NCBI RefSeq assembly: GCF_002886185.1
Contig: NZ_KZ614146.1
Span: forward strand, 131,927-195,926
Length of the DNA: 64,000 nt
From: Salipaludibacillus neizhouensis
Lineage (GTDB): Bacteria > Bacillota > Bacilli > Bacillales > Salisediminibacteriaceae
Direction: 5' to 3'
Below are positions 1 to 64,000 of this stretch, one piece after another (the stretch's first letter is position 1; each line of letters begins with the position of its first letter). Below the pieces are notes generated by a model. The model was given only the letters and a program-made list of their open reading frames with translations. It was not told the origin of the DNA and searched no databases. The position numbers were made by a program, and so were the translations under genes.

Positions 1-1
1 T

Positions 2-328
2 ATACTTGTCGGGAACATACTCGTTGCCATATTGTTAGGAATATTCTTGTTATTTATTTTTCCGATATATGTTCATTTTGATATGAGTCTCCTTAAAAAG
101 ATCAAACTATCTGTCATGCTTGGTATTATTTACCCTCATATTACCCTGGTTTTTATCATTACTGTTTTTCTATTTTGCTTACTTTTTACGTTTATTCCAG
201 CGCTCATCTTTTTCTTTAGTGTAAGTGGTGTCGCTTACTGTCTAATGGGAATCTATATGAAAAAAATAAATGATATAGCGGAAAAATATAATAGGAAGGA
301 ACAAGTTTTGAAGGAGAGTTTTGAGTGA
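2..328 (+). CDS. YesL-type DUF624 membrane protein, C-terminal part
   Basis: The reading frame is open from the left edge to a TGA at 326-328, so only the C-terminal half (about 109 residues) is present. It contains three hydrophobic helices, then a short charged tail. The sequence order (a IFPIYVHFD segment, then two long hydrophobic helices) matches the C-terminal halves of the two complete DUF624/YesL proteins in this window at 25175 and 56392. YesL-family proteins are integral membrane proteins of unknown biochemical role that sit in glycan-use operons of Bacillus. It lies 56 bases before a heparinase-type lyase gene on the same strand, so it probably belongs to that operon. Confidence 0.8.
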   Translation: MLVGNILVAILLGIFLLFIFPIYVHFDMSLLKKIKLSVMLGIIYPHITLVFIITVFLFCLLFTFIPALIFFFSVSGVAYCLMGIYMKKINDIAEKYNRKEQVLKESFE

Positions 329-384
329 AACATTATTCGAACTTTCTTGACAGATAAGAAAGTATCAGTAAAAAGAGGGATGAT

Positions 385-2244
385 ATGCATCGAACACATA
401 TTAGATCATTGATAGGTTCCTGTAGTGAAGAAGGGTCATCTCTTCTATTTTCAAGTAAGAATGATCAGCATAGTTGGTTTAAGGAAATTAAGCAAAAAAG
501 TGTTTACAAACCTTTGCTAATGGAAATTGAAGCCGAAGCGCAAAAACTTATTTGTGAAAAAGATCCTGAATTACCTTTTTCATTATTTAAGAAGTATCAA
601 GAAACAGGTTCACGTCTTGAATATCAAGATGTGTATTTTGCTAGAAGAAGACGTTTGAATACATTTACTATCATGACGTTACTTGAACCGGAAAATGTTG
701 AATACTATGAAGCTTTACAAAATACATTATGGTCGATTTGTGATGAATATACTTGGTGTTTACCAGCTCATTTAGAACATAATCCTGAAACTAATACCTC
801 ACCAGAAAGGGAATTATCACTCCAACAGCAAACAATTTGGGAGAAAAGAAAGTATACGATAGATTTATTTGCTGCTGAAACAGCTTTTGCATTGAGTGAA
901 ATCTTAACATTAACAGAGCATTTGCTTGACCCACTGATCGTTAAAAGAATCAAAGAAGAGGTGTATCGAAGAATTTTTTGGCCCTATCATAACGATGAGT
1001 TTGAATGGGAGACAGCTACTCACAATTGGGCATCGGTTTGTGCTGGATCAATCGGTTCTGCGGCTATTTATTTAATGGATGATATGGATGAACTGGCTAT
1101 TATTTTAGAACGAGTCTTACGATCAATGGATTATTATTTAACAGGATTTAATGACGATGGAGCTTGTTTGGAAGGTTACGGGTATTGGCAATATGGATTT
1201 GGGTATTATGTTTATTTTGCTGACCTGGTGAAGAAAAAGACAGGTGGAAAAATCAATTTGTTTCAGGCTGAGAAAATTCACCAAATCGCTCTATTTCAAC
1301 AAAAAAGCTTTCTAAATAAAAACATCATCGTAAATTTTTCTGATGCAGTTCCAAAAGCAAATGTTTTCTTAGGTCTTAGTCATTATTTAAATAGTATTTA
1401 TTCTGATGTAGAAGTTCCAGAAGAAGAGCTACGCGTGAAATACACGGAGGATCATTGTAGTAGATGGGCGCCGGCTATTCGGAATTTGTTATGGTTTAAT
1501 GATGAAAAAAAAGGTAAACCGTGGGAAGAAGGAAGTTATTACCTCTCATACGCGCAATGGTTTATTTCTAGGTACTCCTCGGGTGGAGCTCGGTATGCTT
1601 TCTCTGCAAAAGGAGGCCATAATGATGAGCCACACAATCATAATGATATCGGTCACTTCATGCTGTATGGAAATGGGGAGTTGTTTTTAAAAGATTTAGG
1701 TAGTGGTGAATATACTAGTAAGTCTTTCGGAGCGGATCGTTACTCTATTTTTTGTAATGGATCTCAAGGTCACTCTGTTCCAATTATTAATAATCAATTT
1801 CAGCAAGAGGGAGAGTTATTCCTAGCCTCGCAAGAAGAGTTAACTACGAAGGAGAAATACGAACAATTTAAACTTAATATTTCACAGGCTTATGGCTTAG
1901 CTAGTTTACAGAAATTGTTGAGAACGTTTACGTGGGGAAAACATGAGAAACCTAGGCTCACTTTAAAAGACTCGTTTGCATTTTTCGAGGCCCCATGCTC
2001 TATTATTGAAAGATTGATAACACCGATTCTTACGATTGAGGAACACGCTGATTGTATCGTTCTTCTAGGGAATCAGAAACAAAAATTAAGAATATTGTTT
2101 GATGAAAAGCAACTAAAATTGCAGCTAAACAAGATGCAGTTTCATAATCATCAGGGCGAAAAAGAAACGTTCTATGTTATTGATTTCATTGTTAAAAAGC
2201 TAGAAAAGGAATGCACCGTTAAGCTTGTATTTCAATTTGAATAA
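385..2244 (+). CDS. Heparinase II/III family polysaccharide lyase-like protein
   Basis: The 619-aa protein has the heparinase II/III plan: an alpha-helical toroid in roughly the first 370 residues and a beta-sandwich C-terminal half. Family signatures visible are THNWASVCAG (about residue 211), EGYGYWQYGFGYY (about 263) and the GGHNDEPHNHNDIGHF block (about 409), which carries the conserved histidines and asparagine. Such enzymes cleave uronic-acid-containing chains by beta-elimination and leave an unsaturated uronate end. There is no signal peptide, so it should act in the cytoplasm on imported oligosaccharides. The start follows a GAGGGATGAT ribosome site. The next gene, 14 bases downstream, is a GH88 hydrolase, the expected partner for removing the unsaturated residue. 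The substrate is not readable from sequence. Confidence 0.85.
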   Translation: MHRTHIRSLIGSCSEEGSSLLFSSKNDQHSWFKEIKQKSVYKPLLMEIEAEAQKLICEKDPELPFSLFKKYQETGSRLEYQDVYFARRRRLNTFTIMTLLEPENVEYYEALQNTLWSICDEYTWCLPAHLEHNPETNTSPERELSLQQQTIWEKRKYTIDLFAAETAFALSEILTLTEHLLDPLIVKRIKEEVYRRIFWPYHNDEFEWETATHNWASVCAGSIGSAAIYLMDDMDELAIILERVLRSMDYYLTGFNDDGACLEGYGYWQYGFGYYVYFADLVKKKTGGKINLFQAEKIHQIALFQQKSFLNKNIIVNFSDAVPKANVFLGLSHYLNSIYSDVEVPEEELRVKYTEDHCSRWAPAIRNLLWFNDEKKGKPWEEGSYYLSYAQWFISRYSSGGARYAFSAKGGHNDEPHNHNDIGHFMLYGNGELFLKDLGSGEYTSKSFGADRYSIFCNGSQGHSVPIINNQFQQEGELFLASQEELTTKEKYEQFKLNISQAYGLASLQKLLRTFTWGKHEKPRLTLKDSFAFFEAPCSIIERLITPILTIEEHADCIVLLGNQKQKLRILFDEKQLKLQLNKMQFHNHQGEKETFYVIDFIVKKLEKECTVKLVFQFE

Positions 2245-2258
2245 GGAAGGATGAGAAG

Positions 2259-3392
2259 ATGATAAATCAACAGGAGTGGGTAGAAGAAGCGTGGAGTAAC
2301 ATTATTAAAAAGATTAATAGAACGAGTATAAAAATTGGGGCAAACTTTCCACATGCAAGTGTTAACGGTACATATGAACTTGCACAACCTCATTGGTGGA
2401 CGGCGGGGTTTTGGCCAGGGCAACTGTGGTTAGTATATCGTGACACAAAAGATGAATCTTTAAGAAGGTTAGCAGAAGAATGTGAAGAAAAGTTAGATAA
2501 AGTAATAACAGACTTCTACCGTTTAGATCATGATATAGGTTTTATGTGGACATTAACAAGTATTGCTAGATTTAAACTTATTGGTGATGAAGAATCAAGA
2601 CGTCGTGCTCTTTTAGCTGCAAATTTGTTAATGGGACGATTTAACGTAAATGGTAACTATATTAGGGCCTGGAATCCTTGGTTTGAAGGCGATGAAAATA
2701 GAGGATATGCCATTATTGATTGTGCGATGAACTTACCGATTTTATTTTGGGCTTCGGAACAAACAGAAGATCCTCGTTATAAATCAGTAGCAATGCGACA
2801 TGCAGATACTATTCTCAATCATTTTATTGAAGCAGATGGTTCTGTTCACCACATCGTTCATTTTGATCCAGCAACTGGAGAAAGAATAGCGTTTATTGGA
2901 GGGCAAGGCTATGCACCTGATTCCGCATGGTCGAGAGGGACAGCCTGGGCTATTTATGGTTTAACCTTATGTTATGAATACACAGGAGAAGAGAGATACT
3001 TACAGGCTGCAAAAAAGGTAGCTCATTTCTTTATAGCAAATTTACCAGAAGATTCTGTTCCTCACTGGGATTTTCGTATTCCTGAAGAGGTGACAGCCTA
3101 TCGGGATTCATCTGCAGGAGCAATTGCCGCACCAGGTTTGTTGTTATTAGCTGAAAAAGTACCTTCTGCAGAAGCTGATATTTATAGAAAATCCGGGATA
3201 AAAATCCTTCAATCTTTGTATGAAAACTATGGTGACTGGGATAATCCGAACGAGGATGGATTAATTCTTCACGGAACAAGTCATTATCCAGAGCAGAAAA
3301 ATTTGGATAGACCACTTATTTATGGAGATTACTTTTTTGTAGAAGGAATTGCAAGATTGAAAGGTTATACAGAGTTATTTTGGAGGAGATAG
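2259..3392 (+). CDS. GH88 unsaturated glucuronyl hydrolase
   Basis: The 377-aa protein fits the GH88 family in length and (alpha/alpha)6 pattern. It aligns by eye with the Bacillus sp. GL1 enzyme UGL: HDIGF with Asp92 corresponds to catalytic Asp88, and IIDCAMNLP with Asp154 corresponds to Asp149. The family hydrates the double bond of 4,5-unsaturated uronic acids left by lyases, releasing a uronate that converts to 5-keto-4-deoxyuronate. It has no signal peptide and is presumably cytoplasmic. It follows the heparinase-type lyase by 14 bases behind a GGAAGG ribosome site, so the two are co-transcribed and likely consecutive steps. The released product would enter the KduI/KduD route encoded at 37307 and 60750. 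Confidence 0.93.
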   Translation: MINQQEWVEEAWSNIIKKINRTSIKIGANFPHASVNGTYELAQPHWWTAGFWPGQLWLVYRDTKDESLRRLAEECEEKLDKVITDFYRLDHDIGFMWTLTSIARFKLIGDEESRRRALLAANLLMGRFNVNGNYIRAWNPWFEGDENRGYAIIDCAMNLPILFWASEQTEDPRYKSVAMRHADTILNHFIEADGSVHHIVHFDPATGERIAFIGGQGYAPDSAWSRGTAWAIYGLTLCYEYTGEERYLQAAKKVAHFFIANLPEDSVPHWDFRIPEEVTAYRDSSAGAIAAPGLLLLAEKVPSAEADIYRKSGIKILQSLYENYGDWDNPNEDGLILHGTSHYPEQKNLDRPLIYGDYFFVEGIARLKGYTELFWRR

Positions 3393-3457
3393 AGCAACGA
3401 GTTTCTTTTTCTATTAATATACTTTTTATATCATGTTATCTAAGGAGATTATAATAA

Positions 3458-5305
3458 ATGAGAAATTTTGACTTACCCATCTATAAAAATTCTCTTAAAA
3501 CGAAAGAGGATGTTAATTTAGCAGTAGAACAAATCTGTCATCCGTTAAAAGACAAATTTAGCAAGGGGAATGCGCATCTTCATGTTGGAAATACAAGTGC
3601 TGGTCATCCGGATCCTATTGCTGAGATGGAGGGTTTTTCAAGATTACTTTGGGGAATTGTTCCTCTTCTTGCCGGTGGAAGAGAGTATGATGGCTGGGAA
3701 GCTACGTTTCAAGGAATTAAGAATGGAACTAACCCAAGCCATGAAGAGTACTGGGGGAGCATACAAGATTATGACCAGCGGATAGTAGAGGTGGCTGTGT
3801 ATGGTTTTGCTCTTGCGCTCATACCAGAAAAAATATGGGAGCCATTGAATGAAGAAGAAAAAAGTCATTTTGTTTCATGGATCTCCCAGATTAATGATTG
3901 TAAAGTACATGATTGTAATTGGTTGCTGTTTCCTGTTCTTGTGAATCTAGGTCTTAAAGCAGTGGAAGCACCTTATGACAAGGAAAAGATAGAAAATAAT
4001 TTAGACAGGATTAATGCATTTTATATAGCAGATGGGTGGTATTCCGATGGTGTTGATGCTCACTGTGATTACTATACTTCTTTTGCTATTCATTATTATT
4101 GCTTGTTTTATGCGGAACTTATGAAATCGGAAGACCCGGAACGTTCAAAGTTATATAAAGAAAGAGCGGGATTATTTGCCCAGGATTTCATCTATTGGTT
4201 TGCAAAAGATGGGTCTGCTCTTCCATATGGAAGAAGTCTTTCCTATAGATTTGCTCAAGTTTCTTTTTGGAGTGCGATGGTTTTTGCGGAGGTGGAAGTG
4301 TTTTCGTATGGTCAAATGAAAGGTATTATCTTAAATAACTTACGTTGGTGGTTTAAGCAACCTATCTTTCTTGCCGATGGGACGCTAAGCATTGGCTATG
4401 CCTATCCTAATCAAGTGATGGCTGAAAATTATAATTCTCCAGGATCACCATATTGGGGATTGAAAACATTCTTAATTCTAGCATTAAAAGATGACCATCC
4501 ATTTTGGCAGGCAGAAGAAACGTCGCTTCCACAATTAAAAGAGGTTTCTGTCCAACATCCTGCTCATTTAGTCTTGTGTCGACAAGAAGAAACGAATCAC
4601 GTACTGGCCTTTAATACGGGCCACCGCTCCACAAATGATCACACACATACTTCTGCAAAATATGAAAAATTCGTCTACTCCAATTATTTTGGGTTTAGTG
4701 TACCGAGAGCGGAATGGGGACTTGAGCAAGGTGCATTTGACTCCACGCTCGCATTAAGTGAAGGTGATAATATTTATAGAGTGAAGAGAAAAGTAGAAGA
4801 ATATAAGATAGATGACAATGTTATCTACACGAAATGGAAACCTTGGGAGAATGTCGTTGTGAGTACGTGGTTAATAACAGGTGCACCTTGGCACATACGT
4901 GTTCATCAAATAACAACCCAACGGAAGTTAGACGTAGCTGACGGCGGATTTGCTTTAGGGAAAACAGAGGATGACAGTCTAGAAGTGATGAAGGATAATA
5001 ATGCTGCAATAGTTAATAATTCATTAGGTAAAAGTGGTGTGAAAAGTTTATATGGGAATGCTAAGGCGATTCTTGTAAACCCTAATTCAAACACAAATCT
5101 CATTCACTCACGAACCACTATACCTACAGTGACGAGTAAAATAGATGTTGGAACGAGCTTGCTTGTGTCTGGATTTTATGGAGAACCAAACGGTGAAAAA
5201 GGAAGAGGAATGTGGCAGGAAGCACCATATGTAGAGGTTAAGGATAATGAAATAAAAATTTATGCTTCGGATAAAAGTACAGTGGTTTATCGGCAACGCT
5301 TATAA
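3458..5305 (+). CDS. DUF2264 family protein, probable glycan-active enzyme
   Basis: The 615-aa protein belongs to the DUF2264 family: the N-terminal part (FSRLLWGIVPLL near residue 61, then HDCNWLLFPVLVNLGL and WYSDGVDAHCDYY) has the family look of a helical toroid, followed by a beta-rich C-terminal part. Members are common in plant-polysaccharide loci. I recall that some were linked to glucuronidase-type activity, but I cannot verify that here, so the reaction stays open. No signal peptide is visible. The start follows TAAGGAG and lies 65 bases after the GH88 gene. A 16-bp perfect hairpin lies about 70 bases beyond its end, suggesting that the 385-5305 transcription unit stops here. Confidence 0.8.
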   Translation: MRNFDLPIYKNSLKTKEDVNLAVEQICHPLKDKFSKGNAHLHVGNTSAGHPDPIAEMEGFSRLLWGIVPLLAGGREYDGWEATFQGIKNGTNPSHEEYWGSIQDYDQRIVEVAVYGFALALIPEKIWEPLNEEEKSHFVSWISQINDCKVHDCNWLLFPVLVNLGLKAVEAPYDKEKIENNLDRINAFYIADGWYSDGVDAHCDYYTSFAIHYYCLFYAELMKSEDPERSKLYKERAGLFAQDFIYWFAKDGSALPYGRSLSYRFAQVSFWSAMVFAEVEVFSYGQMKGIILNNLRWWFKQPIFLADGTLSIGYAYPNQVMAENYNSPGSPYWGLKTFLILALKDDHPFWQAEETSLPQLKEVSVQHPAHLVLCRQEETNHVLAFNTGHRSTNDHTHTSAKYEKFVYSNYFGFSVPRAEWGLEQGAFDSTLALSEGDNIYRVKRKVEEYKIDDNVIYTKWKPWENVVVSTWLITGAPWHIRVHQITTQRKLDVADGGFALGKTEDDSLEVMKDNNAAIVNNSLGKSGVKSLYGNAKAILVNPNSNTNLIHSRTTIPTVTSKIDVGTSLLVSGFYGEPNGEKGRGMWQEAPYVEVKDNEIKIYASDKSTVVYRQRL

Positions 5306-5376
5306 ATTTTCTATAAGGTTGATAAATCATTTTAAATAGATAGGAATAAGCACTTATAGAAAAATCAAGCTTTCTG

Positions 5377-5411
5377 TTAGAACCACTGTGGCTAAGCCAC
5401 AGTGGTTCTAA
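5377..5411. other. Perfect 16-bp hairpin between convergent genes
   Basis: TTAGAACCACTGTGGC and its exact complement are separated by TAA. There is no T-run on either side, so it is not a standard intrinsic terminator, but it sits between convergent transcription units and may stabilise or end the upstream mRNA. Confidence 0.6.
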
Positions 5412-5458
5412 TCGGTTCAGCGCCTCAATACTCTTTTACGAAGCGTTTCAAACAGAAA

Positions 5459-5500
5459 AAACCTGGGATAAGCAGATTGTTTCTACTTATTTCCCAGGTT
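5459..5500 (-). terminator. Intrinsic terminator of the GH59 gene
   Basis: On the minus strand AACCTGGGA...TAAG pairs with CTTA...TCCCAGGTT and is followed by TTTTTT. It lies just past the GH59 stop codon. Confidence 0.8.
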
Positions 5501-5521
5501 CGATAGTGGATAGGTTTGTAC

Positions 5522-8500
5522 TTAATCTGTTGTTATTTCAGTTAAATCTTTCACTGCTGCCTGTAAAGAAGACCTTGCAGCAGCTACTTTCACTAATGAT
5601 GCTTGCGGGTTTTTTAATGCCGATTTTGCATTTAATAGTGCTGAATGGAAGGATTTCCAACTGTCCTTGGTGTAGTCTTTATGATCTTTTTCTTTGTTTT
5701 CATCATACAATTGCTGCAGTTCAGTTTTATCTACTTCCACTTTGTTTTTTCCTGTTATGACGTCCATACCATCTAAAACAAACGTACCGCCTTTTACAAC
5801 CACTTTAGCAGTATGGTTGGTATCTTTAAGTCCCCGAATGTTAAAAGAGGTTTGTCTGTCCCCTTTAGGGTAAATTCTAAAATCTTCTTCAATTAATTGA
5901 TCATCGACATAGACGTCAATTAGCGCATCCGGAGTTGCACCAAATAAATTGAATCCAGATCCCTCAAAATTAAAGATCATACTGCTGTTACCTTCTTTAG
6001 GGGTGCTGTAAATATTAACACCGCGATAATCCATAAACTCTTCTTTTACTTCATTATCTCCCAATGACACTTTAAGCGTATGTGGTTTTTCTTCCAGGTC
6101 TCTAATAGAATAACTTACACCGTCAGCTCCCACGCTGTGGTTGCCTACATCTTCTCCATCAAGCTCAAATTCATATTCTGTATTGTTGTCAGTCCCCAAC
6201 AGGTAATCTATACCTGTACCAGTGAAGTTAATCATGATATACGGATTGTCATTAAAACTCGCCCAAGCATTGTTACTATTTGAGCCCCAAGTCGCTCCAT
6301 TCTCTCGATATGCATAAACTGTGTTTTCTTCATCGCCTACATCCGCATCGTCGGATATTGCAACAAAATTATTAGGTGCTAAGGTGGTAACTGCTTCCAT
6401 AGGGACATCATCAGTAGTCTCTATTTCAGCCCTAGTAAAGCTAGTATAACTGTCTTTAGCTACTACTTTAAGTGTATGTTCTTTTTCTTCAAGGCCTTCA
6501 GCTGACCAGACCATCTTTACAATAGAACTATTATTCAAATAGTTCGCTTCTCCGACTAATTCACCGTCTAAATAAATATCTGCTGTACCATTTGTCGGAT
6601 TCGTCTCACCATATAACCTGATTTCGTTCCCCTTAAATGTAATCTCAAAGGATTCTCCATCCGATCCCCAGGCATTTCCACTGTTCGATCCCCAGTTTCC
6701 AGAATAGAAAACCTTGTTAAAGGTCCCTTGTATATTTGTTGTGTCATCGTGTCCTACAGTTATTCCGTTCCAAACTGGAAAGTCTGAACTCGCTGTCATC
6801 TGCGTACGATTAAAATGCGCATATCCTGCTTGTGTATAATCCCAGTCTCCAACGTACCCAATGGGATTCCATATATCGTTATTGTTTAAAGCTTCTTCTT
6901 CCGTAGCGTAATTCTGTCCTTGAGCACTGTCATATTTGTCAGATTTATAAGTGTATCCTTTAACTGGATCGATGCGCAAGTTATCAATAAGCGTTTCATA
7001 ATAACCAGACCCTAATGCAACTCTTCCAGCCATAACAGTGGCATCATCGTCCGTATAAGTTGCAATTTCTTCTCCATCAAGATAAAGGGTAAATACATTT
7101 TCTTTTGCTTCAAACGCTAAATTATGCCAAACTTTGTTATCAAAATCTTCAATCGTTCCACTGGTTTCGACGTTTCCAAAGTTAAGAATTTCATATCTTC
7201 CATCCGAATAAACACGTGCATTGTATGGTGCACTAGAGTCTGCCCAATCAGCTTTCATTTGACGTACCCCAATTAAAGCGTAGTTACTTCTGTCTTCTAC
7301 TTCAGGTGTATGCGTATCAAGTAAAAAGTCGTAAGAAACTGTATAATTAACCCAGCGGAAATCACCAAGCACGGTGTTTGGATTAACGCTGGACGCAGTT
7401 CCATCTCTTCCGCCCCAAACAGACCAATCTGCTCCAATGAGGTCGTGAGCAATTTTCTGTTGCAGCATATTTCCATGGGATTTTGCTTCCGGAATGTCGA
7501 GATCCGTACGTTCTGCGCTACCACTAATTGCCTGTTGACTTGCTTTTTCAACAACTTCAAAAGCACCAATCTGATCTGTCGTATAACGCGGTGTCCCCCC
7601 GCGACGTTCTACGTAATTTCTGCCTTCTTCATCAAGACCATATTTATTATATTCAAAATCATCCTTATATGGTAAAGGCATAATCGTGTCTTTGGTTAGA
7701 TCCACTGACTGTGATTGATATTCAAAGTCATTTGTTTCAGACTCCTTATCTAGTGTTGAAATGGTTACGATGGAATAAGGCTTAACTTCTAATTCATATT
7801 CGCCATTTGTTGGTGTGATTTTGTTGACATTTTTAAACCAGTTTGCATCATATTTTTCATCTGCGCCTGCTCCGCGTGTTTCCCACACATAGACAGGTGC
7901 ATCCTCTTTCCCATTTAAATTCTCTGTTTTAATTTTATAGTTACGTGTGTCCTTTGAATTATTTGCAAAGATTGTTGTGTAATCATCCGTTTCGGGATCT
8001 TTTAATGTCATATAATTATGAGTACTTGTATCGACATCTACACCGCCATCGAAGAAATTTCCATCACTAAATGTTGCCTCTTTGACATACATCCAGCGCT
8101 CACTTTCAGGTGTTGTGTGGTCATCATATCCGACAAAGTTCATCACATGACGAACTCCTTGTAACCCGCCATCTGCTTCGTAAAAGCCAGACCACGGATC
8201 AAACGCACTTATCAAATGTTTCGGATTGTATTGAGAACCTTGATAAAACGCAGCCACGGAAGGTTGAAAATCAAAAGAAACGGCATTAAGTGGATTATTG
8301 CCTGCGCCCACCCAAGAATACACCGAAATAATACGTGAAGTTACATCGATAATTCCTGCTCGGCCACCAAGCCCATTATAATGTGGCTCCATATTTTCGC
8401 GATAACGTGCATTGATCATTGGTGCAATTCCTTCAGACACCCAATTTTCTTTGGGCTGTTTGCCATCAGCAATCAATTGATCTTGTAATTCAGCAAGCTC

Positions 8501-9316
8501 AGCTGAACCAGTCAGACCATAATGGGAACTAATTACATCAATTTCATCAATTAAATCTTCATTATCTAGTAATGTGCGACTAATCGTTGCTGTGTCTCGA
8601 TAGCCATCCGCCGCAACAAGTTTAATATTTTTGTAGTCTGACTCATAGTTTGGCTCTTCTTTGATTGTTGAAGTGAAGTATTTCAACCATTCCACTTCAT
8701 TTTTACCATTACCACCTTGAGCTCTTTCATTTTGAGAGATTCCAACATAGTCTAGTTTAAATCCATACTCATCGTACACTGCATCGATAGTCTGTTTATA
8801 CCATTGATACCGATTCTCATATTCCTTGTCTGCGGCGCCATTCCATGTCCATCGCGGCTCACCCCAACGCAGAATTTCAGTTGTTATATCTGGATTAATT
8901 GACTTGGCATCAGCAGCAAATTGAAACCCTGCTCCTCTCAGCACATTTGCAGGTTCATCTGCATATCGCATGGTTGCAGGCTCCGTTCCAGAAGAGGAAT
9001 TAATATCGGCACCTAACTCCACTTTCACATGCGCTAATCCTGCTCCTGTGTCTTTATTAAACAATTGATTCATAATTTCCCAATATGCTTCTGGATGCTC
9101 TTCTTTGTAATCTAACATTAAACGAGATGTATTATTACCCGATACCGTTCCAAAACCTTTAAATCGATTATATTTATCGACGTCGGTTCCATCAATTGTA
9201 ATTGTTTTCGTGTTTTCTTCAGCGGAAGATTCATTTTCTACTAGAAAGGTAGCTAAACCAAATACAAGGAAAGTAAAAGCTAAATAACCGATACTTTTTT
9301 TAATTATATTTACCAT
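5522..9316 (-). CDS. Secreted GH59 (galactocerebrosidase-family) glycosidase with three repeated C-terminal modules and a FIVAR domain
   Basis: From ATG at 9316, placed 9 bases after GGAAG, the protein is 1264 aa with a signal peptide (cleavage likely after ESSA, about residue 32). An upstream GTG at 9355 has no good ribosome site. The family signature is FKGFGTVSGNNTSRL followed by TGAGLAHVKVELG, close to human galactocerebrosidase. Glu197 in QNER and Glu295 in WVSEG fit the acid/base and nucleophile. After the barrel come a beta-sandwich, a lectin-like domain (about 630-785), three related beta-rich modules (about 870, 1000, 1110) and a helical FIVAR repeat (about 1190-1260). There is no LPXTG anchor. 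The family cleaves beta-galactosyl linkages, so a galactan or arabinogalactan side chain is a reasonable target. Gene control may involve the cre-like site at 9526. Confidence 0.88.
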   Translation of the reverse strand: MVNIIKKSIGYLAFTFLVFGLATFLVENESSAEENTKTITIDGTDVDKYNRFKGFGTVSGNNTSRLMLDYKEEHPEAYWEIMNQLFNKDTGAGLAHVKVELGADINSSSGTEPATMRYADEPANVLRGAGFQFAADAKSINPDITTEILRWGEPRWTWNGAADKEYENRYQWYKQTIDAVYDEYGFKLDYVGISQNERAQGGNGKNEVEWLKYFTSTIKEEPNYESDYKNIKLVAADGYRDTATISRTLLDNEDLIDEIDVISSHYGLTGSAELAELQDQLIADGKQPKENWVSEGIAPMINARYRENMEPHYNGLGGRAGIIDVTSRIISVYSWVGAGNNPLNAVSFDFQPSVAAFYQGSQYNPKHLISAFDPWSGFYEADGGLQGVRHVMNFVGYDDHTTPESERWMYVKEATFSDGNFFDGGVDVDTSTHNYMTLKDPETDDYTTIFANNSKDTRNYKIKTENLNGKEDAPVYVWETRGAGADEKYDANWFKNVNKITPTNGEYELEVKPYSIVTISTLDKESETNDFEYQSQSVDLTKDTIMPLPYKDDFEYNKYGLDEEGRNYVERRGGTPRYTTDQIGAFEVVEKASQQAISGSAERTDLDIPEAKSHGNMLQQKIAHDLIGADWSVWGGRDGTASSVNPNTVLGDFRWVNYTVSYDFLLDTHTPEVEDRSNYALIGVRQMKADWADSSAPYNARVYSDGRYEILNFGNVETSGTIEDFDNKVWHNLAFEAKENVFTLYLDGEEIATYTDDDATVMAGRVALGSGYYETLIDNLRIDPVKGYTYKSDKYDSAQGQNYATEEEALNNNDIWNPIGYVGDWDYTQAGYAHFNRTQMTASSDFPVWNGITVGHDDTTNIQGTFNKVFYSGNWGSNSGNAWGSDGESFEITFKGNEIRLYGETNPTNGTADIYLDGELVGEANYLNNSSIVKMVWSAEGLEEKEHTLKVVAKDSYTSFTRAEIETTDDVPMEAVTTLAPNNFVAISDDADVGDEENTVYAYRENGATWGSNSNNAWASFNDNPYIMINFTGTGIDYLLGTDNNTEYEFELDGEDVGNHSVGADGVSYSIRDLEEKPHTLKVSLGDNEVKEEFMDYRGVNIYSTPKEGNSSMIFNFEGSGFNLFGATPDALIDVYVDDQLIEEDFRIYPKGDRQTSFNIRGLKDTNHTAKVVVKGGTFVLDGMDVITGKNKVEVDKTELQQLYDENKEKDHKDYTKDSWKSFHSALLNAKSALKNPQASLVKVAAARSSLQAAVKDLTEITTD

Positions 9317-9718
9317 TATTATTATCTTCCTTTCTCGTTGGTTAAGATATAACACGGTAGAATAGTATCTACTGCGATGTTATTAAAAAAATATAAATAT
9401 ACTCTCTATAATAGGGGGGATATGCACACATTACGTCATTTAAAATACTTCACCTCCGTTTTTAAATTAGTAGCTCAATAACAAATCATTTCTATTAGCT
9501 TGTTAAGGTACATTATACTAGTTTATGTATACGTTTACATATAACGTTTTTGCTCTATAATGGAAATATTTTGACCTTTCGACATAGTTGAAATTGCGGA
9601 TAAGTCTTCCAATATGACATCTTCATTCAATATATTATCACTTTCACAGGTATATTTTTATTTTTTAATAGTAATATGACGTTTTTGACTAGGAAAATGT
9701 AGTTTTAGGAATTTTTAA
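9317..9718. other. GH59 upstream region, no gene
   Basis: This AT-rich gap holds the GH59 promoter region and the cre-like site at 9526-9539. No credible coding sequence was seen. Confidence 0.6.
9526..9539 (-). promoter_or_regulatory. cre-like catabolite-repression site upstream of GH59
   Basis: The minus strand reads TGTAAACGTATACA, matching 13 of 14 positions of the CcpA consensus TGWAARCGNTWNCW. It lies about 210 bases upstream of the GH59 start. Assignment rests on consensus match only. Confidence 0.5.
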
Positions 9719-9747
9719 AAGGCAGTCTGCTATCTGCAGACTGCCTT
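9719..9747 (-). terminator. Terminator of the 551-aa minus-strand gene
   Basis: AAGGCAGTCTGC and its exact complement flank a 5-base loop. A short T-run follows on the minus strand, 40-70 bases past the stop codon at 9791. Confidence 0.75.
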
Positions 9748-9790
9748 AATTGATTTTTTAACAATTGGAAAGTAACTGATTTGAAAATAA

Positions 9791-11446
9791 TTACACTTCG
9801 TAATCTATAAAGTTCACGTCTTCACCGTTCACTGTACGTTTGCAGTTTTTTTCTTTCAAATCTAAGGAACTCTCTATACTAAGAGAATCAGTATGGATAG
9901 ATTGATAGTTAATCTTTAATGTATTGTTATCATTAATTTGAAATATAGCTTTCTGCTTTTCCATGCTAGACTTAAACTGATTAAGTGATGTTATGTTATA
10001 TTGCGAGGCTTCTTCAGTACTTATTACTTCCATAACAACACCATTTTCTTTCCCTTCACTTTTTAAAAGCATTCTATCCTCTTTTTTCTCGTGGCTAAAT
10101 GAGTGCATAAGGTGAATGGCAAAATAGCTTTGATCAACAAGACCATATAAATTTGTTTCCTCAATTAGCCAACTCCCTTTAGGTAACACGCCAATGACAT
10201 GGTTGCATCCCGAGTTAGTTAAGTCGTATGTTGCTGCTATAACATTTTTATTAAACATCACATTACTACGATTGCTTTCATGTCTTTCATCACCTGCAAC
10301 ATAATCTTCACTCGGATGAAAGAAGTAGGCTTGATTGATCCCATCAGTTTGTATTGGAAGTGTAACATCCCAGCGATGCTGCTCATTCATATGTTCTTCT
10401 GTTCTCTCCCAAATTCCTCCAAGAGCATAATCAGATGTCATATAGACATAATGATGAATGGCTTCGTGATTTACTTTATCACGCTCCATATACATGTTGA
10501 TTTTCTTTTTTATTTCCAAAGCTTTCTTATGAGAAGTTGCCCGGTCATTTAAATCGTTTGATACTTGATGATTTAGAAATCCAGCACCTTCTAACCTTGG
10601 CAAGGCTTTAGGTATATCGAAATCTCCAAATTGGATGTAATCAATGACATTATTTCGATCCTCAGGGATGTCATGAGGTAGGCCACGAGAATGGGCACCA
10701 ATCCAAGTTCCTTTGAAATAAAAATCAACACGATTTTTCCATAGGAGGTTTAATAATTTCGATAGGAGATCACTTGACTTAGTATTTACAACAAATTGGC
10801 GAGCAAAAGTCACGGCTTGAGTCCAATGCCACAACCAAGGCAGGGCTCCATATTCTCTAAAGCCATACTCGTTAACATGTTCGTATAGCTCTTTCATATT
10901 TTTATAGCCTCTATTCGCAAGAGCTTGATCATTAAAATACTGACCAAACATCAATTGATTTGCATATAGTTTGGATTCATGATGACTAAACGATTCAGGG
11001 ACTCGGTCCAAGAATGTACTTTCATAAATATGTTGAAAGGAACGTTGCAATTCTTCTTTTAAATCAGTGGGAAACGTATCTTGGTAGACATTATAAAAGT
11101 GAAGAAAGAAACTGCTAAGGAGTTCGGCCGGCAATGGATGGGGCTGAGCAACTGATGGTTTCGGAGATAGATGAAGGGGCCAATGCCCGTAAGTATCGCT
11201 TTCAGGACTTCGATCTTGTAGACGTAATCCGTCTAAAATTACTTCAACTGCAAGTTTTTCCGAGTCTTTTTTGTCGGAAGATAAACTTATTGTATCTTCA
11301 TGTACAGCAGCATAGAGGTGAGTGGCAAAATAAAAATTATCCCGTAAATCGTCTAAAAACCAAAAATTATCTTTCTTAAAAGGAAGCTTTAGCGCTTGCT
11401 CCGCAGCTAATGATATGATTTCGAGTCTTCTTTTTTCGAATGACAT
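9791..11446 (-). CDS. Uncharacterised 551-aa protein of a glycan locus
   Basis: I do not recognise the family. The first 330 or so residues are helical, with aromatic-rich stretches (YGALPWLWHWTQAV; GTWIGAHSRGLPHDIPEDRN) that resemble helical-toroid glycan enzymes. The rest looks beta-rich (MFNKNVIAATYDL; GVLPKGSWLIEE), a toroid-plus-sandwich layout like that of heparinase-type lyases. However, the heparinase HNHND block is absent. There is no signal peptide or membrane segment, so it is probably cytoplasmic. It is monocistronic, has its own terminator, and is divergent from the oxidoreductase operon at 11678 with a 230-base shared upstream region. Its position between GH59 and that operon suggests a role in the same polymer's breakdown, possibly as a lyase or hydrolase of a new family. 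Confidence 0.7.
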   Translation of the reverse strand: MSFEKRRLEIISLAAEQALKLPFKKDNFWFLDDLRDNFYFATHLYAAVHEDTISLSSDKKDSEKLAVEVILDGLRLQDRSPESDTYGHWPLHLSPKPSVAQPHPLPAELLSSFFLHFYNVYQDTFPTDLKEELQRSFQHIYESTFLDRVPESFSHHESKLYANQLMFGQYFNDQALANRGYKNMKELYEHVNEYGFREYGALPWLWHWTQAVTFARQFVVNTKSSDLLSKLLNLLWKNRVDFYFKGTWIGAHSRGLPHDIPEDRNNVIDYIQFGDFDIPKALPRLEGAGFLNHQVSNDLNDRATSHKKALEIKKKINMYMERDKVNHEAIHHYVYMTSDYALGGIWERTEEHMNEQHRWDVTLPIQTDGINQAYFFHPSEDYVAGDERHESNRSNVMFNKNVIAATYDLTNSGCNHVIGVLPKGSWLIEETNLYGLVDQSYFAIHLMHSFSHEKKEDRMLLKSEGKENGVVMEVISTEEASQYNITSLNQFKSSMEKQKAIFQINDNNTLKINYQSIHTDSLSIESSLDLKEKNCKRTVNGEDVNFIDYEV

Positions 11447-11677
11447 TTACTCACATCCTTATAGTTTTTATTTGTTTAAAAATGTTCATATAGGTTTAAT
11501 TATAACAAAGAACGAAATAGGATTCCGTGTTTTGTGCTTAGTGAATAGTTGAAAACCTATTGAAACACACCAATATCGTATAAATGAAAGACTATTATAA
11601 TCAATGAGAATGAAGTGAGTGACATGGCTTTTAGTTATAATAAATGTAGGTTATAAAAATGGAAGGATGGATGTTGC

Positions 11678-12838
11678 ATGAATGATGTGCGAGTGGGAAT
11701 TATTGGTGTGGGATCAATGGGGACGCAACACGCGAAATACCTAAGTACTAAGGAGATTACTGGCGCCAAATTGACAGCCGTTTTCGATCAAAGTGAGGAT
11801 CATGCAAATTGGATAAAAGAAAATATTTGTCACGAGGTTGCTGTGTTTTATGATTGTGAAGCGTTCTTTCAGTCAGGATTGATTGATGCAGTAATTATTG
11901 CAACTCCTCACTACGACCATTCAAAGTATGCTATACAAGCATTTAATCATGGCCTTCATGTGTTAAGTGAGAAGCCGGCAGGTGTTTATACGAAGCAAGT
12001 CAGAGAAATGAATGAGGCTGCAAGTAATAGTGGAAAGGTCTATTCTATGATGTATAACCAGCGGACGAATCCGCTTTATGTAAAGTTAAGGGATCTTATC
12101 CATTCCGGTGAATTAGGTGAAATACGGCGCATGAACTGGCTTATTACAAATTGGTATCGCTCTCAAAGTTATTATGACTCAGGAGGATGGAGAGCTACCT
12201 GGGCTGGAGAAGGTGGTGGGGTTTTAATTAATCAGTGCCCACATCAGTTAGATCTATGGCAATGGATAACAGGAATGATGCCAACGAGAATGAGAGCCTT
12301 TTGCTATTTCGGAAAACATCGAAATATTGAAGTCGAAGATGATGTAACTGCATTTGCGGAATATGAAAATGGCGCAACCGGTGTTTTTATTACATCGACA
12401 GGTGAAGCACCAGGTACAAATCGGCTGGAAATTGCCGGAGATCAAGGAAAAGTAGTGATTGAAGATGGAAAACTTTCGTTTTGGAGACTCCGCGTTCCAG
12501 AATCTCAGTTTAATGAAGAATATAAAGGCGGTTTTGGAAGTCCAGAATGTTGGAAATGTGATATCCCTGTATTAGGAGAAGAAACAGGTCATCAAGGAAT
12601 TACACAAAATTTTGTGGATGCGATTCAATCAAAAACATCTTTGATTGCCCCAGGGGAAGAGGGAATCAAAGGTCTTATGCTTTCCAATGCGATGCAATTG
12701 TCAACTTGGTTGGATAATTGGGTGGATCTCCCAATCGATGAAGACCTCTATTTTCAACAATTACAAGCCAAAATTAAATCATCTACAGTTGAAAAGAAAA
12801 ACAAAATCACGAGACTAGATGTAAAAGAAACCCATTGA
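11678..12838 (+). CDS. Gfo/Idh/MocA family NAD(P)-dependent oxidoreductase
   Basis: This 386-aa protein has the Rossmann start VGIIGVGSMGTQHAKY (residues 5-20), the family's LSEKPAGV motif (about 98) with the catalytic-type lysine, and the C-terminal Gfo domain. Such enzymes oxidise or reduce sugars and inositols. It is a close paralogue of the protein at 16371 (shared stretches include YNQRTNPLY-type, ATWAGEGGGVLINQC and EVEDDVTA), so the two arose by duplication. It heads an apparent operon of oxidoreductase, oxidoreductase, AraC regulator and TIM-barrel isomerase. The substrate is unknown; the partner gene set fits conversion of an unusual sugar via a keto intermediate. Confidence 0.9.
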   Translation: MNDVRVGIIGVGSMGTQHAKYLSTKEITGAKLTAVFDQSEDHANWIKENICHEVAVFYDCEAFFQSGLIDAVIIATPHYDHSKYAIQAFNHGLHVLSEKPAGVYTKQVREMNEAASNSGKVYSMMYNQRTNPLYVKLRDLIHSGELGEIRRMNWLITNWYRSQSYYDSGGWRATWAGEGGGVLINQCPHQLDLWQWITGMMPTRMRAFCYFGKHRNIEVEDDVTAFAEYENGATGVFITSTGEAPGTNRLEIAGDQGKVVIEDGKLSFWRLRVPESQFNEEYKGGFGSPECWKCDIPVLGEETGHQGITQNFVDAIQSKTSLIAPGEEGIKGLMLSNAMQLSTWLDNWVDLPIDEDLYFQQLQAKIKSSTVEKKNKITRLDVKETH

Positions 12839-12854
12839 AGAGAGGAAGGATAAA

Positions 12855-13928
12855 ATGAGTCGACAAGATGGCATGAATTATGCACCAAAAGGTAAGGAAA
12901 AGAAAGTTGTTCAAAAAGGGGAATTTATTTTCGGTGCCATTGCTTTAGATCACGGCCATATTTATGGGATGTGTAACGGACTAATCGAAGCGGGGGCTGA
13001 ACTTAAATGGGTATATGATCCGGACCCATTGAAAGTAGAAGCTTTTGTTAAGGCGTTTCCAAAAGTTAAAGTTGCTAGATCCGAAAGCGAAATCTTGCAA
13101 GATAAAGAGGTTAAACTAATTGCTGGGGCAGCTGTACCTTCTTTACGCTGTGAGCTAGGCCTTCGAGTGATGGACAATGGAAAAGATTATTTCACGGATA
13201 AAACGCCATTTACAACATTTGAACAACTGGAAAAGGCTAGAAAGAAATCAGAAGAAACAGGTTTAAAATACATGGTCTACTACAGTGAGAGATTACATGT
13301 GGAAAGTGCAGTATTTGCCGGGCAGCTTATTGAAGAAGGTGCCATTGGAAGAGTCCTCCAAGTCACTGGTTTTGGTCCTCACCGTTTATCTGCGGAAAAA
13401 CGTCCAGAATGGTTTTTTCAGAAGGAGTATTATGGTGGGATACTTTGTGATATTGGAAGTCATCAAATTGAGCAATTTCTCCATTATGCTCAGTGTAAAG
13501 ACGGAACCGTCCAATCTAGTAAAGTGGCAAACTATTACAGCAAAGACTATCCTGAACTTGAGGATTACGGGGATGCAACGTTGATTGGGGATAACGGAGC
13601 TACGAACTTTTTTCGAGTAGATTGGCATACTCCGAACGGCTTAAGAACATGGGGGGATGGTCGGACATTTATTCTAGGTACCGATGGTTATATTGAAATT
13701 CGGAAGTATATTGATGTTGCACGCGAAGACGGCGGAGATCAACTGTTTCTTGTAAATGACAAAGAGGAGAAGCAATATTCACTAAAAAATAAAGTAGGAT
13801 TTCCATTCTTTGGCGAACTAATTCTAGACTGTTTAAATCGTACGGAAATTGCTATGACTCAAGAGCATGCATTTAAAGCAGCTGAGCTTTGCTTAGAAGC
13901 TCAAGAGAAAGCGATAAGAGTTGAATAG
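12855..13928 (+). CDS. Gfo/Idh/MocA family oxidoreductase, second type
   Basis: The 357-aa protein begins 16 bases after the preceding gene behind AGAGGAAGG. Its Rossmann region (FIFGAIALDHGHIYGMCNGL, about 26-45) lacks the usual GxGxxG form and has DHGHIYGM instead, a subtype seen in clusters together with classical Gfo enzymes. The TDKTPFTTFEQL segment replaces the EKP motif. The C-terminal half carries GGILCDIGSHQIEQFLHY, typical of Gfo domains. It is not close to the 11678 protein, so the pair may act on successive intermediates or form a mixed system. The substrate cannot be told from sequence. Confidence 0.85.
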   Translation: MSRQDGMNYAPKGKEKKVVQKGEFIFGAIALDHGHIYGMCNGLIEAGAELKWVYDPDPLKVEAFVKAFPKVKVARSESEILQDKEVKLIAGAAVPSLRCELGLRVMDNGKDYFTDKTPFTTFEQLEKARKKSEETGLKYMVYYSERLHVESAVFAGQLIEEGAIGRVLQVTGFGPHRLSAEKRPEWFFQKEYYGGILCDIGSHQIEQFLHYAQCKDGTVQSSKVANYYSKDYPELEDYGDATLIGDNGATNFFRVDWHTPNGLRTWGDGRTFILGTDGYIEIRKYIDVAREDGGDQLFLVNDKEEKQYSLKNKVGFPFFGELILDCLNRTEIAMTQEHAFKAAELCLEAQEKAIRVE

Positions 13929-14009
13929 ACGGTGGTGGGTATTTCTGTATTTTGAATAAAAAATGGATAACTTTATGGTATCATGAGAAAAAATGTAAGT
14001 GGAGGCAGT

Positions 14010-14861
14010 ATGTCTATCCCATCTATTACTTCAACGCAACTAAGCCTGTCCTATTGCCGGAATACTAAACCGGATATAAACTTTCATTCTCATGAAGAAT
14101 ATGAAATCTATTATTTTCACGGCGGAGAATGCAACTATATCATTGGTGATCAGATTCATATTCTTTCACCAGGAGATTTAATACTGATGCACGGTTTAAC
14201 TTTGCATCGGCCAAAAACATTTGAAAACAAAGAGTATCATCGTACCACACTACATTTCGACCAAGTCCATTTCCGCGGGGTGCTTCGTCAAATGGGTATG
14301 GAGTACTTATTGAATCCGTTTTTCTCGTTGCAATCTTATCGGATCTCGTTTCGTGATGTAAAAAAGGAAGAAGTGGAACAACTCTTTTTATCTATGAACC
14401 AATTTAAACAGATGGATGATGCGATCTCTCAATACCGATTTCAACTCGCTTTTCTGGATATGCTAGCCTTTTTATACCCCTACTGTCAAGAATCGTTAGC
14501 TTATAACAGTGAACCACAATCTGAAAAGGAGAAAAATGTTCAAAAGATCATTACATTTATAGAATCTCATTACAAAGAGGACATTACTCTCGACCAACTA
14601 GGGGAAGTACTTTTTCTAAGCAAATACTATCTAGTTAAGATTTTTAAAGAAGTGACAGGTGTTACGATTTTTAATTATTTATTTCATCGGAGAATTAATC
14701 AAGCAAAAATAGAGTTATTAATGAATACAAAACTTTCGATTACAGAATTAAGTTATCTGATTGGATTTAAACACCCATCTCATTTCAGCAAAGTATTCAA
14801 AGAGATTACAGGAGTCACCCCTGAGCATTATAAAGAAGTAATTAAAGCGAAAATGCCTTGA
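14010..14861 (+). CDS. AraC family transcriptional regulator
   Basis: ATG at 14010 follows GTGGAGG by 4 bases; an in-frame ATG at 13983 has no ribosome site. The 283-aa protein has an N-terminal cupin sensing domain (FHSHEEYEIYYFHGG, ILSPGDLILMHG) and a C-terminal double helix-turn-helix (about 185-280: ITLDQLGEVLFLSKYYLVKIFKEVTG, then LIGFKHPSHFSKVFKEITG). AraC proteins of this layout are usually activators that bind a sugar in the cupin. It sits between two oxidoreductase genes and a TIM-barrel gene on the same strand and probably controls that cluster, perhaps also the divergent gene at 9791. Confidence 0.92.
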   Translation: MSIPSITSTQLSLSYCRNTKPDINFHSHEEYEIYYFHGGECNYIIGDQIHILSPGDLILMHGLTLHRPKTFENKEYHRTTLHFDQVHFRGVLRQMGMEYLLNPFFSLQSYRISFRDVKKEEVEQLFLSMNQFKQMDDAISQYRFQLAFLDMLAFLYPYCQESLAYNSEPQSEKEKNVQKIITFIESHYKEDITLDQLGEVLFLSKYYLVKIFKEVTGVTIFNYLFHRRINQAKIELLMNTKLSITELSYLIGFKHPSHFSKVFKEITGVTPEHYKEVIKAKMP

Positions 14862-14904
14862 TCACTAGAAGCATTACAAATCTATCAAAGAAAGCAGGGG
14901 AAAT

Positions 14905-15765
14905 ATGAAATTTTCAGTATTTACAGTGATGACACCAGATGTAACCCCAGCAGAGTTAGTAGGGTATCTAAAGGAATATGGTTATGACGGAGTGGAATGG
15001 CGTTTTAAGGAAACCCCTTCGGAGATAAAGCAAGAAGAACCAAGCTTTTGGAGAAATAACTTATGTACGATTTCTCCCGATTATACGAATAAAGAACTAG
15101 CTGAAATACAATCATTGACAGAAGAAAACCAGATTGAAGTTGTAAGTGTGACACCTTATTTAACAAGTGGTGATTTAAAGGCAACGGAGCAGGTGCTACA
15201 AGTAGCAAAAAAGCTAGGTGCGTCGAGTATTCGTTTAGGTGTACCAATATATGACCGGACGCAGGATTATAATGAGTTATTTAATGAAGGCGTAAATTAT
15301 TTAATAGAAGCTGAAAAAATGTGTAAGCAATACGGAATAAAAGGCTTAGTTGAAACACATCACGGGACAGTAGCACCTAGCGCTGGCCTTGCGTACAGAC
15401 TAGTAAATCAATGTAATCCAGAGCATATTGGTGTCTTATATGATCCAGGAAATATGGTGCATGAGGGGTATGAGAATTACCGAATGGGTCTGGAATTATT
15501 AGGACCTTATTTAGCTCATGTTCATGTTAAAAACGCTAGTTGGCAGGTCGATCCGCAAACGGATGATGGCACAGTGGAATGGAAGGTAACATGGTCTTTA
15601 GTAGAAAAAGGAGTTGTAGATTGGAAACAAGTTTTACTCGATTTAAAAGCAGTCGGCTATGATGGATTTATTGGCATGGAAGACTTTAGTGGAGAATGTA
15701 CAACAAAAGAATCTTTAAAACACAATATGGAATGGATAAAAAAACTTTTGAATGAAATAGAGTGA
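14905..15765 (+). CDS. Sugar phosphate isomerase/epimerase (xylose isomerase-like TIM barrel)
   Basis: The 286-aa protein has the AP-endonuclease-2/xylose-isomerase-like barrel. Metal-site segments are visible: VETHHGTVAPS (about 152), VLYDPGNM (about 178), HVHVKNASW (about 207) and a C-terminal GMEDFSG. These proteins epimerise or isomerise sugars, often keto-sugars made by Gfo/Idh enzymes. It ends the 11678-15765 cluster and is followed by a strong terminator at 15791. A different member of the family is encoded at 40025. Confidence 0.88.
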   Translation: MKFSVFTVMTPDVTPAELVGYLKEYGYDGVEWRFKETPSEIKQEEPSFWRNNLCTISPDYTNKELAEIQSLTEENQIEVVSVTPYLTSGDLKATEQVLQVAKKLGASSIRLGVPIYDRTQDYNELFNEGVNYLIEAEKMCKQYGIKGLVETHHGTVAPSAGLAYRLVNQCNPEHIGVLYDPGNMVHEGYENYRMGLELLGPYLAHVHVKNASWQVDPQTDDGTVEWKVTWSLVEKGVVDWKQVLLDLKAVGYDGFIGMEDFSGECTTKESLKHNMEWIKKLLNEIE

Positions 15766-15790
15766 AGTCCTATAAAAACTTATCGCTAAA

Positions 15791-15832
15791 AAGAGCACTG
15801 AAAAAGTTTACATCGACTTTTTCAGTGCTCTT
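15791..15832. terminator. Bidirectional intrinsic terminator
   Basis: AAGAGCACTGAAAAAGT pairs perfectly with ACTTTTTCAGTGCTCTT across an 8-base loop. The T-run is better on the minus strand (TTTTTAGC), so it serves the small minus-strand gene at 15843 as well as the plus-strand operon. Confidence 0.88.
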
Positions 15833-15842
15833 AAATAGGTAC

Positions 15843-16001
15843 TCACTTTAATAGGAAAGATATAGAAATGATGACAACGGCAATATAAAATACAATCTCA
15901 AACCAAGGTTTCATTCGACTGTTCAGCAAGTTAATAGCCTTATAACCACATCTGGCAATGACTATTAGCCAAGCAATTTGAATAATGATTGTTGGAATCA
16001 T
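15843..16001 (-). CDS. Small two-helix membrane protein (52 aa)
   Basis: ATG at 16001 follows GGAGGG by 5 bases, a strong ribosome site, and the frame runs 52 codons to TGA just before a perfect terminator. The peptide has two hydrophobic segments (PTIIIQIAWLIVIA, residues 3-16, and FEIVFYIAVVIISISFLL, 34-51) joined by a basic linker with NLLNSRMKPW. The layout of ribosome site, frame and terminator is convincing for a real gene. I do not recognise the family. It stands alone between two carbohydrate oxidoreductase units. Confidence 0.65.
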   Translation of the reverse strand: MIPTIIIQIAWLIVIARCGYKAINLLNSRMKPWFEIVFYIAVVIISISFLLK

Positions 16002-16171
16002 GACATCCCTCCATAAAGTAAGTCAATTCTTTCTATACTTATGCAGAAACCAACATTACAGAACGGACAATCTATAAAATAGTTCGAAGCGATTGTTAAA
16101 TTAGAATGCAATCAAAAATAATTTCCGTTTTATTAGGATTGACAAGAAATAAATGCCGGTTTATCATAAAA

Positions 16172-16185
16172 TAACAACGTTGTTA
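16172..16185. promoter_or_regulatory. Palindromic operator TAACAACGTTGTTA, copy 1
   Basis: A perfect 14-bp palindrome with a central CG, as in LacI-family operators, about 185 bases upstream of the oxidoreductase at 16371. Identical cores occur at 41054 and 46876, each upstream of a sugar-acid or oxidoreductase gene. Confidence 0.7.
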
Positions 16186-16370
16186 AAAACGAACATGATA
16201 TTTAAAAAAAGAAAAAGTCTAGACGATATGATATTGAAGTATCTGCTGGCGGGCAACTGATCATTGAAGTACATGTGAACAAAATCAATTAGAATGTTTC
16301 ATTTATCGAATAAAGTGCTAGCTGCTTGCTGAGTTTTCCAATGATATGTGTGCAGAAGGGAAGTTAATTA

Positions 16371-17498
16371 ATGAAAAATGTACGAATTGGCGTTATCGGT
16401 TTCGGATCAATGGGTACTAAACATGCTGCTAACATTCAAGGGGAACATATTAAGGGAGCAACACTAACCGCTATCTTAGTGAAAAGAGTGGAGCAGGCAA
16501 AGACTTTTGAAGAAAATTCAGGTGAAAAGATCAAAGTGTTTACAGACGAAGATGCCTTTTTCAATTCAGGTAGTGTAGATGCAGTGATTATTGCAACACC
16601 ACATTATTTTCACTCTGGCTTAGCGATTAAAGCATTTGAACATGGGCTCCATGTATTATGTGAAAAACCAGCAGGCGTATATACGAAACAAGTACGAGAA
16701 ATGAATGAAGCATCCAAGAAAAGCGAAAAAATCTTTTCGATGATGTTTAACCAACGGACAAATCCGCTTTATCAGAAAGTGAAAGATTTAATTCAATCGG
16801 GAGATTTAGGAGAAATCCGCAGAATAAACTGGATCATTACAAATTCGTATCGATCTCAAAGCTATTATGACTCCGCCAGCTGGCGTGCAACATGGGCTGG
16901 AGAAGGCGGTGGTGTTCTTATCAATCAGTGTTCACATCAGCTTGATTTATGGCAATGGGTGACTGGAATGATGCCATCTCGTTTAAGAGCTTTTTGTCAC
17001 TTCGGTAAGTATCGAAATATTGAAGTTGAAGATGATGTCACAGCATATTTAGAGTATGAGAATGGGGCAACCGGTGTTTTTATTTCAACAACCGGAGAGG
17101 CCCCAGGTACGAATCGGTTAGAAATTTCCGGTGATCAAGGAAAAATTGTAGTAGAAAATGGAGGATTAACTTTTTGGAGACTTCGTATTTCAGAACCTGA
17201 ATTTAATCTTGAATTTAAAGGAGGATTTGGTGAACCAGAGTATTGGAAGATAGATGTACCGATCGGTGGTACAACAACTGGACACCCAGGAATCATACAA
17301 AATTTTGTCGATGCAATTACTATGGAATCAGCCTTATTAGCACCTGGTGAAGAAGGTATTCAAAGCCTTGCACTGTCCAATGCCATGCAACTATCAACAT
17401 GGTTGGATAATTGGGTAGAGTTTCCCATCGACGAAAATTTATATTATGAGAAATTACAGGAGAAAATAGTGGATTTGCAAGATAATAATTATATTTAA
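16371..17498 (+). CDS. Gfo/Idh/MocA family oxidoreductase, paralogue of 11678
   Basis: This 375-aa protein starts with VRIGVIGFGSMGTKHAANI and carries LCEKPAGV (about 98) and the same SWRATWAGEGGGVLINQC block as the 11678 protein. It looks like a recent duplicate with a different control region. It stands alone: a palindromic operator lies upstream and a strong terminator begins at its stop codon. That separate promoter suggests it is needed with the uxaB and 46927 genes, which have the same operator, whereas the 11678 copy lies in an AraC-containing operon. The substrate is unknown. Confidence 0.9.
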   Translation: MKNVRIGVIGFGSMGTKHAANIQGEHIKGATLTAILVKRVEQAKTFEENSGEKIKVFTDEDAFFNSGSVDAVIIATPHYFHSGLAIKAFEHGLHVLCEKPAGVYTKQVREMNEASKKSEKIFSMMFNQRTNPLYQKVKDLIQSGDLGEIRRINWIITNSYRSQSYYDSASWRATWAGEGGGVLINQCSHQLDLWQWVTGMMPSRLRAFCHFGKYRNIEVEDDVTAYLEYENGATGVFISTTGEAPGTNRLEISGDQGKIVVENGGLTFWRLRISEPEFNLEFKGGFGEPEYWKIDVPIGGTTTGHPGIIQNFVDAITMESALLAPGEEGIQSLALSNAMQLSTWLDNWVEFPIDENLYYEKLQEKIVDLQDNNYI

Positions 17499-17545
17499 CA
17501 AAGGCATCCTTCTATTCTTAGTAATAGCAGAAGGATGCCTTTGTT
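17497..17545. terminator. Intrinsic terminator after the 16371 gene
   Basis: AACAAAGGCATCCTTCT pairs perfectly with AGAAGGATGCCTTTGTT. The left arm starts in the TAA stop codon. Confidence 0.85.
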
Positions 17546-17577
17546 GGATGAGGGGACTATTTAATCGACATTCATTT

Positions 17578-17702
17578 AAGAAAAACGGCATAGCCGTCTT
17601 TTATTAAATACAGCGTCAGCTTCCACCGCCATCTTTTAAGTAGCAAGGGTTTCCCTTGATACGTGCGGTGTGAAGGTAGCTGCCAATTTTATAAATTCTT
17701 AT
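17578..17702 (-). repeat. Interspersed repeat family 1, copy A
   Basis: About 125 bp. It shares the end AAATACAGCG / ACGGCATAGCCGT hairpin and the other end AATTTATAAAATTGGCAGCTA with copies at 28148, 41113 and 44603. The ends form the short inverted repeat ATAAGAA/TTCTTAA. The ACGGC-ATA-GCCGT hairpin flanked by A and T runs can act as a bidirectional terminator. Confidence 0.8.
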
Positions 17703-17715
17703 CACTTAAATAAAA

Positions 17716-17744
17716 AACCGTGACTTAGTAAAGCAGTCACAGTT
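17716..17744 (-). terminator. Terminator of the racemase operon
   Basis: On the minus strand AACTGTGACT pairs with AGTCACGGTT (one mismatch) and is followed by TTTT, 10 bases past the racemase stop codon. Confidence 0.75.
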
Positions 17745-17752
17745 CCTAAAAC

Positions 17753-18820
17753 TCATATATATTTTTTAGCTACATAAGGAGAGGTCATTGCTGAAAGCAG
17801 TGCTCCATAAGAAAGGTTGAAGTCAACTTCATCTCCCACTTCCAAACGGACCTCTTTTGGGTTAAGCAAGGTATGGTCACTGCTTGATCCCAGGACCTCC
17901 ATATTTAGCTTAGGTTCCAATCCTGAAACAAGTACATCCTGCGAACCGATGCCAAGAATGGTTCTTTTCATTGGTCCTTGATCTGTAAATTGGGGATGGT
18001 TCCCGAACGCATCCTGTCCAATCTCTCCGTATGGCAACGATGGTTTTAGTTTAGACTCGATAACTTCGGCAACAAATGTAAATGCATCTGTATATAACCC
18101 TGGAATAGCACTGCGGTCAAGGGTTTCGCAGCCTAAGTAGATAGATTCACCGATTCTTAAATTCGTAATATTACCAGTATCTTCTGTGTTCATAAACCAA
18201 TTGTAATTAGCTGAATTACCACCTGAAATACAAGAAAGTGGAATGTCGTATGTTCTCCTGATAATGTCCGCCAGTGAGGATAATTCAGCTAACTTATCTG
18301 TACTTGGTTTGACACCTCCGAAACAGGCAAAGTTAGCTCCTATACCTCTGATTTTAACTCCCGGAAGCGTTAATACTTCTTGAATCACCTCATCGAGATC
18401 AGCTGGCATAATCCCCTCCCGTAAATCGCCCATTTCAATCATTAGGATAATTTCATGGACGGAGAAAGAATTGGCAGCTGCTTCAGAAAGCTTTTTAATA
18501 ACTTCTAGCTCGGTGTTCATGCTAATAGTAGCATATTGAACTACCAAATTTATTTCACTTAAAGCTGGCGTCCTTAATAAAACAAATTCTGCTTTAATGT
18601 TAGCCTCGTTCATTTTTTGTAAGTTTGCCAATTTGGTGTCTGCAATAAGTAGAATTCCTTTATCAACCATTAGCTTAGCAATCGCTGGACTTCCACAAAC
18701 ACCTTTTGTAACACCCATAATATCGAGTCCCTTAGTTCCATATAAATGGATGAGTTTATCTATATTATGAGCAATTTTAAGAAGGTTGATTTCGACTCTG
18801 GGCGTACCAGAATTGATCAA
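17753..18820 (-). CDS. PLP-dependent amino-acid racemase (alanine/ornithine racemase type)
   Basis: The 355-aa protein has the alanine-racemase N-terminal barrel, with Lys39 in DIMGVTKG as the PLP lysine. Later segments GIGANFACFGG and CISGGNSANYNW form the phosphate cup of the ornithine racemase/YhfX branch, rather than of the biosynthetic alanine racemase. The start is TTG at 18820, overlapping the TGA of the upstream DUF1611 gene by four bases, so the two are translationally coupled. Together they suggest production or disposal of a D-amino acid in the cytoplasm. The exact amino acid is not shown by the sequence. Confidence 0.85.
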   Translation of the reverse strand: MINSGTPRVEINLLKIAHNIDKLIHLYGTKGLDIMGVTKGVCGSPAIAKLMVDKGILLIADTKLANLQKMNEANIKAEFVLLRTPALSEINLVVQYATISMNTELEVIKKLSEAAANSFSVHEIILMIEMGDLREGIMPADLDEVIQEVLTLPGVKIRGIGANFACFGGVKPSTDKLAELSSLADIIRRTYDIPLSCISGGNSANYNWFMNTEDTGNITNLRIGESIYLGCETLDRSAIPGLYTDAFTFVAEVIESKLKPSLPYGEIGQDAFGNHPQFTDQGPMKRTILGIGSQDVLVSGLEPKLNMEVLGSSSDHTLLNPKEVRLEVGDEVDFNLSYGALLSAMTSPYVAKKYI

Positions 18821-19905
18821 TTATAAAGTGCTCTTTTCTGCTTATTTTTCAAATCAGGATAAGTTTCAAAAATAGATTCAATGAGTTTACCACAACCATG
18901 CTTTAGCACATCGGAAGTAGAGAGTTTAAGATCACGTTCGTATTCTGTTACCGCATCCTGTATCTCTTCATCTGACATATTCTCATGATTAATCGTTACC
19001 GCGATAACTTTTGCTTGTGAAAAGCCTTCAATAAGTTCGATTTCACTTTCAATGGAAGGCATTGGCATATATTCAAAATCACCTAGATTTTTTCGTTTTG
19101 GCGGATGCTGAATAATAACTGAACCAGGTCTTGATCCTCTTATAATTCCACATGAACTTATATATGCAGGATGACTTAATGCTCCTTGACCCTCCACAAT
19201 AATGATGTCAGGTTCTTCATTTTCATAAGCTCTTAAAACTTGATTCTCAATCTCTCCGGTCATAAATTGAGACGGTATCGCATCAATCGCTACTCCGTAT
19301 TTTGCACCTTGAATAAGTCCCGTTTGTCCAGTTGCAACAAAGGCAACGTTCAAGCCCATATCTAATAAAGCCTCTTCAAGCAGTACGGATGTTGTTCTTT
19401 TTCCTACGGCACTATCTGTGCCTAAAACAGCTACGATCGGTGTTCTTACATCTAATATTCTTCCTGAAAAAAGATGCATGTCTTTTTTAGCAGGCGGTTT
19501 TCTAACATCATTTATGCGAACATTACATTTCTCAGCGTGATTCATAAATTCTTCGTCATCCGTTAAGAATTCATGCAAAGGATTTACGATATGCAATCCA
19601 TTTTCCATTGCTTGAAACACAATGTTTCTTTCCTCATTTTTTAGAAGTCCTTCAGAAGGAGCAAGTCCGAATACGAATTGATCAGGAATCCTTGGCAAGT
19701 TTTCGAAAGCGCTATCAAGATTCTCAAATATAGGAATACCATTCTTAACATTCTCCAGATACTCTCCAGCATCCATACCAGCTTTAGTACTATCAATCAC
19801 ACCGGCAATCTTGTAATTCCTAGAGCTTCTAACTAGCCCGTTTGCAGTTTTCCCGTCCATCGTTCCAAATTTACCTTCACAATAAATAATTGCAGTTTCC
19901 TTCAT
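18817..19905 (-). CDS. DUF1611 (DgcN-like) P-loop protein, possible D-amino-acid N-acetyltransferase
   Basis: ATG at 19905 follows AGGAG by 9 bases; upstream codons in frame lack a ribosome site. The 362-aa protein has an N-terminal Rossmann-like domain and a P-loop GTDSAVGKRTT (162-172) followed by VEGQGALSHPAY (about 250), the layout of the DUF1611 family. One studied relative, DgcN, acetylates D-glutamate, from memory; the substrate here may differ. It overlaps the racemase gene, which supports a D-amino-acid role. Its 5' leader contains a terminator-like hairpin (19974-20042), so expression may be attenuated. Confidence 0.82.
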   Translation of the reverse strand: MKETAIIYCEGKFGTMDGKTANGLVRSSRNYKIAGVIDSTKAGMDAGEYLENVKNGIPIFENLDSAFENLPRIPDQFVFGLAPSEGLLKNEERNIVFQAMENGLHIVNPLHEFLTDDEEFMNHAEKCNVRINDVRKPPAKKDMHLFSGRILDVRTPIVAVLGTDSAVGKRTTSVLLEEALLDMGLNVAFVATGQTGLIQGAKYGVAIDAIPSQFMTGEIENQVLRAYENEEPDIIIVEGQGALSHPAYISSCGIIRGSRPGSVIIQHPPKRKNLGDFEYMPMPSIESEIELIEGFSQAKVIAVTINHENMSDEEIQDAVTEYERDLKLSTSDVLKHGCGKLIESIFETYPDLKNKQKRALYN

Positions 19906-19973
19906 GCTTCCACTCCTATCATATTTGCCCGTTTCGTCTTTAAGAGGAAAAATTTTATGGCAATATATATAAC

Positions 19974-20042
19974 AAAAAAACACCTATCCATTTTAGTAGA
20001 AAGCTAAGCAGACGAATGGGCAGCAAATGTTAAGGTGTTTTT
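19974..20042 (-). promoter_or_regulatory. Terminator-like hairpin in the leader of the DUF1611-racemase operon
   Basis: On the minus strand AACACCTTAACATTT pairs imperfectly with AAATGGATAGGTGTT and is followed by TTTTTT, about 70 bases before the start codon. A TATACT box lies just upstream (about 20080). No other minus-strand gene ends nearby, so this hairpin would act within the operon's own leader. Confidence 0.45.
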
Positions 20043-20307
20043 AATATAAATATCAAACTTTTCTCTCGAATCCCAGTATAACACAGTTAAAGAAACACCC
20101 TTTTAAAAGTTCCACTAATTTACATGGAAAAGACTAGTTAAACTGTTAATTATTCAAAAACCGATGATATTCGAGCGATTAATCTAGTTCCTTAGTAACA
20201 AAAAAAGATTATGTGAAATTATTTAAAGTATTTCGTTGTTTATCAGTGGGAGAGAAGCTAGTGTGATAAAGTAAGAGAATATATTATCTTTCTTGAAGGA
20301 GAACCGT

Positions 20308-20979
20308 ATGATACAGGAACCAGATTATGAAAAGGAAAGAAAGGGCATTCTCGAATTGATTTATGAAGGCTGTATGGTCATATTGGCTATAGGTGCAGTG
20401 GCAACCATTTGGCATCAAACGAAATATGATTCCGTGATTATATGGGGAACGTGGGCGATATTTTTCGTTGATTTCCTATATAGAATCTATCATGTCGAGA
20501 ATAAATTGCAGTTTATTAAAAGTAATCCATTTATCATCATTGCCATTATCCCCTTAGATGCGATATTTCAAATGGCAAGGATTGCAAGAATTCTTCATTT
20601 TTTAAGATTAAAAGTAATTACAAAATACTATACAAAACCAGTGATAGAAAAAATACGAAAGCAACACTTTTCAGACATTATACCTGGAGTTTTTTTCGTT
20701 TTATTTGCAAGTATTATTCCGTTATATCTACTAGAACCAGGGTTAGAAAGTTATGTTGATGCATTTATAGGTGGCCTCGCATCTCTAGTTTTTTTCGGTT
20801 ATTCAACGATTGATCCGCAAACAACAGTTGGAACAGTAATCATTACCTTACTGACTATTTTCGGAGTCATTATGCATGGCGTTATTCTAAGCTATTTGTT
20901 TAGTATTATTGGATCTTTGAGTGTTGTGAAGAAGTGGAAAGAAAAGAGTAAAATGAATAAACCTCGTAATCATGCCTGA
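20308..20979 (+). CDS. Voltage-gated-channel-like membrane protein with an atypical filter
   Basis: ATG at 20308 follows GAAGGAGA by 6 bases; a TTG 15 bases earlier overlaps that site and is rejected. The 223-aa protein has about six hydrophobic segments. The third to fourth region contains MARIARILHFLRLK, with arginines spaced like an S4 sensor. The last two helices flank SLVFFGYSTIDPQTTVG, which lies where potassium channels have TVGYGDxxPxT. The filter reads FFGYST rather than TVGYGD, so potassium selectivity is doubtful. The gene is monocistronic and its terminator overlaps the stop codon. A divergent channel-family member or a non-conducting relative are the main options. Confidence 0.75.
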   Translation: MIQEPDYEKERKGILELIYEGCMVILAIGAVATIWHQTKYDSVIIWGTWAIFFVDFLYRIYHVENKLQFIKSNPFIIIAIIPLDAIFQMARIARILHFLRLKVITKYYTKPVIEKIRKQHFSDIIPGVFFVLFASIIPLYLLEPGLESYVDAFIGGLASLVFFGYSTIDPQTTVGTVIITLLTIFGVIMHGVILSYLFSIIGSLSVVKKWKEKSKMNKPRNHA

Positions 20980-20995
20980 CATGGATACGAGGTTT
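20959..20995 (+). terminator. Intrinsic terminator of the channel-like gene
   Basis: AAACCTCGTA pairs with TACGAGGTTT, with an inner CATG/CATG stem, and is followed by TTTTT. The left arm lies inside the last codons of the gene. Confidence 0.85.
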
Positions 20996-21035
20996 TTGCT
21001 TTACTATTAGTCCAGTAACAATAACGGTTACGTAA

Positions 21036-21077
21036 ACGAAGAATCCACGGAAAGAGAGCGGTCATTCTTCCAAACAA
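21036..21077. repeat. Interspersed repeat family 2, truncated copy
   Basis: GGAAAGAGAGCGGTCATTCTTCCAAACAA matches (in parts) the right end of the fuller copy at 24050-24118. The left end is reduced to GAAGAATCC. Confidence 0.65.
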
Positions 21078-21123
21078 GCTTCCATAATAATATAGCAACA
21101 AAATAGATATTTAATTCTTAGTT

Positions 21124-21155
21124 ATTTAACAAAAGATGCTACGCGTTTTTCTTAG
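21124..21155. repeat. Repeat family 1, terminal fragment in the MFS 3' end
   Basis: ATTTAACAAAAGATGCTACG and the following GCGTTTTTCTTAG equal the end of copies at 41113 and 44603. The fragment supplies the last few codons (KKNA) and the stop codon of the MFS gene, and its hairpin may end its mRNA. Confidence 0.7.
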
Positions 21156-22284
21156 ATATAAATATTGCTGAAACAATAATGACTAGCAAAAGTGCACTCA
21201 CTAAAAAAGACGAAGAAGGAGTGAGTGCCAGAGATCCGGCAAAAAATGAGCCACCAACAACACCTAAGGAGAAACAAGAATAAAAGACTCCAAATGCTTT
21301 TCCTCGTTCCTTTTCCTTTGAAAACTCGATCACAGTCGCACTAGTAGACGGGAAAAGTAAGGCAAATCCTATTCCGTAAACCACCATTGCAAATACCATA
21401 TGGATCAGAGTGGATGATAATGAAAGAAGGAATAAGGCCAAAGCTATCGTTGCTAGTCCGTAGTTCATCAGTAATGACTTATTCAGCTTATCAAATAATT
21501 TATTCGTAGGAAGAAGAAAAAATAATATGGCCACCGTTCCAAAGGTACTTAATAGAATACCTGTTATCTCCGAGCTGATCAGAAGTGCTTCTACCTTTAG
21601 AGGTAGTGAATATGTTAGAACTCCTAGTGTGAAAAGAAGTAAGAAAATGGATATGTATGCGTGAAGAAGCGGTTTTTTAAAAAGAGTAAAACCAGTCTTA
21701 GTGACAGGCTTTATTTCTTGTAATTTTATAGAAGTTGCCTCACCTGTATTCGGTTTTTCTTTTAAGAAAAATACGGCAAGTAACCCGAAAAAGATCATCG
21801 CTGAAGCAATGATATAAAAGAGCCAATCAAACCCGAGTCTCGCACTAATTAACGCTCCGGCAGCTGGACCTAGGATTGCAGCAGTTCCCACAGAGGCACC
21901 GGAAAAGGCCATTGTTTTTCCATTAGATTTTCGTTTATCTTTAGAGCCAAAGAAAGTAAATGCTGCGGGAACAATAAATCCTCCTGCTATTCCGTGTAAA
22001 AATCGGACGAATAATAACTGATATGGGGTAGTGACAACGGAGTAAAAGAAGACAATCACTCCGACTGTAAGCATTCCGATGCAAAGAACCTTCTTCGGGC
22101 CAATTTTATCAGTCCAAATTCCTGATAATATATTGCCGATAATATTAGAAAACGAGTACATTCCAATGATGATACCTATCAAGAGTGGAGTTGCACCAAG
22201 ACTGCTGGAAAAAGGTGCGATAATAGGCAACTGAGAAAATGTATCGATAAATGCTACTGCAATAATGATGTAAAGTAATTTCAA
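21139..22284 (-). CDS. MFS transporter, drug-efflux type
   Basis: TTG at 22284 lies 6 bases after GAGGTGA, a seven-base match to the 16S tail; an ATG at 22320 has a poorer ribosome site. From TTG the protein is 381 aa with 12 hydrophobic segments. The MFS signature between helices 2 and 3 appears as GIWTDKIGPKKVL, and GAAILGPAAGALI-like glycine-rich helix 5 resembles proton-driven efflux carriers. It acts in the cell membrane; the substrate is unknown. The C-terminus ends inside a repeat fragment, so the natural end may have been replaced. It has no apparent operon partner. Confidence 0.85.
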   Translation of the reverse strand: MKLLYIIIAVAFIDTFSQLPIIAPFSSSLGATPLLIGIIIGMYSFSNIIGNILSGIWTDKIGPKKVLCIGMLTVGVIVFFYSVVTTPYQLLFVRFLHGIAGGFIVPAAFTFFGSKDKRKSNGKTMAFSGASVGTAAILGPAAGALISARLGFDWLFYIIASAMIFFGLLAVFFLKEKPNTGEATSIKLQEIKPVTKTGFTLFKKPLLHAYISIFLLLFTLGVLTYSLPLKVEALLISSEITGILLSTFGTVAILFFLLPTNKLFDKLNKSLLMNYGLATIALALFLLSLSSTLIHMVFAMVVYGIGFALLFPSTSATVIEFSKEKERGKAFGVFYSCFSLGVVGGSFFAGSLALTPSSSFLVSALLLVIIVSAIFISKKNA

Positions 22285-22381
22285 TGGTTTCACCTCAAGC
22301 GAAATATTTGAAGTCATCATACCACAAAAAGCGGTTTAGAAATAAACGTAATCACTTAGATTAACCGTGAATAATACAAAA

Positions 22382-22412
22382 AAATACACGAAGGGTTTCC
22401 CTTCGTGTATTT
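22382..22412 (-). terminator. Terminator of the RIC gene
   Basis: AAATACACGAAGGG pairs perfectly with CCCTTCGTGTATTT around TTT, 18 bases past the stop codon at 22430. Confidence 0.88.
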
Positions 22413-22429
22413 GTAAATGCTAACCGTTT

Positions 22430-23140
22430 TTATAATGCTTCGTTTGCCAGGCGTGGAAACAGGATATTGTTTTCAAGGTGAATGTGCTGAAATAAATCTG
22501 ATTCAACCTCTTCTAATTTAAGGTAGGTTAAGGTATACGTTGTGCAAGCACCTTCAGGCAGCAGGTAATCATTCGTTACTGATCGAAGTTCTTTTAAAAT
22601 ATCTCCAGCAGCTTCATGTTCTGACTCCAACACTTCAATCGTTTGAAGGGCAGCATCCAAATCTGACTTAGATCCATTTTTTTCATAGGCAAGTATCTTT
22701 GGAAAAACTCTTTCTTCTTCTTGAATCAAGTGATGTTCCAATTCCATTTTAAGTTTATGAAACAGGTTGAAAACAGCTTCCAATTCAGGATGTCCTTCCC
22801 CGTGTACTCGGTATACTTTTGTCACAAATCTGCTTAACTCGGGCAAAACATCACTTAGATACGCGTGATGTTTATTTATAATATGGTCAATTAACGTGGA
22901 GTAAGTTGCTTCGTTCCAATTCGTGTTTTGATTATTCAATCGTTTTGTTTCTTCGTATAATGTATTTAGTGTTGATAAGACTTCTATTCCATTTAGATTT
23001 TTTTCTTTAATGGCTTCACCTATTGGACGGTTTCCACCGCAACAAAAATCAATTCGATATTCTTTAAAAACTTGACTCGCTTTAGGAAAACGGGTAACAA
23101 TATCACCAGTTTTAGTAGTTTCATTAAATATAGCTTCCAT
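22430..23140 (-). CDS. ric: Iron-sulfur cluster repair di-iron protein (RIC/ScdA/YtfE)
   Basis: The 236-aa protein has the ScdA N-terminal domain (DFCCGG with Cys33 and Cys34) and a hemerythrin-like C-terminal domain with the histidine/glutamate set in DHIINKHHAYL, EHHLIQEEERVFP, SEHEAAGDI and FQHIHLENNILFPR. The family restores iron-sulfur clusters damaged by nitric oxide or oxidants in the cytoplasm. The start follows AGGAGG. A perfect FNR-type box TGTGATTTACATCACA lies 57 bases upstream of the start, suggesting induction when oxygen is low. Its own terminator follows, so it is monocistronic. Confidence 0.95.
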   Translation of the reverse strand: MEAIFNETTKTGDIVTRFPKASQVFKEYRIDFCCGGNRPIGEAIKEKNLNGIEVLSTLNTLYEETKRLNNQNTNWNEATYSTLIDHIINKHHAYLSDVLPELSRFVTKVYRVHGEGHPELEAVFNLFHKLKMELEHHLIQEEERVFPKILAYEKNGSKSDLDAALQTIEVLESEHEAAGDILKELRSVTNDYLLPEGACTTYTLTYLKLEEVESDLFQHIHLENNILFPRLANEAL

Positions 23141-23196
23141 ATAAATTCCTCCTTTTTTCTTGTAAGTTAAATGTATCGTATTCGTTTTTGTGAAGA

Positions 23197-23212
23197 TGTG
23201 ATTTACATCACA
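23197..23212 (-). promoter_or_regulatory. FNR/Crp-type box upstream of the RIC gene
   Basis: TGTGATTTACATCACA is an exact match to TGTGA-N6-TCACA, centred about 65 bases before the RIC start codon. Confidence 0.8.
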
Positions 23213-23500
23213 AACTAGAAATATTATTATTTATAGGTCTCTATAAAATCCGAACTTTGTTTTTTAAGAATCCTTGAGACCCTGGTGAGCGGATTCGAGC
23301 AAACACACTGTTCTAATTAAAGTAACCAAATTCAAGTAAATACCCTTCCTAAAAATAACATTCAATGAACGAAGTCTTTAATAAAAGACGGCTCTGCCGT
23401 TTTTCTTATAGTCACAATGTTTATAACATCCTGTTTCCTTGTGAAGATCTTCGTTTAAATGGTAATCTAGGATATAGTAATTCAAGAAAGGGGTTAAATA
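23213..23500. other. Intergenic region with repeat fragment, no gene
   Basis: It contains GGTCTC/GAGACC arms around 23237-23282 and the repeat-1 fragment at 23377. No ribosome-site-linked frame was found. Confidence 0.55.
23377..23409. repeat. Repeat family 1, terminal fragment
   Basis: TTTAATAAAAGACGGCTCTG then CCGTTTTTCTTAT matches the end of copies A and B with one loop change, and forms the same ACGGC/GCCGT hairpin. Confidence 0.7.
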
Positions 23501-24019
23501 ATGAAGAAATTAATGTTTCGTGGCATAAGTGCTGTATTATTCTTATTAATTGTTACAGCTTGTGCTTCTGATGATGAATCCGGAAGTGAATATAATGCTG
23601 ATGATTATGACTTTACTCTGTTGAATTCGGCAGGAGAGGAAGTTGATATTTTTACTGATGAAAAAGCATTGTACCTGTATTTTACTGGAGTCACCTGACA
23701 ACAATGTTTATCTCAGCTAGTTCAGCTGAACTCAAAGTTAGAAGAAATTGAAGAACTTGGTTATTCGGTTTATGCGATTAGTCCAAGTGATCCAGAAAGC
23801 CACTTAACACTTCGAGAAGTGAATGGATTGGAATTTCCGGTGCTGTCAGATACAGATTACGCAGTGGGAGTTGAATTTGGCTTCATTGAACTGGAAGAAG
23901 AAGCAGTTTACCGAGGTTTTACCGCCGTTAATCCCGAGACTGAAAAGATGACTACTAGGATTGATTATTTAGTGGGAGACAACTTTGAGGAATTATCGGG
24001 AATTTTAGAAGACCTTTAA
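23501..24019 (+). CDS. Peroxiredoxin/thioredoxin-fold lipoprotein with in-frame UGA at the redox Cys position (Sec or interrupted gene)
   Basis: Reading through the TGA at 23696-23698 gives one 172-aa protein in a single frame. A lipoprotein signal ends at VTAC (Cys21), followed by an acidic linker and a thioredoxin-like AhpC/TSA domain. The segment around the TGA is YLYFTGVT-TGA-QQCLSQLVQL, which matches the F-x-G-x-x-C-x-x-C-x-x-Q-L pattern of peroxiredoxin-like proteins with the TGA exactly at the first cysteine. The downstream part (VYAISPSDPESH, FPVLSDTDYAVGVEFG) is intact. A 6-bp hairpin with a G in its loop lies 14 bases after the TGA (23713). Selenocysteine and a simple nonsense mutation both fit. 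Without recoding only 65 residues would be made. The ribosome site is AAAGGGG. Confidence 0.7.
23713..23729 (+). promoter_or_regulatory. Candidate bacterial SECIS hairpin
   Basis: TCAGCT pairs with AGCTGA around the loop AGTTC. The loop starts 20 bases after the in-frame TGA and has G at its second position, within the usual limits for bacterial SECIS elements. The stem is short and could occur by chance. Confidence 0.35.
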
Positions 24020-24049
24020 GGGAGTTTTCTTCTTCCATATAAAAAAATG

Positions 24050-24118
24050 TTGTTTGGAAGAATCCGCGAGACTCCTGCGGATCATCCGCGGAAAGGGAGC
24101 GATAATTCTTCCAAACAA
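24050..24118. repeat. Interspersed repeat family 2 with 14-bp inverted ends
   Basis: TTGTTTGGAAGAAT and ATTCTTCCAAACAA bracket a core with ACTCCTGCGG and CCGCGGAAAG. The core resembles a repeat I know from many Bacillaceae genomes. It lies between convergent genes. Confidence 0.75.
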
Positions 24119-24143
24119 CCTTTGATGATAAAGATGTAGGAAA

Positions 24144-24908
24144 TTAAAAACTAACTCTTGTTACAGGTACTCCTGATTGTAAAAACTTTTGATAGAGATC
24201 ATCATTGAGAGAAACATCCGTAATAATATGACTAAGATCTTCGACACTGGCAAATTGAATGAGTGCATCCTTTTCAAACTTCGTTGCGTCAGCTAAGAGA
24301 GTAACATGTTCGGAACAAGAAAGAGCCTCTTTTTTCCAATCGGCGTGGATGCCATTAAGCACCGTAAGACCATTTTCAAGAGAAATTCCAGTTGTCCCAA
24401 AAAAGATGTTATTCACCCGAATTCGTTTTAGAAGATTAGAGGCTTCGGATCCAAAAAGAGAACCAGAAGTCCCAATCCGGGTGCCACCTACCATCATTAA
24501 CTGGACACGTTCTTTCGTTAACAACTCGTAAGCGATGTTAATATCATTTGTGATAACAGTGACAGGGAAGTCGCCTAATAATGCTGCAAGTGCTTGTGTA
24601 GTACTTCCACCGTCAATTAACAAGGTGTCGTTTTCTTGAATCATTTTCAACGCTTCTTCTGCAATTGCATTCTTCACTTCCCCATGTTGCAATTGTCTTT
24701 TTTTAATTGGCAAAATTGGATTCTCTTCCTCAAGAATGGTTGCCCCACCATGAATTCGTTTTAAAAGTCCGTTTTTCTCTAATGTTTCTAAATCAATCCG
24801 AATCGTTTTTTCCGTGACTTGAAGCAGTGCACTCAAGTCAGACACTTTAATAATGGTATTCTTATCTAGTTGATGTAAGATTTTTTCGTGACGTTCCACT
24901 GAAAGCAT
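24144..24908 (-). CDS. DeoR/GlpR family transcriptional repressor
   Basis: The 254-aa protein has the N-terminal DeoR helix-turn-helix (residues 5-56: VSDLSALLQVTEKTIRIDLETLEKNGLLKRIHGG, in parts) and the C-terminal sensor with IDGGSTTQALAALL and ITNDINIAYELL, as in GlpR-type regulators that bind sugar phosphates. It is divergent from the YesL/ROK kinase pair at 25175, so it probably represses those genes and itself. An imperfect palindrome at 24961 in the shared region is a candidate operator. Confidence 0.9.
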   Translation of the reverse strand: MLSVERHEKILHQLDKNTIIKVSDLSALLQVTEKTIRIDLETLEKNGLLKRIHGGATILEEENPILPIKKRQLQHGEVKNAIAEEALKMIQENDTLLIDGGSTTQALAALLGDFPVTVITNDINIAYELLTKERVQLMMVGGTRIGTSGSLFGSEASNLLKRIRVNNIFFGTTGISLENGLTVLNGIHADWKKEALSCSEHVTLLADATKFEKDALIQFASVEDLSHIITDVSLNDDLYQKFLQSGVPVTRVSF

Positions 24909-24960
24909 TGTTTCCCTCCGTAAGCGCGTATTGTATCCCTCTATTATATGAACAATAATG

Positions 24961-24976
24961 AATGTTTGTAAACATT
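24961..24976. promoter_or_regulatory. Candidate operator between deoR-type gene and yesL
   Basis: AATGTTT and AAACATT flank a GT centre, 52 bases upstream of the DeoR start. Only symmetry and position support it. Confidence 0.35.
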
Positions 24977-25174
24977 ACGGAACAAATAGTGTCTTGATAA
25001 GTTAATATTGCGTATTTTTACACTGCGTGATGTGTTAAATTAAAGATAGCTCTTCCATGCAGGTTTTCGTATGGATGATCCACGAGTATCTTCGAGCTAA
25101 ATGCTCTGCGGCGTCTCACTTGAATCGATCAGAACTTAATAAATCTAAAGAAGCTGTAAAAGGAAGTTGATTGT

Positions 25175-25801
25175 ATGGACAATAAAGGATTAATTGGTGG
25201 TTTTTATAAATTAACAGAGTGGATTATGAGATTAGCCTATCTAAATATTCTTTGGGTTGTATTTACCTTAGTCGGGTTAGTCGTGTTTGGCTTAGGTCCA
25301 GCAACGGCAGCAACGTTTGCTGTAACAAGAAAGTGGATCACGGAAGACGTGGAGATAGCGATTTTTCCGACATTTTGGCGTTCATATCGAACGGAGTTTT
25401 TGCGAGCAAATTTCTTTACGTTAGGAATGGCTTTTGTCGGGTGGATACTCTATATCGACTATTCGTTTATCATTACGTTTGAAGGGACAACGTTTTATTT
25501 TTTAATGGGAGTATTTTATATCGCTGTATGTATCTTTATTTTGATGTCTTTTTTCCTGTTCCCTGTGCTTGTACATTTTGACCTTAAAACTTTTACCTAT
25601 TTAAAATATATGATGCTTATTAGTATTTCGTTTCCGCATATGGTTTTTGCGATGCTTGCAGGAACGATTATTATTTTTTATCTTACTTTGAAATTTCCTG
25701 CCCTACTTTTCTTTTTTGCGATAAGTACGACAAGTCTATGCATCATGTGGTTCGCAATAGTAACATTTAAAAAAATGGAAGCTAAAAAAGAGCAAGAATA
25801 G
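25175..25801 (+). CDS. YesL-type DUF624 membrane protein
   Basis: The 208-aa protein has the complete DUF624 pattern: a short N-terminus (GGFYKLTEWIMRLAYLNILW), GLGPATAATFAVTRKW near residue 40, and five to six hydrophobic segments. The GPATAA motif matches the WAPATLALF stretch in the 56392 paralogue. The family is found in glycan-use operons and its role is not established. It is 24 bases ahead of a ROK sugar kinase and divergent from a DeoR regulator, which suggests a small sugar regulon. Confidence 0.88.
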   Translation: MDNKGLIGGFYKLTEWIMRLAYLNILWVVFTLVGLVVFGLGPATAATFAVTRKWITEDVEIAIFPTFWRSYRTEFLRANFFTLGMAFVGWILYIDYSFIITFEGTTFYFLMGVFYIAVCIFILMSFFLFPVLVHFDLKTFTYLKYMMLISISFPHMVFAMLAGTIIIFYLTLKFPALLFFFAISTTSLCIMWFAIVTFKKMEAKKEQE

Positions 25802-25825
25802 AATAAGTAAAGGAGAAATTTGACG

Positions 25826-26749
25826 ATGAAAGAGTTTGCGGTAGGGATTGATATCGGCGGAACTAAAATTGCAATTGGTATAGTAGATAGCTTTGGTGAA
25901 ATACATAAAAGTGAAACGATCAAAATGGATAAAAAAGTAACACCAGATCAAATGGTGAAAAAAATTGCTGCATCTGTGAATCAATTATTGAAAGTAAGTA
26001 AGTTGACCGCAAGTGATTTACGGGGGATAGGCATTGGAGCACCTGGTCCTCTAAATCCTAAAGAAGGAATCATTACTGCTCCTCCTAATTTACCCGGATG
26101 GTGGGACTATCACCTTGTAAAAAACTTGCAGGACTATTTTCAATCAGGAACAAAGATCATCTTGGAAAATGATGCAAATGCAGCAGCTGTTGCTGAAAAA
26201 TGGATAGGTGCTGCTACCGATAGTAAAGATTTCGTTTATTTAACGATCAGCACTGGCATAGGTGCGGGCTTTTTCTCCGATTCCAAGCTTTTCCAAGGAA
26301 CATCAGGAAATGCAGGAGATATCGGACATATCGTCATCGATCCATCTAGAGGGACATGTTCTTGCGGGCAAAAAGGATGTTGGGAATTTATTGCGTCTGG
26401 AACAGCTATTGCCAGAAGGGGCTCTGAACTTCAAGGTCAGAGCCTCACAACGCAAGAAGTTTTTAAACTAGCAGACAAAGGTAACCGAGAAATGCAACAA
26501 TTGGTCGAGCAATCCTTTGAATATATTGGGATGGGATGCGTGGCTCTGATTAACATGCTTGATCCGGAAAAAATCGTTATCGGAGGCGGTGTATCCCAGA
26601 TAGGAGATCCATTGTTCCAGGCTATTAAAAACTATGTATCGAAATTTGCCTTGAATCCTTCCGGAAGAACAACAGAAATTGTGCCAGCGGGACTTCAACA
26701 AAATTCAGGACTCATCGGGGCAGCTTCACTCATCCACGCGAGTTATTGA
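25826..26749 (+). CDS. ROK family sugar kinase (glucokinase/N-acetylhexosamine kinase type)
   Basis: ATG at 25826 lies 10 bases after AGGAG; a TTG at 25820 is only 4 bases from it. The 307-aa protein has the ATP phosphate motif VGIDIGGTKIAIGIVD at the N-terminus, the catalytic LENDANAAAVAEKW and the ROK zinc motif CSCGQKGCWE. It phosphorylates a hexose in the cytoplasm using ATP. Glucose, fructose or an amino sugar are all possible. It follows a yesL-type gene and is probably controlled by the divergent DeoR protein. Confidence 0.92.
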   Translation: MKEFAVGIDIGGTKIAIGIVDSFGEIHKSETIKMDKKVTPDQMVKKIAASVNQLLKVSKLTASDLRGIGIGAPGPLNPKEGIITAPPNLPGWWDYHLVKNLQDYFQSGTKIILENDANAAAVAEKWIGAATDSKDFVYLTISTGIGAGFFSDSKLFQGTSGNAGDIGHIVIDPSRGTCSCGQKGCWEFIASGTAIARRGSELQGQSLTTQEVFKLADKGNREMQQLVEQSFEYIGMGCVALINMLDPEKIVIGGGVSQIGDPLFQAIKNYVSKFALNPSGRTTEIVPAGLQQNSGLIGAASLIHASY

Positions 26750-26881
26750 GGAGTTATAGAGAGGACTCGTAACTTCTCTATGCGGCACAAAGATTCTTCT
26801 GCATTTCTAAAAGCTCTCCATGAATCAGTGAAACAAAATAGATATAAAAGTCTGCTAATTTTTGTTTCGGGAACATATTCA

Positions 26882-27340
26882 TCAAATTACTTTGGCTACA
26901 CCCAAAGCCAGATGTTCCCACAAAATATTTTCCACTAAATCTCCTTCTCTATCTTCACATTCAATAATTAGAATGACCTCAGATTGTTTGCCTCTTAGAA
27001 CCCTTTTTCGCTTTTTAAGGATAAACTCTGTATACAATCTAATCGCCAATCCTATGACGAAGCCAATAAATGCAGCAATTAACCCTGAAAAAATAGGTCC
27101 CCACGCCAATTTAAAACCAATGCTCACACCTATAACAGAGAAAGCAGTTGCGAGTGCAGCTGCTATATCAATGAGAGAGGTACCATCTGACTTATGGATA
27201 CTGTCAAAGAGCTTACGTTCTTCGACTCGGTTATCAAGTGGAACGGCAAAGATATTTTCTCTTTTTATCCCTTTTTTTTCGAGTATTGAAATAGCCATCT
27301 CTAAATAAATAGTATTTTCAAAAGTGGACAATAGCTGCAT
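26882..27340 (-). CDS. Hypothetical membrane protein, two glycine-rich helices
   Basis: The 152-aa protein has an N-terminal soluble part ending near residue 53, two hydrophobic segments (IDIAAALATAFSVIGVSIGF and IFSGLIAAFIGFVIGLAIRL) and a basic-then-acidic tail with IIECEDREGDLVENIL. This resembles small stress-type membrane proteins (an N-terminal alpha/beta domain plus glycine-rich helices), but I cannot name the family. It starts 5 bases after the stop of the upstream gene; its ribosome site AAGGTGA lies in the end of that gene, so the two form an operon. Confidence 0.7.
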   Translation of the reverse strand: MQLLSTFENTIYLEMAISILEKKGIKRENIFAVPLDNRVEERKLFDSIHKSDGTSLIDIAAALATAFSVIGVSIGFKLAWGPIFSGLIAAFIGFVIGLAIRLYTEFILKKRKRVLRGKQSEVILIIECEDREGDLVENILWEHLALGVAKVI

Positions 27341-27345
27341 AGTTA

Positions 27346-28134
27346 CTATTTCACCTTTTTTCCTTTTATAATTTGAAAATTCGGCTGCTGATAATTATCT
27401 TTAAGAAATTTCCGTTGTTCTTTTTCAAAAAGCTTATTATTTTCAATCGTATTTACATAGGAATCATAGATTGAAAATCCGTAGGTAGAGGGTAGGAATA
27501 AGAACCATTGCACATCTAAAACTGCGGTTGACTGTTGAATATCCCCTAAGAATAAAAAAACTATCGCTTCAAGTGAATGAGAAAAGTAAAGAAATATTAA
27601 AGACCAAATAATCACAAAAGAGGCTGTAACAATTCGATGAATATAAAGCTGGCCTAAGCCGGGAATAAATAATGACCAGATTGCTGACATAATAGGATTT
27701 CTTTTGTCTAGATAGTTAATTTCCAGTGCAGCAATACTAAATGTATTGAAAGTATGCTGCTCCCGCTCTGCGAGAATATAAATTTTGTTCAAGTCTACCG
27801 TCGTTCGATAACTATCCCATATGCCAAAAAAATAAACAGGAGTATATAACAAGACCCACCTCGTATCTAACACGCTTATTGCCGATTCGAAATTCCCTTG
27901 AAAGGAATAAGCAATCGCTATATTAATATGCGATTGAAGATTTACAATAACTTCCCAGACAAAAAGTACAAATCCACGAAGGTATTTAGATAAAAGAAGG
28001 TGACCGAACCCCGGAAAAGCTGCGCTCCACCAAGCAACGGCATAAGGGTTTCTTTTGTGTAATTGTGTTGTACCAAGAATGCTTACGTGAGCTGTATATC
28101 GCCTTGCAGTGTTATCATTTTTATAATTGTCCAT
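27346..28134 (-). CDS. Polytopic membrane protein with internal duplication
   Basis: ATG at 28134 is chosen because any earlier codon lies in the repeat element at 28148. The 262-aa protein has two similar halves, each starting with a KRNP motif: HKRNPYAVAWWSAAFPGFGH and DKRNPIMSAIWSLFIPGLGQ, each followed by two hydrophobic helices, a VLD(T/V)(R/Q)W segment and a (W/Y)DSY motif. This looks like a tandem duplication of a roughly 100-residue unit resembling the PGxGxxY start of TM2-like proteins. The function is unknown. It is the first gene of an operon with the 26882 gene. Confidence 0.7.
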   Translation of the reverse strand: MDNYKNDNTARRYTAHVSILGTTQLHKRNPYAVAWWSAAFPGFGHLLLSKYLRGFVLFVWEVIVNLQSHINIAIAYSFQGNFESAISVLDTRWVLLYTPVYFFGIWDSYRTTVDLNKIYILAEREQHTFNTFSIAALEINYLDKRNPIMSAIWSLFIPGLGQLYIHRIVTASFVIIWSLIFLYFSHSLEAIVFLFLGDIQQSTAVLDVQWFLFLPSTYGFSIYDSYVNTIENNKLFEKEQRKFLKDNYQQPNFQIIKGKKVK

Positions 28135-28147
28135 ATAAAAAACCCCT

Positions 28148-28310
28148 ATAAGAAAAACGGCATAGCCGTCTTTTATTAAATACAGCGTGATCTTTAAAGC
28201 CACCCCCCCGAGTAGCACCTACGTAGTGCGTGTAGGTGCTACTCGAATGGATGTGGGTTTCCCTTGATACTTGTGGCGTAAAGATAGCTGCTAATTTTAT
28301 AAATTCTTAT
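28148..28310 (-). repeat. Repeat family 1, copy B with inserted hairpin
   Basis: It has the same ends as copy A, but the centre carries CGAGTAGCACCTAC and its exact complement (28209-28222 and 28232-28245), which other copies lack. This makes it about 163 bp. Confidence 0.8.
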
Positions 28311-28448
28311 CTTAAAAAAAAGTCCCTTGTTAAAGGATAGGTTTTCCTTAAAAATATCATTTATCCTTGAAATTATTTTACAATGTATATATTTTTATAG
28401 AAAACAAAACATAGAGGATAAATAGCATTGGAAAGGTGACTTATATGA

Positions 28449-29003
28449 ATGAATCCCGAAATTATAAATGATATTATTAAAGTTAAGGAAAACTATACTT
28501 ATTCACAAAAAGAGCACTTTTTTGAAAATGTTCTTTTTTCCCATCAATGGTGGATTCTTTTAATAATTACTATTGCCCTATGGATGATCTGGGTAATTGT
28601 GGTGGATCGCAAACGGATAAAATCCATGTTAGTGATAGGGTTGAGTACAAGCACGTTAGCATTATTATTGGATGATATAGGTGCTACATTAGGATTTTGG
28701 GTATATCCTTATAATCTATATCCTTCTTTAGGCCAGTTATATACGGTTGATATCGCGATCGTTCCAGTAAGTTATATGCTTTTATATCAATACACAAAAT
28801 CATGGTTAGCTTATAGTATTTTATTGATACTTTTAGCTTTTTTTGCAGTTTTTGTAGCTGAACCAGCATTTGTTAAAGTGGATATATTTATTCCGTTACA
28901 ATGGAAGCTTTGGTATGCCGGCCCTATATATGTCGTCATTGGGGTAGTATTGAAAGGCTTTGTTGATCGGTTAGAAACGAAGTTTTTTAAAGAAAGTACT
29001 TGA
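28449..29003 (+). CDS. CBO0543-type integral membrane protein
   Basis: The 184-aa protein has five hydrophobic helices after a 30-residue cytoplasmic start. The pattern HQWWILLIITIALWMIW, a DDIGATLGFWVYPYNL motif and VPVSYMLLYQY fit the CBO0543 family of small Bacillota membrane proteins with unknown function. The start follows AAGGTGAC; an overlapping ATG four bases earlier opens only a short frame. A perfect terminator follows. Confidence 0.75.
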   Translation: MNPEIINDIIKVKENYTYSQKEHFFENVLFSHQWWILLIITIALWMIWVIVVDRKRIKSMLVIGLSTSTLALLLDDIGATLGFWVYPYNLYPSLGQLYTVDIAIVPVSYMLLYQYTKSWLAYSILLILLAFFAVFVAEPAFVKVDIFIPLQWKLWYAGPIYVVIGVVLKGFVDRLETKFFKEST

Positions 29004-29120
29004 ATCTTTCCTAGGTAGACGTCATCAGCGGGCAATGCTTAAACGGGTACCGCGATTATATGTCACCTGCAAACCGATTGTTTCTATTCCTGCAGAACTC
29101 GGTGAGAGAAAAAAAGAAAA

Positions 29121-29155
29121 AAGGAACTATCACGTGGTTCACGTGATAGTTCCTT
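29121..29155. terminator. Bidirectional terminator between convergent genes
   Basis: AAGGAACTATCACGTG pairs perfectly with CACGTGATAGTTCCTT around GTT, with A and T runs on both sides. Confidence 0.9.
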
Positions 29156-29205
29156 TTTTGGTAGTACGTTAGCCATCGTATAAAAAAGTAATCATGTCAA
29201 TTTTA

Positions 29206-30030
29206 TCACTGATTTACTTTGCGAATCTCATCTACAGTTTCTTCGACTTCAGTTCTGGACATCTTTTCTCTGCCGCTTTTCAATGCTTTAAGTGTTTTCT
29301 TTGCCAATTCTAACGGAATCTTACAAAATACGAGGATACTCCGGCTGTTTATATCTTTCATGTATTCATCACCTAACGCCAAATTATTCTCTGCGTATTG
29401 GAACGTATCATCGATGTCCCAACCATAAGGTATAAAAGAAACACCGCGTTCTTTATCTTCCTCGATATTGCGTAAAATATTAACTGTTTGCAAACCACGG
29501 CCATAACCTATCGCAAATTCTCTGTCTGTTTTGGTGCCATCGCGCCATTCCCAAATGTCTGAAAGCATGACACCAACTAAGCCAGCTACATAGTACGTAT
29601 AATCATTTAGATCTTCTTTTGTTTTTATATGCCAGTTTTTCTTTGCCCAAAGTGCCATACCCTCGGCCATCGTACTTGTTGACTCTTTTACTTTTTCAAC
29701 TATACCAGTGGGACAGAAGGCAAGCCAATCACCAAGTCTTACTGTCACTTCGGGAAGAAGGCTTTTATATGGAGCTAGTAATTGAGTGTAAGCTTCATTG
29801 TCAAAGGTGTTCTTTAAAAGAAAACTTGTCTCTTTTAACAAATGTTGTTTTGTTGCTGAATCAAGCATTTCATTATCTTCAATTTCATCTATCGCACGCA
29901 TACACAAATACGCGGAGGCTACAGCCTTTTTTAATGTAGGTTCTAGAAGAGTGATCGGTATGTAAAAAGTTCTGCTAGTGAGCTTTAACATATGCATAGC
30001 TTCTTTTTGCAATTGCTTTTCGTTACTCAA
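29206..30030 (-). CDS. Squalene/phytoene synthase family protein
   Basis: TTG at 30030 lies 6 bases after GGGGGAG, better than the ATG at 30051, which would add seven residues. The 274-aa protein has the two aspartate-rich metal motifs of head-to-head prenyl synthases: CMRAIDEIEDNE (about 50) and NILRNIEEDKERG (about 190). It should condense two prenyl diphosphates to squalene, phytoene or dehydrosqualene in the cytoplasm at the membrane. No desaturase or carotenoid gene is nearby, so the product cannot be named. Asn stands where many family members have Asp in the second motif (NILRN versus NILRD). Confidence 0.88.
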   Translation of the reverse strand: MSNEKQLQKEAMHMLKLTSRTFYIPITLLEPTLKKAVASAYLCMRAIDEIEDNEMLDSATKQHLLKETSFLLKNTFDNEAYTQLLAPYKSLLPEVTVRLGDWLAFCPTGIVEKVKESTSTMAEGMALWAKKNWHIKTKEDLNDYTYYVAGLVGVMLSDIWEWRDGTKTDREFAIGYGRGLQTVNILRNIEEDKERGVSFIPYGWDIDDTFQYAENNLALGDEYMKDINSRSILVFCKIPLELAKKTLKALKSGREKMSRTEVEETVDEIRKVNQ

Positions 30031-30051
30031 CTTATTCTCCCCCTCAGACAT

Positions 30052-30472
30052 CTTTCTTCATCAAATTAGATTGATGCTGTCTCATTGATTTCAATTTCTA
30101 TACTCTATTATAACTAATTTGAGGCTTGAAGTCATAGATAATAAATGACAATTAATTATCTCCATCCATAAACTGAAATCAACTTTATCATTTTCGTATG
30201 ATACTAATCAACTGTTTCGTTATAAGTATTTATGAAATAGGTTATTAAAGATAAAAGGTTTAGATGAGTCAATTAACTTTAGCGAAGGTTGAATGAAGGA
30301 AGAGATATGATATTTGCAATTGGAAGGAAATAAAATGATGAGGATATGTATGAAGCACCTAAACGGATACATAACGGTCATTAACCCGTTTAAGTGCACG
30401 ATAGTAATAAGTCTAGGTAAAAGAATTGTTTGAAGTGTTCATTATAATAGGACAAGATTCAACAAATCGTTC
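30052..30472. other. Intergenic region with one hairpin, no convincing gene
   Basis: GCACCTAAACGG and CCGTTTAAGTGC pair with one mismatch around a 20-base loop (about 30354-30397). A 32-codon frame at 30335 runs through the hairpin behind GGAAGG, but I do not consider it reliable. Confidence 0.5.
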
Positions 30473-30802
30473 CTATCTTAAAGGTAGTGGACGTAATTTT
30501 ATGATAATGTTCAGCGGCATTTTCCATTCATCTTGAGCGCTTTTTAAGTACTTATACATCGCTTTTCCGGCACCTACATTTGCTGAGTGAATCGTAATAC
30601 TCTCCGCAAAAAGTTGTTTGGCGACCATCATTTCCACAAGCATGAAACCATTACGATACTTATTTTCTAAGTCATGATCTAATGATAGTTGGTTTATTTC
30701 ATTATCCTTCATCATTAGAAGACAATCATCAATAGTTTCCACGAGAAAATAATCTACTGGGCACGTCCGGTAATCATCAAGAAATACATTGATTTTATCC
30801 AT
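30473..30802 (-). CDS. Cyclic-phosphate processing receiver (cREC) domain protein
   Basis: ATG at 30802 lies 4 bases after AGGAGG; an ATG 21 bases earlier has none. The 109-aa protein is a stand-alone receiver-like fold with INVFLDDYRTCP, SLDHDLE near residue 43 and ITIHSANVGAGKAMY near 70, the layout of the cREC family. Members lack a histidine-kinase partner and are predicted to act on cyclic phosphates or nucleotides. It has no operon neighbours here, so its pathway is open. Confidence 0.8.
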   Translation of the reverse strand: MDKINVFLDDYRTCPVDYFLVETIDDCLLMMKDNEINQLSLDHDLENKYRNGFMLVEMMVAKQLFAESITIHSANVGAGKAMYKYLKSAQDEWKMPLNIIIKLRPLPLR

Positions 30803-30995
30803 ACTGCCTCCTCTCATGTTCACTTAAAATCTTAACATATTATTCTCTGCGTTAATACAGGTATATTTGAATATACCTAGTGAAAACCCTTTATATAAAG
30901 GGTTTTACTAATAGAAGGTAATGAATTAAGATCTGTTTCAGGTCTATTACTACAGGGTGGGAGATTTGTTTTGAAAAGTTCTCGATTATGAAAAT

Positions 30996-31850
30996 TCACT
31001 GTTTTTTGCGGAACTCTCTTGGAGTGAGTTTTGTGTATTTTTTAAAAGTCCTAAAAAAATGAGGCATACTTGTAAACCCTGAATTTCTCGCAATTGCTTC
31101 AATAGTGTCACTTTCCTCGCTAAGTAATTTTTTAGCGAGGGAGATTCTTTTCATACGAATGAATTCGTTAATATTCATTCCGATATGAAACTTAAAGACT
31201 CTGCTGAAATGTGAGGAGGAAACAGCTGCTCTTTTAGCTAATATCTCTAAAGATAGTGAACGAACTAAATTGCTATCAATAAATTGAATTGCTTCTTGTA
31301 TCCAAGGTGTTTGATTCAAATTTTCATTTTTTGTGTTGGGAACAGAATACCGATGAATGTCTATAAGAAACAGATGTAGTTGTAATATTACAGCTTGTTT
31401 GTAGTCAGATCCCATTTCTATATTTTCTTCATTTAAGTTCGATAATTGGTGTTCTAATTCAATGCTATGCTTTGCTGAAAAAGTGTAAAGAAAATTTGAT
31501 TGATCTTCTTCATTGGATTGAAAAAGCTTAGTGTAAGCAAGATCATTGAAAAATTGAAATTTAGTAACTAGTTCAGGTTTAAAAAATAAGGCGGTAGATG
31601 TAATCAACTTAGAAGCATTGGGTGAGGTGAAATGTACTGTGTTTGCGGGAACAACTAATAAATTACCTGCATTTACCTCGTAGAATTCAGGGCTAATATA
31701 AAATGTTCCATTGCCTTGATGAATATATATGATTTCATGCCAATCATGAAGGTGATTAGGTAATTCTTGTTGAGCTTCTTTTGTATCTTTATATACAAGG
31801 AAGAAAGGAAGGAGATTATGTTCAGGCATTTTCTTGCGAATAACGGTCAT
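30996..31850 (-). CDS. AraC family transcriptional regulator
   Basis: ATG at 31850 is 8 bases after AGAGG; ATG at 31856 is too close to it. The 284-aa protein has an N-terminal cupin (LPNHLHDWHEIIYIHQG, NAGNLLVVPANTVHF) and a C-terminal double helix-turn-helix (about 185-284: LAKRAAVSSSHFSRVFKFHIG, then GFTSMPHFFRTFKKYT). It is divergent from the lactonase-reductase-dehydrogenase-GH95 operon at 31994 with a 143-base shared region, which makes it the likely controller of that operon, sensing the released sugar. Confidence 0.9.
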   Translation of the reverse strand: MTVIRKKMPEHNLLPFFLVYKDTKEAQQELPNHLHDWHEIIYIHQGNGTFYISPEFYEVNAGNLLVVPANTVHFTSPNASKLITSTALFFKPELVTKFQFFNDLAYTKLFQSNEEDQSNFLYTFSAKHSIELEHQLSNLNEENIEMGSDYKQAVILQLHLFLIDIHRYSVPNTKNENLNQTPWIQEAIQFIDSNLVRSLSLEILAKRAAVSSSHFSRVFKFHIGMNINEFIRMKRISLAKKLLSEESDTIEAIARNSGFTSMPHFFRTFKKYTKLTPREFRKKQ

Positions 31851-31993
31851 TTTCATGTCCTCTTTCGTTTATGAAATTATTTTAAGGCTAAATCTTATCA
31901 TATCAAAAAAAGGTATAAAGTAAACGGTTATAGCTATAAATATATCTTTTGATTGATGGTATGATAAATGGAAATACAATTGGAGGTTGTGCT

Positions 31994-32845
31994 ATGAGAA
32001 TAGATGCCCACCAGCATTACTGGGATATATCACGTGATGACTACGGATGGATCACACAAGATCTTTCATTGCTTTATCGCAACTTTTATCCGAGTGATTT
32101 AAAAAATGAGTTAATTGATCATAATATTGATCGGACAATTCTTGTTCAGGCAGCAGCAAGTATTTCAGAAACAGAGTTTCTATTAAAATTAGGTAATAAG
32201 GAAGATTCTATTGCAGGAATAGTAGGTTGGTTGGATCTAGAAAAGGACAATTACAAAGAGCAGCTTAAAAGCTTTCAGTCAAATTCTAAGTTTTTAGGCA
32301 TTAGGATCATGATGCAAGATATGGAAGATGAAACAATTGTTTTAAATCAACGATACTTAGAGGCATTTACCTATTTTGCTAACATAGGTTTGCCAGTAGA
32401 TTTACTTGTAACTCATCAACAACTGGGAACCCTCGTTAAACTGATGGAGGAAGTACCGCATCTGCGAGGTGTCATTGACCATTTAGGCAAACCGGATATT
32501 CACAGGCAACTCTTACATCCTTGGTGTGAAAAAATGAAAGCCTTATCATCCTATCCGGAGCTCTTTTGCAAAATATCAGGAATGATTACGGAATCCCGAC
32601 CAAATTGGGAAACAGATGATTTTAAACTTTATATTGATCACATCATAGAGTGCTTTGGTTCTCACCGAATCATGATGGGAAGCGACTGGCCGGTATGTTT
32701 GTTAGCCGGTAGTTATACGGATGTCATTACGATTATAGAAGAAAGTTTACGTGAAAAGCTTAGCAAACATGAAATGGAACTGCTTTTCGGAACAAATGCA
32801 TACGAATTCTATAAATTAGGGGAAGGTGATCAATTTGAAGTATAG
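31994..32845 (+). CDS. COG3618 amidohydrolase: sugar 1,5-lactonase (L-galactono/L-fucono type)
   Basis: ATG at 31994 follows GGAGG by 7 bases. The 283-aa protein has the amidohydrolase barrel with DAHQHYWD at residues 4-11 (metal-binding HxH), VIDHLGKP near 156 and MGSDWPVC near 229 with the catalytic Asp. Studied COG3618 relatives hydrolyse L-fucono- or L-galactono-1,5-lactone to the acid. It overlaps the next gene, an aldo/keto reductase that would make such a lactone, so both work in sequence in the cytoplasm. First gene of a four-gene operon opposite an AraC regulator. Confidence 0.88.
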   Translation: MRIDAHQHYWDISRDDYGWITQDLSLLYRNFYPSDLKNELIDHNIDRTILVQAAASISETEFLLKLGNKEDSIAGIVGWLDLEKDNYKEQLKSFQSNSKFLGIRIMMQDMEDETIVLNQRYLEAFTYFANIGLPVDLLVTHQQLGTLVKLMEEVPHLRGVIDHLGKPDIHRQLLHPWCEKMKALSSYPELFCKISGMITESRPNWETDDFKLYIDHIIECFGSHRIMMGSDWPVCLLAGSYTDVITIIEESLREKLSKHEMELLFGTNAYEFYKLGEGDQFEV

Positions 32846-33797
32846 AGCTTTAGGAAAAACTGGACTTTTTGTTTCGCCCTTGAGTTTTGGAGCATCTTCC
32901 CTGGGGTCTGTCTTTCGGGATATTGATGAAAAAGAAGGAATAAATACCGTACATGCTGCAGTGGATGCAGGGGTGAATTATATCGATGTATCGCCTTATT
33001 ACGGCGCAACAAAAGCAGAGGTTGTGTTAGGAAAAGCACTCAAGGAGCTTCCTCGAGACAAAATAATTTTATCCTCTAAAGCGGGCAGATATGGCGGGGA
33101 TTTGTTTGATTTCTCTTATAACCGGATTATCAAAAGTGGACAGGAAAGTTTACATCGATTAAATACGGATTATCTGGATCTCCTTTATTTACATGATATT
33201 GAGTTTGGAAACTATGCTCAAGTGATCGAAGAAGGTATCCCAGCACTTAAATATTTAAAAGAACAGGGCTATATTAGATTTTTTGGTGTATCTGCCCTTC
33301 CTTTACCAGTCTTAAAGAAAACAATGGAGGAAACAAACTTGGATGTGATTCTATCGTATTGCCATTATTCTTTAAATGATATGTCGTTATTAGAATTAAT
33401 TCCCGATTGCATTAACAATAAAGTAGGCATTGTTAATGCATCTCCTTTATCTATGGGATTGTTACACTCAAACGAAACGCCTTCCTGGCACCCCGCAGAT
33501 CATGAAGTTATTCGCACTTGTAAAAAAGCTGCAGACTACTGCTCAACTCATGGTGAAGACATCGCCAAGCTTGCCATTCAATTTTCTACAAGAAATGAAC
33601 AAATACCAACAACGTTAGTGAGTAGTGCAAGTGTAAAGAATATGCAGAAAAATATAGAGTGGATGGAAGAGACGGTTAATGAGAGTTTACTTCAAGAGGT
33701 TCTTTCCATCCTAGCACCTATTAAAAATAGAACATGGCCTAGTGGAAAGCCTGACTACCATCAGAAAGTTTCTCGACTCGGAGGAGAATATCTATGA
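32835..33797 (+). CDS. Aldo/keto reductase: L-galactose/L-fucose 1-dehydrogenase type
   Basis: TTG at 32835 lies 5 bases after AAGGTGAT; it overlaps the lactonase end by 11 bases, so they are coupled. The 320-aa protein has the AKR pattern: GASSLGSVF near 22, DVSPYYGATKAEVVLG with the catalytic Tyr, ILSSKAG with Lys, and LDLLYLHDIEF with His. The sequence is close to plant and bacterial L-galactose/L-fucose dehydrogenases, which oxidise C1 to the lactone with NAD(P). The neighbouring lactonase and the later L-galactonate dehydrogenase-like gene favour L-galactose. Confidence 0.87.
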   Translation: MKYRALGKTGLFVSPLSFGASSLGSVFRDIDEKEGINTVHAAVDAGVNYIDVSPYYGATKAEVVLGKALKELPRDKIILSSKAGRYGGDLFDFSYNRIIKSGQESLHRLNTDYLDLLYLHDIEFGNYAQVIEEGIPALKYLKEQGYIRFFGVSALPLPVLKKTMEETNLDVILSYCHYSLNDMSLLELIPDCINNKVGIVNASPLSMGLLHSNETPSWHPADHEVIRTCKKAADYCSTHGEDIAKLAIQFSTRNEQIPTTLVSSASVKNMQKNIEWMEETVNESLLQEVLSILAPIKNRTWPSGKPDYHQKVSRLGGEYL

Positions 33798-34810
33798 AGC
33801 AAATAATATGTAATGAACCTGAGAGACTTTCTTTCATAGATGTGGAGAAACCACTCCTGGCTCCAAAACATGCACTGGTAAAAATCCAACGTATAGGTAT
33901 TTGTGGAACAGATATACACGCTTTTAAAGGAGACCAACCTTTTTTTACCTACCCTAGAATCCTTGGACATGAATTAGCGGGAAAGATTGAAGAAGTGAAC
34001 GAGATGGAAACAAATTTTGAAAAAGGTGATCAAGTGGCAATTATTCCGTATCTCCATTGTGAAAATTGTTCAGCATGTAAACTAGGAAAAACAAATTGTT
34101 GTGCAAGGTTGAAAGTAATTGGGGTGCACCAAGATGGAGGTATGCAGGAATACCTTGTCGTGCCGCTGCAGAATTTAATTCAGGTTAATGATTTGACACT
34201 GGATGAAGCTGTATTACTAGAACCACTAGCTATAGGTGCTCATGCAATTCGGAGAGCCAAAATAAAGGAAGGGGACGGGATCCTTGTAATTGGAGCCGGA
34301 CCTATCGGTTTAGGAGTAATGCTATTAGCTAAAGAAATTGGTGCGAAAGTTATTGCTATGGATGTTAATAAACAGCGGCTTGAATTTTGTGAGGATTGGT
34401 TGGGGGTCGAGGAGACAATAGATGCTCTAGGGGCTCCCGTCGAAGAACTGACAGACATCACAAACGGAATGTTTGTTCCGACTGTATTTGACGCAACGGG
34501 AAATAAGCAATCTATGGAAACCGCTTTTAATTACATATCTTATGGAGGGCAGCTTATATATGTAGGTCTTGTCAAACAACCTATCCAATTTTATGATCCA
34601 GATTTTCATAAACGTGAAACAACATTATTGGGAAGTCGAAATGCCACTTTGGAAGATTTTCAATTCGTCCACGATGTATTGAAGAAACGAAACATTGATA
34701 TTTCTGCTTTTATTACACATCGAACATCTTTTCACAACGTGATTAAGACATTTCCAAGTTGGTTAAAAACAGACTCAAACGTGATAAAAGCTGTTGTAGA
34801 GTTAAATTAA
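33794..34810 (+). CDS. Zinc alcohol dehydrogenase, L-galactonate 5-dehydrogenase-like
   Basis: The 338-aa MDR protein overlaps the AKR gene by ATGA. It has the catalytic zinc site [12 protein letters not shown] and GHELAG, the structural zinc cysteines in [16 protein letters not shown], and the nucleotide site [10 protein letters not shown]. It resembles the sorbitol/threonine dehydrogenase group, including L-galactonate oxidoreductase, which makes D-tagaturonate. This activity would join the route to the tagaturonate reductase at 41253. Other polyol or sugar-acid substrates cannot be excluded from sequence alone. Confidence 0.85.
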
Positions 34811-34827
34811 TCAAGGAGGTTGAAGAC

Positions 34828-37116
34828 ATGAGAAATAAAAAACTTTGGTACAAAGCCCCTGCTAAAGAATGGAATGAAGCATTGCCGATTGGGAACGGAC
34901 GACTCGGTGGGATGGTATTTGGAACTGTTGAGACTGAAAAAATTCAATTAAATGAGGATTCTGTATGGTATGGCGGACCTCGAGATCGTAATAATCCAGA
35001 TGCTTTATTGTATTTACCTGAGGTTAGAAAACTATTGTCTGATGGGAAACTTAAAGAGGCAGAAGATTTAGCGAAGCTTTCGTTTCCAGGCTTGCCATCG
35101 TCCCAGCGTCATTATGAACCATTAGGAGAATTATTCTTAACTTTGTCAGACAGTGAAAATAATATCTCGGATTATCATAGAGAACTAGATATGAAAACCG
35201 GTATCGTTCGAGTAGAGTATACAATGAACAACATCGATTATAAGCGGGAAGTTTACACCAGTTATCCTGATCAAGTGATGGTTATAAGACTTACTTCTTC
35301 AGTAAAAGAATCCATTTCTTTTCAAACTTTTTATGATCGCGGTAAAACGAGAAATATCGATAGTTTGGAAGGTTTGTCTTCGGATAAAATCGTAATGAGG
35401 GGAGTGACGGGTGGTCAAGGAGGGATTTCCTTTCAGAGTGTTGTGCAAGCAATTCCTGAGAATGGGACTGTAAAAGTCATTGGTAACAGACTTATTGTTG
35501 AAAATGCAGATGCAGTAACGTTGCTCTTAACAGCAGCAACATCTTATCGTTTTGAAGGTGTCGAGGCGCAATGTGTCAACACTCTCCGACGTGCTTCAAA
35601 TAAAAAATATGCTTCTTTATTGCAAACACATCTAGAAGATTACCAATCACTCTTTGACCGTGTTGATTTACGGATAGGTGAGGAAGAAAGTTTTCACCAA
35701 TTAGCAACGAATGAAAGATTGGAACGTGTAAAAAATGGGGAAGAGGATGATGATTTAATCAACCTGTATTTTGATTTTGGCCGTTACTTATTAATATCAT
35801 CTAGTCGCCCGAACTCACTACCAGCAACTCTCCAAGGGATTTGGAATGAGAAAATGCTTCCACCTTGGGATAGTAAATACACGACGAATATAAATGTAGA
35901 GATGAATTATTGGCCGGCAGAAGTTTGTCAGCTATCCGAGTGCCATAAACCCTTGTTTAACCATATAGAGACGATGAGAAAACCAGGAAGGGTTACCGCT
36001 AAAAAGATGTATGGCTGTCGCGGTTTTACCGCTCATCATAATACGGATATCTGGGGTGATACAGCCCCTCAGGATATTTATATGCCGGCAACCATATGGC
36101 CATTAGGGGCAGCGTGGATGAGTTTGCATTTATGGGAGCACTATGAATTTACAGAGGATATAGAATTTCTGGAAAACGCTTATGAAACACTTAAAGAGGC
36201 GTCATTGTTTTTTGTGGACTTTTTGGTCGAAAATAAAGATGGATTGCTTATAACGACTCCATCCGTTTCACCAGAAAATATGTATATACTGCCAAATGGT
36301 GAAAAAGGAACGCTCTGCGAAGCGCCATCAATGGATAGTCAAATCATTTACGCTTTATTCACAAGTTGCATAAAAGCAAGTGAGATCCTTGAAAAGGATA
36401 ATGAATTTCAAAATGAATTGAGAAAATCACGAGAAAAACTTCCACCTTTTAAAATTGGCAAATACGGACAAATTCAAGAATGGTTAGAGGACTACGAAGA
36501 GGAAGATCCTGGACATCGGCATATATCTCAACTTTTTGCGTTGCACCCCGGAGACCAGATTACCCCTTCGAAAACACCGGATTTAGCAGATGCTGCAAAA
36601 ATAACGTTAGAAAGACGCCTATCACATGGTGGAGGTCATACAGGTTGGAGCAGGGCTTGGATTATTAATATGTGGGCACGTTTAGGTGAAGGTGATTTAG
36701 CATACGAAAATATGATGGAGTTACTATCTTTTTCGACTCTACCGAATTTATTTGATAATCATCCTCCTTTCCAAATTGATGGAAATTTTGGAGGTACAGC
36801 AGGAATTATAGAAACATTAATGCAAAGCCACGCTGGAGAAATACATCTTCTCCCGGGGTTACCAAAAAAATGGTCATCAGGAACAGTTAAAGGTTTACGA
36901 ACAAAAGGGGCATTTGAAGTTGATATGGAATGGAGTAATAATAGGCTTCTGCGTGGTAAGGTTCGTTCTTTAAAAGGGAATAAATGCACTCTAAGAGTGA
37001 AGGGATCAATAAAAATAATCGATGGAAAAGGAGAAATTAAAGTAAATAAACTAGAAAATAATGTTTACCAATTTCAAACAAAGATCGGGAATGATTATAT
37101 GATATTGCATGAATAG
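34828..37116 (+). CDS. GH95 alpha-L-fucosidase/alpha-L-galactosidase
   Basis: ATG at 34828 follows AAGGAGG. The 762-aa protein has the GH95 layout: an N-terminal beta-sandwich starting [19 protein letters not shown], a helical toroid with [30 protein letters not shown] and TPSVSPEN (acid region), then [15 protein letters not shown] and a C-terminal beta part. The family removes terminal alpha-L-fucose or alpha-L-galactose. The surrounding L-galactose-type pathway genes favour galactose. It has no signal peptide, so it acts on imported oligosaccharides. Last gene of the 31994-37116 operon. Confidence 0.93.
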
Positions 37117-37197
37117 TTTAAAAGGCAGTAGCTAGTTCATATCTTAAAGTGACTGACCAGTTATTTTCGTTAACCTCTCTCTTTTCTAACCTATCGG

Positions 37198-37261
37198 TTG
37201 CCATTTTCTAAAGCCCTTGTTATAATCGAACTATAACGAACAAAAACAAACTAAAACAATC
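37198..37261 (+). promoter_or_regulatory. kduI promoter with 10-bp-phased CGAAC repeats
   Basis: TTGCCA, a 17-base spacer and TATAAT (37221-37226) form a sigma-A promoter. CGAAC, CGAAC, CAAAC and CAATC then begin at 37227, 37237, 37247 and 37257, one helical turn apart over the expected start site. The 20 bases ATAATCGAACTATAACGAAC also occur upstream of kduD. Confidence 0.75.
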
Positions 37262-37306
37262 TGTTTTGAATCAATTATCGATTATTTTTTGAGAGGAGAA
37301 TGTTAG

Positions 37307-38137
37307 ATGGAAATTAGACATGCAACAAATCCGGAAGATTTCAAGCAGTATACGACGGATAAAATTAAAAAAGAATTCATGATAGAGTCTCTGTTTCAAA
37401 CGGGGGAACTCAACATGGTTTATTCTCATTATGATCGTGTAGTAGTAGGAGGGGTTATTCCTACCAATAAAACCCTAAAGTTAGATGCGGGGGATGCTCT
37501 TCGGACGGAGTATTTCTTAGAACGTCGTGAAATTGGTATCGTTAACATTGGCCCAAAAGGGAAAGTTGTTGTTGATGGTGAGGAATTTGAATTAAACAAA
37601 CGTGATTGTCTTTATATAGGTTTAGGAAAAAAGGATGTTACATTCCACAGTGAGGATCCTTCAAATCCTGCAAGGCTATATTTTGTTTCCGCTAATGCGC
37701 ATAAGGAATATCCAACGAAGAAACTTCCAATTAGTGATGCAGCACCTACCAAGCTCGGATCAGATGCAGAATCTAACAATCGTACAATCTATAAATATAT
37801 TCATGGTGAAGGAATTCAAAGCTGTCAGTTAATGATGGGAATGACGTTACTAGAGCCCAATAACATGTGGAATACAATGCCTGCCCATGTTCATGACCGC
37901 AGAGCAGAAGTATATCTCTATTTTGATATGGAAGAAGAATCGCGAGTGTTCCATTTTATGGGCAGACCCGATGAAACTCGTCATTTATTAGTGAAAAATG
38001 AACAAGCAATCTTATCACCACCTTGGTCCATTCATTCAGGTGTTGGAACAAATAACTATACATTTATTTGGGCGATGGCCGGAGAAAATTATACGTTTAA
38101 AGACATGGATTTTGTTCCAATGGATGAGTTAAAATAA
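37307..38137 (+). CDS. kduI: 5-dehydro-4-deoxy-D-glucuronate isomerase
   Basis: The 276-aa protein is the standard KduI length. The zinc ligands of the E. coli enzyme (H196, H198, E203, H245) correspond to H194, H196 and E201 in MPAHVHDRRAEVYLYF and H243 in SIHSGVG. It converts 5-keto-4-deoxyuronate, released by GH88/GH105 hydrolases, to 2,5-diketo-3-deoxygluconate, the substrate of KduD at 60750. The gene is monocistronic and shares its promoter/operator block with kduD, although they are 23 kb apart. Confidence 0.97.
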   Translation: MEIRHATNPEDFKQYTTDKIKKEFMIESLFQTGELNMVYSHYDRVVVGGVIPTNKTLKLDAGDALRTEYFLERREIGIVNIGPKGKVVVDGEEFELNKRDCLYIGLGKKDVTFHSEDPSNPARLYFVSANAHKEYPTKKLPISDAAPTKLGSDAESNNRTIYKYIHGEGIQSCQLMMGMTLLEPNNMWNTMPAHVHDRRAEVYLYFDMEEESRVFHFMGRPDETRHLLVKNEQAILSPPWSIHSGVGTNNYTFIWAMAGENYTFKDMDFVPMDELK

Positions 38138-38153
38138 TCAATTAATTAGATTT

Positions 38154-38187
38154 GTCGTACCTGTTTATAAATTCATTCAGGTGCGAC
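38154..38187 (+). terminator. Terminator of kduI
   Basis: GTCGTACCTG pairs with CAGGTGCGAC (one G-T pair) and is followed by TTCTTTCT, a modest T-run. Confidence 0.6.
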
Positions 38188-38239
38188 TTCTTTCTATTCA
38201 GTAGGAAAAATCTAAATTAATAGATTACTTCTATTAAAA

Positions 38240-38253
38240 TGTAAGCGTTCCAT
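38240..38253 (+). promoter_or_regulatory. Weak cre-like site upstream of eda
   Basis: TGTAAGCGTTCCAT matches 12 of 14 cre positions, 37 bases before the eda start. Confidence 0.35.
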
Positions 38254-38289
38254 GTTAAAATAAACAAAAACACGAAAAAGAGGTTGATG

Positions 38290-38922
38290 ATGGCTAATCT
38301 AGTAGAACAACTACAAGCTAAAAAGATTGTTGCAATTATTCGAGGGATTTCATATGAGCAAGGAGACCCAACGGCTCAGGCGCTTTTAGATGGAGGGGTT
38401 CATTTTCTTGAAGTAACCTTGAACACAGATGGCGCTTTGAAAATGATCAGTGAAATGAATGAGAAGTATGGAGATAAGTTAAGTATAGGTGCCGGGACTG
38501 TGTTAAACCTGGATATGGCTAAAGATGCCGTAGCGGCAGGTTCAAAGTATATTGTTTCTCCTAATTTAGATGAAGCAGTTATCGATTACGGGGTGTCAAA
38601 AGGTATCGAAGTTTGGCCTGGAACGTTGACACCGACCGAAATTGTTCGCGCATATGAGATGGGAGCATCAGCAGTTAAGGTCTTTCCAATTGGTTCAATG
38701 GGAGATGACTACTTGAAAAATATTCGGGGCCCTCTACCTCATATACCAATGATGGTAACGGGTGGTATAACCATTGATAACATGAATCACTATTTTTCTC
38801 AGGGAGCAATTGCAGCTGGCCTAGGAGGTAATCTCGTAAATAAATCGCTTATTCAACAGGGCAAGTATAACGAAATTACTAAACTAGCAAAACAATATAT
38901 CGATAAAGCGCAGGAGGGATAA
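38290..38922 (+). CDS. eda: KDPG/4-hydroxy-2-oxoglutarate aldolase
   Basis: ATG at 38290 is 6 bases after AGAGG; ATG and TTG just before it are alternatives. The 210-aa protein has the class I aldolase barrel with the Schiff-base Lys130 in ASAVKVFPIG and Glu41 in FLEVTLNT. It splits 2-keto-3-deoxy-6-phosphogluconate to pyruvate and glyceraldehyde 3-phosphate. KDG kinase follows 5 bases later, so both final steps of uronate use are in one operon. Confidence 0.96.
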   Translation: MANLVEQLQAKKIVAIIRGISYEQGDPTAQALLDGGVHFLEVTLNTDGALKMISEMNEKYGDKLSIGAGTVLNLDMAKDAVAAGSKYIVSPNLDEAVIDYGVSKGIEVWPGTLTPTEIVRAYEMGASAVKVFPIGSMGDDYLKNIRGPLPHIPMMVTGGITIDNMNHYFSQGAIAAGLGGNLVNKSLIQQGKYNEITKLAKQYIDKAQEG

Positions 38923-38927
38923 CCCAT

Positions 38928-39923
38928 ATGGCAAATGGAAATCAAGTAGATGTTGTTACGATTGGCGAAAGCATGGTCTTGTTTCAGCCGATGCCAGAGG
39001 GGACAATTACTTATGCGCCTTTATATGCGAAGTCAGTCGGAGGAGCAGAATCCAATGTAGCTTTAGCTTTGTCCCGACTTGGCAAAAGAACCCGTTGGAT
39101 AAGCCGGTTAGGAAATGATCCTTTTGCTGATATTATTTTGTCTACACTAGCTGGTGAAGGGGTCGATATTTCTCAAGTAATTAAGGATCCGGAAAACCAG
39201 ACGGCTGTTTTTTTCAAAGAGTCAAAAGGTTATGGAGATCCAAACGTATATTATTATCGTAAAAATTCAGCCGCAAGTATGTTATCAAAACAAGACATTG
39301 CCGAAACTTGGTTTGAAGGTGCTAAGCATTTACACGTAACTGGAATTACTCCTGCTTTAGGGGAATACACTACAGAGATGATCAAGGAATCGATGAAGCA
39401 AGCGAAAGCCAGTGGTTTAACGGTTTCGTTTGATCCTAATCTCCGGAAAAAGCTATGGAGTGAAGAAAAAGCAAAAGAAACGCTGCTCTCACTCATTCCT
39501 TTATGTGATATTTTCATGCCAGGGTTGGATGAAGCGGAGTTCCTTTTAGGGGAAAAACAAGAAGCGGATTATTTACATTTATTCCAACAAATGGGGCCCA
39601 AAGTGGTCGTCTTAAAACTCGGTACACGAGGTTCTCTGATTCAATATGGACAGGAACAAAAAAAGGAAGAGGTTTACAAAATAGATCATATAGTAGATAC
39701 CGTAGGAGCAGGAGATGCTTTTGCTGCTGGTTTATTATCCGTCATCCTGGATTCAGAAACTCCGCTTGCGGATGAATCTTTAAACAAGAGTGTGCCGAAA
39801 GCGATCAAACGAGCAAATCTTATGGGAGCATTGGCAACTCAATTTAAAGGTGATTGGGAAGGTTCGCCTACACTTGCAGAAGTCGAGAGTCTAGCCGAGG
39901 GGAAACAACATACAACTAGATAA
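38928..39923 (+). CDS. kdgK: 2-dehydro-3-deoxygluconate kinase (PfkB family)
   Basis: The 331-aa protein has the PfkB signatures: GGAESNVALALSRLG near residue 38 and DTVGAGDAFAAGL near 257 with the catalytic Asp in GAGD. It phosphorylates KDG with ATP, producing the substrate of the aldolase encoded just upstream. The ribosome site CAGGAGGG lies past the eda stop codon. KDG can come from both KduD and tagaturonate/altronate routes in this window. The sequence fits KDG kinase better than ribokinase or fructokinase mainly because of context. Confidence 0.93.
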   Translation: MANGNQVDVVTIGESMVLFQPMPEGTITYAPLYAKSVGGAESNVALALSRLGKRTRWISRLGNDPFADIILSTLAGEGVDISQVIKDPENQTAVFFKESKGYGDPNVYYYRKNSAASMLSKQDIAETWFEGAKHLHVTGITPALGEYTTEMIKESMKQAKASGLTVSFDPNLRKKLWSEEKAKETLLSLIPLCDIFMPGLDEAEFLLGEKQEADYLHLFQQMGPKVVVLKLGTRGSLIQYGQEQKKEEVYKIDHIVDTVGAGDAFAAGLLSVILDSETPLADESLNKSVPKAIKRANLMGALATQFKGDWEGSPTLAEVESLAEGKQHTTR

Positions 39924-40024
39924 AAAGCAAAACCACTTCCCTCTTTAAAAGTTTAAATTCCAATAGTATCTCAGAATCTTACTACTTAAAAAATAGTGAA
40001 GGATTACAAAGGAGAGAAATATGT

Positions 40025-40849
40025 ATGTCAGTTGGTGTTCTTGCACATTTATTTGGAAAATTACCTTATAAGGAACTAGCAACAAATATAGGTGAATACG
40101 GCTTTGATCATGTTCAATTAGCGCTTTGGAAGGGCATAGATGATTATGATTTCTCTAAACCTGGTTTATTAACACCTAATTTCGCCCAAAAAATAGGGGA
40201 TGCATTTAATAAAAATGGCGTGTCTATTTCGGTTTTAGCTTGCTATTTACACTTATTTGAAAGAGATGAAAAGGTTAGAAGAGAAAATTTGGAAAGATTC
40301 AAAGAACTTATCCGACATGCAAAATTCATGGGTGCTCCAATGGTAGCAGCGGAAGTTGGAAAACCAGATGGCAAAGTAGAAGCAAGCGATTGGAAAACCT
40401 TAGTGCAATCTATTGAAGAACTCACTGAGGAAGCGGAGAAGTGGGGAGTCTATCTCGGAATAGAAGCTGCGAATGGTCATTTAATTGGTACAGCTCCAGA
40501 ATTAAAACAGCTTTTGGATGAGGTTCCTTCTTCAAATATTGGAGTCGTATTAGATCCGGGAAATTTAATGGATGAACAGAATTTTAATCATCAAGACCAA
40601 GTAATAGAGGAAGCTTTCTCATTACTCGGTAACCGTATTATAGCCGCTCACGCAAAAGATAGAAAATGGAATGGAAAAACTCTCGATGTGTTACCTGCCG
40701 GTCAAGGTACAATGAATTACGAAAAATACCTGCAATTATTAGAGCAATACAAGCCATTTGCACCAATTATTATGGAAGAATGTAAAAAAGAAGAGTTATT
40801 GGACTCTAAAACATTTATTGAAAACATTCAATATAAGCTTCGTAACTAG
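40025..40849 (+). CDS. Sugar phosphate isomerase/epimerase (TIM barrel)
   Basis: The 274-aa protein follows AAAGGAG and has the xylose-isomerase-like fold: GFDHVQLALWKG near 27, GIEAANGHLIGT near 142, GVVLDPGNLMDE near 174 and AHAKDRKW near 205, the last with metal ligands. It probably isomerises a keto- or aldo-sugar acid or sugar in the cytoplasm. It is about 100 bases after kdgK and may be co-transcribed. It is distinct in sequence from the 14905 family member. Confidence 0.87.
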   Translation: MSVGVLAHLFGKLPYKELATNIGEYGFDHVQLALWKGIDDYDFSKPGLLTPNFAQKIGDAFNKNGVSISVLACYLHLFERDEKVRRENLERFKELIRHAKFMGAPMVAAEVGKPDGKVEASDWKTLVQSIEELTEEAEKWGVYLGIEAANGHLIGTAPELKQLLDEVPSSNIGVVLDPGNLMDEQNFNHQDQVIEEAFSLLGNRIIAAHAKDRKWNGKTLDVLPAGQGTMNYEKYLQLLEQYKPFAPIIMEECKKEELLDSKTFIENIQYKLRN

Positions 40850-40892
40850 GACAATGTTCATTGTGAGTTGTGTGAAATAGAATAGTCAGTTT

Positions 40893-41030
40893 AAGACCCC
40901 ACGGAACAGATTTCCGAAAGAGCGCTAAAGAGGTGTCCGCGGAAAGCATTCATCTGGAGTGAATTAATAAAGCGTGAACATAACCTTCTGATAAGCAACA
41001 CTTGTATCTGCGGGGTCTGCAGCTGCTGAG
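40893..41030. repeat. Degenerate family 2-like element
   Basis: CCCCACGGAACAG, GTGTCCGCGGAAAGC and GCGGGGTCTGCAGCTG resemble parts of the repeat at 24050 but without its inverted ends. The outer GACCCC/GGGGTC arms may pair. Confidence 0.4.
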
Positions 41031-41051
41031 CGATTACTCATCTACTCCTGA

Positions 41052-41069
41052 AATAACAACGTTGTTATT
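41052..41069. promoter_or_regulatory. Palindromic operator, copy 2, upstream of uxaB
   Basis: AATAACAACGTTGTTATT is an 18-bp perfect palindrome containing the core also found at 16172 and 46876. The uxaB start is 184 bases downstream. Confidence 0.75.
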
Positions 41070-41112
41070 AATCTTTTAGAAACACAGTCTTTTAAAAAAG
41101 ATGATTTTTAAA

Positions 41113-41234
41113 AGATAATTTATAAATTGACAGCTATCTTTACGCCACAAGTGTCAAGAGAAACCCATCCTTGATACTTAAGGCGGCGGAAGCTGACGCT
41201 GTATTTAATAAAAGACGCTACGCGTTTTTCTTAG
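41113..41234 (+). repeat. Repeat family 1, copy C
   Basis: TTTATAAATTGACAGCTATC at one end and TTTAATAAAAGACGCTACGC plus GTTTTTCTTAG at the other, 122 bp. It lies between the operator and uxaB, so uxaB mRNA may run through its terminator-like end. Confidence 0.8.
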
Positions 41235-41252
41235 ATAAAAGGAGGAGTTACA

Positions 41253-42788
41253 ATGGAACGATTAAACGCTGCTATGTCGAGAAAAGAAATATCTGAGGAC
41301 GTTATTGATGAGAGAATAGCAAATTTACCTGAAAAAGCAATACAATTTGGTGGGGGGAATTTCCTTCGCGGGTATTTGGACTGGATGATCCATCAACTGA
41401 ACAAACAAGGTCTTTTCAACGGGTCTGTAGCAATTATACAGCCGAATTCCGTCGGTGGAACTATGGAGAAATTAAAAGAACAAGATGCATTATACACGGT
41501 TATATTAAAAGGTAGAAAAGACGGAGAAATTGTTAATCAAAGTGAGATTATCTCATCTGTATCACGCATATTAAATGCAAAAAACGAGTGGAATAATATC
41601 CTTGAGATAGCTGCCTCTTCTGAGCTTTCGTTCATCTTCTCTAATACAACCGAAGCTGGAATTACTTATAGTGAAGAAGCTTATCCATCCCTTAATGAGG
41701 TGCCAGAATCCTTTCCCGGGAAATTAACTGTGTTCTTATATGAACGCTATCAAAAAATACCAGACAGAAAGACTAGCGGGTTAATGATTATTCCGTGCGA
41801 ATTAATTGAAGAAAACGGTACACGGCTGAAGGAAATCGTTTTGCGAAAAGCAAGTGACTGGAATTTATCAGATGATTTTAAAAGTTGGGTAGAACAGAAT
41901 AATCAATTTTGCGATACATTAGTAGATCGGATCGTAACTGGCTATCCAAAGGATTCCATTAAAGAATATGAGAATTCGCTTGGCTATAGTGATCTTGCAT
42001 TAACGGTTGGAGAACCTTATCATATGTTAGCGATTGATGGAAATAACACTGTAAAAGAGGCATTGCCATTGCATCAAGCCGGGATAAATGTAAATTGGGG
42101 AGATATTACACCTTATAGAGAATTAAAGGTTAGACTTTTAAACGGACCACATACGATGATGTTTTCAGTTGGTTATCTTTATGGAATTGATACGGTTTTG
42201 GAGGTAATGGAAGATAACCATTTAAGCGAATTTGTTCAGTCAGGATTCGATGAAATTCTTCCAACAGTTGATATGCCGTTAGAAGAAAAAACAAAGTTTG
42301 TAGAAGAGGTCAAGGAGCGTTTTCTTAACCCTTTTAATAAGCATTATTTAACCGACATAGGCTTGAATGCTTTTTACAAGTTTAATTCTCGATTAATTCC
42401 AACCCTAAAAAAGTATACAGAGCAGTATGACGAACTGCCAAAAACAATTGTATTTTCGTTAGCAGCATTAATTGCTTATTATCGTCCTGAAAAACAAGAA
42501 GAAGATAGTTTTTTTGGACAACGAAACGAACAGCTGTATCCACTTAATGAAAAAGAGGAAGTACTATTATCCTTAGAAAACTGGTGGATAAAAGTCAAAA
42601 ATGAAGAGATTACATTACTCGAACTTATTAACAATATTTTAAGATATGAGCTCATTTGGGGAGAAGATCTTACGGAAATAGAGGGGCTTACTCAACTGAC
42701 AGAAGATTATTTAAAGCAAATTGAAAACAAAGGGATGCCCTCTACTGTGAAAGAATTACTCGCTGTGAAGGGGAATGAGGTAAATTAA
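41253..42788 (+). CDS. uxaB: Tagaturonate reductase (altronate oxidoreductase)
   Basis: The 511-aa protein belongs to the mannitol dehydrogenase-like family, with FGGGNFLRGYLDWM at residue 32 (nucleotide site) and VRLLNGPHTMMFSVGYLYG near 290 with the Lys/Asn/His active-site block. The NGPHT form and its length fit UxaB. It reduces D-tagaturonate to D-altronate with NADH. This links the L-galactose operon (ending in tagaturonate) and galacturonate use to KDG; altronate dehydratase must lie elsewhere. The start follows AAGGAGGAG and an 18-bp palindrome lies upstream. Confidence 0.92.
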   Translation: MERLNAAMSRKEISEDVIDERIANLPEKAIQFGGGNFLRGYLDWMIHQLNKQGLFNGSVAIIQPNSVGGTMEKLKEQDALYTVILKGRKDGEIVNQSEIISSVSRILNAKNEWNNILEIAASSELSFIFSNTTEAGITYSEEAYPSLNEVPESFPGKLTVFLYERYQKIPDRKTSGLMIIPCELIEENGTRLKEIVLRKASDWNLSDDFKSWVEQNNQFCDTLVDRIVTGYPKDSIKEYENSLGYSDLALTVGEPYHMLAIDGNNTVKEALPLHQAGINVNWGDITPYRELKVRLLNGPHTMMFSVGYLYGIDTVLEVMEDNHLSEFVQSGFDEILPTVDMPLEEKTKFVEEVKERFLNPFNKHYLTDIGLNAFYKFNSRLIPTLKKYTEQYDELPKTIVFSLAALIAYYRPEKQEEDSFFGQRNEQLYPLNEKEEVLLSLENWWIKVKNEEITLLELINNILRYELIWGEDLTEIEGLTQLTEDYLKQIENKGMPSTVKELLAVKGNEVN

Positions 42789-42877
42789 AATCACTAAAAA
42801 ATAACTAGTATTACAGCTCTATTAGATTACTAGAATATGATACAATAAACCCAACTTATAGAGCTAGGGTGAAGAAC

Positions 42878-43420
42878 ATGAAAAAACTGATGATAATATT
42901 AATATTTGTTGGCAGCGCCTTCTTACTGAGCGCATGTGGAAATGAAGAAGAAGAATTTACTGTTTTGTTTTTTACGGAAGAGTTGAACGAAAAGATTGAT
43001 GAAGAAGAAATCGAAAAACAGATTCTGGAACAGATGCCAGAAATCGATGAGGAAAATTTCTCATTAGTTTTTCATGTTTCTATGCTGGAAAAACTCTTTA
43101 TGGAAATTGCAGCTCATCAAGGTGATCTTCTAATAGTTGATGAACATTTATTAGACGCTGCTGCTAATCCCGATGGAATACATCAGTTAGATGACATAGC
43201 TCCTATTTCAATCAAGGGGTCCATGGAAGAACCTTATCTGCAAAAGAATCCAGAAACTGGAGAAGAGGAACTGTATGTATTACCGATAAATAATGATACA
43301 ACTGTTATTCAAGAACTAGGATTGGAACTAGAGCATCAAGTAGGGGGGTTCATTCCAGTTTATGCAGATAATGAAGAGCTATCAAAGAAAGTCTTGGAGT
43401 TTTTGGTTAAACAGGATTGA
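42878..43420 (+). CDS. Hypothetical lipoprotein
   Basis: ATG at 42878 lies after AGGGTGA; GTG at 42869 overlaps it. The 180-aa protein starts with a lipoprotein signal ending at LLSAC (about Cys20), then GNEEEEFTVLFFTEEL and an alpha/beta pattern with very acidic composition. No family was recognised. The AGGGTGA site and a following terminator suggest a single-gene unit between uxaB and the transporter. Placement outside the membrane is inferred from the signal. Confidence 0.75.
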   Translation: MKKLMIILIFVGSAFLLSACGNEEEEFTVLFFTEELNEKIDEEEIEKQILEQMPEIDEENFSLVFHVSMLEKLFMEIAAHQGDLLIVDEHLLDAAANPDGIHQLDDIAPISIKGSMEEPYLQKNPETGEEELYVLPINNDTTVIQELGLELEHQVGGFIPVYADNEELSKKVLEFLVKQD

Positions 43421-43438
43421 TTAGTTGAAGAAATATCG

Positions 43439-43477
43439 AAGGGATTGAAAAATTGAGTATCACTTTTTCGGTCCCTT
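43439..43477 (+). terminator. Terminator of the lipoprotein gene
   Basis: AAGGGATTGAAAAA pairs with TTTTTCGGTCCCTT (two G-T pairs) and is followed by ATTTTT. Confidence 0.75.
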
Positions 43478-43524
43478 ATTTTTAAAAGTGACAAATATCA
43501 TCTAAACCTGGAGTGAAAGAGCTC

Positions 43525-44481
43525 GTGGATAAAATAAATCTATTTTTGAACGGAAGAATGGCGATAGTGACTCCTATCGTTTTATTTGTCGGTATCTCAG
43601 CTTCTTCATGGATTGGAAATTGGACATTCATTGTTCCCTGGTTGTTCATGATCATTACGTTTGCGAGCAGCACAAAGATCGCCCCGATGGAACTAGTTAG
43701 AACCATAAGGTCTCCATTGCCAATCGTCCTTTGTATTATTGCATTGCAAATCATTATTCCAGCATTAGCATATGGTATTGGAAGTTTCCTGTTTTCTGAT
43801 GATCCGATGACGCTGGTTGGAATTGTATTAGCATTTATCATTCCTACAGCAATCGCAAGTTTACTTTGGGTATCCATCTATAAAGGAGATACTTCTTTAG
43901 CTTTAACAATTGTATTTATCAATACGTTAGCAGCACCGATATTTATTCCAATTACGTTATACCTTCTATTTCAAACTTCCGTATCATTTGATATACCTGC
44001 CTTAGTAACGGGGCTGATTCAAATGATTGTTATTCCTTCTATTTTAGGTGTTCTTGTAAATCATTTTTCAAGAAAGAAATTTGAAAGTCGTCAAATTCCT
44101 CTTGATCTTATCGCGAAGCTTTGTTTGTTAACCGTGATTTTAATTAATGGGTCCGTCGTAGCCCCTTATTTTATGCCTTTACAAAGCAATGTTGTGATTA
44201 TTACCGGTTTGATTTTTTTGATATCTGTTAGTGCATATATGATAGGTTTTGTTCTAGCGAAATTGTTTAAATTTAGTTTTCAAAAGATAGTCGCTGTGAT
44301 GTTTTGTACAGGAATGCGTAATATTGGAGTCGGATCTGCACTTGCAGTCGTATACTTCCCTGCGGCGGTCGCTCTACCAGTTGTTATCGGAACACTGTTT
44401 CAGCAATTATTAGCATCATTTATGGGGAAGGCTCTGTTAAAGTTCAGTGTTGAGAATAAGACAGATTTAAAAAATCAATAA
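43525..44481 (+). CDS. Bile acid:sodium symporter (BASS) family transporter
   Basis: GTG at 43525 lies 8 bases after GGAGTGA; GTG at 43513 overlaps it. The 318-aa protein has ten hydrophobic segments, with FASSTKIAPMEL near 45, SLLWVSIYKGDTSLALTIVFINTLAAP (in parts) near 116 and the family motif FCTGMRNIGVGSAL near 262. BASS carriers import organic anions with sodium. Within a uronate cluster it may carry a sugar acid, though known relatives use bile acids, pantoate and other acids, so the substrate is unproven. Confidence 0.82.
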   Translation: MDKINLFLNGRMAIVTPIVLFVGISASSWIGNWTFIVPWLFMIITFASSTKIAPMELVRTIRSPLPIVLCIIALQIIIPALAYGIGSFLFSDDPMTLVGIVLAFIIPTAIASLLWVSIYKGDTSLALTIVFINTLAAPIFIPITLYLLFQTSVSFDIPALVTGLIQMIVIPSILGVLVNHFSRKKFESRQIPLDLIAKLCLLTVILINGSVVAPYFMPLQSNVVIITGLIFLISVSAYMIGFVLAKLFKFSFQKIVAVMFCTGMRNIGVGSALAVVYFPAAVALPVVIGTLFQQLLASFMGKALLKFSVENKTDLKNQ

Positions 44482-44602
44482 AATGATTTGGTTAACAATA
44501 GAATGAAGAGAAGCTCTTGGCTTAATAAATTTAGTTTGCTAAATTAGATGTATAAGAATAATATCAATTTCTCTTTGGAAATCCAATTTTTTTCATTGAA
44601 TG

Positions 44603-44733
44603 ATAAGAATGTATAAGCTGACAGCTATCTTTAAGCCACAAGCATCAAGGGAAGTTCGCCCTTGATGCTTAAATGATGGTGGCGAAAGATCACGCTGTAT
44701 TTAACAAAAGACGCTACGCGTTTTTTGTTAAAT
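44603..44733 (+). repeat. Repeat family 1, copy D
   Basis: ATAAGAATGTATAAGCTGAC at one end, ACGCTACGCGTTTTTTGTTA at the other, 131 bp. The centre differs and forms AAGCATCAAGGG/CCCTTGATGCTT arms. Confidence 0.8.
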
Positions 44734-44763
44734 GAAATCGCTTACTAAAAATGGGGTGATCAG

Positions 44764-46857
44764 ATGTGGAAAGGTCAATTTTTTAGATTAACAGAACATA
44801 CGGTAATCGATCCACCACGAGAATATTCTAAAGCTGTACAACACGGATTAGATATATTTTGCCGAGATATGACGATTGTCTTTGGAAAAGAACCTAAGAT
44901 TCATGATACGTCTTCAGGGAGTATTCTTCGTCTTACATATGCAGCTAAAGAAGAATCACTAGGACGGCCGGAAAGCTATCAAATTAAATTTTACGAGGAT
45001 GTTGATCAGCAGTTAGTCATGGAAATTTCGTGTGAAGATGATCTAGGAATAATTTATGGGTTACTTTATCTTAGTGAGACATATTTAGGAATCGATCCCT
45101 TTTGGTATTGGGCAGACCTTCCCATTAGGAAGCATAACTATGTTGACATTCCAATGGAGCATTATAGTTCTCCTGAATCTATGGTGAAGTACAGGGGCTG
45201 GTTTGTTAATGATGAAGTCTGCTTAATAGGTTGGAAAGAAGAGTATCCTCCCACAAAAGAAGTATGGCAGCCTGTTTTCGAAACACTCTTAAGGTGTGGA
45301 GGGAATATGGTGATTCCTGGTACGGACTTGCCTAAAACAGGGATTCATCAAGAGCTGGCGGTTGAAATGGGATTATGGGTTACCCATCACCATGCAGAAC
45401 CTTTAGGAGCAGAAATGTTTTTAAGGGCTTATCCGAATGAAACAGCTAGCTACAAAGAAAATGCACCTCTTTTTGAAAAATTATGGATCGATGCGATTAA
45501 CAAGCAAAAGAATGACAAAATTATCTGGACGCTGTCTTTTAGAGGACAGGGAGATACACCATTCTGGAGTACAGATCCAAGTTTTGATACGCCTCAAAAA
45601 AGAGGGGAACTGATTTCAGAAGTGGTTCATCGACAGTTCGAATTAATTAAAGAAAGGGTTAATAATCCTGTATGTTGTATGGCTTTATATGGTGAAATTT
45701 CAGAGCTTTATAAAGGCGGTTATATTAACGTACCTGAAGATGTCATTAAAGTCTGGGCGGATAATGGGTATGGAAAAATGGTTTCCAGACGGCAAGAAAA
45801 TGAAAATCTAAGAATTTCCTCATTACCTATGGATAATGACACTTCTCCTCAAGGGATTTATTATCACGTTACATTTCATGATTTGCAAGCATCCAACCAT
45901 TTAACGATGACCCCGCTACCGATAGGTATTCTCACGAATGAACTTGAAAATGTTCTGGAGACAGGTGGAAAAGATTTGTGGTTAATAAATAGCGGTAATA
46001 TACGTCAACATTTATACCCACTCGATCTGATAAAGGACATGTGGAAGAAGGGGAAAATAAACTCGAGTGACCATCGTCGTGAATTTTTAAAACGAACGTA
46101 TGCTTCTGATTCTAAGAAACTCTCATTACTTTATGAAAAATACAGTGAAGCAACCTTGTATTTCGGGAATCATGAAGATGAAAAAGCAGGGGAACAATTC
46201 TATCATCATCCTGCAAGAAGAATAATTAGTCACTGGTTAAGCGGTGAAACCGATACTGCAATGAAATCTCTAAAATGGGCAACTGGTGAAATGTCATTTG
46301 AAGAGCAAATCACATGGTTTAAAGACAGACTAACTGTTGGTTTAACGGATTTGCAATCTTTAAGAGAGCAAGCAAACGAAATAATGGATACATTATCAGA
46401 AGAAAATAAACAAAGATTCCATGACCAGTTGATGGTATCGATCATACTCCATGAATCAGGATGCAGAGGATTTTTATTGTTACTGAAAGGATATGTTCAT
46501 AGTTGCTCAGGAAAATATCCAGAAGCTTTTGTTTATGTGACAGAGGCACATCGAGCTTACAAAGAAAGTTTACTTGCTTTGCATCAATCAGAACATGGCA
46601 AGTGGCGAGATTTTTATCGTGCTGATTGGCTCACGAATATTGCTAGTACGATAGATAATGTTAATACCGTTCGAAAGTTCTTGCGAATGCATGGAGACAG
46701 TCCAGACTTTTTTCAATGGTATAAAGCATTTATAATGCCTGAGACTGAGAAACATATTTATTTAGAAAATACGCATCGTAGAGTCAGGTCGGATGATGAA
46801 CTTTCCGATCTGCTTAAAGAAGAATTTTTGAAAGATGGCAGAATAAAGCTTTGCTAG
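44764..46857 (+). CDS. GH115 family alpha-glucuronidase-like enzyme
   Basis: The 697-aa protein is shorter than many GH115 enzymes but keeps the family's order of motifs: YRGWFVNDE near 139, VTHHHAEPLGAEMF near 209, LSFRGQGDTPFW near 259, VWADNGYGKMVSR near 333 and GIYYHVTFHD near 364. GH115 removes 4-O-methylglucuronic or glucuronic acid from xylans and arabinogalactans. There is no signal peptide, so it acts on imported oligomers. It lies just before an operator-controlled oxidoreductase/esterase/GH42 operon. Confidence 0.85.
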   Translation: MWKGQFFRLTEHTVIDPPREYSKAVQHGLDIFCRDMTIVFGKEPKIHDTSSGSILRLTYAAKEESLGRPESYQIKFYEDVDQQLVMEISCEDDLGIIYGLLYLSETYLGIDPFWYWADLPIRKHNYVDIPMEHYSSPESMVKYRGWFVNDEVCLIGWKEEYPPTKEVWQPVFETLLRCGGNMVIPGTDLPKTGIHQELAVEMGLWVTHHHAEPLGAEMFLRAYPNETASYKENAPLFEKLWIDAINKQKNDKIIWTLSFRGQGDTPFWSTDPSFDTPQKRGELISEVVHRQFELIKERVNNPVCCMALYGEISELYKGGYINVPEDVIKVWADNGYGKMVSRRQENENLRISSLPMDNDTSPQGIYYHVTFHDLQASNHLTMTPLPIGILTNELENVLETGGKDLWLINSGNIRQHLYPLDLIKDMWKKGKINSSDHRREFLKRTYASDSKKLSLLYEKYSEATLYFGNHEDEKAGEQFYHHPARRIISHWLSGETDTAMKSLKWATGEMSFEEQITWFKDRLTVGLTDLQSLREQANEIMDTLSEENKQRFHDQLMVSIILHESGCRGFLLLLKGYVHSCSGKYPEAFVYVTEAHRAYKESLLALHQSEHGKWRDFYRADWLTNIASTIDNVNTVRKFLRMHGDSPDFFQWYKAFIMPETEKHIYLENTHRRVRSDDELSDLLKEEFLKDGRIKLC

Positions 46858-46873
46858 TTTTATTCTACTCATT

Positions 46874-46891
46874 ATTAACAACGTTGTTAAT
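46874..46891. promoter_or_regulatory. Palindromic operator, copy 3
   Basis: ATTAACAACGTTGTTAAT, an 18-bp perfect palindrome containing the core seen at 16172 and 41054, lies 36 bases before the start at 46927. This is close enough to block transcription or an immediate promoter. Confidence 0.75.
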
Positions 46892-46926
46892 TAAGTATGC
46901 TCCAAATTAAATAAGGAGGAATGAAG

Positions 46927-48222
46927 ATGAATAGAATAGCAGTTTGTGGATTAAGTAACCGTTCAATGGGGATGTTTATCGAGCCCTGTGTAAAAAAGTA
47001 CAGTTTAGAAAATAAAGTCGTTGGTTTATTGGATATGGATGAAAAAAGGGTGGCGATCACAAAGAGACGCATTCCAGAATTGACTGATGTCGCATCTTAT
47101 AACCCAGACCAATTTCATCAAATGATCGATGAGACAGAGGCTAACACAATCATTGTTACTGGTCGTGATGATACGCATATTTTCTATATTTTAGAAGGAC
47201 TGAAGCGTGATTTAACAGTTATCACGGAAAAACCAATGGTTACAACTGCCTCTGATGCAGCGGAGGTCGTCGAAGCTGAAAAAAACAGTAACGGAAAGGT
47301 CATTGTGGCATTTAATTATCGATACAATGCTTTTCACAGAAAAATAAAAGAAATTATTCTGGAAGGTAAAATTGGCAGAGTCACATCGATTGATCTAAAT
47401 TGGTACATTGATACGTATCATGGCGCAAGTTATTTTAAACGCTGGAATAGAATGAGAGAATTTTCTGGTGGATTATCGATTCACAAATCTACGCATCATT
47501 TTGATTTGATTAATTGGTGGGTGGATCAAAACCCGGAGCAAGTGTTTGCATTTGGCGCCTTGAATTACTACGGTCCTGAAAGCGAGCATAATCCTAGTAA
47601 ACAAAACGGCAGACATTGTGTGATCTGTAGTGAGCAACTTGATTGTGATTATTATTCACGTTGGTTTAGTCGTACGAGTGGAACGACGACTGCAAAAGAT
47701 GATCATCTTCAAGAAAACAGTTTTGAAGGGGCTTATAATGATTACACAAACTATAGACCGGATCAATGTATTTTTGATGAGGAAATAAAGATTGAGGATA
47801 CGTATACTGCTACTGTGAAATATGATAAAGGAGCTTTATTGAGCTACTCGATTAACTTTTCTTTGCCATATGAAGGCTACCGATTAGCCATTAACGGAAC
47901 AAAGGGAAGAATAGAAACAACAGAATTTCACGAGCCAAGCCGGGTTACATTCCCTATTCCTGAACAAACGATTGACTATTTTCCTTTGTTTGGCGGTAAA
48001 GAAACGATTCATGTTGTGCAAACAGAAGGAACCCATGGTGGTGGTGATCCTTTAATCCAAGAAGATATTTTTCTTGGCGAAAACCCCAAAAGAGATTTTG
48101 ATATTTTAGCAGGGGCGGAAGCCGGGGTTTGGTCGATTGCAACAGGTGAAGCTGTTTGGAAGTCCGCAAAAGAAAATAGACCTTACAATATAAAAGAACT
48201 TGTCCCACAGATGTATGAATGA
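46927..48222 (+). CDS. Gfo/Idh/MocA family oxidoreductase, large type
   Basis: ATG at 46927 lies 7 bases after GGAGG; ATG at 46921 directly abuts it. The 431-aa protein begins NRIAVCGLSNRSMGMFIEPC, has the EKPMVT motif near 99 with the catalytic-type lysine and FNYRYNAFHRKIKE near 128. A cysteine cluster HCVICSEQLDCDYY near 235 is unusual for the family and could bind a metal or be structural. It starts the 46927-51413 operon with an acetylesterase and a GH42 galactosidase. The sugar substrate is unknown. Confidence 0.87.
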   Translation: MNRIAVCGLSNRSMGMFIEPCVKKYSLENKVVGLLDMDEKRVAITKRRIPELTDVASYNPDQFHQMIDETEANTIIVTGRDDTHIFYILEGLKRDLTVITEKPMVTTASDAAEVVEAEKNSNGKVIVAFNYRYNAFHRKIKEIILEGKIGRVTSIDLNWYIDTYHGASYFKRWNRMREFSGGLSIHKSTHHFDLINWWVDQNPEQVFAFGALNYYGPESEHNPSKQNGRHCVICSEQLDCDYYSRWFSRTSGTTTAKDDHLQENSFEGAYNDYTNYRPDQCIFDEEIKIEDTYTATVKYDKGALLSYSINFSLPYEGYRLAINGTKGRIETTEFHEPSRVTFPIPEQTIDYFPLFGGKETIHVVQTEGTHGGGDPLIQEDIFLGENPKRDFDILAGAEAGVWSIATGEAVWKSAKENRPYNIKELVPQMYE

Positions 48223-48247
48223 ATTTAACGAATGGAGCTGAAACGAG

Positions 48248-49375
48248 TTGAACGATTATTTTCATCAGATTTTTAAACTAAATTGTGATAATAAGCACGT
48301 CGATTCTTTAGTAGATGTTACTTCTATAGATTTTAAGAAGGGATGGATCGAAAGAAAACCCCCTAAAAACGATGATGAAACGGAGCCGTCCTTTCCTGGG
48401 GAATACGCATCAAAGCCTCAATCTTCTTTCTGCATGAAAGTGCCTAACGGTAACTACCTTGTCACAATGACATTTTCTTCCGATTCATGTGATTCTATGA
48501 CGACAGTTAAAGCAAATAATGGTCACATAGTATTGAAAGATGTTCATGTAAAAAAGCGGGGAACCAGAAAATTAAGTTTTACTTCCCGTGTGGATGACTA
48601 CCTGCTAAAACTAGCTTTATTACCAGAAATTAAAGGAGACCTGTCAGTTGAAGTAGAATTGGTTTCTTCTATGCCGACGATATTTTTGGCAGGAGATTCA
48701 ACGATGACAGATGATTCTTCTTCTATGTATCCTTTTACAGGCTGGGGACAAATGTTTTCTTTATTTTTATCCAATCAAATTGCTGTAGCAAATCACGCAA
48801 AATCAGGAAGAAGCTCAAGAAGTTTTATTGAGGAAGGACGCTTAGACAAGATTTGGAAAGACACAAAGCGTGGAGACATCTTAATGATACAATTTAGTCA
48901 TAATGATGAGAAGCCGGATGAGAGAGGTACGGATCCGAAAACCACTTTTCCTGCTTATTTAATGGAATATATCGTAGGAGCAAGGGAAAGGGGTGTCACT
49001 CCCGTTTTAATTACGCCTATGCATAGGCGTTTCTTCGATGAAGGTGGCAAAGTAAAGGATACTCATGGACCCTATATCAAAGCAATTGAAAAATTAAGTA
49101 TAGAGGAAAGTGTACCTCTTATTCCACTTGATCGAAAAAGCAAAGAGCTTTATGAGAAATTAGGTGTGGAAGGATCGAAAAAATTGTTTATGTGGCTTCA
49201 AGAAAATGAATACCCGAATTTTGCAGAAGCTCTAGAGGATAATACGCATTTCAACGTAGAAGGCGCAGTGGAATTAGCTTGTCTCGTTGCTGAAAGTATA
49301 CAGGAAGAAAATATTCAGTCGTTAATAAAATACTTGAAACTAAAGGAATTTCAAACAGAAGAACCACCATTATAA
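48248..49375 (+). CDS. SGNH/GDSL rhamnogalacturonan acetylesterase-like protein
   Basis: The start is TTG at 48248. The 375-aa protein has about 140 N-terminal residues of a beta-rich domain that looks like a galactose-binding module, then an SGNH hydrolase with Ser151 in FLAGDSTM, Asn219 in FSHND and the Asp331/His334 pair in DNTHF. This is the CE12 YesY/RhgT type, which removes acetyl groups from rhamnogalacturonan. No export signal is seen, so it acts inside the cell. Fourteen to twenty-five bases separate it from both neighbours, so it belongs to the same operon. Confidence 0.87.
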   Translation: MNDYFHQIFKLNCDNKHVDSLVDVTSIDFKKGWIERKPPKNDDETEPSFPGEYASKPQSSFCMKVPNGNYLVTMTFSSDSCDSMTTVKANNGHIVLKDVHVKKRGTRKLSFTSRVDDYLLKLALLPEIKGDLSVEVELVSSMPTIFLAGDSTMTDDSSSMYPFTGWGQMFSLFLSNQIAVANHAKSGRSSRSFIEEGRLDKIWKDTKRGDILMIQFSHNDEKPDERGTDPKTTFPAYLMEYIVGARERGVTPVLITPMHRRFFDEGGKVKDTHGPYIKAIEKLSIEESVPLIPLDRKSKELYEKLGVEGSKKLFMWLQENEYPNFAEALEDNTHFNVEGAVELACLVAESIQEENIQSLIKYLKLKEFQTEEPPL

Positions 49376-49394
49376 TTTGAAGGGGTGATCTATT

Positions 49395-51413
49395 ATGGTT
49401 AAAGAAATTCAAGAAGTACTTCCCTTTATGTCTTACGGTGGAGATTATAATCCAGAACAATGGTCCGAAGATGTATGGCTTGAGGATGCCCGTCAGATGA
49501 AAAATGCTGGAGTAAATTTAGTGTCGGTAGGCATTTTCAGCTGGGCAGTGTTGGAACGACAAGAAGACGAGTTTGATTTTGGGTGGCTTGACAAGGTCAT
49601 GGATATCCTTCATCAACATGGGGTGGGAGTTTGCCTCGCCACAGCGACTGCATCAACTCCGGCTTGGTTTACGAAAAAGTATCCCGATTCTGTGGCGGTA
49701 GATAAAAAAGGTGTTCCATACTCCTTTGGGTCTAGACAACATTATTCTCCGAGTAGTCCATCTTACCGAAAGGGAATCAGCAAATTGGTGAGAAAGCTGG
49801 CAGAAAGGTATCAGAATCATCCAGCATTAAAAATGTGGCATGTGAATAATGAATATGGTTGTCATCTTTCTGAATGCTACAGTGAGCATTCCTTACGTGC
49901 CTTTCACGATTGGCTGAAAGAAAAATATACGAACATTGAAGGTTTAAATGAAGGTTGGGGAACCAATTTTTGGAGCCAACGTTATAATAATTGGGAAGAA
50001 ATTGACTTCCCAGCCAATCAAGTTACCTTTTATAATCCAGGACAGATGCTTGATTATAAGCGATTTATGAATGATAAAATCTTTGAACTGTATAAAATTG
50101 AGAAAGCTATATTGAGAGCGATCACTCCAGATATACCTATTTTCACGAATTTTATGTATCAGTTTAAACCTTTGAATTACTTTGAATGGGCGAAAGAAAT
50201 GGACCTCGTAACTTGGGATTCTTATCCGGATCCTAGGGAAGGAATACCTGTTTCTCATGCTTTTCATCATGATTTAATGAGAAGCTTGAAAAAAGGACAA
50301 CCTTTCTTTTTAATGGAACAAGTATCTAGCCACGTAAACTGGAGAGATATTAATCTCACAAAAAAATCTGGTGTGATGCGACTGTGGAGTTATTCTACGA
50401 TTGCTAGAGGTGGAGATGGCATTATGTTTTTCCAATGGCGCCAAGGTCGCGCTGGAGCGGAAAAGTTTCATGGCGCAATGATTCCTCATTCTAATAGAGA
50501 AGATAGCAGAGTTTATAAGGAAGTTAGTCAGCTAGGAAACGAACTAAAAAAATTGGATTCTTTAGTAGGAACGAAGATAGATGCTAAAGTTGCGATTGTT
50601 TTTGACTGGGAAAATTGGTGGGCAGTTGAGTTAGAAGGCAAACCTCATAATGACCTTGATTATTTAAGTCGCGTAGAAACATACTATAAGGCTCTATATG
50701 CTTTGAACATTGCCGTTGACTTTGTGCAGCCAAAAGATGATCTTTCTTCATATGAAATAGTCATTGCACCAATGCTGTACATCATTGATGAAGCCGAAGT
50801 TGCGAATTTCGAAACGTTTGTGAAAGATGGTGGAACGTTAGTTGTATCGTTCTTCAGCGGCATTGCTGATAAGAATGACCGGATTCATCTTGGCGGATAT
50901 CCTGCCCTTTTAAGAAATCTTCTTGGTCTGTACGTCGATGAATTTGTTCCTTATGAACATGGAAAAGAGCAACTGTTTCGATCAAATATTGATACTTACT
51001 CCTGCTCGATGTGGACAGACATGATACGACTGAAAGGTGCGGAGGCAATAGCTAGTTATGATTCTGACTGGATAAAAGATACACCAGCAGTGACGGAGCA
51101 TACTTATGGAGATGGTAAAGCCTATTATGTTGGAACAGAGCCAGAGTCAAGATGGGTGAAAGAATTTGTAAGTCAATTAGCAGCCAATAAAGCAGTTGTT
51201 CCTCCTCTAACTGTGCCAGTTAATGTAGAAGTGACCAAAAGATCCGGTAACTCTGGGGAACACCTTATTTTCATCAATCATAATGAAAATGATAGTGAGA
51301 TTAAACTGGGAGAAGGAAACTCCTATACTAATTTAGTAACCAATGAGGTTATATCTCAGAATTTCAGTTTAAAAGGAAATGATGTTGCAGTTCTTCTTCT
51401 TTCTACTAATTAA
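49395..51413 (+). CDS. GH42 beta-galactosidase
   Basis: The 672-aa protein has the GH42 barrel (YGGDYNPEQW at residue 14), the acid/base Glu153 in MWHVNNEYG and the nucleophile Glu308 in FFLMEQVS, followed by the trimerisation and small beta domains. It hydrolyses terminal beta-galactosyl residues, probably from oligosaccharides of rhamnogalacturonan or arabinogalactan side chains. The ribosome site is AAGGGGTGAT. It is the last gene of the operon and no signal peptide is present. Confidence 0.95.
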   Translation: MVKEIQEVLPFMSYGGDYNPEQWSEDVWLEDARQMKNAGVNLVSVGIFSWAVLERQEDEFDFGWLDKVMDILHQHGVGVCLATATASTPAWFTKKYPDSVAVDKKGVPYSFGSRQHYSPSSPSYRKGISKLVRKLAERYQNHPALKMWHVNNEYGCHLSECYSEHSLRAFHDWLKEKYTNIEGLNEGWGTNFWSQRYNNWEEIDFPANQVTFYNPGQMLDYKRFMNDKIFELYKIEKAILRAITPDIPIFTNFMYQFKPLNYFEWAKEMDLVTWDSYPDPREGIPVSHAFHHDLMRSLKKGQPFFLMEQVSSHVNWRDINLTKKSGVMRLWSYSTIARGGDGIMFFQWRQGRAGAEKFHGAMIPHSNREDSRVYKEVSQLGNELKKLDSLVGTKIDAKVAIVFDWENWWAVELEGKPHNDLDYLSRVETYYKALYALNIAVDFVQPKDDLSSYEIVIAPMLYIIDEAEVANFETFVKDGGTLVVSFFSGIADKNDRIHLGGYPALLRNLLGLYVDEFVPYEHGKEQLFRSNIDTYSCSMWTDMIRLKGAEAIASYDSDWIKDTPAVTEHTYGDGKAYYVGTEPESRWVKEFVSQLAANKAVVPPLTVPVNVEVTKRSGNSGEHLIFINHNENDSEIKLGEGNSYTNLVTNEVISQNFSLKGNDVAVLLLSTN

Positions 51414-51445
51414 GAAGGATAGTTCGTAAACTTTTTTGTTTTTAT

Positions 51446-51486
51446 AATAGTACTCGAATTTGCTCGGAGAGAAATTGAGTACTATT
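51446..51486 (+). other. Hairpin after GH42
   Basis: AATAGTACTC pairs with GAGTACTATT across a 21-base loop, with no T-run. It may protect the 3' end of the GH42 mRNA. Confidence 0.45.
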
Positions 51487-51648
51487 GAGAAAAAATAACA
51501 ACTTCCTTATCGAATTATACCTGCAATGAATAATCTTAGGAGTAGAATAATGTCTTATTGAGCTAGTGAAATAATTACATTTTAATAGATTCATTGTTTT
51601 TTTATAGAAGGTTTGTTGTTTTTCAATATTTATTTAACTTTTATTGTC

Positions 51649-51662
51649 TACAAACGCTTACA
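51649..51662 (-). promoter_or_regulatory. cre-like site at the importer promoter
   Basis: The minus strand reads TGTAAGCGTTTGTA, 13 of 14 cre positions. It overlaps the region where the -35 element of the TATAAT box at 51672 should lie. Confidence 0.5.
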
Positions 51663-51682
51663 AAAACAAACTATAATATGAA

Positions 51683-51696
51683 TGTAAGCACTTACA
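51683..51696 (+). promoter_or_regulatory. TGTAAGCACTTACA element, copy 1
   Basis: A near-perfect palindrome just after the TATAAT box at 51672, 26 bases before the importer start. The identical 14 bases lie upstream of yesL at 56345. It matches a cre site except for one central base. Confidence 0.6.
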
Positions 51697-51721
51697 AAAA
51701 CTAAAAGGGGGAAATACTAGT

Positions 51722-53107
51722 ATGAAGATGAACAAATTAAAAGCAGTGGTAATGATGTTTTTACTCGTAGGATTGGTCACGATAATGGTAGCCTGTGGCG
51801 GAAACGAAGATTCTAATGCAAATGTAAATAATGGCGCAGACAACAGTGCTGATCCAGAAACAAATGAAGCAAATAACGGTGATAGTGGAGAAAATAATTC
51901 AGCAGCAGGTGACGAAGAAGATGTTACGATTCGCGTAGCATGGTGGGGTGGGCAAGAACGCCATGATATGACAATTCAAGCAATTGAATTATTCGAAGCT
52001 GAGTATCCGAATATTACCGTAGAACCAGAATACACAAGCTGGGATGGTTATTGGGAAAGATTAAGTACGCAAGCAGCCGGAAATAACTTACCGGATATCA
52101 TAAACATGGACAACTCAAAATTGATGGAATACAGCAGTAGAGATCTACTCGTAGACCTTCAACCATTAATTGATGATGGACATATTAACATGGATGATGT
52201 AGAAGATGTCTATCAAGATATTAATGTCGCTGAAGATGGCACTGTTATGGGAATTTCATTAGGGGCAAATGCTCTTGGAATTGCAGAAAACAAAGATCTA
52301 CTCGCAGAGCATGATATTAATTTAGAGCCTGGATACACTTACGACGACATGATTGATGCAATGCATAAAATCCAAGACAATACAGATGAAGAATTCTTTG
52401 GCTTTGACTTTGGTAATTCGGAATTCGAAATGTTTTTCGTATATGCCCGTCAGCACGGACAATCAGTTTTTAATCCTGAAGGTGATGGACTAGGGTTTGA
52501 AGAAGGAACTTTAGTAGAATTCTTTGACATGGTACAGACAATGGTTAATGAAGAGGCGGCAGCTTCACATGATATTATGATGGATTACATTGATGGTGGA
52601 AATTCTATGCTTGGAGAAGGAAAAGCAGCAATGAATATGACTGCAAGTAACCAAATCATTGGAATTCAGCAATCTTCCGATATGGAAATTGGTTTAAATG
52701 TCATGCCATCGATAGAAGGCGGGGAAGATGGTAACTGGATCCGTCCGAGTATGTCATTCTCGATCTCTTCTCATTCAGAACAACACGAAGCATCAGCAAA
52801 ATTCATCGATTTCTTTACGAACAATTTAGAAGTAAACGAAATTTTACAAGCTGACCGTGGAGTACCAGTTTCTTCTGTTGTAAGAGAGCATTTGGCAGGA
52901 ATTGTAGACGGTGCCACTGCAGAAACGTTTGCATATCTTGAGCTTGTTGAAGATTACACAAGTCCTGCAGATCCACTTTCACCAGCTGGAGAGTCAGAAG
53001 TACGCGGTTCTTTCCAACGAGTAGTGGAAACATTGAAATATGATCAAGCGACACCAGAAGAAGCGACGCAACAATTTATGCAAGAAGCACAAGCGATTTT
53101 ACAATAG
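51722..53107 (+). CDS. ABC transporter sugar-binding lipoprotein
   Basis: The 461-aa protein has a lipoprotein signal ending at MVAC (about Cys25), a low-complexity Asn/Glu linker (about 30-60) and a family 1 extracellular solute-binding fold (VRVAWWGGQERHD-like start, VEPEYTSWDGYWERLSTQ, SAKFIDFFTNN). It captures oligosaccharides at the cell surface for the two permeases downstream. No ATPase gene is in the window; such importers often share an MsmX-type ATPase. It fits the YesO-type component of a YesOPQ-like rhamnogalacturonan importer. Confidence 0.93.
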   Translation: MKMNKLKAVVMMFLLVGLVTIMVACGGNEDSNANVNNGADNSADPETNEANNGDSGENNSAAGDEEDVTIRVAWWGGQERHDMTIQAIELFEAEYPNITVEPEYTSWDGYWERLSTQAAGNNLPDIINMDNSKLMEYSSRDLLVDLQPLIDDGHINMDDVEDVYQDINVAEDGTVMGISLGANALGIAENKDLLAEHDINLEPGYTYDDMIDAMHKIQDNTDEEFFGFDFGNSEFEMFFVYARQHGQSVFNPEGDGLGFEEGTLVEFFDMVQTMVNEEAAASHDIMMDYIDGGNSMLGEGKAAMNMTASNQIIGIQQSSDMEIGLNVMPSIEGGEDGNWIRPSMSFSISSHSEQHEASAKFIDFFTNNLEVNEILQADRGVPVSSVVREHLAGIVDGATAETFAYLELVEDYTSPADPLSPAGESEVRGSFQRVVETLKYDQATPEEATQQFMQEAQAILQ

Positions 53108-53187
53108 GTTGATACTGGTTAGTAGGGGCTGTCTTCTAAATGTATAAGCCGCCTAGTTTATGAATCATTGCTATTGAACCTCATCGT

Positions 53188-53250
53188 TGCGTCGTAAGTC
53201 AAGTTCTCACATAGGGAAACCTATTACAAGGGATGATGACTTACGGCGCA
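53188..53250 (+). repeat. Long hairpin between the binding protein and the permease
   Basis: TGCGTCGTAAGTCA pairs with TGACTTACGGCGCA (one G-T pair), with an inner ATAGG-GAAA-CCTAT hairpin. It could set the level of the permease mRNA below that of the binding protein, or be a mobile REP-like sequence. Confidence 0.6.
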
Positions 53251-53330
53251 TCGGTATTTTCAGAGCTGATTTACACACTAAGTGCAAATATTGATTGGAT
53301 GCTCTACTAGTAAATAGGAGGAAAAATATC

Positions 53331-54293
53331 ATGGCAAAAGCAGATAATGAGGTGAGGATCAACCAAGCACCACCTCCAGATCGTGAAATATTAAGGATGG
53401 AGAAGAAAAAAGCTCTTAAAGAAAGCTTAACTGGTTATGCAATTATTTCTCCGTGGCTTTTAGGTTTTTTTGTTCTAGTTTTAGGACCAATCTTAGCATC
53501 CTTTTATTTATCTTTTACGGATTATGATCTTCTTTCAAGTCCAACTTGGATAGGATTTGATAACTACGTTCAGATTTTAACGAATGATCCTAGATTCAAA
53601 ACTTCAATTATTGCAACACTAGTATTTGTGTTTGTTTCCACACCGCTTAAATTGTTATTTGCCTTAGCTTTGGCAGTGTTATTTAATACCGGAAGAAAAG
53701 GAACAGGATTTTTTACAACCATTTACTATATTCCTTCTATTATTGGAGGAAGTGTGGCGATTGCGGTTGTCTGGAGACAATTGTTTGGCCGAAATGGTGC
53801 TGTGAACGATATATTGGATTCTTTAGGAATTGCAGGATTAAACTGGATTGGAAACCCGGACACTGCGTTGTCGGTTTTAATTATTTTGGTTATTTGGCAG
53901 TTTGGTTCACCGATGATTATCTTCTTAGCGGGACTTCGTCAAATACCAACAGAATTGTATGAAGCAGCAAGTGTTGATGGAGCGGGACGTATTCAAACAT
54001 TTTTAAAAATCACGCTCCCAATGCTTACACCAGTTATCTTCTTTAACTTGATTATGCAAACTATCGGGGGATTCATGTTATTTACACAAGCGTATTTAAT
54101 TACGCAAGGTGGACCAATGGATTCTACGTTATTTTATGCTCTATACCTATACGAAATGGCTTTTGAATATTTACGAATGGGTTATGCATCTGCAATGGCA
54201 TGGATTTTATTAGTGCTTATTGCAATTATTACGATAATTATTTTCAAAACATCTAGTAGATGGGTATTCTATGAATCTGAAGGAGGGCGTTAA
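53331..54293 (+). CDS. ABC transporter permease (YesP/UgpA type)
   Basis: ATG at 53331 lies 8 bases after AGGAGG; a longer frame upstream has none. The 320-aa protein has six hydrophobic segments and the EAA loop YEAASVDGAGRIQTFLKITLP, which contacts the ATPase. It is one half of the membrane channel of the importer that begins at 51722. The next permease begins 2 bases after its stop. Confidence 0.94.
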   Translation: MAKADNEVRINQAPPPDREILRMEKKKALKESLTGYAIISPWLLGFFVLVLGPILASFYLSFTDYDLLSSPTWIGFDNYVQILTNDPRFKTSIIATLVFVFVSTPLKLLFALALAVLFNTGRKGTGFFTTIYYIPSIIGGSVAIAVVWRQLFGRNGAVNDILDSLGIAGLNWIGNPDTALSVLIILVIWQFGSPMIIFLAGLRQIPTELYEAASVDGAGRIQTFLKITLPMLTPVIFFNLIMQTIGGFMLFTQAYLITQGGPMDSTLFYALYLYEMAFEYLRMGYASAMAWILLVLIAIITIIIFKTSSRWVFYESEGGR

Positions 54294-54295
54294 TC

Positions 54296-55141
54296 ATGAA
54301 AAAAAAGAATGGAACGCTCTCAGACATAATTTACTATATATTTGTTATCGGTTTCGGCTTTGTTATGATATACCCAATCCTGTGGATGATCGGCAGCTCA
54401 TTAAAGCCTGAAACAGAAATATTTGGTAATGCAGCTTCGTTAATTCCAGGAGAGTGGCTGTGGGGGAACTATGCGCAAGGTTGGGAAGGTTTTGGAGGGA
54501 TCGGATTTGATGTATATTTCCGAAACTCTATGATCGTAACCACACTGGTAGTAATAGGTACCGTTTGTTCGGCTAGTATCGTAGCTTATGGGTTTGCGAG
54601 AATTAATTTTAAATTCAAAGCAATTCTGTTCGGATGTTTGATGGCGACAGTTATGCTTCCAGTTCAAATTACACTCATTCCGCAATATATTTTGTTTCAT
54701 AATGTTGGATGGGTAAATACATTCTATCCTTTAATTGTCCCGGCGTTTCTCGGGGGCCAGCCGTTCTTTATCTTTCTTTTGATACAGTTTATTAGAGGGA
54801 TACCTCGTGAACTGGATGAAGCGGCGATTATTGATGGATGCAGTAAATTCGGTGTATTTTTAAGAATTATCCTCCCGTTACTGAAACCGGCTTTAGTTAC
54901 AGTGATAATCTTTGCATTTATGTGGACATGGGATGATTTTCTTGCACCTTTAATTTACTTAAATAGTGCAAGTTTGCATACGGTAACTATTGGATTACGT
55001 AATTTCATGGATGCTGATGCCGGAACGAACTGGGGACCTTTATTAGCAATGTCATCCCTTTCGTTATTCCCTCAATTTGTACTGTTTGCTTTCTTTCAGA
55101 AATATTTAGTACAAGGGATTGCGACCACTGGTATAAAATAA
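54296..55141 (+). CDS. ABC transporter permease (YesQ/MalG type)
   Basis: The 281-aa protein has six hydrophobic segments and the EAA loop DEAAIIDGCSKFGVFLRIILP. The FRNSMIVTT start of the MetI domain and the short C-terminus fit MalG-type permeases. It pairs with the previous permease. Its ribosome site AGGAGGGCG lies inside the preceding gene's end, so the two are translationally linked. GH105 follows 20 bases later. Confidence 0.94.
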   Translation: MKKKNGTLSDIIYYIFVIGFGFVMIYPILWMIGSSLKPETEIFGNAASLIPGEWLWGNYAQGWEGFGGIGFDVYFRNSMIVTTLVVIGTVCSASIVAYGFARINFKFKAILFGCLMATVMLPVQITLIPQYILFHNVGWVNTFYPLIVPAFLGGQPFFIFLLIQFIRGIPRELDEAAIIDGCSKFGVFLRIILPLLKPALVTVIIFAFMWTWDDFLAPLIYLNSASLHTVTIGLRNFMDADAGTNWGPLLAMSSLSLFPQFVLFAFFQKYLVQGIATTGIK

Positions 55142-55161
55142 GACGATAGGAGGAGATATAT

Positions 55162-56187
55162 TTGCCTGCTCTAAAATTTGATGAACAGCAAATAAAAGAT
55201 GTCATTGATAAGGTAGTCGAAAGAACGTTTAATATGGATTTTCCATGGGATTGGCCAGGAGGTGTTGCTTTCTACGGTGTAACAGAGGCGTATGAAGTAA
55301 CAGGGGAAGAAAAGTATATGAACTATATCAAAGAGTGGATTGATGAAGAACTAGAAGATGGTCTCCCACCTCTAACAGTTAATGCCTCTTCTATTGGGCA
55401 CATCTTACTTTCGCTTTATAAATATACAGAAGAAGAAAGATATTTAGAGATTGCTACCCAGATGGCAGATTACTTATTGAATGAGGCAGAGCGTTTTGAT
55501 GGAGATGTATTACAGCATACGGTAAATGGAGAAAAATACAATTTTCCGGAACAAGCCTGGGTAGATACAATGTTTATGGCCGGCTATTTCCTTTTACGAA
55601 TTGGGAAATTGTTGAATAGGGAAGATTTCTTTGAGTTTGGCTTGAAGCAGTATCACGGTCATGAAAAGTTCCTTCAAGATGATTCAACAGAGCTTTATTA
55701 TCATGGATGGGATAACATTGCTGGTAATCATATGTCGAGTGTATTCTGGGCTCGTGGAAACAGTTGGGCAGCGATCACTATGGCAAGAGCATTGGAATTA
55801 GTGGAAGTGCAACATCCTTCGTATATGATTATTGATGGATCCTTACGTGACCAACAGAGTGCTCTCGTTCGATTACAATTAGATTCTGGTTTGTGGTCCA
55901 CGGTCCTAACCGATCCTGCTTCGTATGAAGAATTATCCGGTTCGTGTGGCATTGCAGCTTCTTTATTAGTTCGAGGAAAGCTTTACAACAAACATATTCA
56001 AAAATCAATTTCGGGTATATTAAGTTATATTCGGGAAGATGGTTCGGTAATGAATGCTTCGGCGGGTACAGCAGTCATGAACAATGAGCAAGGCTATAAA
56101 GAGGTGCCGGCAAAACGTGTACAAGGATGGGGACAAGGACTAGCTTTAGTCTTTCTTGCTTCATTATTAAAACGAAGAAATATTTAA
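55162..56187 (+). CDS. GH105 unsaturated rhamnogalacturonyl hydrolase (YesR/YteR type)
   Basis: TTG at 55162 follows AGGAGGAG. The 341-aa protein has the (alpha/alpha)6 fold with the catalytic Asp135 in EQAWVDTMFMAGYF and the WARGNSW substrate-site motif. It removes unsaturated galacturonate from the end of rhamnogalacturonan fragments, giving 5-keto-4-deoxyuronate for KduI. It ends the importer operon and a strong terminator follows, so uptake and first cleavage are linked. It acts in the cytoplasm. Confidence 0.93.
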   Translation: MPALKFDEQQIKDVIDKVVERTFNMDFPWDWPGGVAFYGVTEAYEVTGEEKYMNYIKEWIDEELEDGLPPLTVNASSIGHILLSLYKYTEEERYLEIATQMADYLLNEAERFDGDVLQHTVNGEKYNFPEQAWVDTMFMAGYFLLRIGKLLNREDFFEFGLKQYHGHEKFLQDDSTELYYHGWDNIAGNHMSSVFWARGNSWAAITMARALELVEVQHPSYMIIDGSLRDQQSALVRLQLDSGLWSTVLTDPASYEELSGSCGIAASLLVRGKLYNKHIQKSISGILSYIREDGSVMNASAGTAVMNNEQGYKEVPAKRVQGWGQGLALVFLASLLKRRNI

Positions 56188-56196
56188 TATATGAAT

Positions 56197-56238
56197 GTCG
56201 AAAAAACCTAAAGGAACTTCCTTTAGGTTTTTTTCGAC
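56197..56238 (+). terminator. Terminator of the importer/GH105 operon
   Basis: GTCGAAAAAACCTAAAGG pairs with CCTTTAGGTTTTTTTCGAC around AACTT, just after the GH105 stop. Confidence 0.9.
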
Positions 56239-56344
56239 AGGTCAAACGAAACCCAACTTAGTTTAAATACTCAAATTGTTGTTTTTCAAAAGTCATTTAA
56301 CATTTTTAAGCTATATATATAAGACATAATTAGGTAAGATGGTA

Positions 56345-56358
56345 TGTAAGCACTTACA
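56345..56358 (+). promoter_or_regulatory. TGTAAGCACTTACA element, copy 2
   Basis: Identical to the element at 51683 and 33 bases before the yesL start at 56392. Confidence 0.6.
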
Positions 56359-56391
56359 TTGAATAAAGTGCCTAAGGAGGGACAGATCACT

Positions 56392-57057
56392 ATGCACAAA
56401 TTTTCGACTGGATTTTATGAAGTATTCGAAAAGTTAATGAATTTAGCAATTTGGAATACCATATGGGTATTGCATACTTTGCTTGGTTTAGGAATATTTG
56501 GATGGGCACCAGCAACACTAGCATTGTTTTCGGTGTTACGTAAAAGCAAATTAGAGGAAAATGAGTTTCCAAAAATGAAAACATTTTTCAAAATCTATAA
56601 ATCTGAGTTTATTCGGGCAAATATCATCGGTTTCTTTATCTTATTCGGGGGATTATCTATCTTTTTCTCTTTTTACACACTATTAGATATGGATATGTGG
56701 TTACAAGTCTCGTTTGGAGCACTTTTATTTGTCGTTTTTATTTTGTATATTATTGTAAGTTTATATATTTTTCCGGTAGCAGCACACTATCAAACGTCTT
56801 TAAAAGAGCACGTTCGCTATTCATTAATGATTGGATTGGCATATTTACCGCAGTCATTTTTGCTAGCGTTTCTAGTTGTTTTAATAGGCTTTATCTATCA
56901 AGCGTTTCCGGGATTGATTTTATTTTATTTAGTTAGTTTTCCAGCTACTTTAATGGTATCAATTGCCTTACATGTCTTTCAAAAAATTGAAGAATCGAAT
57001 CGGAAAGCAGATGTTATGGAAGGCAAAAGTCACTCCTTGGCTAATTTACAACAATAA
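56392..57057 (+). CDS. yesL: YesL-type DUF624 membrane protein
   Basis: ATG at 56392 follows AAGGAGGG by 11 bases; a TTG at 56359 has no ribosome site. The 221-aa protein has five to six hydrophobic segments and the family signature GIFGWAPATLALFSVLRKS near 30. It leads directly to yesM and yesN homologues, the same order as in the Bacillus subtilis yes cluster. It shares a 14-bp control element with the importer operon. The biochemical role is unknown. Confidence 0.9.
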   Translation: MHKFSTGFYEVFEKLMNLAIWNTIWVLHTLLGLGIFGWAPATLALFSVLRKSKLEENEFPKMKTFFKIYKSEFIRANIIGFFILFGGLSIFFSFYTLLDMDMWLQVSFGALLFVVFILYIIVSLYIFPVAAHYQTSLKEHVRYSLMIGLAYLPQSFLLAFLVVLIGFIYQAFPGLILFYLVSFPATLMVSIALHVFQKIEESNRKADVMEGKSHSLANLQQ

Positions 57058-57077
57058 AACATGTAATTAAGTCACTT

Positions 57078-57091
57078 TGTAAACGATATCT
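57078..57091 (+). promoter_or_regulatory. cre site between yesL and yesM
   Basis: TGTAAACGATATCT matches all 14 cre consensus positions. It is 130 bases before the yesM-type start at 57221 and could mean an extra, CcpA-controlled promoter for the two-component genes. Confidence 0.55.
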
Positions 57092-57220
57092 TTGTTAAAA
57101 TGAAAAATGGACTACCATTATGAATGTAATAAATGAGGTGCTCCTTATATTACTCGTCGATTAAATATTAACACCTACACCGATCGTCTCTAGGTGCTAA
57201 TCGAGGATGTGGAGGTAACG

Positions 57221-58948
57221 ATGAATGTTTTTAAAAAATATCGGATTAACAGTATTTTTTTCGGGAGCTTTTTTTTATTTACTCTATTGATCTTAATTAT
57301 TATTATATTATTTAGTTACAGATACTCGGCTAATCAAATTGTAGAAACAACAACAGAGCATCAGAAAAATAATTTATACCGACTTAGTGAAGAATTAGGA
57401 AGTAATCTTAAAACATTTCAAGACTATTCAGTTATTTTATCCAGACAGCAAATGTTTCGTGAAGTTATAAGTGGTCGGCAATCGAGTGATACAACTTCAC
57501 TAACGAATGATTTTTCTAATGTTATCTATAGTGTTCCTGCTATTCATTCTGTAGAAATTTATATGAACTCACCACCAGTGGATAATGTTCAATATCCTGT
57601 CCGTTATTTTGAACTTGACGAAGTTTATGAAGCAGAATGGTATAAAGATTTAGAGAATATTTCTTATTCTTGGTTAGGAACGAGAGACGTTGAAACGATG
57701 GCGGGACAACATTCGGTTATAAGTTTGGGGCGAAAAATAAATTCCTCTCGTGGAGAACTGCAATCGATGATTGTGATTAATTTAGATCCAGTTACTGTAG
57801 AAAGCTGGTTGAGAAAATATCATGAAGATTCACATATGGTTCTATTAGATGAAAAGGGTTCAATTGTCTCTTCTACTGGCAATAATGACATTGGTGATGA
57901 ACAATACCAGGAACTCATTGATTTCTCTCATACAGAAGAAACCTTTTTTGATTCCCCTTCGCAGGATCAAGTGCAAATCGACAATGATATCATAGTGACT
58001 ACGTCAATTCCAGCTGTTAATTGGACAGTAATGGAAGTGACACCTTATGAAGATATCATTCAGGGAAGCAAGGAAATGGCTAGAACCTTAATCGTTATTG
58101 GTTTTTTAGCAACAATAATTGTATTATTTGGGACCATGTTTTTAACGAAAAAATTTACTGATCCAATTCTCGAGTTAACGAAGGTAATGAAATCCTATCA
58201 ATTAACGAAATCTCGAGTGAGCCTTCCGAGCGGATATAAAAATGAATTTGGCGAATTATTTAATGGTTTTGATGAATTAACCAATAGAGTGGAAGAATTA
58301 TACGCTTCTTTAGATGAACAGCATCAACATCAAAGAAAGGCAGAAATAAAGGCACTGCAAGCAAATATAAATCCTCACTTTTTATACAATACGTTAGATC
58401 AAATAAATTGGGTCGCTATTGAAAAAGGGAATATTGATATTAGTCGAATGATTGAATTACTTGGCAATATGTTACGTATAGGTCTTTCTAAAGGAGAAAG
58501 CATTATATCAGTAGGTGATGAGCTGAAGTATTTGGAATATTATATGAAGCTTCAAGAAATCCAATTAGAAGATCGATTCAGCTACTCAATCGATAGTCCG
58601 AGAGAAGTGCTGGATTATTTTATTCCTAAGCTTACTTTACAGCCATTTGTGGAAAATGCGATTATTCATGGTTTTCGTGATCGTAGAGAAGGAGTAGTAA
58701 AATTAGCAATAACAGAAGAAGACTTTCAAATAAAGATTGAAATTTCTGATAACGGAATCGGCTTCCCGACAAATATAAACTTGCAGAAGGAAAACGACCT
58801 CGGAGGATATGGTATTAAAAATGTGATGGAACGTCTTCATATATATTATGGGGAAAAGGCAACAATGAGTATAGATAGTAATGATAAAGGAACATCTATT
58901 TTCATTCTAATTCCAAAAGTTAATGATAAAAAATTATTATCAGGTTAA
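57221..58948 (+). CDS. yesM: Sensor histidine kinase (YesM type)
   Basis: ATG at 57221 follows GGAGG; TTG/ATG upstream do not. The 575-aa protein has a first membrane helix (about 10-32), an extracellular sensor domain to about residue 285, a second helix, a HAMP-like linker, the phospho-acceptor histidine in NINPHFLYNTLDQINW, and an ATP-binding domain with FVENAIIHGF and GYGIKNV. It should phosphorylate the response regulator encoded next when an extracellular or surface-bound sugar signal is present. Confidence 0.93.
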   Translation: MNVFKKYRINSIFFGSFFLFTLLILIIIILFSYRYSANQIVETTTEHQKNNLYRLSEELGSNLKTFQDYSVILSRQQMFREVISGRQSSDTTSLTNDFSNVIYSVPAIHSVEIYMNSPPVDNVQYPVRYFELDEVYEAEWYKDLENISYSWLGTRDVETMAGQHSVISLGRKINSSRGELQSMIVINLDPVTVESWLRKYHEDSHMVLLDEKGSIVSSTGNNDIGDEQYQELIDFSHTEETFFDSPSQDQVQIDNDIIVTTSIPAVNWTVMEVTPYEDIIQGSKEMARTLIVIGFLATIIVLFGTMFLTKKFTDPILELTKVMKSYQLTKSRVSLPSGYKNEFGELFNGFDELTNRVEELYASLDEQHQHQRKAEIKALQANINPHFLYNTLDQINWVAIEKGNIDISRMIELLGNMLRIGLSKGESIISVGDELKYLEYYMKLQEIQLEDRFSYSIDSPREVLDYFIPKLTLQPFVENAIIHGFRDRREGVVKLAITEEDFQIKIEISDNGIGFPTNINLQKENDLGGYGIKNVMERLHIYYGEKATMSIDSNDKGTSIFILIPKVNDKKLLSG

Positions 58949-58978
58949 AAAGTCTACTTTCATGAGGAGGTTAACTAC

Positions 58979-60616
58979 ATGTGGAAAGTAACGATTATTG
59001 ATGATGATGACAAAGTTCTACGGGGAATGAAGAATATTATACCTTGGGATGAGCTATCCTGTGAATGGGCAGGAGAAGCAAGAAATGGGCAAGAAGGTTA
59101 TGAATTAATTAAACGAGAAAAACCAGATCTAATTATTACAGATATATATATGCCAGTTTTAAATGGATTGGAAATGATTAAAAAACTAAGAAACGAAGGA
59201 ATTGATAGTAGAGTTATTATTTTGAGCGGTTACAATGAGTTTGAATACGCACGTCAAGCGATGAGATTAAATATTGATGACTATTTATCCAAACCAGCAT
59301 CCCCTGATACGATCAAAGAAGTGCTGGAGAAAAGTGTAGCGAAATTGGAAAGGGAAATTAGTGAAGAAATAGAAATGTGTGACCTCAGAGAAAAGGTGAG
59401 TTTGTATGAACCTCTAGTGGAAAAAGAATGGATAAAAGCGATTGTAACTGGTGCGAGTACCAATTTTACAAATTTACCGCTAACTGTCGATAAGATCACA
59501 AAAAAATGGTCGAAGCAAAAACATGTAGTTATGACATTAACCTATGACCGGTCATTGGAGGAATCTTCCTTTTATCGTTCAGACTGGTACCTTTTCAGAT
59601 TTACTACTAACAACGTTATCAAAGAAGCAGTACATGCCTTTTTTGACGACATCCATTACATTGAACTTCATAGTCACCAAACAGCTATTTGCATTCATTT
59701 GAATAAAGAGAACAATGATGATTTAAAACAATCACTTGAAAAACTTCAAAAAATTTTAGTAGAGAAATTTCAGGAATATTTTCAAGTACATGTGTTAATC
59801 AGTACTGGCAGTATAAAAGATGATTGGGGTAATATGGCGGATTCGATGAGAGAAGCTTTCGCAAAAATATCTGATAATAGACAGATGAATGACCCTTCAT
59901 CAATGTTAGGACAAAACCCGGAAGTAGCATTAGTTGATAAAGATCATAAAACACTGTGGTCTGATTCTATGGAAGCGAATCAACAGATGTCTGAATCTAT
60001 TCGTTATGCTGACGAAAAAGGTGCGATGGCAGTCATTGATAGGATTTATGAACAAAACAAACATGAATCGTTTTCTCGGGGAGAGGGGATAAGGCTTGGT
60101 ATTGAAATGTGGACAATTATGACTTATTCTCTCTACGATATTGGGATAAAAATCGATGAGATGTACTCTGAAGAATTTGATTTTCATGCAGAATTATTAA
60201 AGACCAATACCTGGATTGAGTTTAAGGACTATATGGATGGAGTTGTACGACACATTTGTGAACACCAGCAGTGGGATGAAAATCTTAAACATCGTCAGTT
60301 GGTAGAGCAAATGCTAGATTATATACAAAAAAATGTAGGTGAAAATATTACACTTCAAGATATAGCCGATGACTTGTTTATTTCCAGAAATTATCTAGGA
60401 CAAATTTTCAAGAAGATCGTGGGGGAATCATTTAAAAACTATCTGACTCGTGTACGAATGGAAAAAGCTAAAAAAATGATTCAAGAGGGAAGTTACTTAA
60501 TCTACGAGATATCCGAAAAAGTAGGTTTTATTAATCCTGCATACTTTACCACAACGTTCAAAAAGTACACCGGATATACGCCAACAGAATTAATTAATAG
60601 AAGAACCATATCTTAA
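58979..60616 (+). CDS. yesN: Response regulator with AraC DNA-binding domain (YesN type)
   Basis: The 545-aa protein has an N-terminal receiver with the acceptor Asp55 in LIITDIYMP and conserved DDD at 8-10, a central region of about 300 residues, and a C-terminal AraC double helix-turn-helix (about 445-545: ITLQDIADDLFISRNYLGQIF and VGFINPAYFTTTFKKYTG). It is 30 bases after yesM, with GAGGAGG as its ribosome site. The likely targets are the importer and yesL promoters, though direct binding sites were not identified. Confidence 0.94.
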   Translation: MWKVTIIDDDDKVLRGMKNIIPWDELSCEWAGEARNGQEGYELIKREKPDLIITDIYMPVLNGLEMIKKLRNEGIDSRVIILSGYNEFEYARQAMRLNIDDYLSKPASPDTIKEVLEKSVAKLEREISEEIEMCDLREKVSLYEPLVEKEWIKAIVTGASTNFTNLPLTVDKITKKWSKQKHVVMTLTYDRSLEESSFYRSDWYLFRFTTNNVIKEAVHAFFDDIHYIELHSHQTAICIHLNKENNDDLKQSLEKLQKILVEKFQEYFQVHVLISTGSIKDDWGNMADSMREAFAKISDNRQMNDPSSMLGQNPEVALVDKDHKTLWSDSMEANQQMSESIRYADEKGAMAVIDRIYEQNKHESFSRGEGIRLGIEMWTIMTYSLYDIGIKIDEMYSEEFDFHAELLKTNTWIEFKDYMDGVVRHICEHQQWDENLKHRQLVEQMLDYIQKNVGENITLQDIADDLFISRNYLGQIFKKIVGESFKNYLTRVRMEKAKKMIQEGSYLIYEISEKVGFINPAYFTTTFKKYTGYTPTELINRRTIS

Positions 60617-60687
60617 AGGAAAGAAGAGATTTTACTAGAATGAAAATGGATAGCTAGATGTTCATTTCAATTTCTTGCGGTCCATGA

Positions 60688-60718
60688 TATAATCGAACTA
60701 TAACGAACGCAAACGAAC
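60688..60718 (+). promoter_or_regulatory. kduD promoter with 10-bp-phased CGAAC repeats
   Basis: TATAAT at 60688-60693 is followed by CGAAC at 60694, 60704 and 60714. The first 20 bases match the kduI control region. No strong -35 is visible. Confidence 0.7.
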
Positions 60719-60749
60719 ATATAAGGAATCTAGTGGAGGAGTGAGTATA

Positions 60750-61505
60750 TTGGATAATCAATTTTCATTACAAGGAAAGGTCGCGGTTGTGACAGGTGCG
60801 ACAAGAGGATTAGGTCAAGGTATGGCTGTTGGCTTAGCTAAAGCAGGAGCGGATATTATTGGCGTAGGTTTTAGTGAACAAACAGAAACAAAAACAATAA
60901 TAGAAGATTTAGGTCGTAAATTCTATGAAATTAATGCAGATCTATCAAAACAAGATGAATTAGCTTCAGTGGTTCAGGAAGCGATCAATAAAACTGGTAG
61001 AGTTGATATACTAATAAACAATGCAGGGATTATCCGTAGAGAACAAGCAGAAAACTTTTCTGATCAAGACTGGGATGATGTCGTTGATGTGAATTTGAGT
61101 GCGGTTTTCCGTTTAACGCGTGATTTTGGAAAACATATGATTGAAAACGGTTCAGGAAAAATTATTAATATTGCTTCGATGCTTTCGTTTCAAGGTGGTA
61201 TGAAAGTACCCGCTTATTCGGCAACAAAACATGGAGTGGCTGGACTAACTAAGTCATTCGCTAATGAATGGGCAAGTAAAGGTATTAATGTGAATGCAAT
61301 CGCTCCAGGATATATGGCAACAGACAATACAGCCCCTCTTAGAGCTGACAAGGATAGAAATGCGTACATTACTTCTCGTATTCCTCAATCAGAATGGGGA
61401 ACACCGGAAGATTTAGCGGGTCCGGCAGTTTTCTTAGCTTCAGAGTCGGCAAGATATGTAAACGGGCACATCTTATGCGTTGACGGTGGCTGGATGGGAT
61501 CATAA
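60750..61505 (+). CDS. kduD: 2-dehydro-3-deoxy-D-gluconate 5-dehydrogenase
   Basis: TTG at 60750 is the preferred start behind GGAGGAGTGAG; GTG at 60741 overlaps the ribosome site. The 251-aa SDR protein has VVTGATRGLGQGMA (cofactor site), NNAGIIRR, the catalytic Ser in INIASMLSFQGG and YSATKHG. The IIRREQAENF and APGYMATDNTAPLR segments are typical of KduD. It reduces the product of KduI to KDG with NAD(P)H. The shared control block ties its expression to kduI at 37307. Confidence 0.95.
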   Translation: MDNQFSLQGKVAVVTGATRGLGQGMAVGLAKAGADIIGVGFSEQTETKTIIEDLGRKFYEINADLSKQDELASVVQEAINKTGRVDILINNAGIIRREQAENFSDQDWDDVVDVNLSAVFRLTRDFGKHMIENGSGKIINIASMLSFQGGMKVPAYSATKHGVAGLTKSFANEWASKGINVNAIAPGYMATDNTAPLRADKDRNAYITSRIPQSEWGTPEDLAGPAVFLASESARYVNGHILCVDGGWMGS

Positions 61506-61579
61506 ACAATAATAGATTGAAACTTTAATTCTTTTATTTATGATTTATTAATAAATTGGATAAATAATCTAAATTGTCG

Positions 61580-61608
61580 TTTACTTCCAGTTATATATAA
61601 GGTATGAT
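61580..61608 (+). promoter_or_regulatory. Promoter for the 26-codon gene
   Basis: TTTACT, a 17-base spacer and TATGAT fit a sigma-A promoter 40 bases ahead of the small frame at 61650. Confidence 0.55.
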
Positions 61609-61649
61609 AAGAAAAGTAGAAAAAACGACTAGAAAAAGGAGGCTTTACA

Positions 61650-61730
61650 ATGATGACAGTATCAAAAACAAACCTAAACAAACTTTATATGTCTGATTTT
61701 TCAGCCTCCGTTAAGATGATTCGTAAATAA
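61650..61730 (+). CDS. 26-aa peptide in a possible riboregulator
   Basis: The frame begins ATGATG 7 bases after AAGGAGG and encodes a mostly polar, basic peptide (MMTVSKTNLNKLYMSDFSAS, then VKMIRK). Its codons contain TCAGCCTCC (61701-61709), which is exactly complementary to GGAGGCTGA at 61807 in a downstream terminator and to seven bases of its own ribosome site. It could therefore be a leader peptide or a self-regulated small gene. No homologue is known to me, and the frame is supported only by its ribosome site and surroundings. Confidence 0.5.
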   Translation: MMTVSKTNLNKLYMSDFSASVKMIRK

Positions 61731-61798
61731 TAATTTATGACAGTGAAATATTTTGATGTCATGCGTTTACGTAGCAAAATGTATTTTAAGTGATACGT

Positions 61799-61839
61799 TA
61801 AAAAAGGGAGGCTGAATATACCATTCGGTCTCTTTTTTT
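61799..61839 (+). terminator. Terminator/attenuator hairpin after the 26-codon frame
   Basis: GAGGCTGAAT pairs with ATTCGGTCTC (two G-T pairs) around ATACC and is followed by TTTTTTT. Its left arm can instead pair with TCAGCCTCC at 61701. Confidence 0.7.
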
Positions 61840-61881
61840 AATGGAATGAAAAATGCTTTTTTGTCATATCATTCATTATTG

Positions 61882-61918
61882 AAAACCAAGGCCGATTGCT
61901 GCCTTGGTTTTTTTTGAT
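61882..61918 (+). terminator. Second, stronger terminator
   Basis: AAAACCAAGGC pairs perfectly with GCCTTGGTTTT, followed by Ts. It would stop any read-through from 61839. Confidence 0.85.
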
Positions 61919-61980
61919 GGGTAACAAAATAGATATAAAATAAAGAATCAATGTTTATTAATTGAAGGAGGTGATATCCT

Positions 61981-62121
61981 ATGCAGATTCATATTTTCTT
62001 TTTTACAATTTGGATTAGAAAGCGGAAATATACACAAGAAGACGCTGAACGTGAAAAACATTTTCAAGATTGTGTTGAACGTAAAAGGGCTCTCGATGTG
62101 AAGCATTATTTTCATTACTAA
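61981..62121 (+). CDS. yrzI: YrzI family small protein
   Basis: The frame follows a full AAGGAGGTGAT ribosome site by 7 bases. The 46-aa protein begins MQIHIFFFTIWIRKRKYT, with a short hydrophobic start, a KRK turn and a charged helix, which matches YrzI-family small proteins of Bacillus in length and layout. The family is small and its role is not known to me; some are linked to sporulation. A second tiny frame with its own ribosome site follows 37 bases later and both precede a shared terminator. Confidence 0.75.
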   Translation: MQIHIFFFTIWIRKRKYTQEDAEREKHFQDCVERKRALDVKHYFHY

Positions 62122-62158
62122 GATTTAAAAATACTTAAGAAGAAAGGAGAAGATAGCT

Positions 62159-62224
62159 ATGATTAATTTTATCTTATCGTCATTATTAAAGGTTAAACTG
62201 CCAAAGGGGAAGGGGTTTGTTTAG
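62159..62224 (+). CDS. 21-aa peptide downstream of yrzI
   Basis: The frame follows AAAGGAGAAG and encodes MINFILSSLLKVKLPKGKGF then Val: a hydrophobic half then a basic half. In B. subtilis, the yrzI mRNA also carries tiny frames, and one is a target of the ribosome-linked nuclease Rae1 (from memory). This frame could be a counterpart. It is short, so support is only its ribosome site, position and terminator. Confidence 0.5.
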   Translation: MINFILSSLLKVKLPKGKGFV

Positions 62225-62287
62225 CGAAGTTAAAGTTAAAATCTCAAATCTCAAATCATAAATAATCCACAAATTATAACAGACCAA

Positions 62288-62326
62288 AAAAAGCAAGGAC
62301 GTCTTATATGACGTCCTTGCTTTCTT
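62288..62326 (+). terminator. Terminator of the yrzI unit
   Basis: AAAGCAAGGACGTC pairs perfectly with GACGTCCTTGCTTT around TTATAT, with T-runs on both sides. It can also serve the minus-strand DeoR gene. Confidence 0.88.
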
Positions 62327-62364
62327 CATTCCAGTCGCTCATTTAGTGTAAGAAAAATATTGCA

Positions 62365-63159
62365 CTAAATTTCGGGGTTTACAACGATGACTTCAGTCAC
62401 TTTTTCTTGATATCTATCCAGTTGTTCTTTTGATAACGCGTCATCTGTTATCACCATACGGACATTTTCAATAGGTAACCAACGAACTAATGATTTTTGA
62501 TCAAATTTACTATGATCGGCCAGAACAATGATTGATTCGCTAAGGTCTGCAATACGTTTCTTTGTTTTTGCTTGCATTTCATGACTGTCGCTTATTCCCC
62601 ATTCACTGTGAATCGCCGCACTGGAAATAAAAAACTTATCGATATGATAATCATTAATGACCTTATCTGAAGAGACACCGACCAATGACATAGATTCATG
62701 TCTTAAATATCCACCAGTTAAGATTACGGTTATCTTTTTTTTCTTCGCGAGTTCAATAGATACTTGAATCGAATTGGTGATCACAGTAAGTGGTTTATTT
62801 TCTATGTTTTTGGCGATTTGCAAACAAGTGCTGCTTGCATCGATTGCAATAATTTCTCCCTCTTCAATAAAGCTGCATGCCTTTTTTGCAATGGCATTTT
62901 TTTCAGGTAAATATTTTCTTTCGCGTTCTAATGCGGGTGTCTCAAATCCTTCAGATTTCTTTTCAATGGCACCACCGCGAATTCTAATTAAAAAATTCTG
63001 CTCTTCTAGGATTTCTAGATCCCTTCGAATTGTTTCTTCTGTAACTTCTAATGAACTGCTCAACTCTGTAACCTTTAATTTATCTTTATGATCAAAAAAA
63101 CGCAGAATTTTTTTGTGCCTCTTATCTGCCTTTGATTCTTTACCATTATTTAGAGACAT
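62365..63159 (-). CDS. DeoR family repressor, probable rhamnose regulator
   Basis: ATG at 63159 has GGTGG 5 bases upstream; GTG codons at 63171 and 63168 are alternatives. The 264-aa protein has an N-terminal DeoR helix-turn-helix (VTELSSSLEVTEETIRRDLE) and a sensor domain with AIDASSTCLQIAKNI and VITNSIQVSIELA. It is divergent from a rhamnulose-1-phosphate aldolase/dehydrogenase gene, an arrangement that fits a repressor answering to a rhamnose phosphate intermediate. The inverted repeat at 63233 in the shared region is its likely operator. Confidence 0.9.
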   Translation of the reverse strand: MSLNNGKESKADKRHKKILRFFDHKDKLKVTELSSSLEVTEETIRRDLEILEEQNFLIRIRGGAIEKKSEGFETPALERERKYLPEKNAIAKKACSFIEEGEIIAIDASSTCLQIAKNIENKPLTVITNSIQVSIELAKKKKITVILTGGYLRHESMSLVGVSSDKVINDYHIDKFFISSAAIHSEWGISDSHEMQAKTKKRIADLSESIIVLADHSKFDQKSLVRWLPIENVRMVITDDALSKEQLDRYQEKVTEVIVVNPEI

Positions 63160-63232
63160 TACTGCCACCACTCCATGCGATTCGTCTTGTTTACTATTAT
63201 ATATCCATAACTAGGTTTAAGCCAAGTATATA

Positions 63233-63270
63233 ACGAAGATTATTTTTGAAAAATAAAAAATAATCTTCGT
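63233..63270. promoter_or_regulatory. 15-bp inverted repeat operator in the rhamnose divergent region
   Basis: ACGAAGATTATTTTT and its exact complement are 8 bases apart and lie just upstream of the -35 at 63287. The TATAACGAA part also occurs in the kduI and kduD repeats. Confidence 0.7.
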
Positions 63271-63286
63271 AATAAAGAAAATAATG

Positions 63287-63315
63287 TTGTAAACAGAAAA
63301 TAATAGTTTTATAAT
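63287..63315 (+). promoter_or_regulatory. Sigma-A promoter of the rhamnose gene
   Basis: TTGTAA, a 17-base spacer and TATAAT, 43 bases before the ATG at 63358. Confidence 0.75.
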
Positions 63316-63357
63316 AGACGTAGTGAAGAATCTATTACATTCAAAGCGGAGGTTATT

Positions 63358-64000
63358 ATGGTTAAAAACTTATGGGATAAGCAAGAAGCTACGGCATTGA
63401 ATACTGGTTTAGATGAGTTAGTGTATCGTTCTAATTTAATTGGTTCTGATCGTGCAGTCTGTAACTGGGGCGGCGGAAATACATCTATGAAAACAATCGA
63501 AAAGGATTTCCGTGGACGGGATATCGAGGTAATGTGGGTGAAAGGAAGCGGGTCAGATCTCGCTACCATGAAGCACAAGAATTTTACCGGATTGAATATG
63601 GAGGATATTCGTCCTTTGCTAGAACGTGATGAAATGCCAGATCAAGAGATGGTAGATTACTTGTCTCATTGTATGATTGACAGTAAACATCCGCGTTCTT
63701 CGATAGAGACGCTATTACATGCATTTTTACCATTTAAACACGTGGATCATACACATCCCGATGCAATAATCAGTCTATGTTGTGCGGATAATGGTAAAGA
63801 ACTTGCGAAAGAAATATTTGGTGATAGATTTGTATGGGTTCCATATGTACGGCCTGGCTTTACGCTTTCTAAAATGATTGCAGAAGGTGTGCAAAACAAT
63901 CCAAATGCAGACTTGGTATTGATGGAAAAACACGGTTTGGTTGTTTGGGGAGAAACATCAAAAGAAAGTTATGATAAAACAATCTCTGTGATTAACGAAG
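63358..64000 (+). CDS. Bifunctional rhamnulose-1-phosphate aldolase/alcohol dehydrogenase, N-terminal part
   Basis: ATG at 63358 follows GGAGG. The frame is open to the right edge (214 codons), so the C-terminal SDR half is outside. The visible part is a class II aldolase: WGGGNTSMK near 38, WVKGSGSDLATM near 61 and the zinc site HVDHTHPDAI near 129. The long N-terminal extension and WVPYVRPGFTLSK are typical of the RhaEW/YuxG-type fusion that converts L-rhamnulose 1-phosphate to dihydroxyacetone phosphate and lactaldehyde, then oxidises or reduces the latter. It supports rhamnose use from rhamnogalacturonan fragments. Confidence 0.9.
   Translation, partial: MVKNLWDKQEATALNTGLDELVYRSNLIGSDRAVCNWGGGNTSMKTIEKDFRGRDIEVMWVKGSGSDLATMKHKNFTGLNMEDIRPLLERDEMPDQEMVDYLSHCMIDSKHPRSSIETLLHAFLPFKHVDHTHPDAIISLCCADNGKELAKEIFGDRFVWVPYVRPGFTLSKMIAEGVQNNPNADLVLMEKHGLVVWGETSKESYDKTISVINE

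Follow-up and report, generated by a model that had tools for sequence, protein, structure and literature searches.

The window, a stretch of 64,000 nucleotides from the genome of Salipaludibacillus neizhouensis, contains a gene interrupted by one TGA codon (Table 1). With the TGA translated as selenocysteine (Sec, U), the gene encodes a protein of 172 residues that begins like a lipoprotein and contains an AhpC/TSA domain (PF00578, 54 bits against a cut-off of 26). The TGA is flanked by 66 and 106 codons and is the only in-frame stop before the terminal TAA; the original prediction had described an otherwise intact frame with a single TGA at this position, and both the coordinates and the count of stops were confirmed. 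Reading with translation table 11 splits the gene in two. Thirteen frames of the window contained one TGA with 45 codons or more to either side, and the UxxC motif was found only in the gene described here, where the context of the putative Sec is YFTGVT-U-QQC-LSQLV (motif FTGxxUxxCxxQL).

The hexapeptide LIVTAC at the end of the signal peptide is presumably a lipobox. Its Cys21 was conserved in 90% or more of 26 aligned family members and was invariant in an alignment of 14 rows. An inverted repeat is located 3′ of the gene, with GCGAGACTCCTGCGG as the spacer between its arms, and may be a terminator or else a repeated element.

Table 1. Features at and around the TGA-containing gene, in positions of the window.
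Feature	Position	Strand	Basis
Ribosome-binding-like stretch 5′ of the ATG, AAGAAAGGGG	23484-23493	+	Predicted from sequence
Candidate selenoprotein gene, 172-residue Prx-like UxxC lipoprotein	23501-24019	+	Translation with TGA = U; PF00578
Start codon ATG	23501	+
Predicted lipoprotein-type signal peptide, LIVTAC ending at Cys21	23501-23563	+	Cys21 conservation
UGA, putatively read as Sec, residue 66	23696-23698	+	TGA in 79/79 aligned genes and 13/13 more
Cys69 codon, second residue of UxxC	23705-23707	+	TGT or TGC in all aligned rows
Predicted bacterial SECIS hairpin, loop AGTTC	23713-23729	+	6 pairs, covariation, bSECIS limits
Hairpin 5′ arm TCAGCT	23713-23718	+
Hairpin 3′ arm AGCTGA	23724-23729	+
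GTG-started frame downstream of the UGA	23819-24019	+
Stop codon TAA	24017-24019	+
Inverted repeat, whole	24049-24119
Inverted repeat, first arm GTTGTTTGGAAGAAT	24049-24063
Inverted repeat, second arm ATTCTTCCAAACAAC	24105-24119

Fold and relation to known redox proteins

An AlphaFold2 model computed with the window protein and 13 relatives (pLDDT 86.9) displayed a single peroxiredoxin (Prx) fold spanning the UGA, with residue 66 between the strand 56-60 and the helix 67-77. In a Foldseek search of the PDB the PrxQ/BCP proteins ranked first, and AhpC and ResA lower. The original prediction held that the UGA takes the place of the first cysteine of a redox motif. Profile alignments bear this out relative to the CPxC redoxins, whereas relative to the BCP-type peroxiredoxins the UGA falls on the Thr of TxxC and the cysteine that is kept corresponds to the peroxidatic Cys.

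PF00578 was matched by all 26 members of the family (E 0.001 or better), but the window protein reached no cut-off among the NCBIfam models. The two peroxiredoxin models gave 32.6 of 140 and 21 of 272 bits and the ResA family model 21.8 of 170. For the other 25 members the best NCBIfam E-value was 2e-10, and it is likely that none of them reaches a cut-off. Weak matches were also obtained with two redoxin models that include selenoproteins, the SelL-related redox protein (NF040769, 17.6 of 120 bits) and the TUGYCR redoxin (NF053656, 14.6 of 100 bits), and the window protein is a member of neither.

In Table 1 of PMC13188914, PF00578 proteins with UxxC or UxxU are entered as 'Prx-like thiol:disulfide oxidoreductase', with the status of a high-confidence prediction. 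By domain and motif alone (PF00578, UxxC) the window gene is assigned to this group. The features shared with this group (PMC13188914, PMC1794560; type sequence WP_010940744.1) are the AhpC/TSA domain, the Sec of UxxC and a predicted thiol-disulfide exchange. Unlike the group at large, the family found here consists of predicted lipoproteins, was confined to a single order in our scans and had no Cys form that we could see. We class it as a Bacillales lipoprotein subfamily of the known Prx-like UxxC selenoproteins. Our literature search found no description of this lipoprotein in the texts covered, and an earlier listing in supplementary tables is possible.

Two other kinds of protein invite comparison. 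The selenocysteine peroxiredoxin (PxxxTxxU) has the AhpC/TSA fold in common with the window protein, in which, however, the Sec occupies the Thr position, three residues before the equivalent of the peroxidatic Cys, and the Pro and Thr of the motif are absent; neither PxxxTxxC nor PxxxTxxU is found in its FTGxxUxxC. TlpA and ResA resemble the window protein in their predicted extracytoplasmic location, their Trx-like fold and the presence of two redox residues two apart, but differ in having a Cys where the window protein has Sec.

The product is accordingly described here as a predicted membrane-anchored UxxC oxidoreductase of AhpC/TSA fold. After export and lipid modification of Cys21, it would be anchored on the outside of the cytoplasmic membrane. 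Since a Sec-x-x-Cys pair without the Pro and Thr of the peroxiredoxins points to thiol/selenol-disulfide exchange, Sec66 and Cys69 may carry out such an exchange at that site. The main competing idea is a membrane-anchored selenol peroxidase rather than a thiol-disulfide reductase acting in the assembly of copper sites or cytochromes. PF00578 and the first rank of PrxQ/BCP among the fold matches speak for a peroxidase, but the replacement of the TxxC Thr by Sec, the missing Pro and scores far from the NCBIfam peroxiredoxin cut-offs make it rather unlikely, if still worth keeping in mind.

Distribution of the gene and of the selenocysteine machinery

The host genome (5.51 Mb in 11 contigs, 99.95% complete) contained selA (534.4 bits), selB (369.9 bits) and selD (418.4 bits, cut-off 125), all above their cut-offs, together with a gene for tRNA-Sec at C1:1987768-1987860 (59.2 bits, cut-off 47), the only one of 15 matches above the cut-off. 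ARAGORN called it SeC with the anticodon TCA. The lack of sel genes that the original prediction had named as an objection to itself therefore does not apply. All four genes form one cluster about 1.8 Mb from the window gene on the same contig, in which selB adjoins the tRNA-Sec gene, and selD, itself UGA-containing, and a SelW-like CxxU gene are located between selA and selB.

Several other features of this genome were observed. The SelW-like selenoprotein gene (L009:7938-8210, minus strand) encodes CMQU and scored 62.5 bits against a cut-off of 34.2, and selD (L009:8325-9380, plus strand) has its UGA in KAGUGCK. The gene immediately 3′ of the tRNA-Sec gene (L009:12049-13059, plus strand) encodes what we take to be a tyrosine-recombinase-like product. 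A second, weak tRNA-Sec-like match at C1:2000083-2000189 (L002) remained below the cut-off of 47 with 42.7 bits, and ARAGORN detected no tRNA there. On contig C2, a further TGA-containing gene (L100:2879-3469) encodes an AhpC/TSA-type UxxC protein with GUPYC; it resembles the SelL-related redox proteins, with 102.2 bits against that model's cut-off of 120.

In a scan of 35 genomes of the family, a close homologue of the window gene (E < 1e-34) was present in 26, each with exactly one internal TGA at the same residue. The scan of the order at E 1e-12 identified 78 TGA-bearing places in 74 of 397 genomes. Altogether 92 homologous genes were read (79 aligned and 13 more, which equals all 78 places of the order scan and 14 further genes of the family scan), and every one had the TGA followed by a Cys three residues on. 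The residue at this site is hence UGA and not Cys among the homologues, and the TGA is not peculiar to the strain. Down to the limit of E 1e-12, the 397 genomes of the order yielded no Cys form. Each of the 19 rows of the order scan without a stop, none of which exceeded 53 bits, was read; their motifs were like those of BCP, AhpC or the CPxC redoxins, family names that we assume from the motifs.

A profile search of genome contigs with the family alignment gave 13 named loci, all 13 with the TGA and all repeating genes of the family scan. Loci of Salipaludibacillus aurantiacus, S. daqingensis and S. keqinensis among them matched genomes of the genus without difference across 70 bases around the site, and Evansella and Alkalicoccus supplied relatives; the same search with the window protein alone gave no relative. 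In the scan of the phylum only 2 of 398 genomes had matches, both within the same order. The plasmid search returned six records with distant partial matches (three of Rhizobium, two of Azospirillum, one of Bradyrhizobium), none of which covered 80% of the query. Four genomes (G061, G147, G270 and G406) contained two TGA copies of the family, with differing sequences around the site.

Nine pairs of homologues were used to estimate dN/dS, and three of them were saturated in synonymous change. Downstream of the UGA the ratio was 0.09-0.18 in five close pairs, three of which share L031-L033, and 0.145 in a sixth, more distant pair. In the close pairs computed, the part of the gene that follows the UGA is under purifying selection.

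The original prediction regarded Sec use as rare in Bacilli. This is not so in the order, where selA was above the cut-off in 181 of 397 genomes and the Sec trait is common. All 74 genomes with a TGA homologue in the order scan had selA, and none of the 216 genomes lacking selA had the homologue (Fisher 2e-30, a value that overstates independence, as the genomes are related); 107 of the 181 selA genomes were without it. In the family scan selA was above the cut-off in 28 of 35 genomes, including 24 of the 26 carriers of the gene. The two carriers without selA (G006 and G018) were 80% and 76% complete, and four genomes had selA without the gene (G011, G015, G016 and G021). Within the genus, five of eight genomes had both and three had neither.

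The hairpin downstream of the UGA and the reading of the codon

The hairpin begins 14 bases after the UGA, as originally described, and has a G at position 2 of its loop. Its loop of 5 nt, stem of 6 bp and UGA-to-loop distance of 20 nt are within the limits for bacterial SECIS (bSECIS) elements given in section 5 of PMC13188914 (loop 3-9 nt, stem 4-16 bp, distance 16-37 nt, G within the first two loop positions). The same section sets the folding energy at -7.5 kcal/mol at most; we calculated -7.5 kcal/mol for a 51-nt piece that includes a second small helix and -7.2 for a 38-nt piece. Taken alone the hairpin of the window is no more stable than shuffled sequence (z = -0.06; 82 of 200 shuffles of the 51 nt at least as stable). 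A single sequence is thus unremarkable, and the significance of the hairpin comes from the comparison across species.

This comparison was made on an alignment of 79 rows, 77 of them distinct, giving 462 cells for the six pairs, with 500 shuffles as control. The stem was paired in 98.3% of the cells, and in only 6-40% when shifted by 1-3 columns. Cells with a double change numbered 46 (shuffled mean 16.7) and the covariation score was 0.272 (shuffled 0.107), both values being reached by none of the 500 shuffles. Two of the five measures were within the range of the shuffles (both-sides-changed pairs 500/500, further pair types 431/500). Four of the six stem pairs were invariant, and the outer pair 18-34 was broken in 8 of the 77 rows and in 2 of the 13 added genes.

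In column pair 21-31 the Gln72 wobble base is opposite the first base of Leu76. In the 77 distinct rows this pair was GC in 53, AU in 18, GU in 6 and never broken, with all changes synonymous. Counted over 85 rows (6 of them duplicates), the Gln codon CAA was always accompanied by Leu TTG (19/19), and CAG by CTG in 60 and by TTG in 6; in the same rows codon 75 was always GAG or CAG (GAA and CAA did not occur) and the loop-position-2 G was invariant. The 13 further genes kept the loop G and the pair (11 GC, 2 AU), one of them with AAG at codon 75. The hairpin is conserved by synonymous compensatory changes.

With this support from the sel genes, the conserved UGA, the co-occurrence with selA, the covariation and the purifying selection, the window gene very probably encodes a selenoprotein, as had been suggested for a candidate at a redox site. 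The hairpin would direct SelB and tRNA-Sec to decode UGA codon 66 as Sec. Because related species keep both the UGA and the RNA hairpin, the gene appears to encode a real selenium-containing redox protein and not to be broken.

A very improbable alternative is that translation terminates at the UGA and that two separate products are made, a short lipopeptide and a downstream domain with its own start. A GTG-started frame does lie in the 3′ part of the gene (Table 1), and a start codon soon after the UGA occurs in some homologues, such as L024 (codon 1) and L043 (codon 4). The first in-frame start in the window, however, does not come until 41 codons past the UGA, too late to include the conserved residues Cys69 and Gln72-Leu73. 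In other homologues the first start ranges from codon 1 to 42, except for 4 of 26 that lack one within 45 codons; moreover, the model is one fold across the UGA, and the occurrence of the gene tracks selA. Readthrough by a near-cognate tRNA inserting something other than Sec is about as improbable. Leaky reading of UGA is known in Bacillus, but it is at odds with a hairpin of bSECIS geometry kept by compensation and with selA in every order-scan genome that has the gene. Nonsense mutation, which the original prediction held to be a serious alternative, sequencing error and a split gene are practically excluded: TGA is one base from TGT or TGC, and CPxC redoxins with Cys at this place occur in the same fold family, but a pseudogene does not agree with TGA in 92 of 92 homologues, the absence of a Cys form at E 1e-12 or the low dN/dS after the UGA.

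Gene neighbourhood and possible function

In 17 of 53 distinct loci at the order level, ctaG and sco, genes for copper assembly of cytochrome caa3, were found upstream on the same strand (9 of 19 loci with flanks of 1.5 kb and 8 of 34 with flanks of about 4.5 kb; six further fetched loci were duplicates). Pfam named one ctaG and one sco, and the remaining copies were found by BLAST with these two. The distance from the end of sco to the first possible start was -5 to 104 nt in all 15 loci fetched from two of the order's families (f3 and f35), and sco was more distant in L107 (f42, 604 nt) and L110 (f45, 538 nt). Neither the window nor the 13 named loci of its family have this neighbourhood, nor do the other 36 of the 53 loci. 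The host genome has two Sco genes, both located away from the window gene. Nearly every genome checked in the order has Sco (98 of 101), so that its mere presence is uninformative and was dropped as evidence.

According to the cited sources, no TlpA homologue exists in B. subtilis, and in B. halodurans ctaG lies next to sco. Since ctaG-sco immediately precedes the gene in other families of the order, the most probable specific substrate would be cysteines, either those of Sco or those of the cytochrome c oxidase CuA site, and the protein would then have a TlpA-like role; we offer this assignment tentatively, as our first choice among functions but at somewhat less than an even chance. Still less probable is the fuller proposal, in which the protein is a Bacillales counterpart of TlpA that depends on selenium: a Sec-obligate, membrane-anchored reductant of copper-site assembly (Sco/CuA) for cytochrome caa3. 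We consider it possible and no better than doubtful.

A gene of this kind is easily missed, as the table 11 reading halves it and its product meets no NCBIfam cut-off. For Firmicutes/Bacillales, Table 2 of PMC1794560 recorded three selenoproteins in three families in 2006. Against these few records, the window gene suggests that a selenoprotein family is widespread in Bacillales. The ctaG-sco context in related families provides a testable link between selenium and the assembly of cytochrome oxidase. If the protein is a Sec-obligate TlpA counterpart, the biogenesis of a respiratory oxidase would be partly selenium-dependent.
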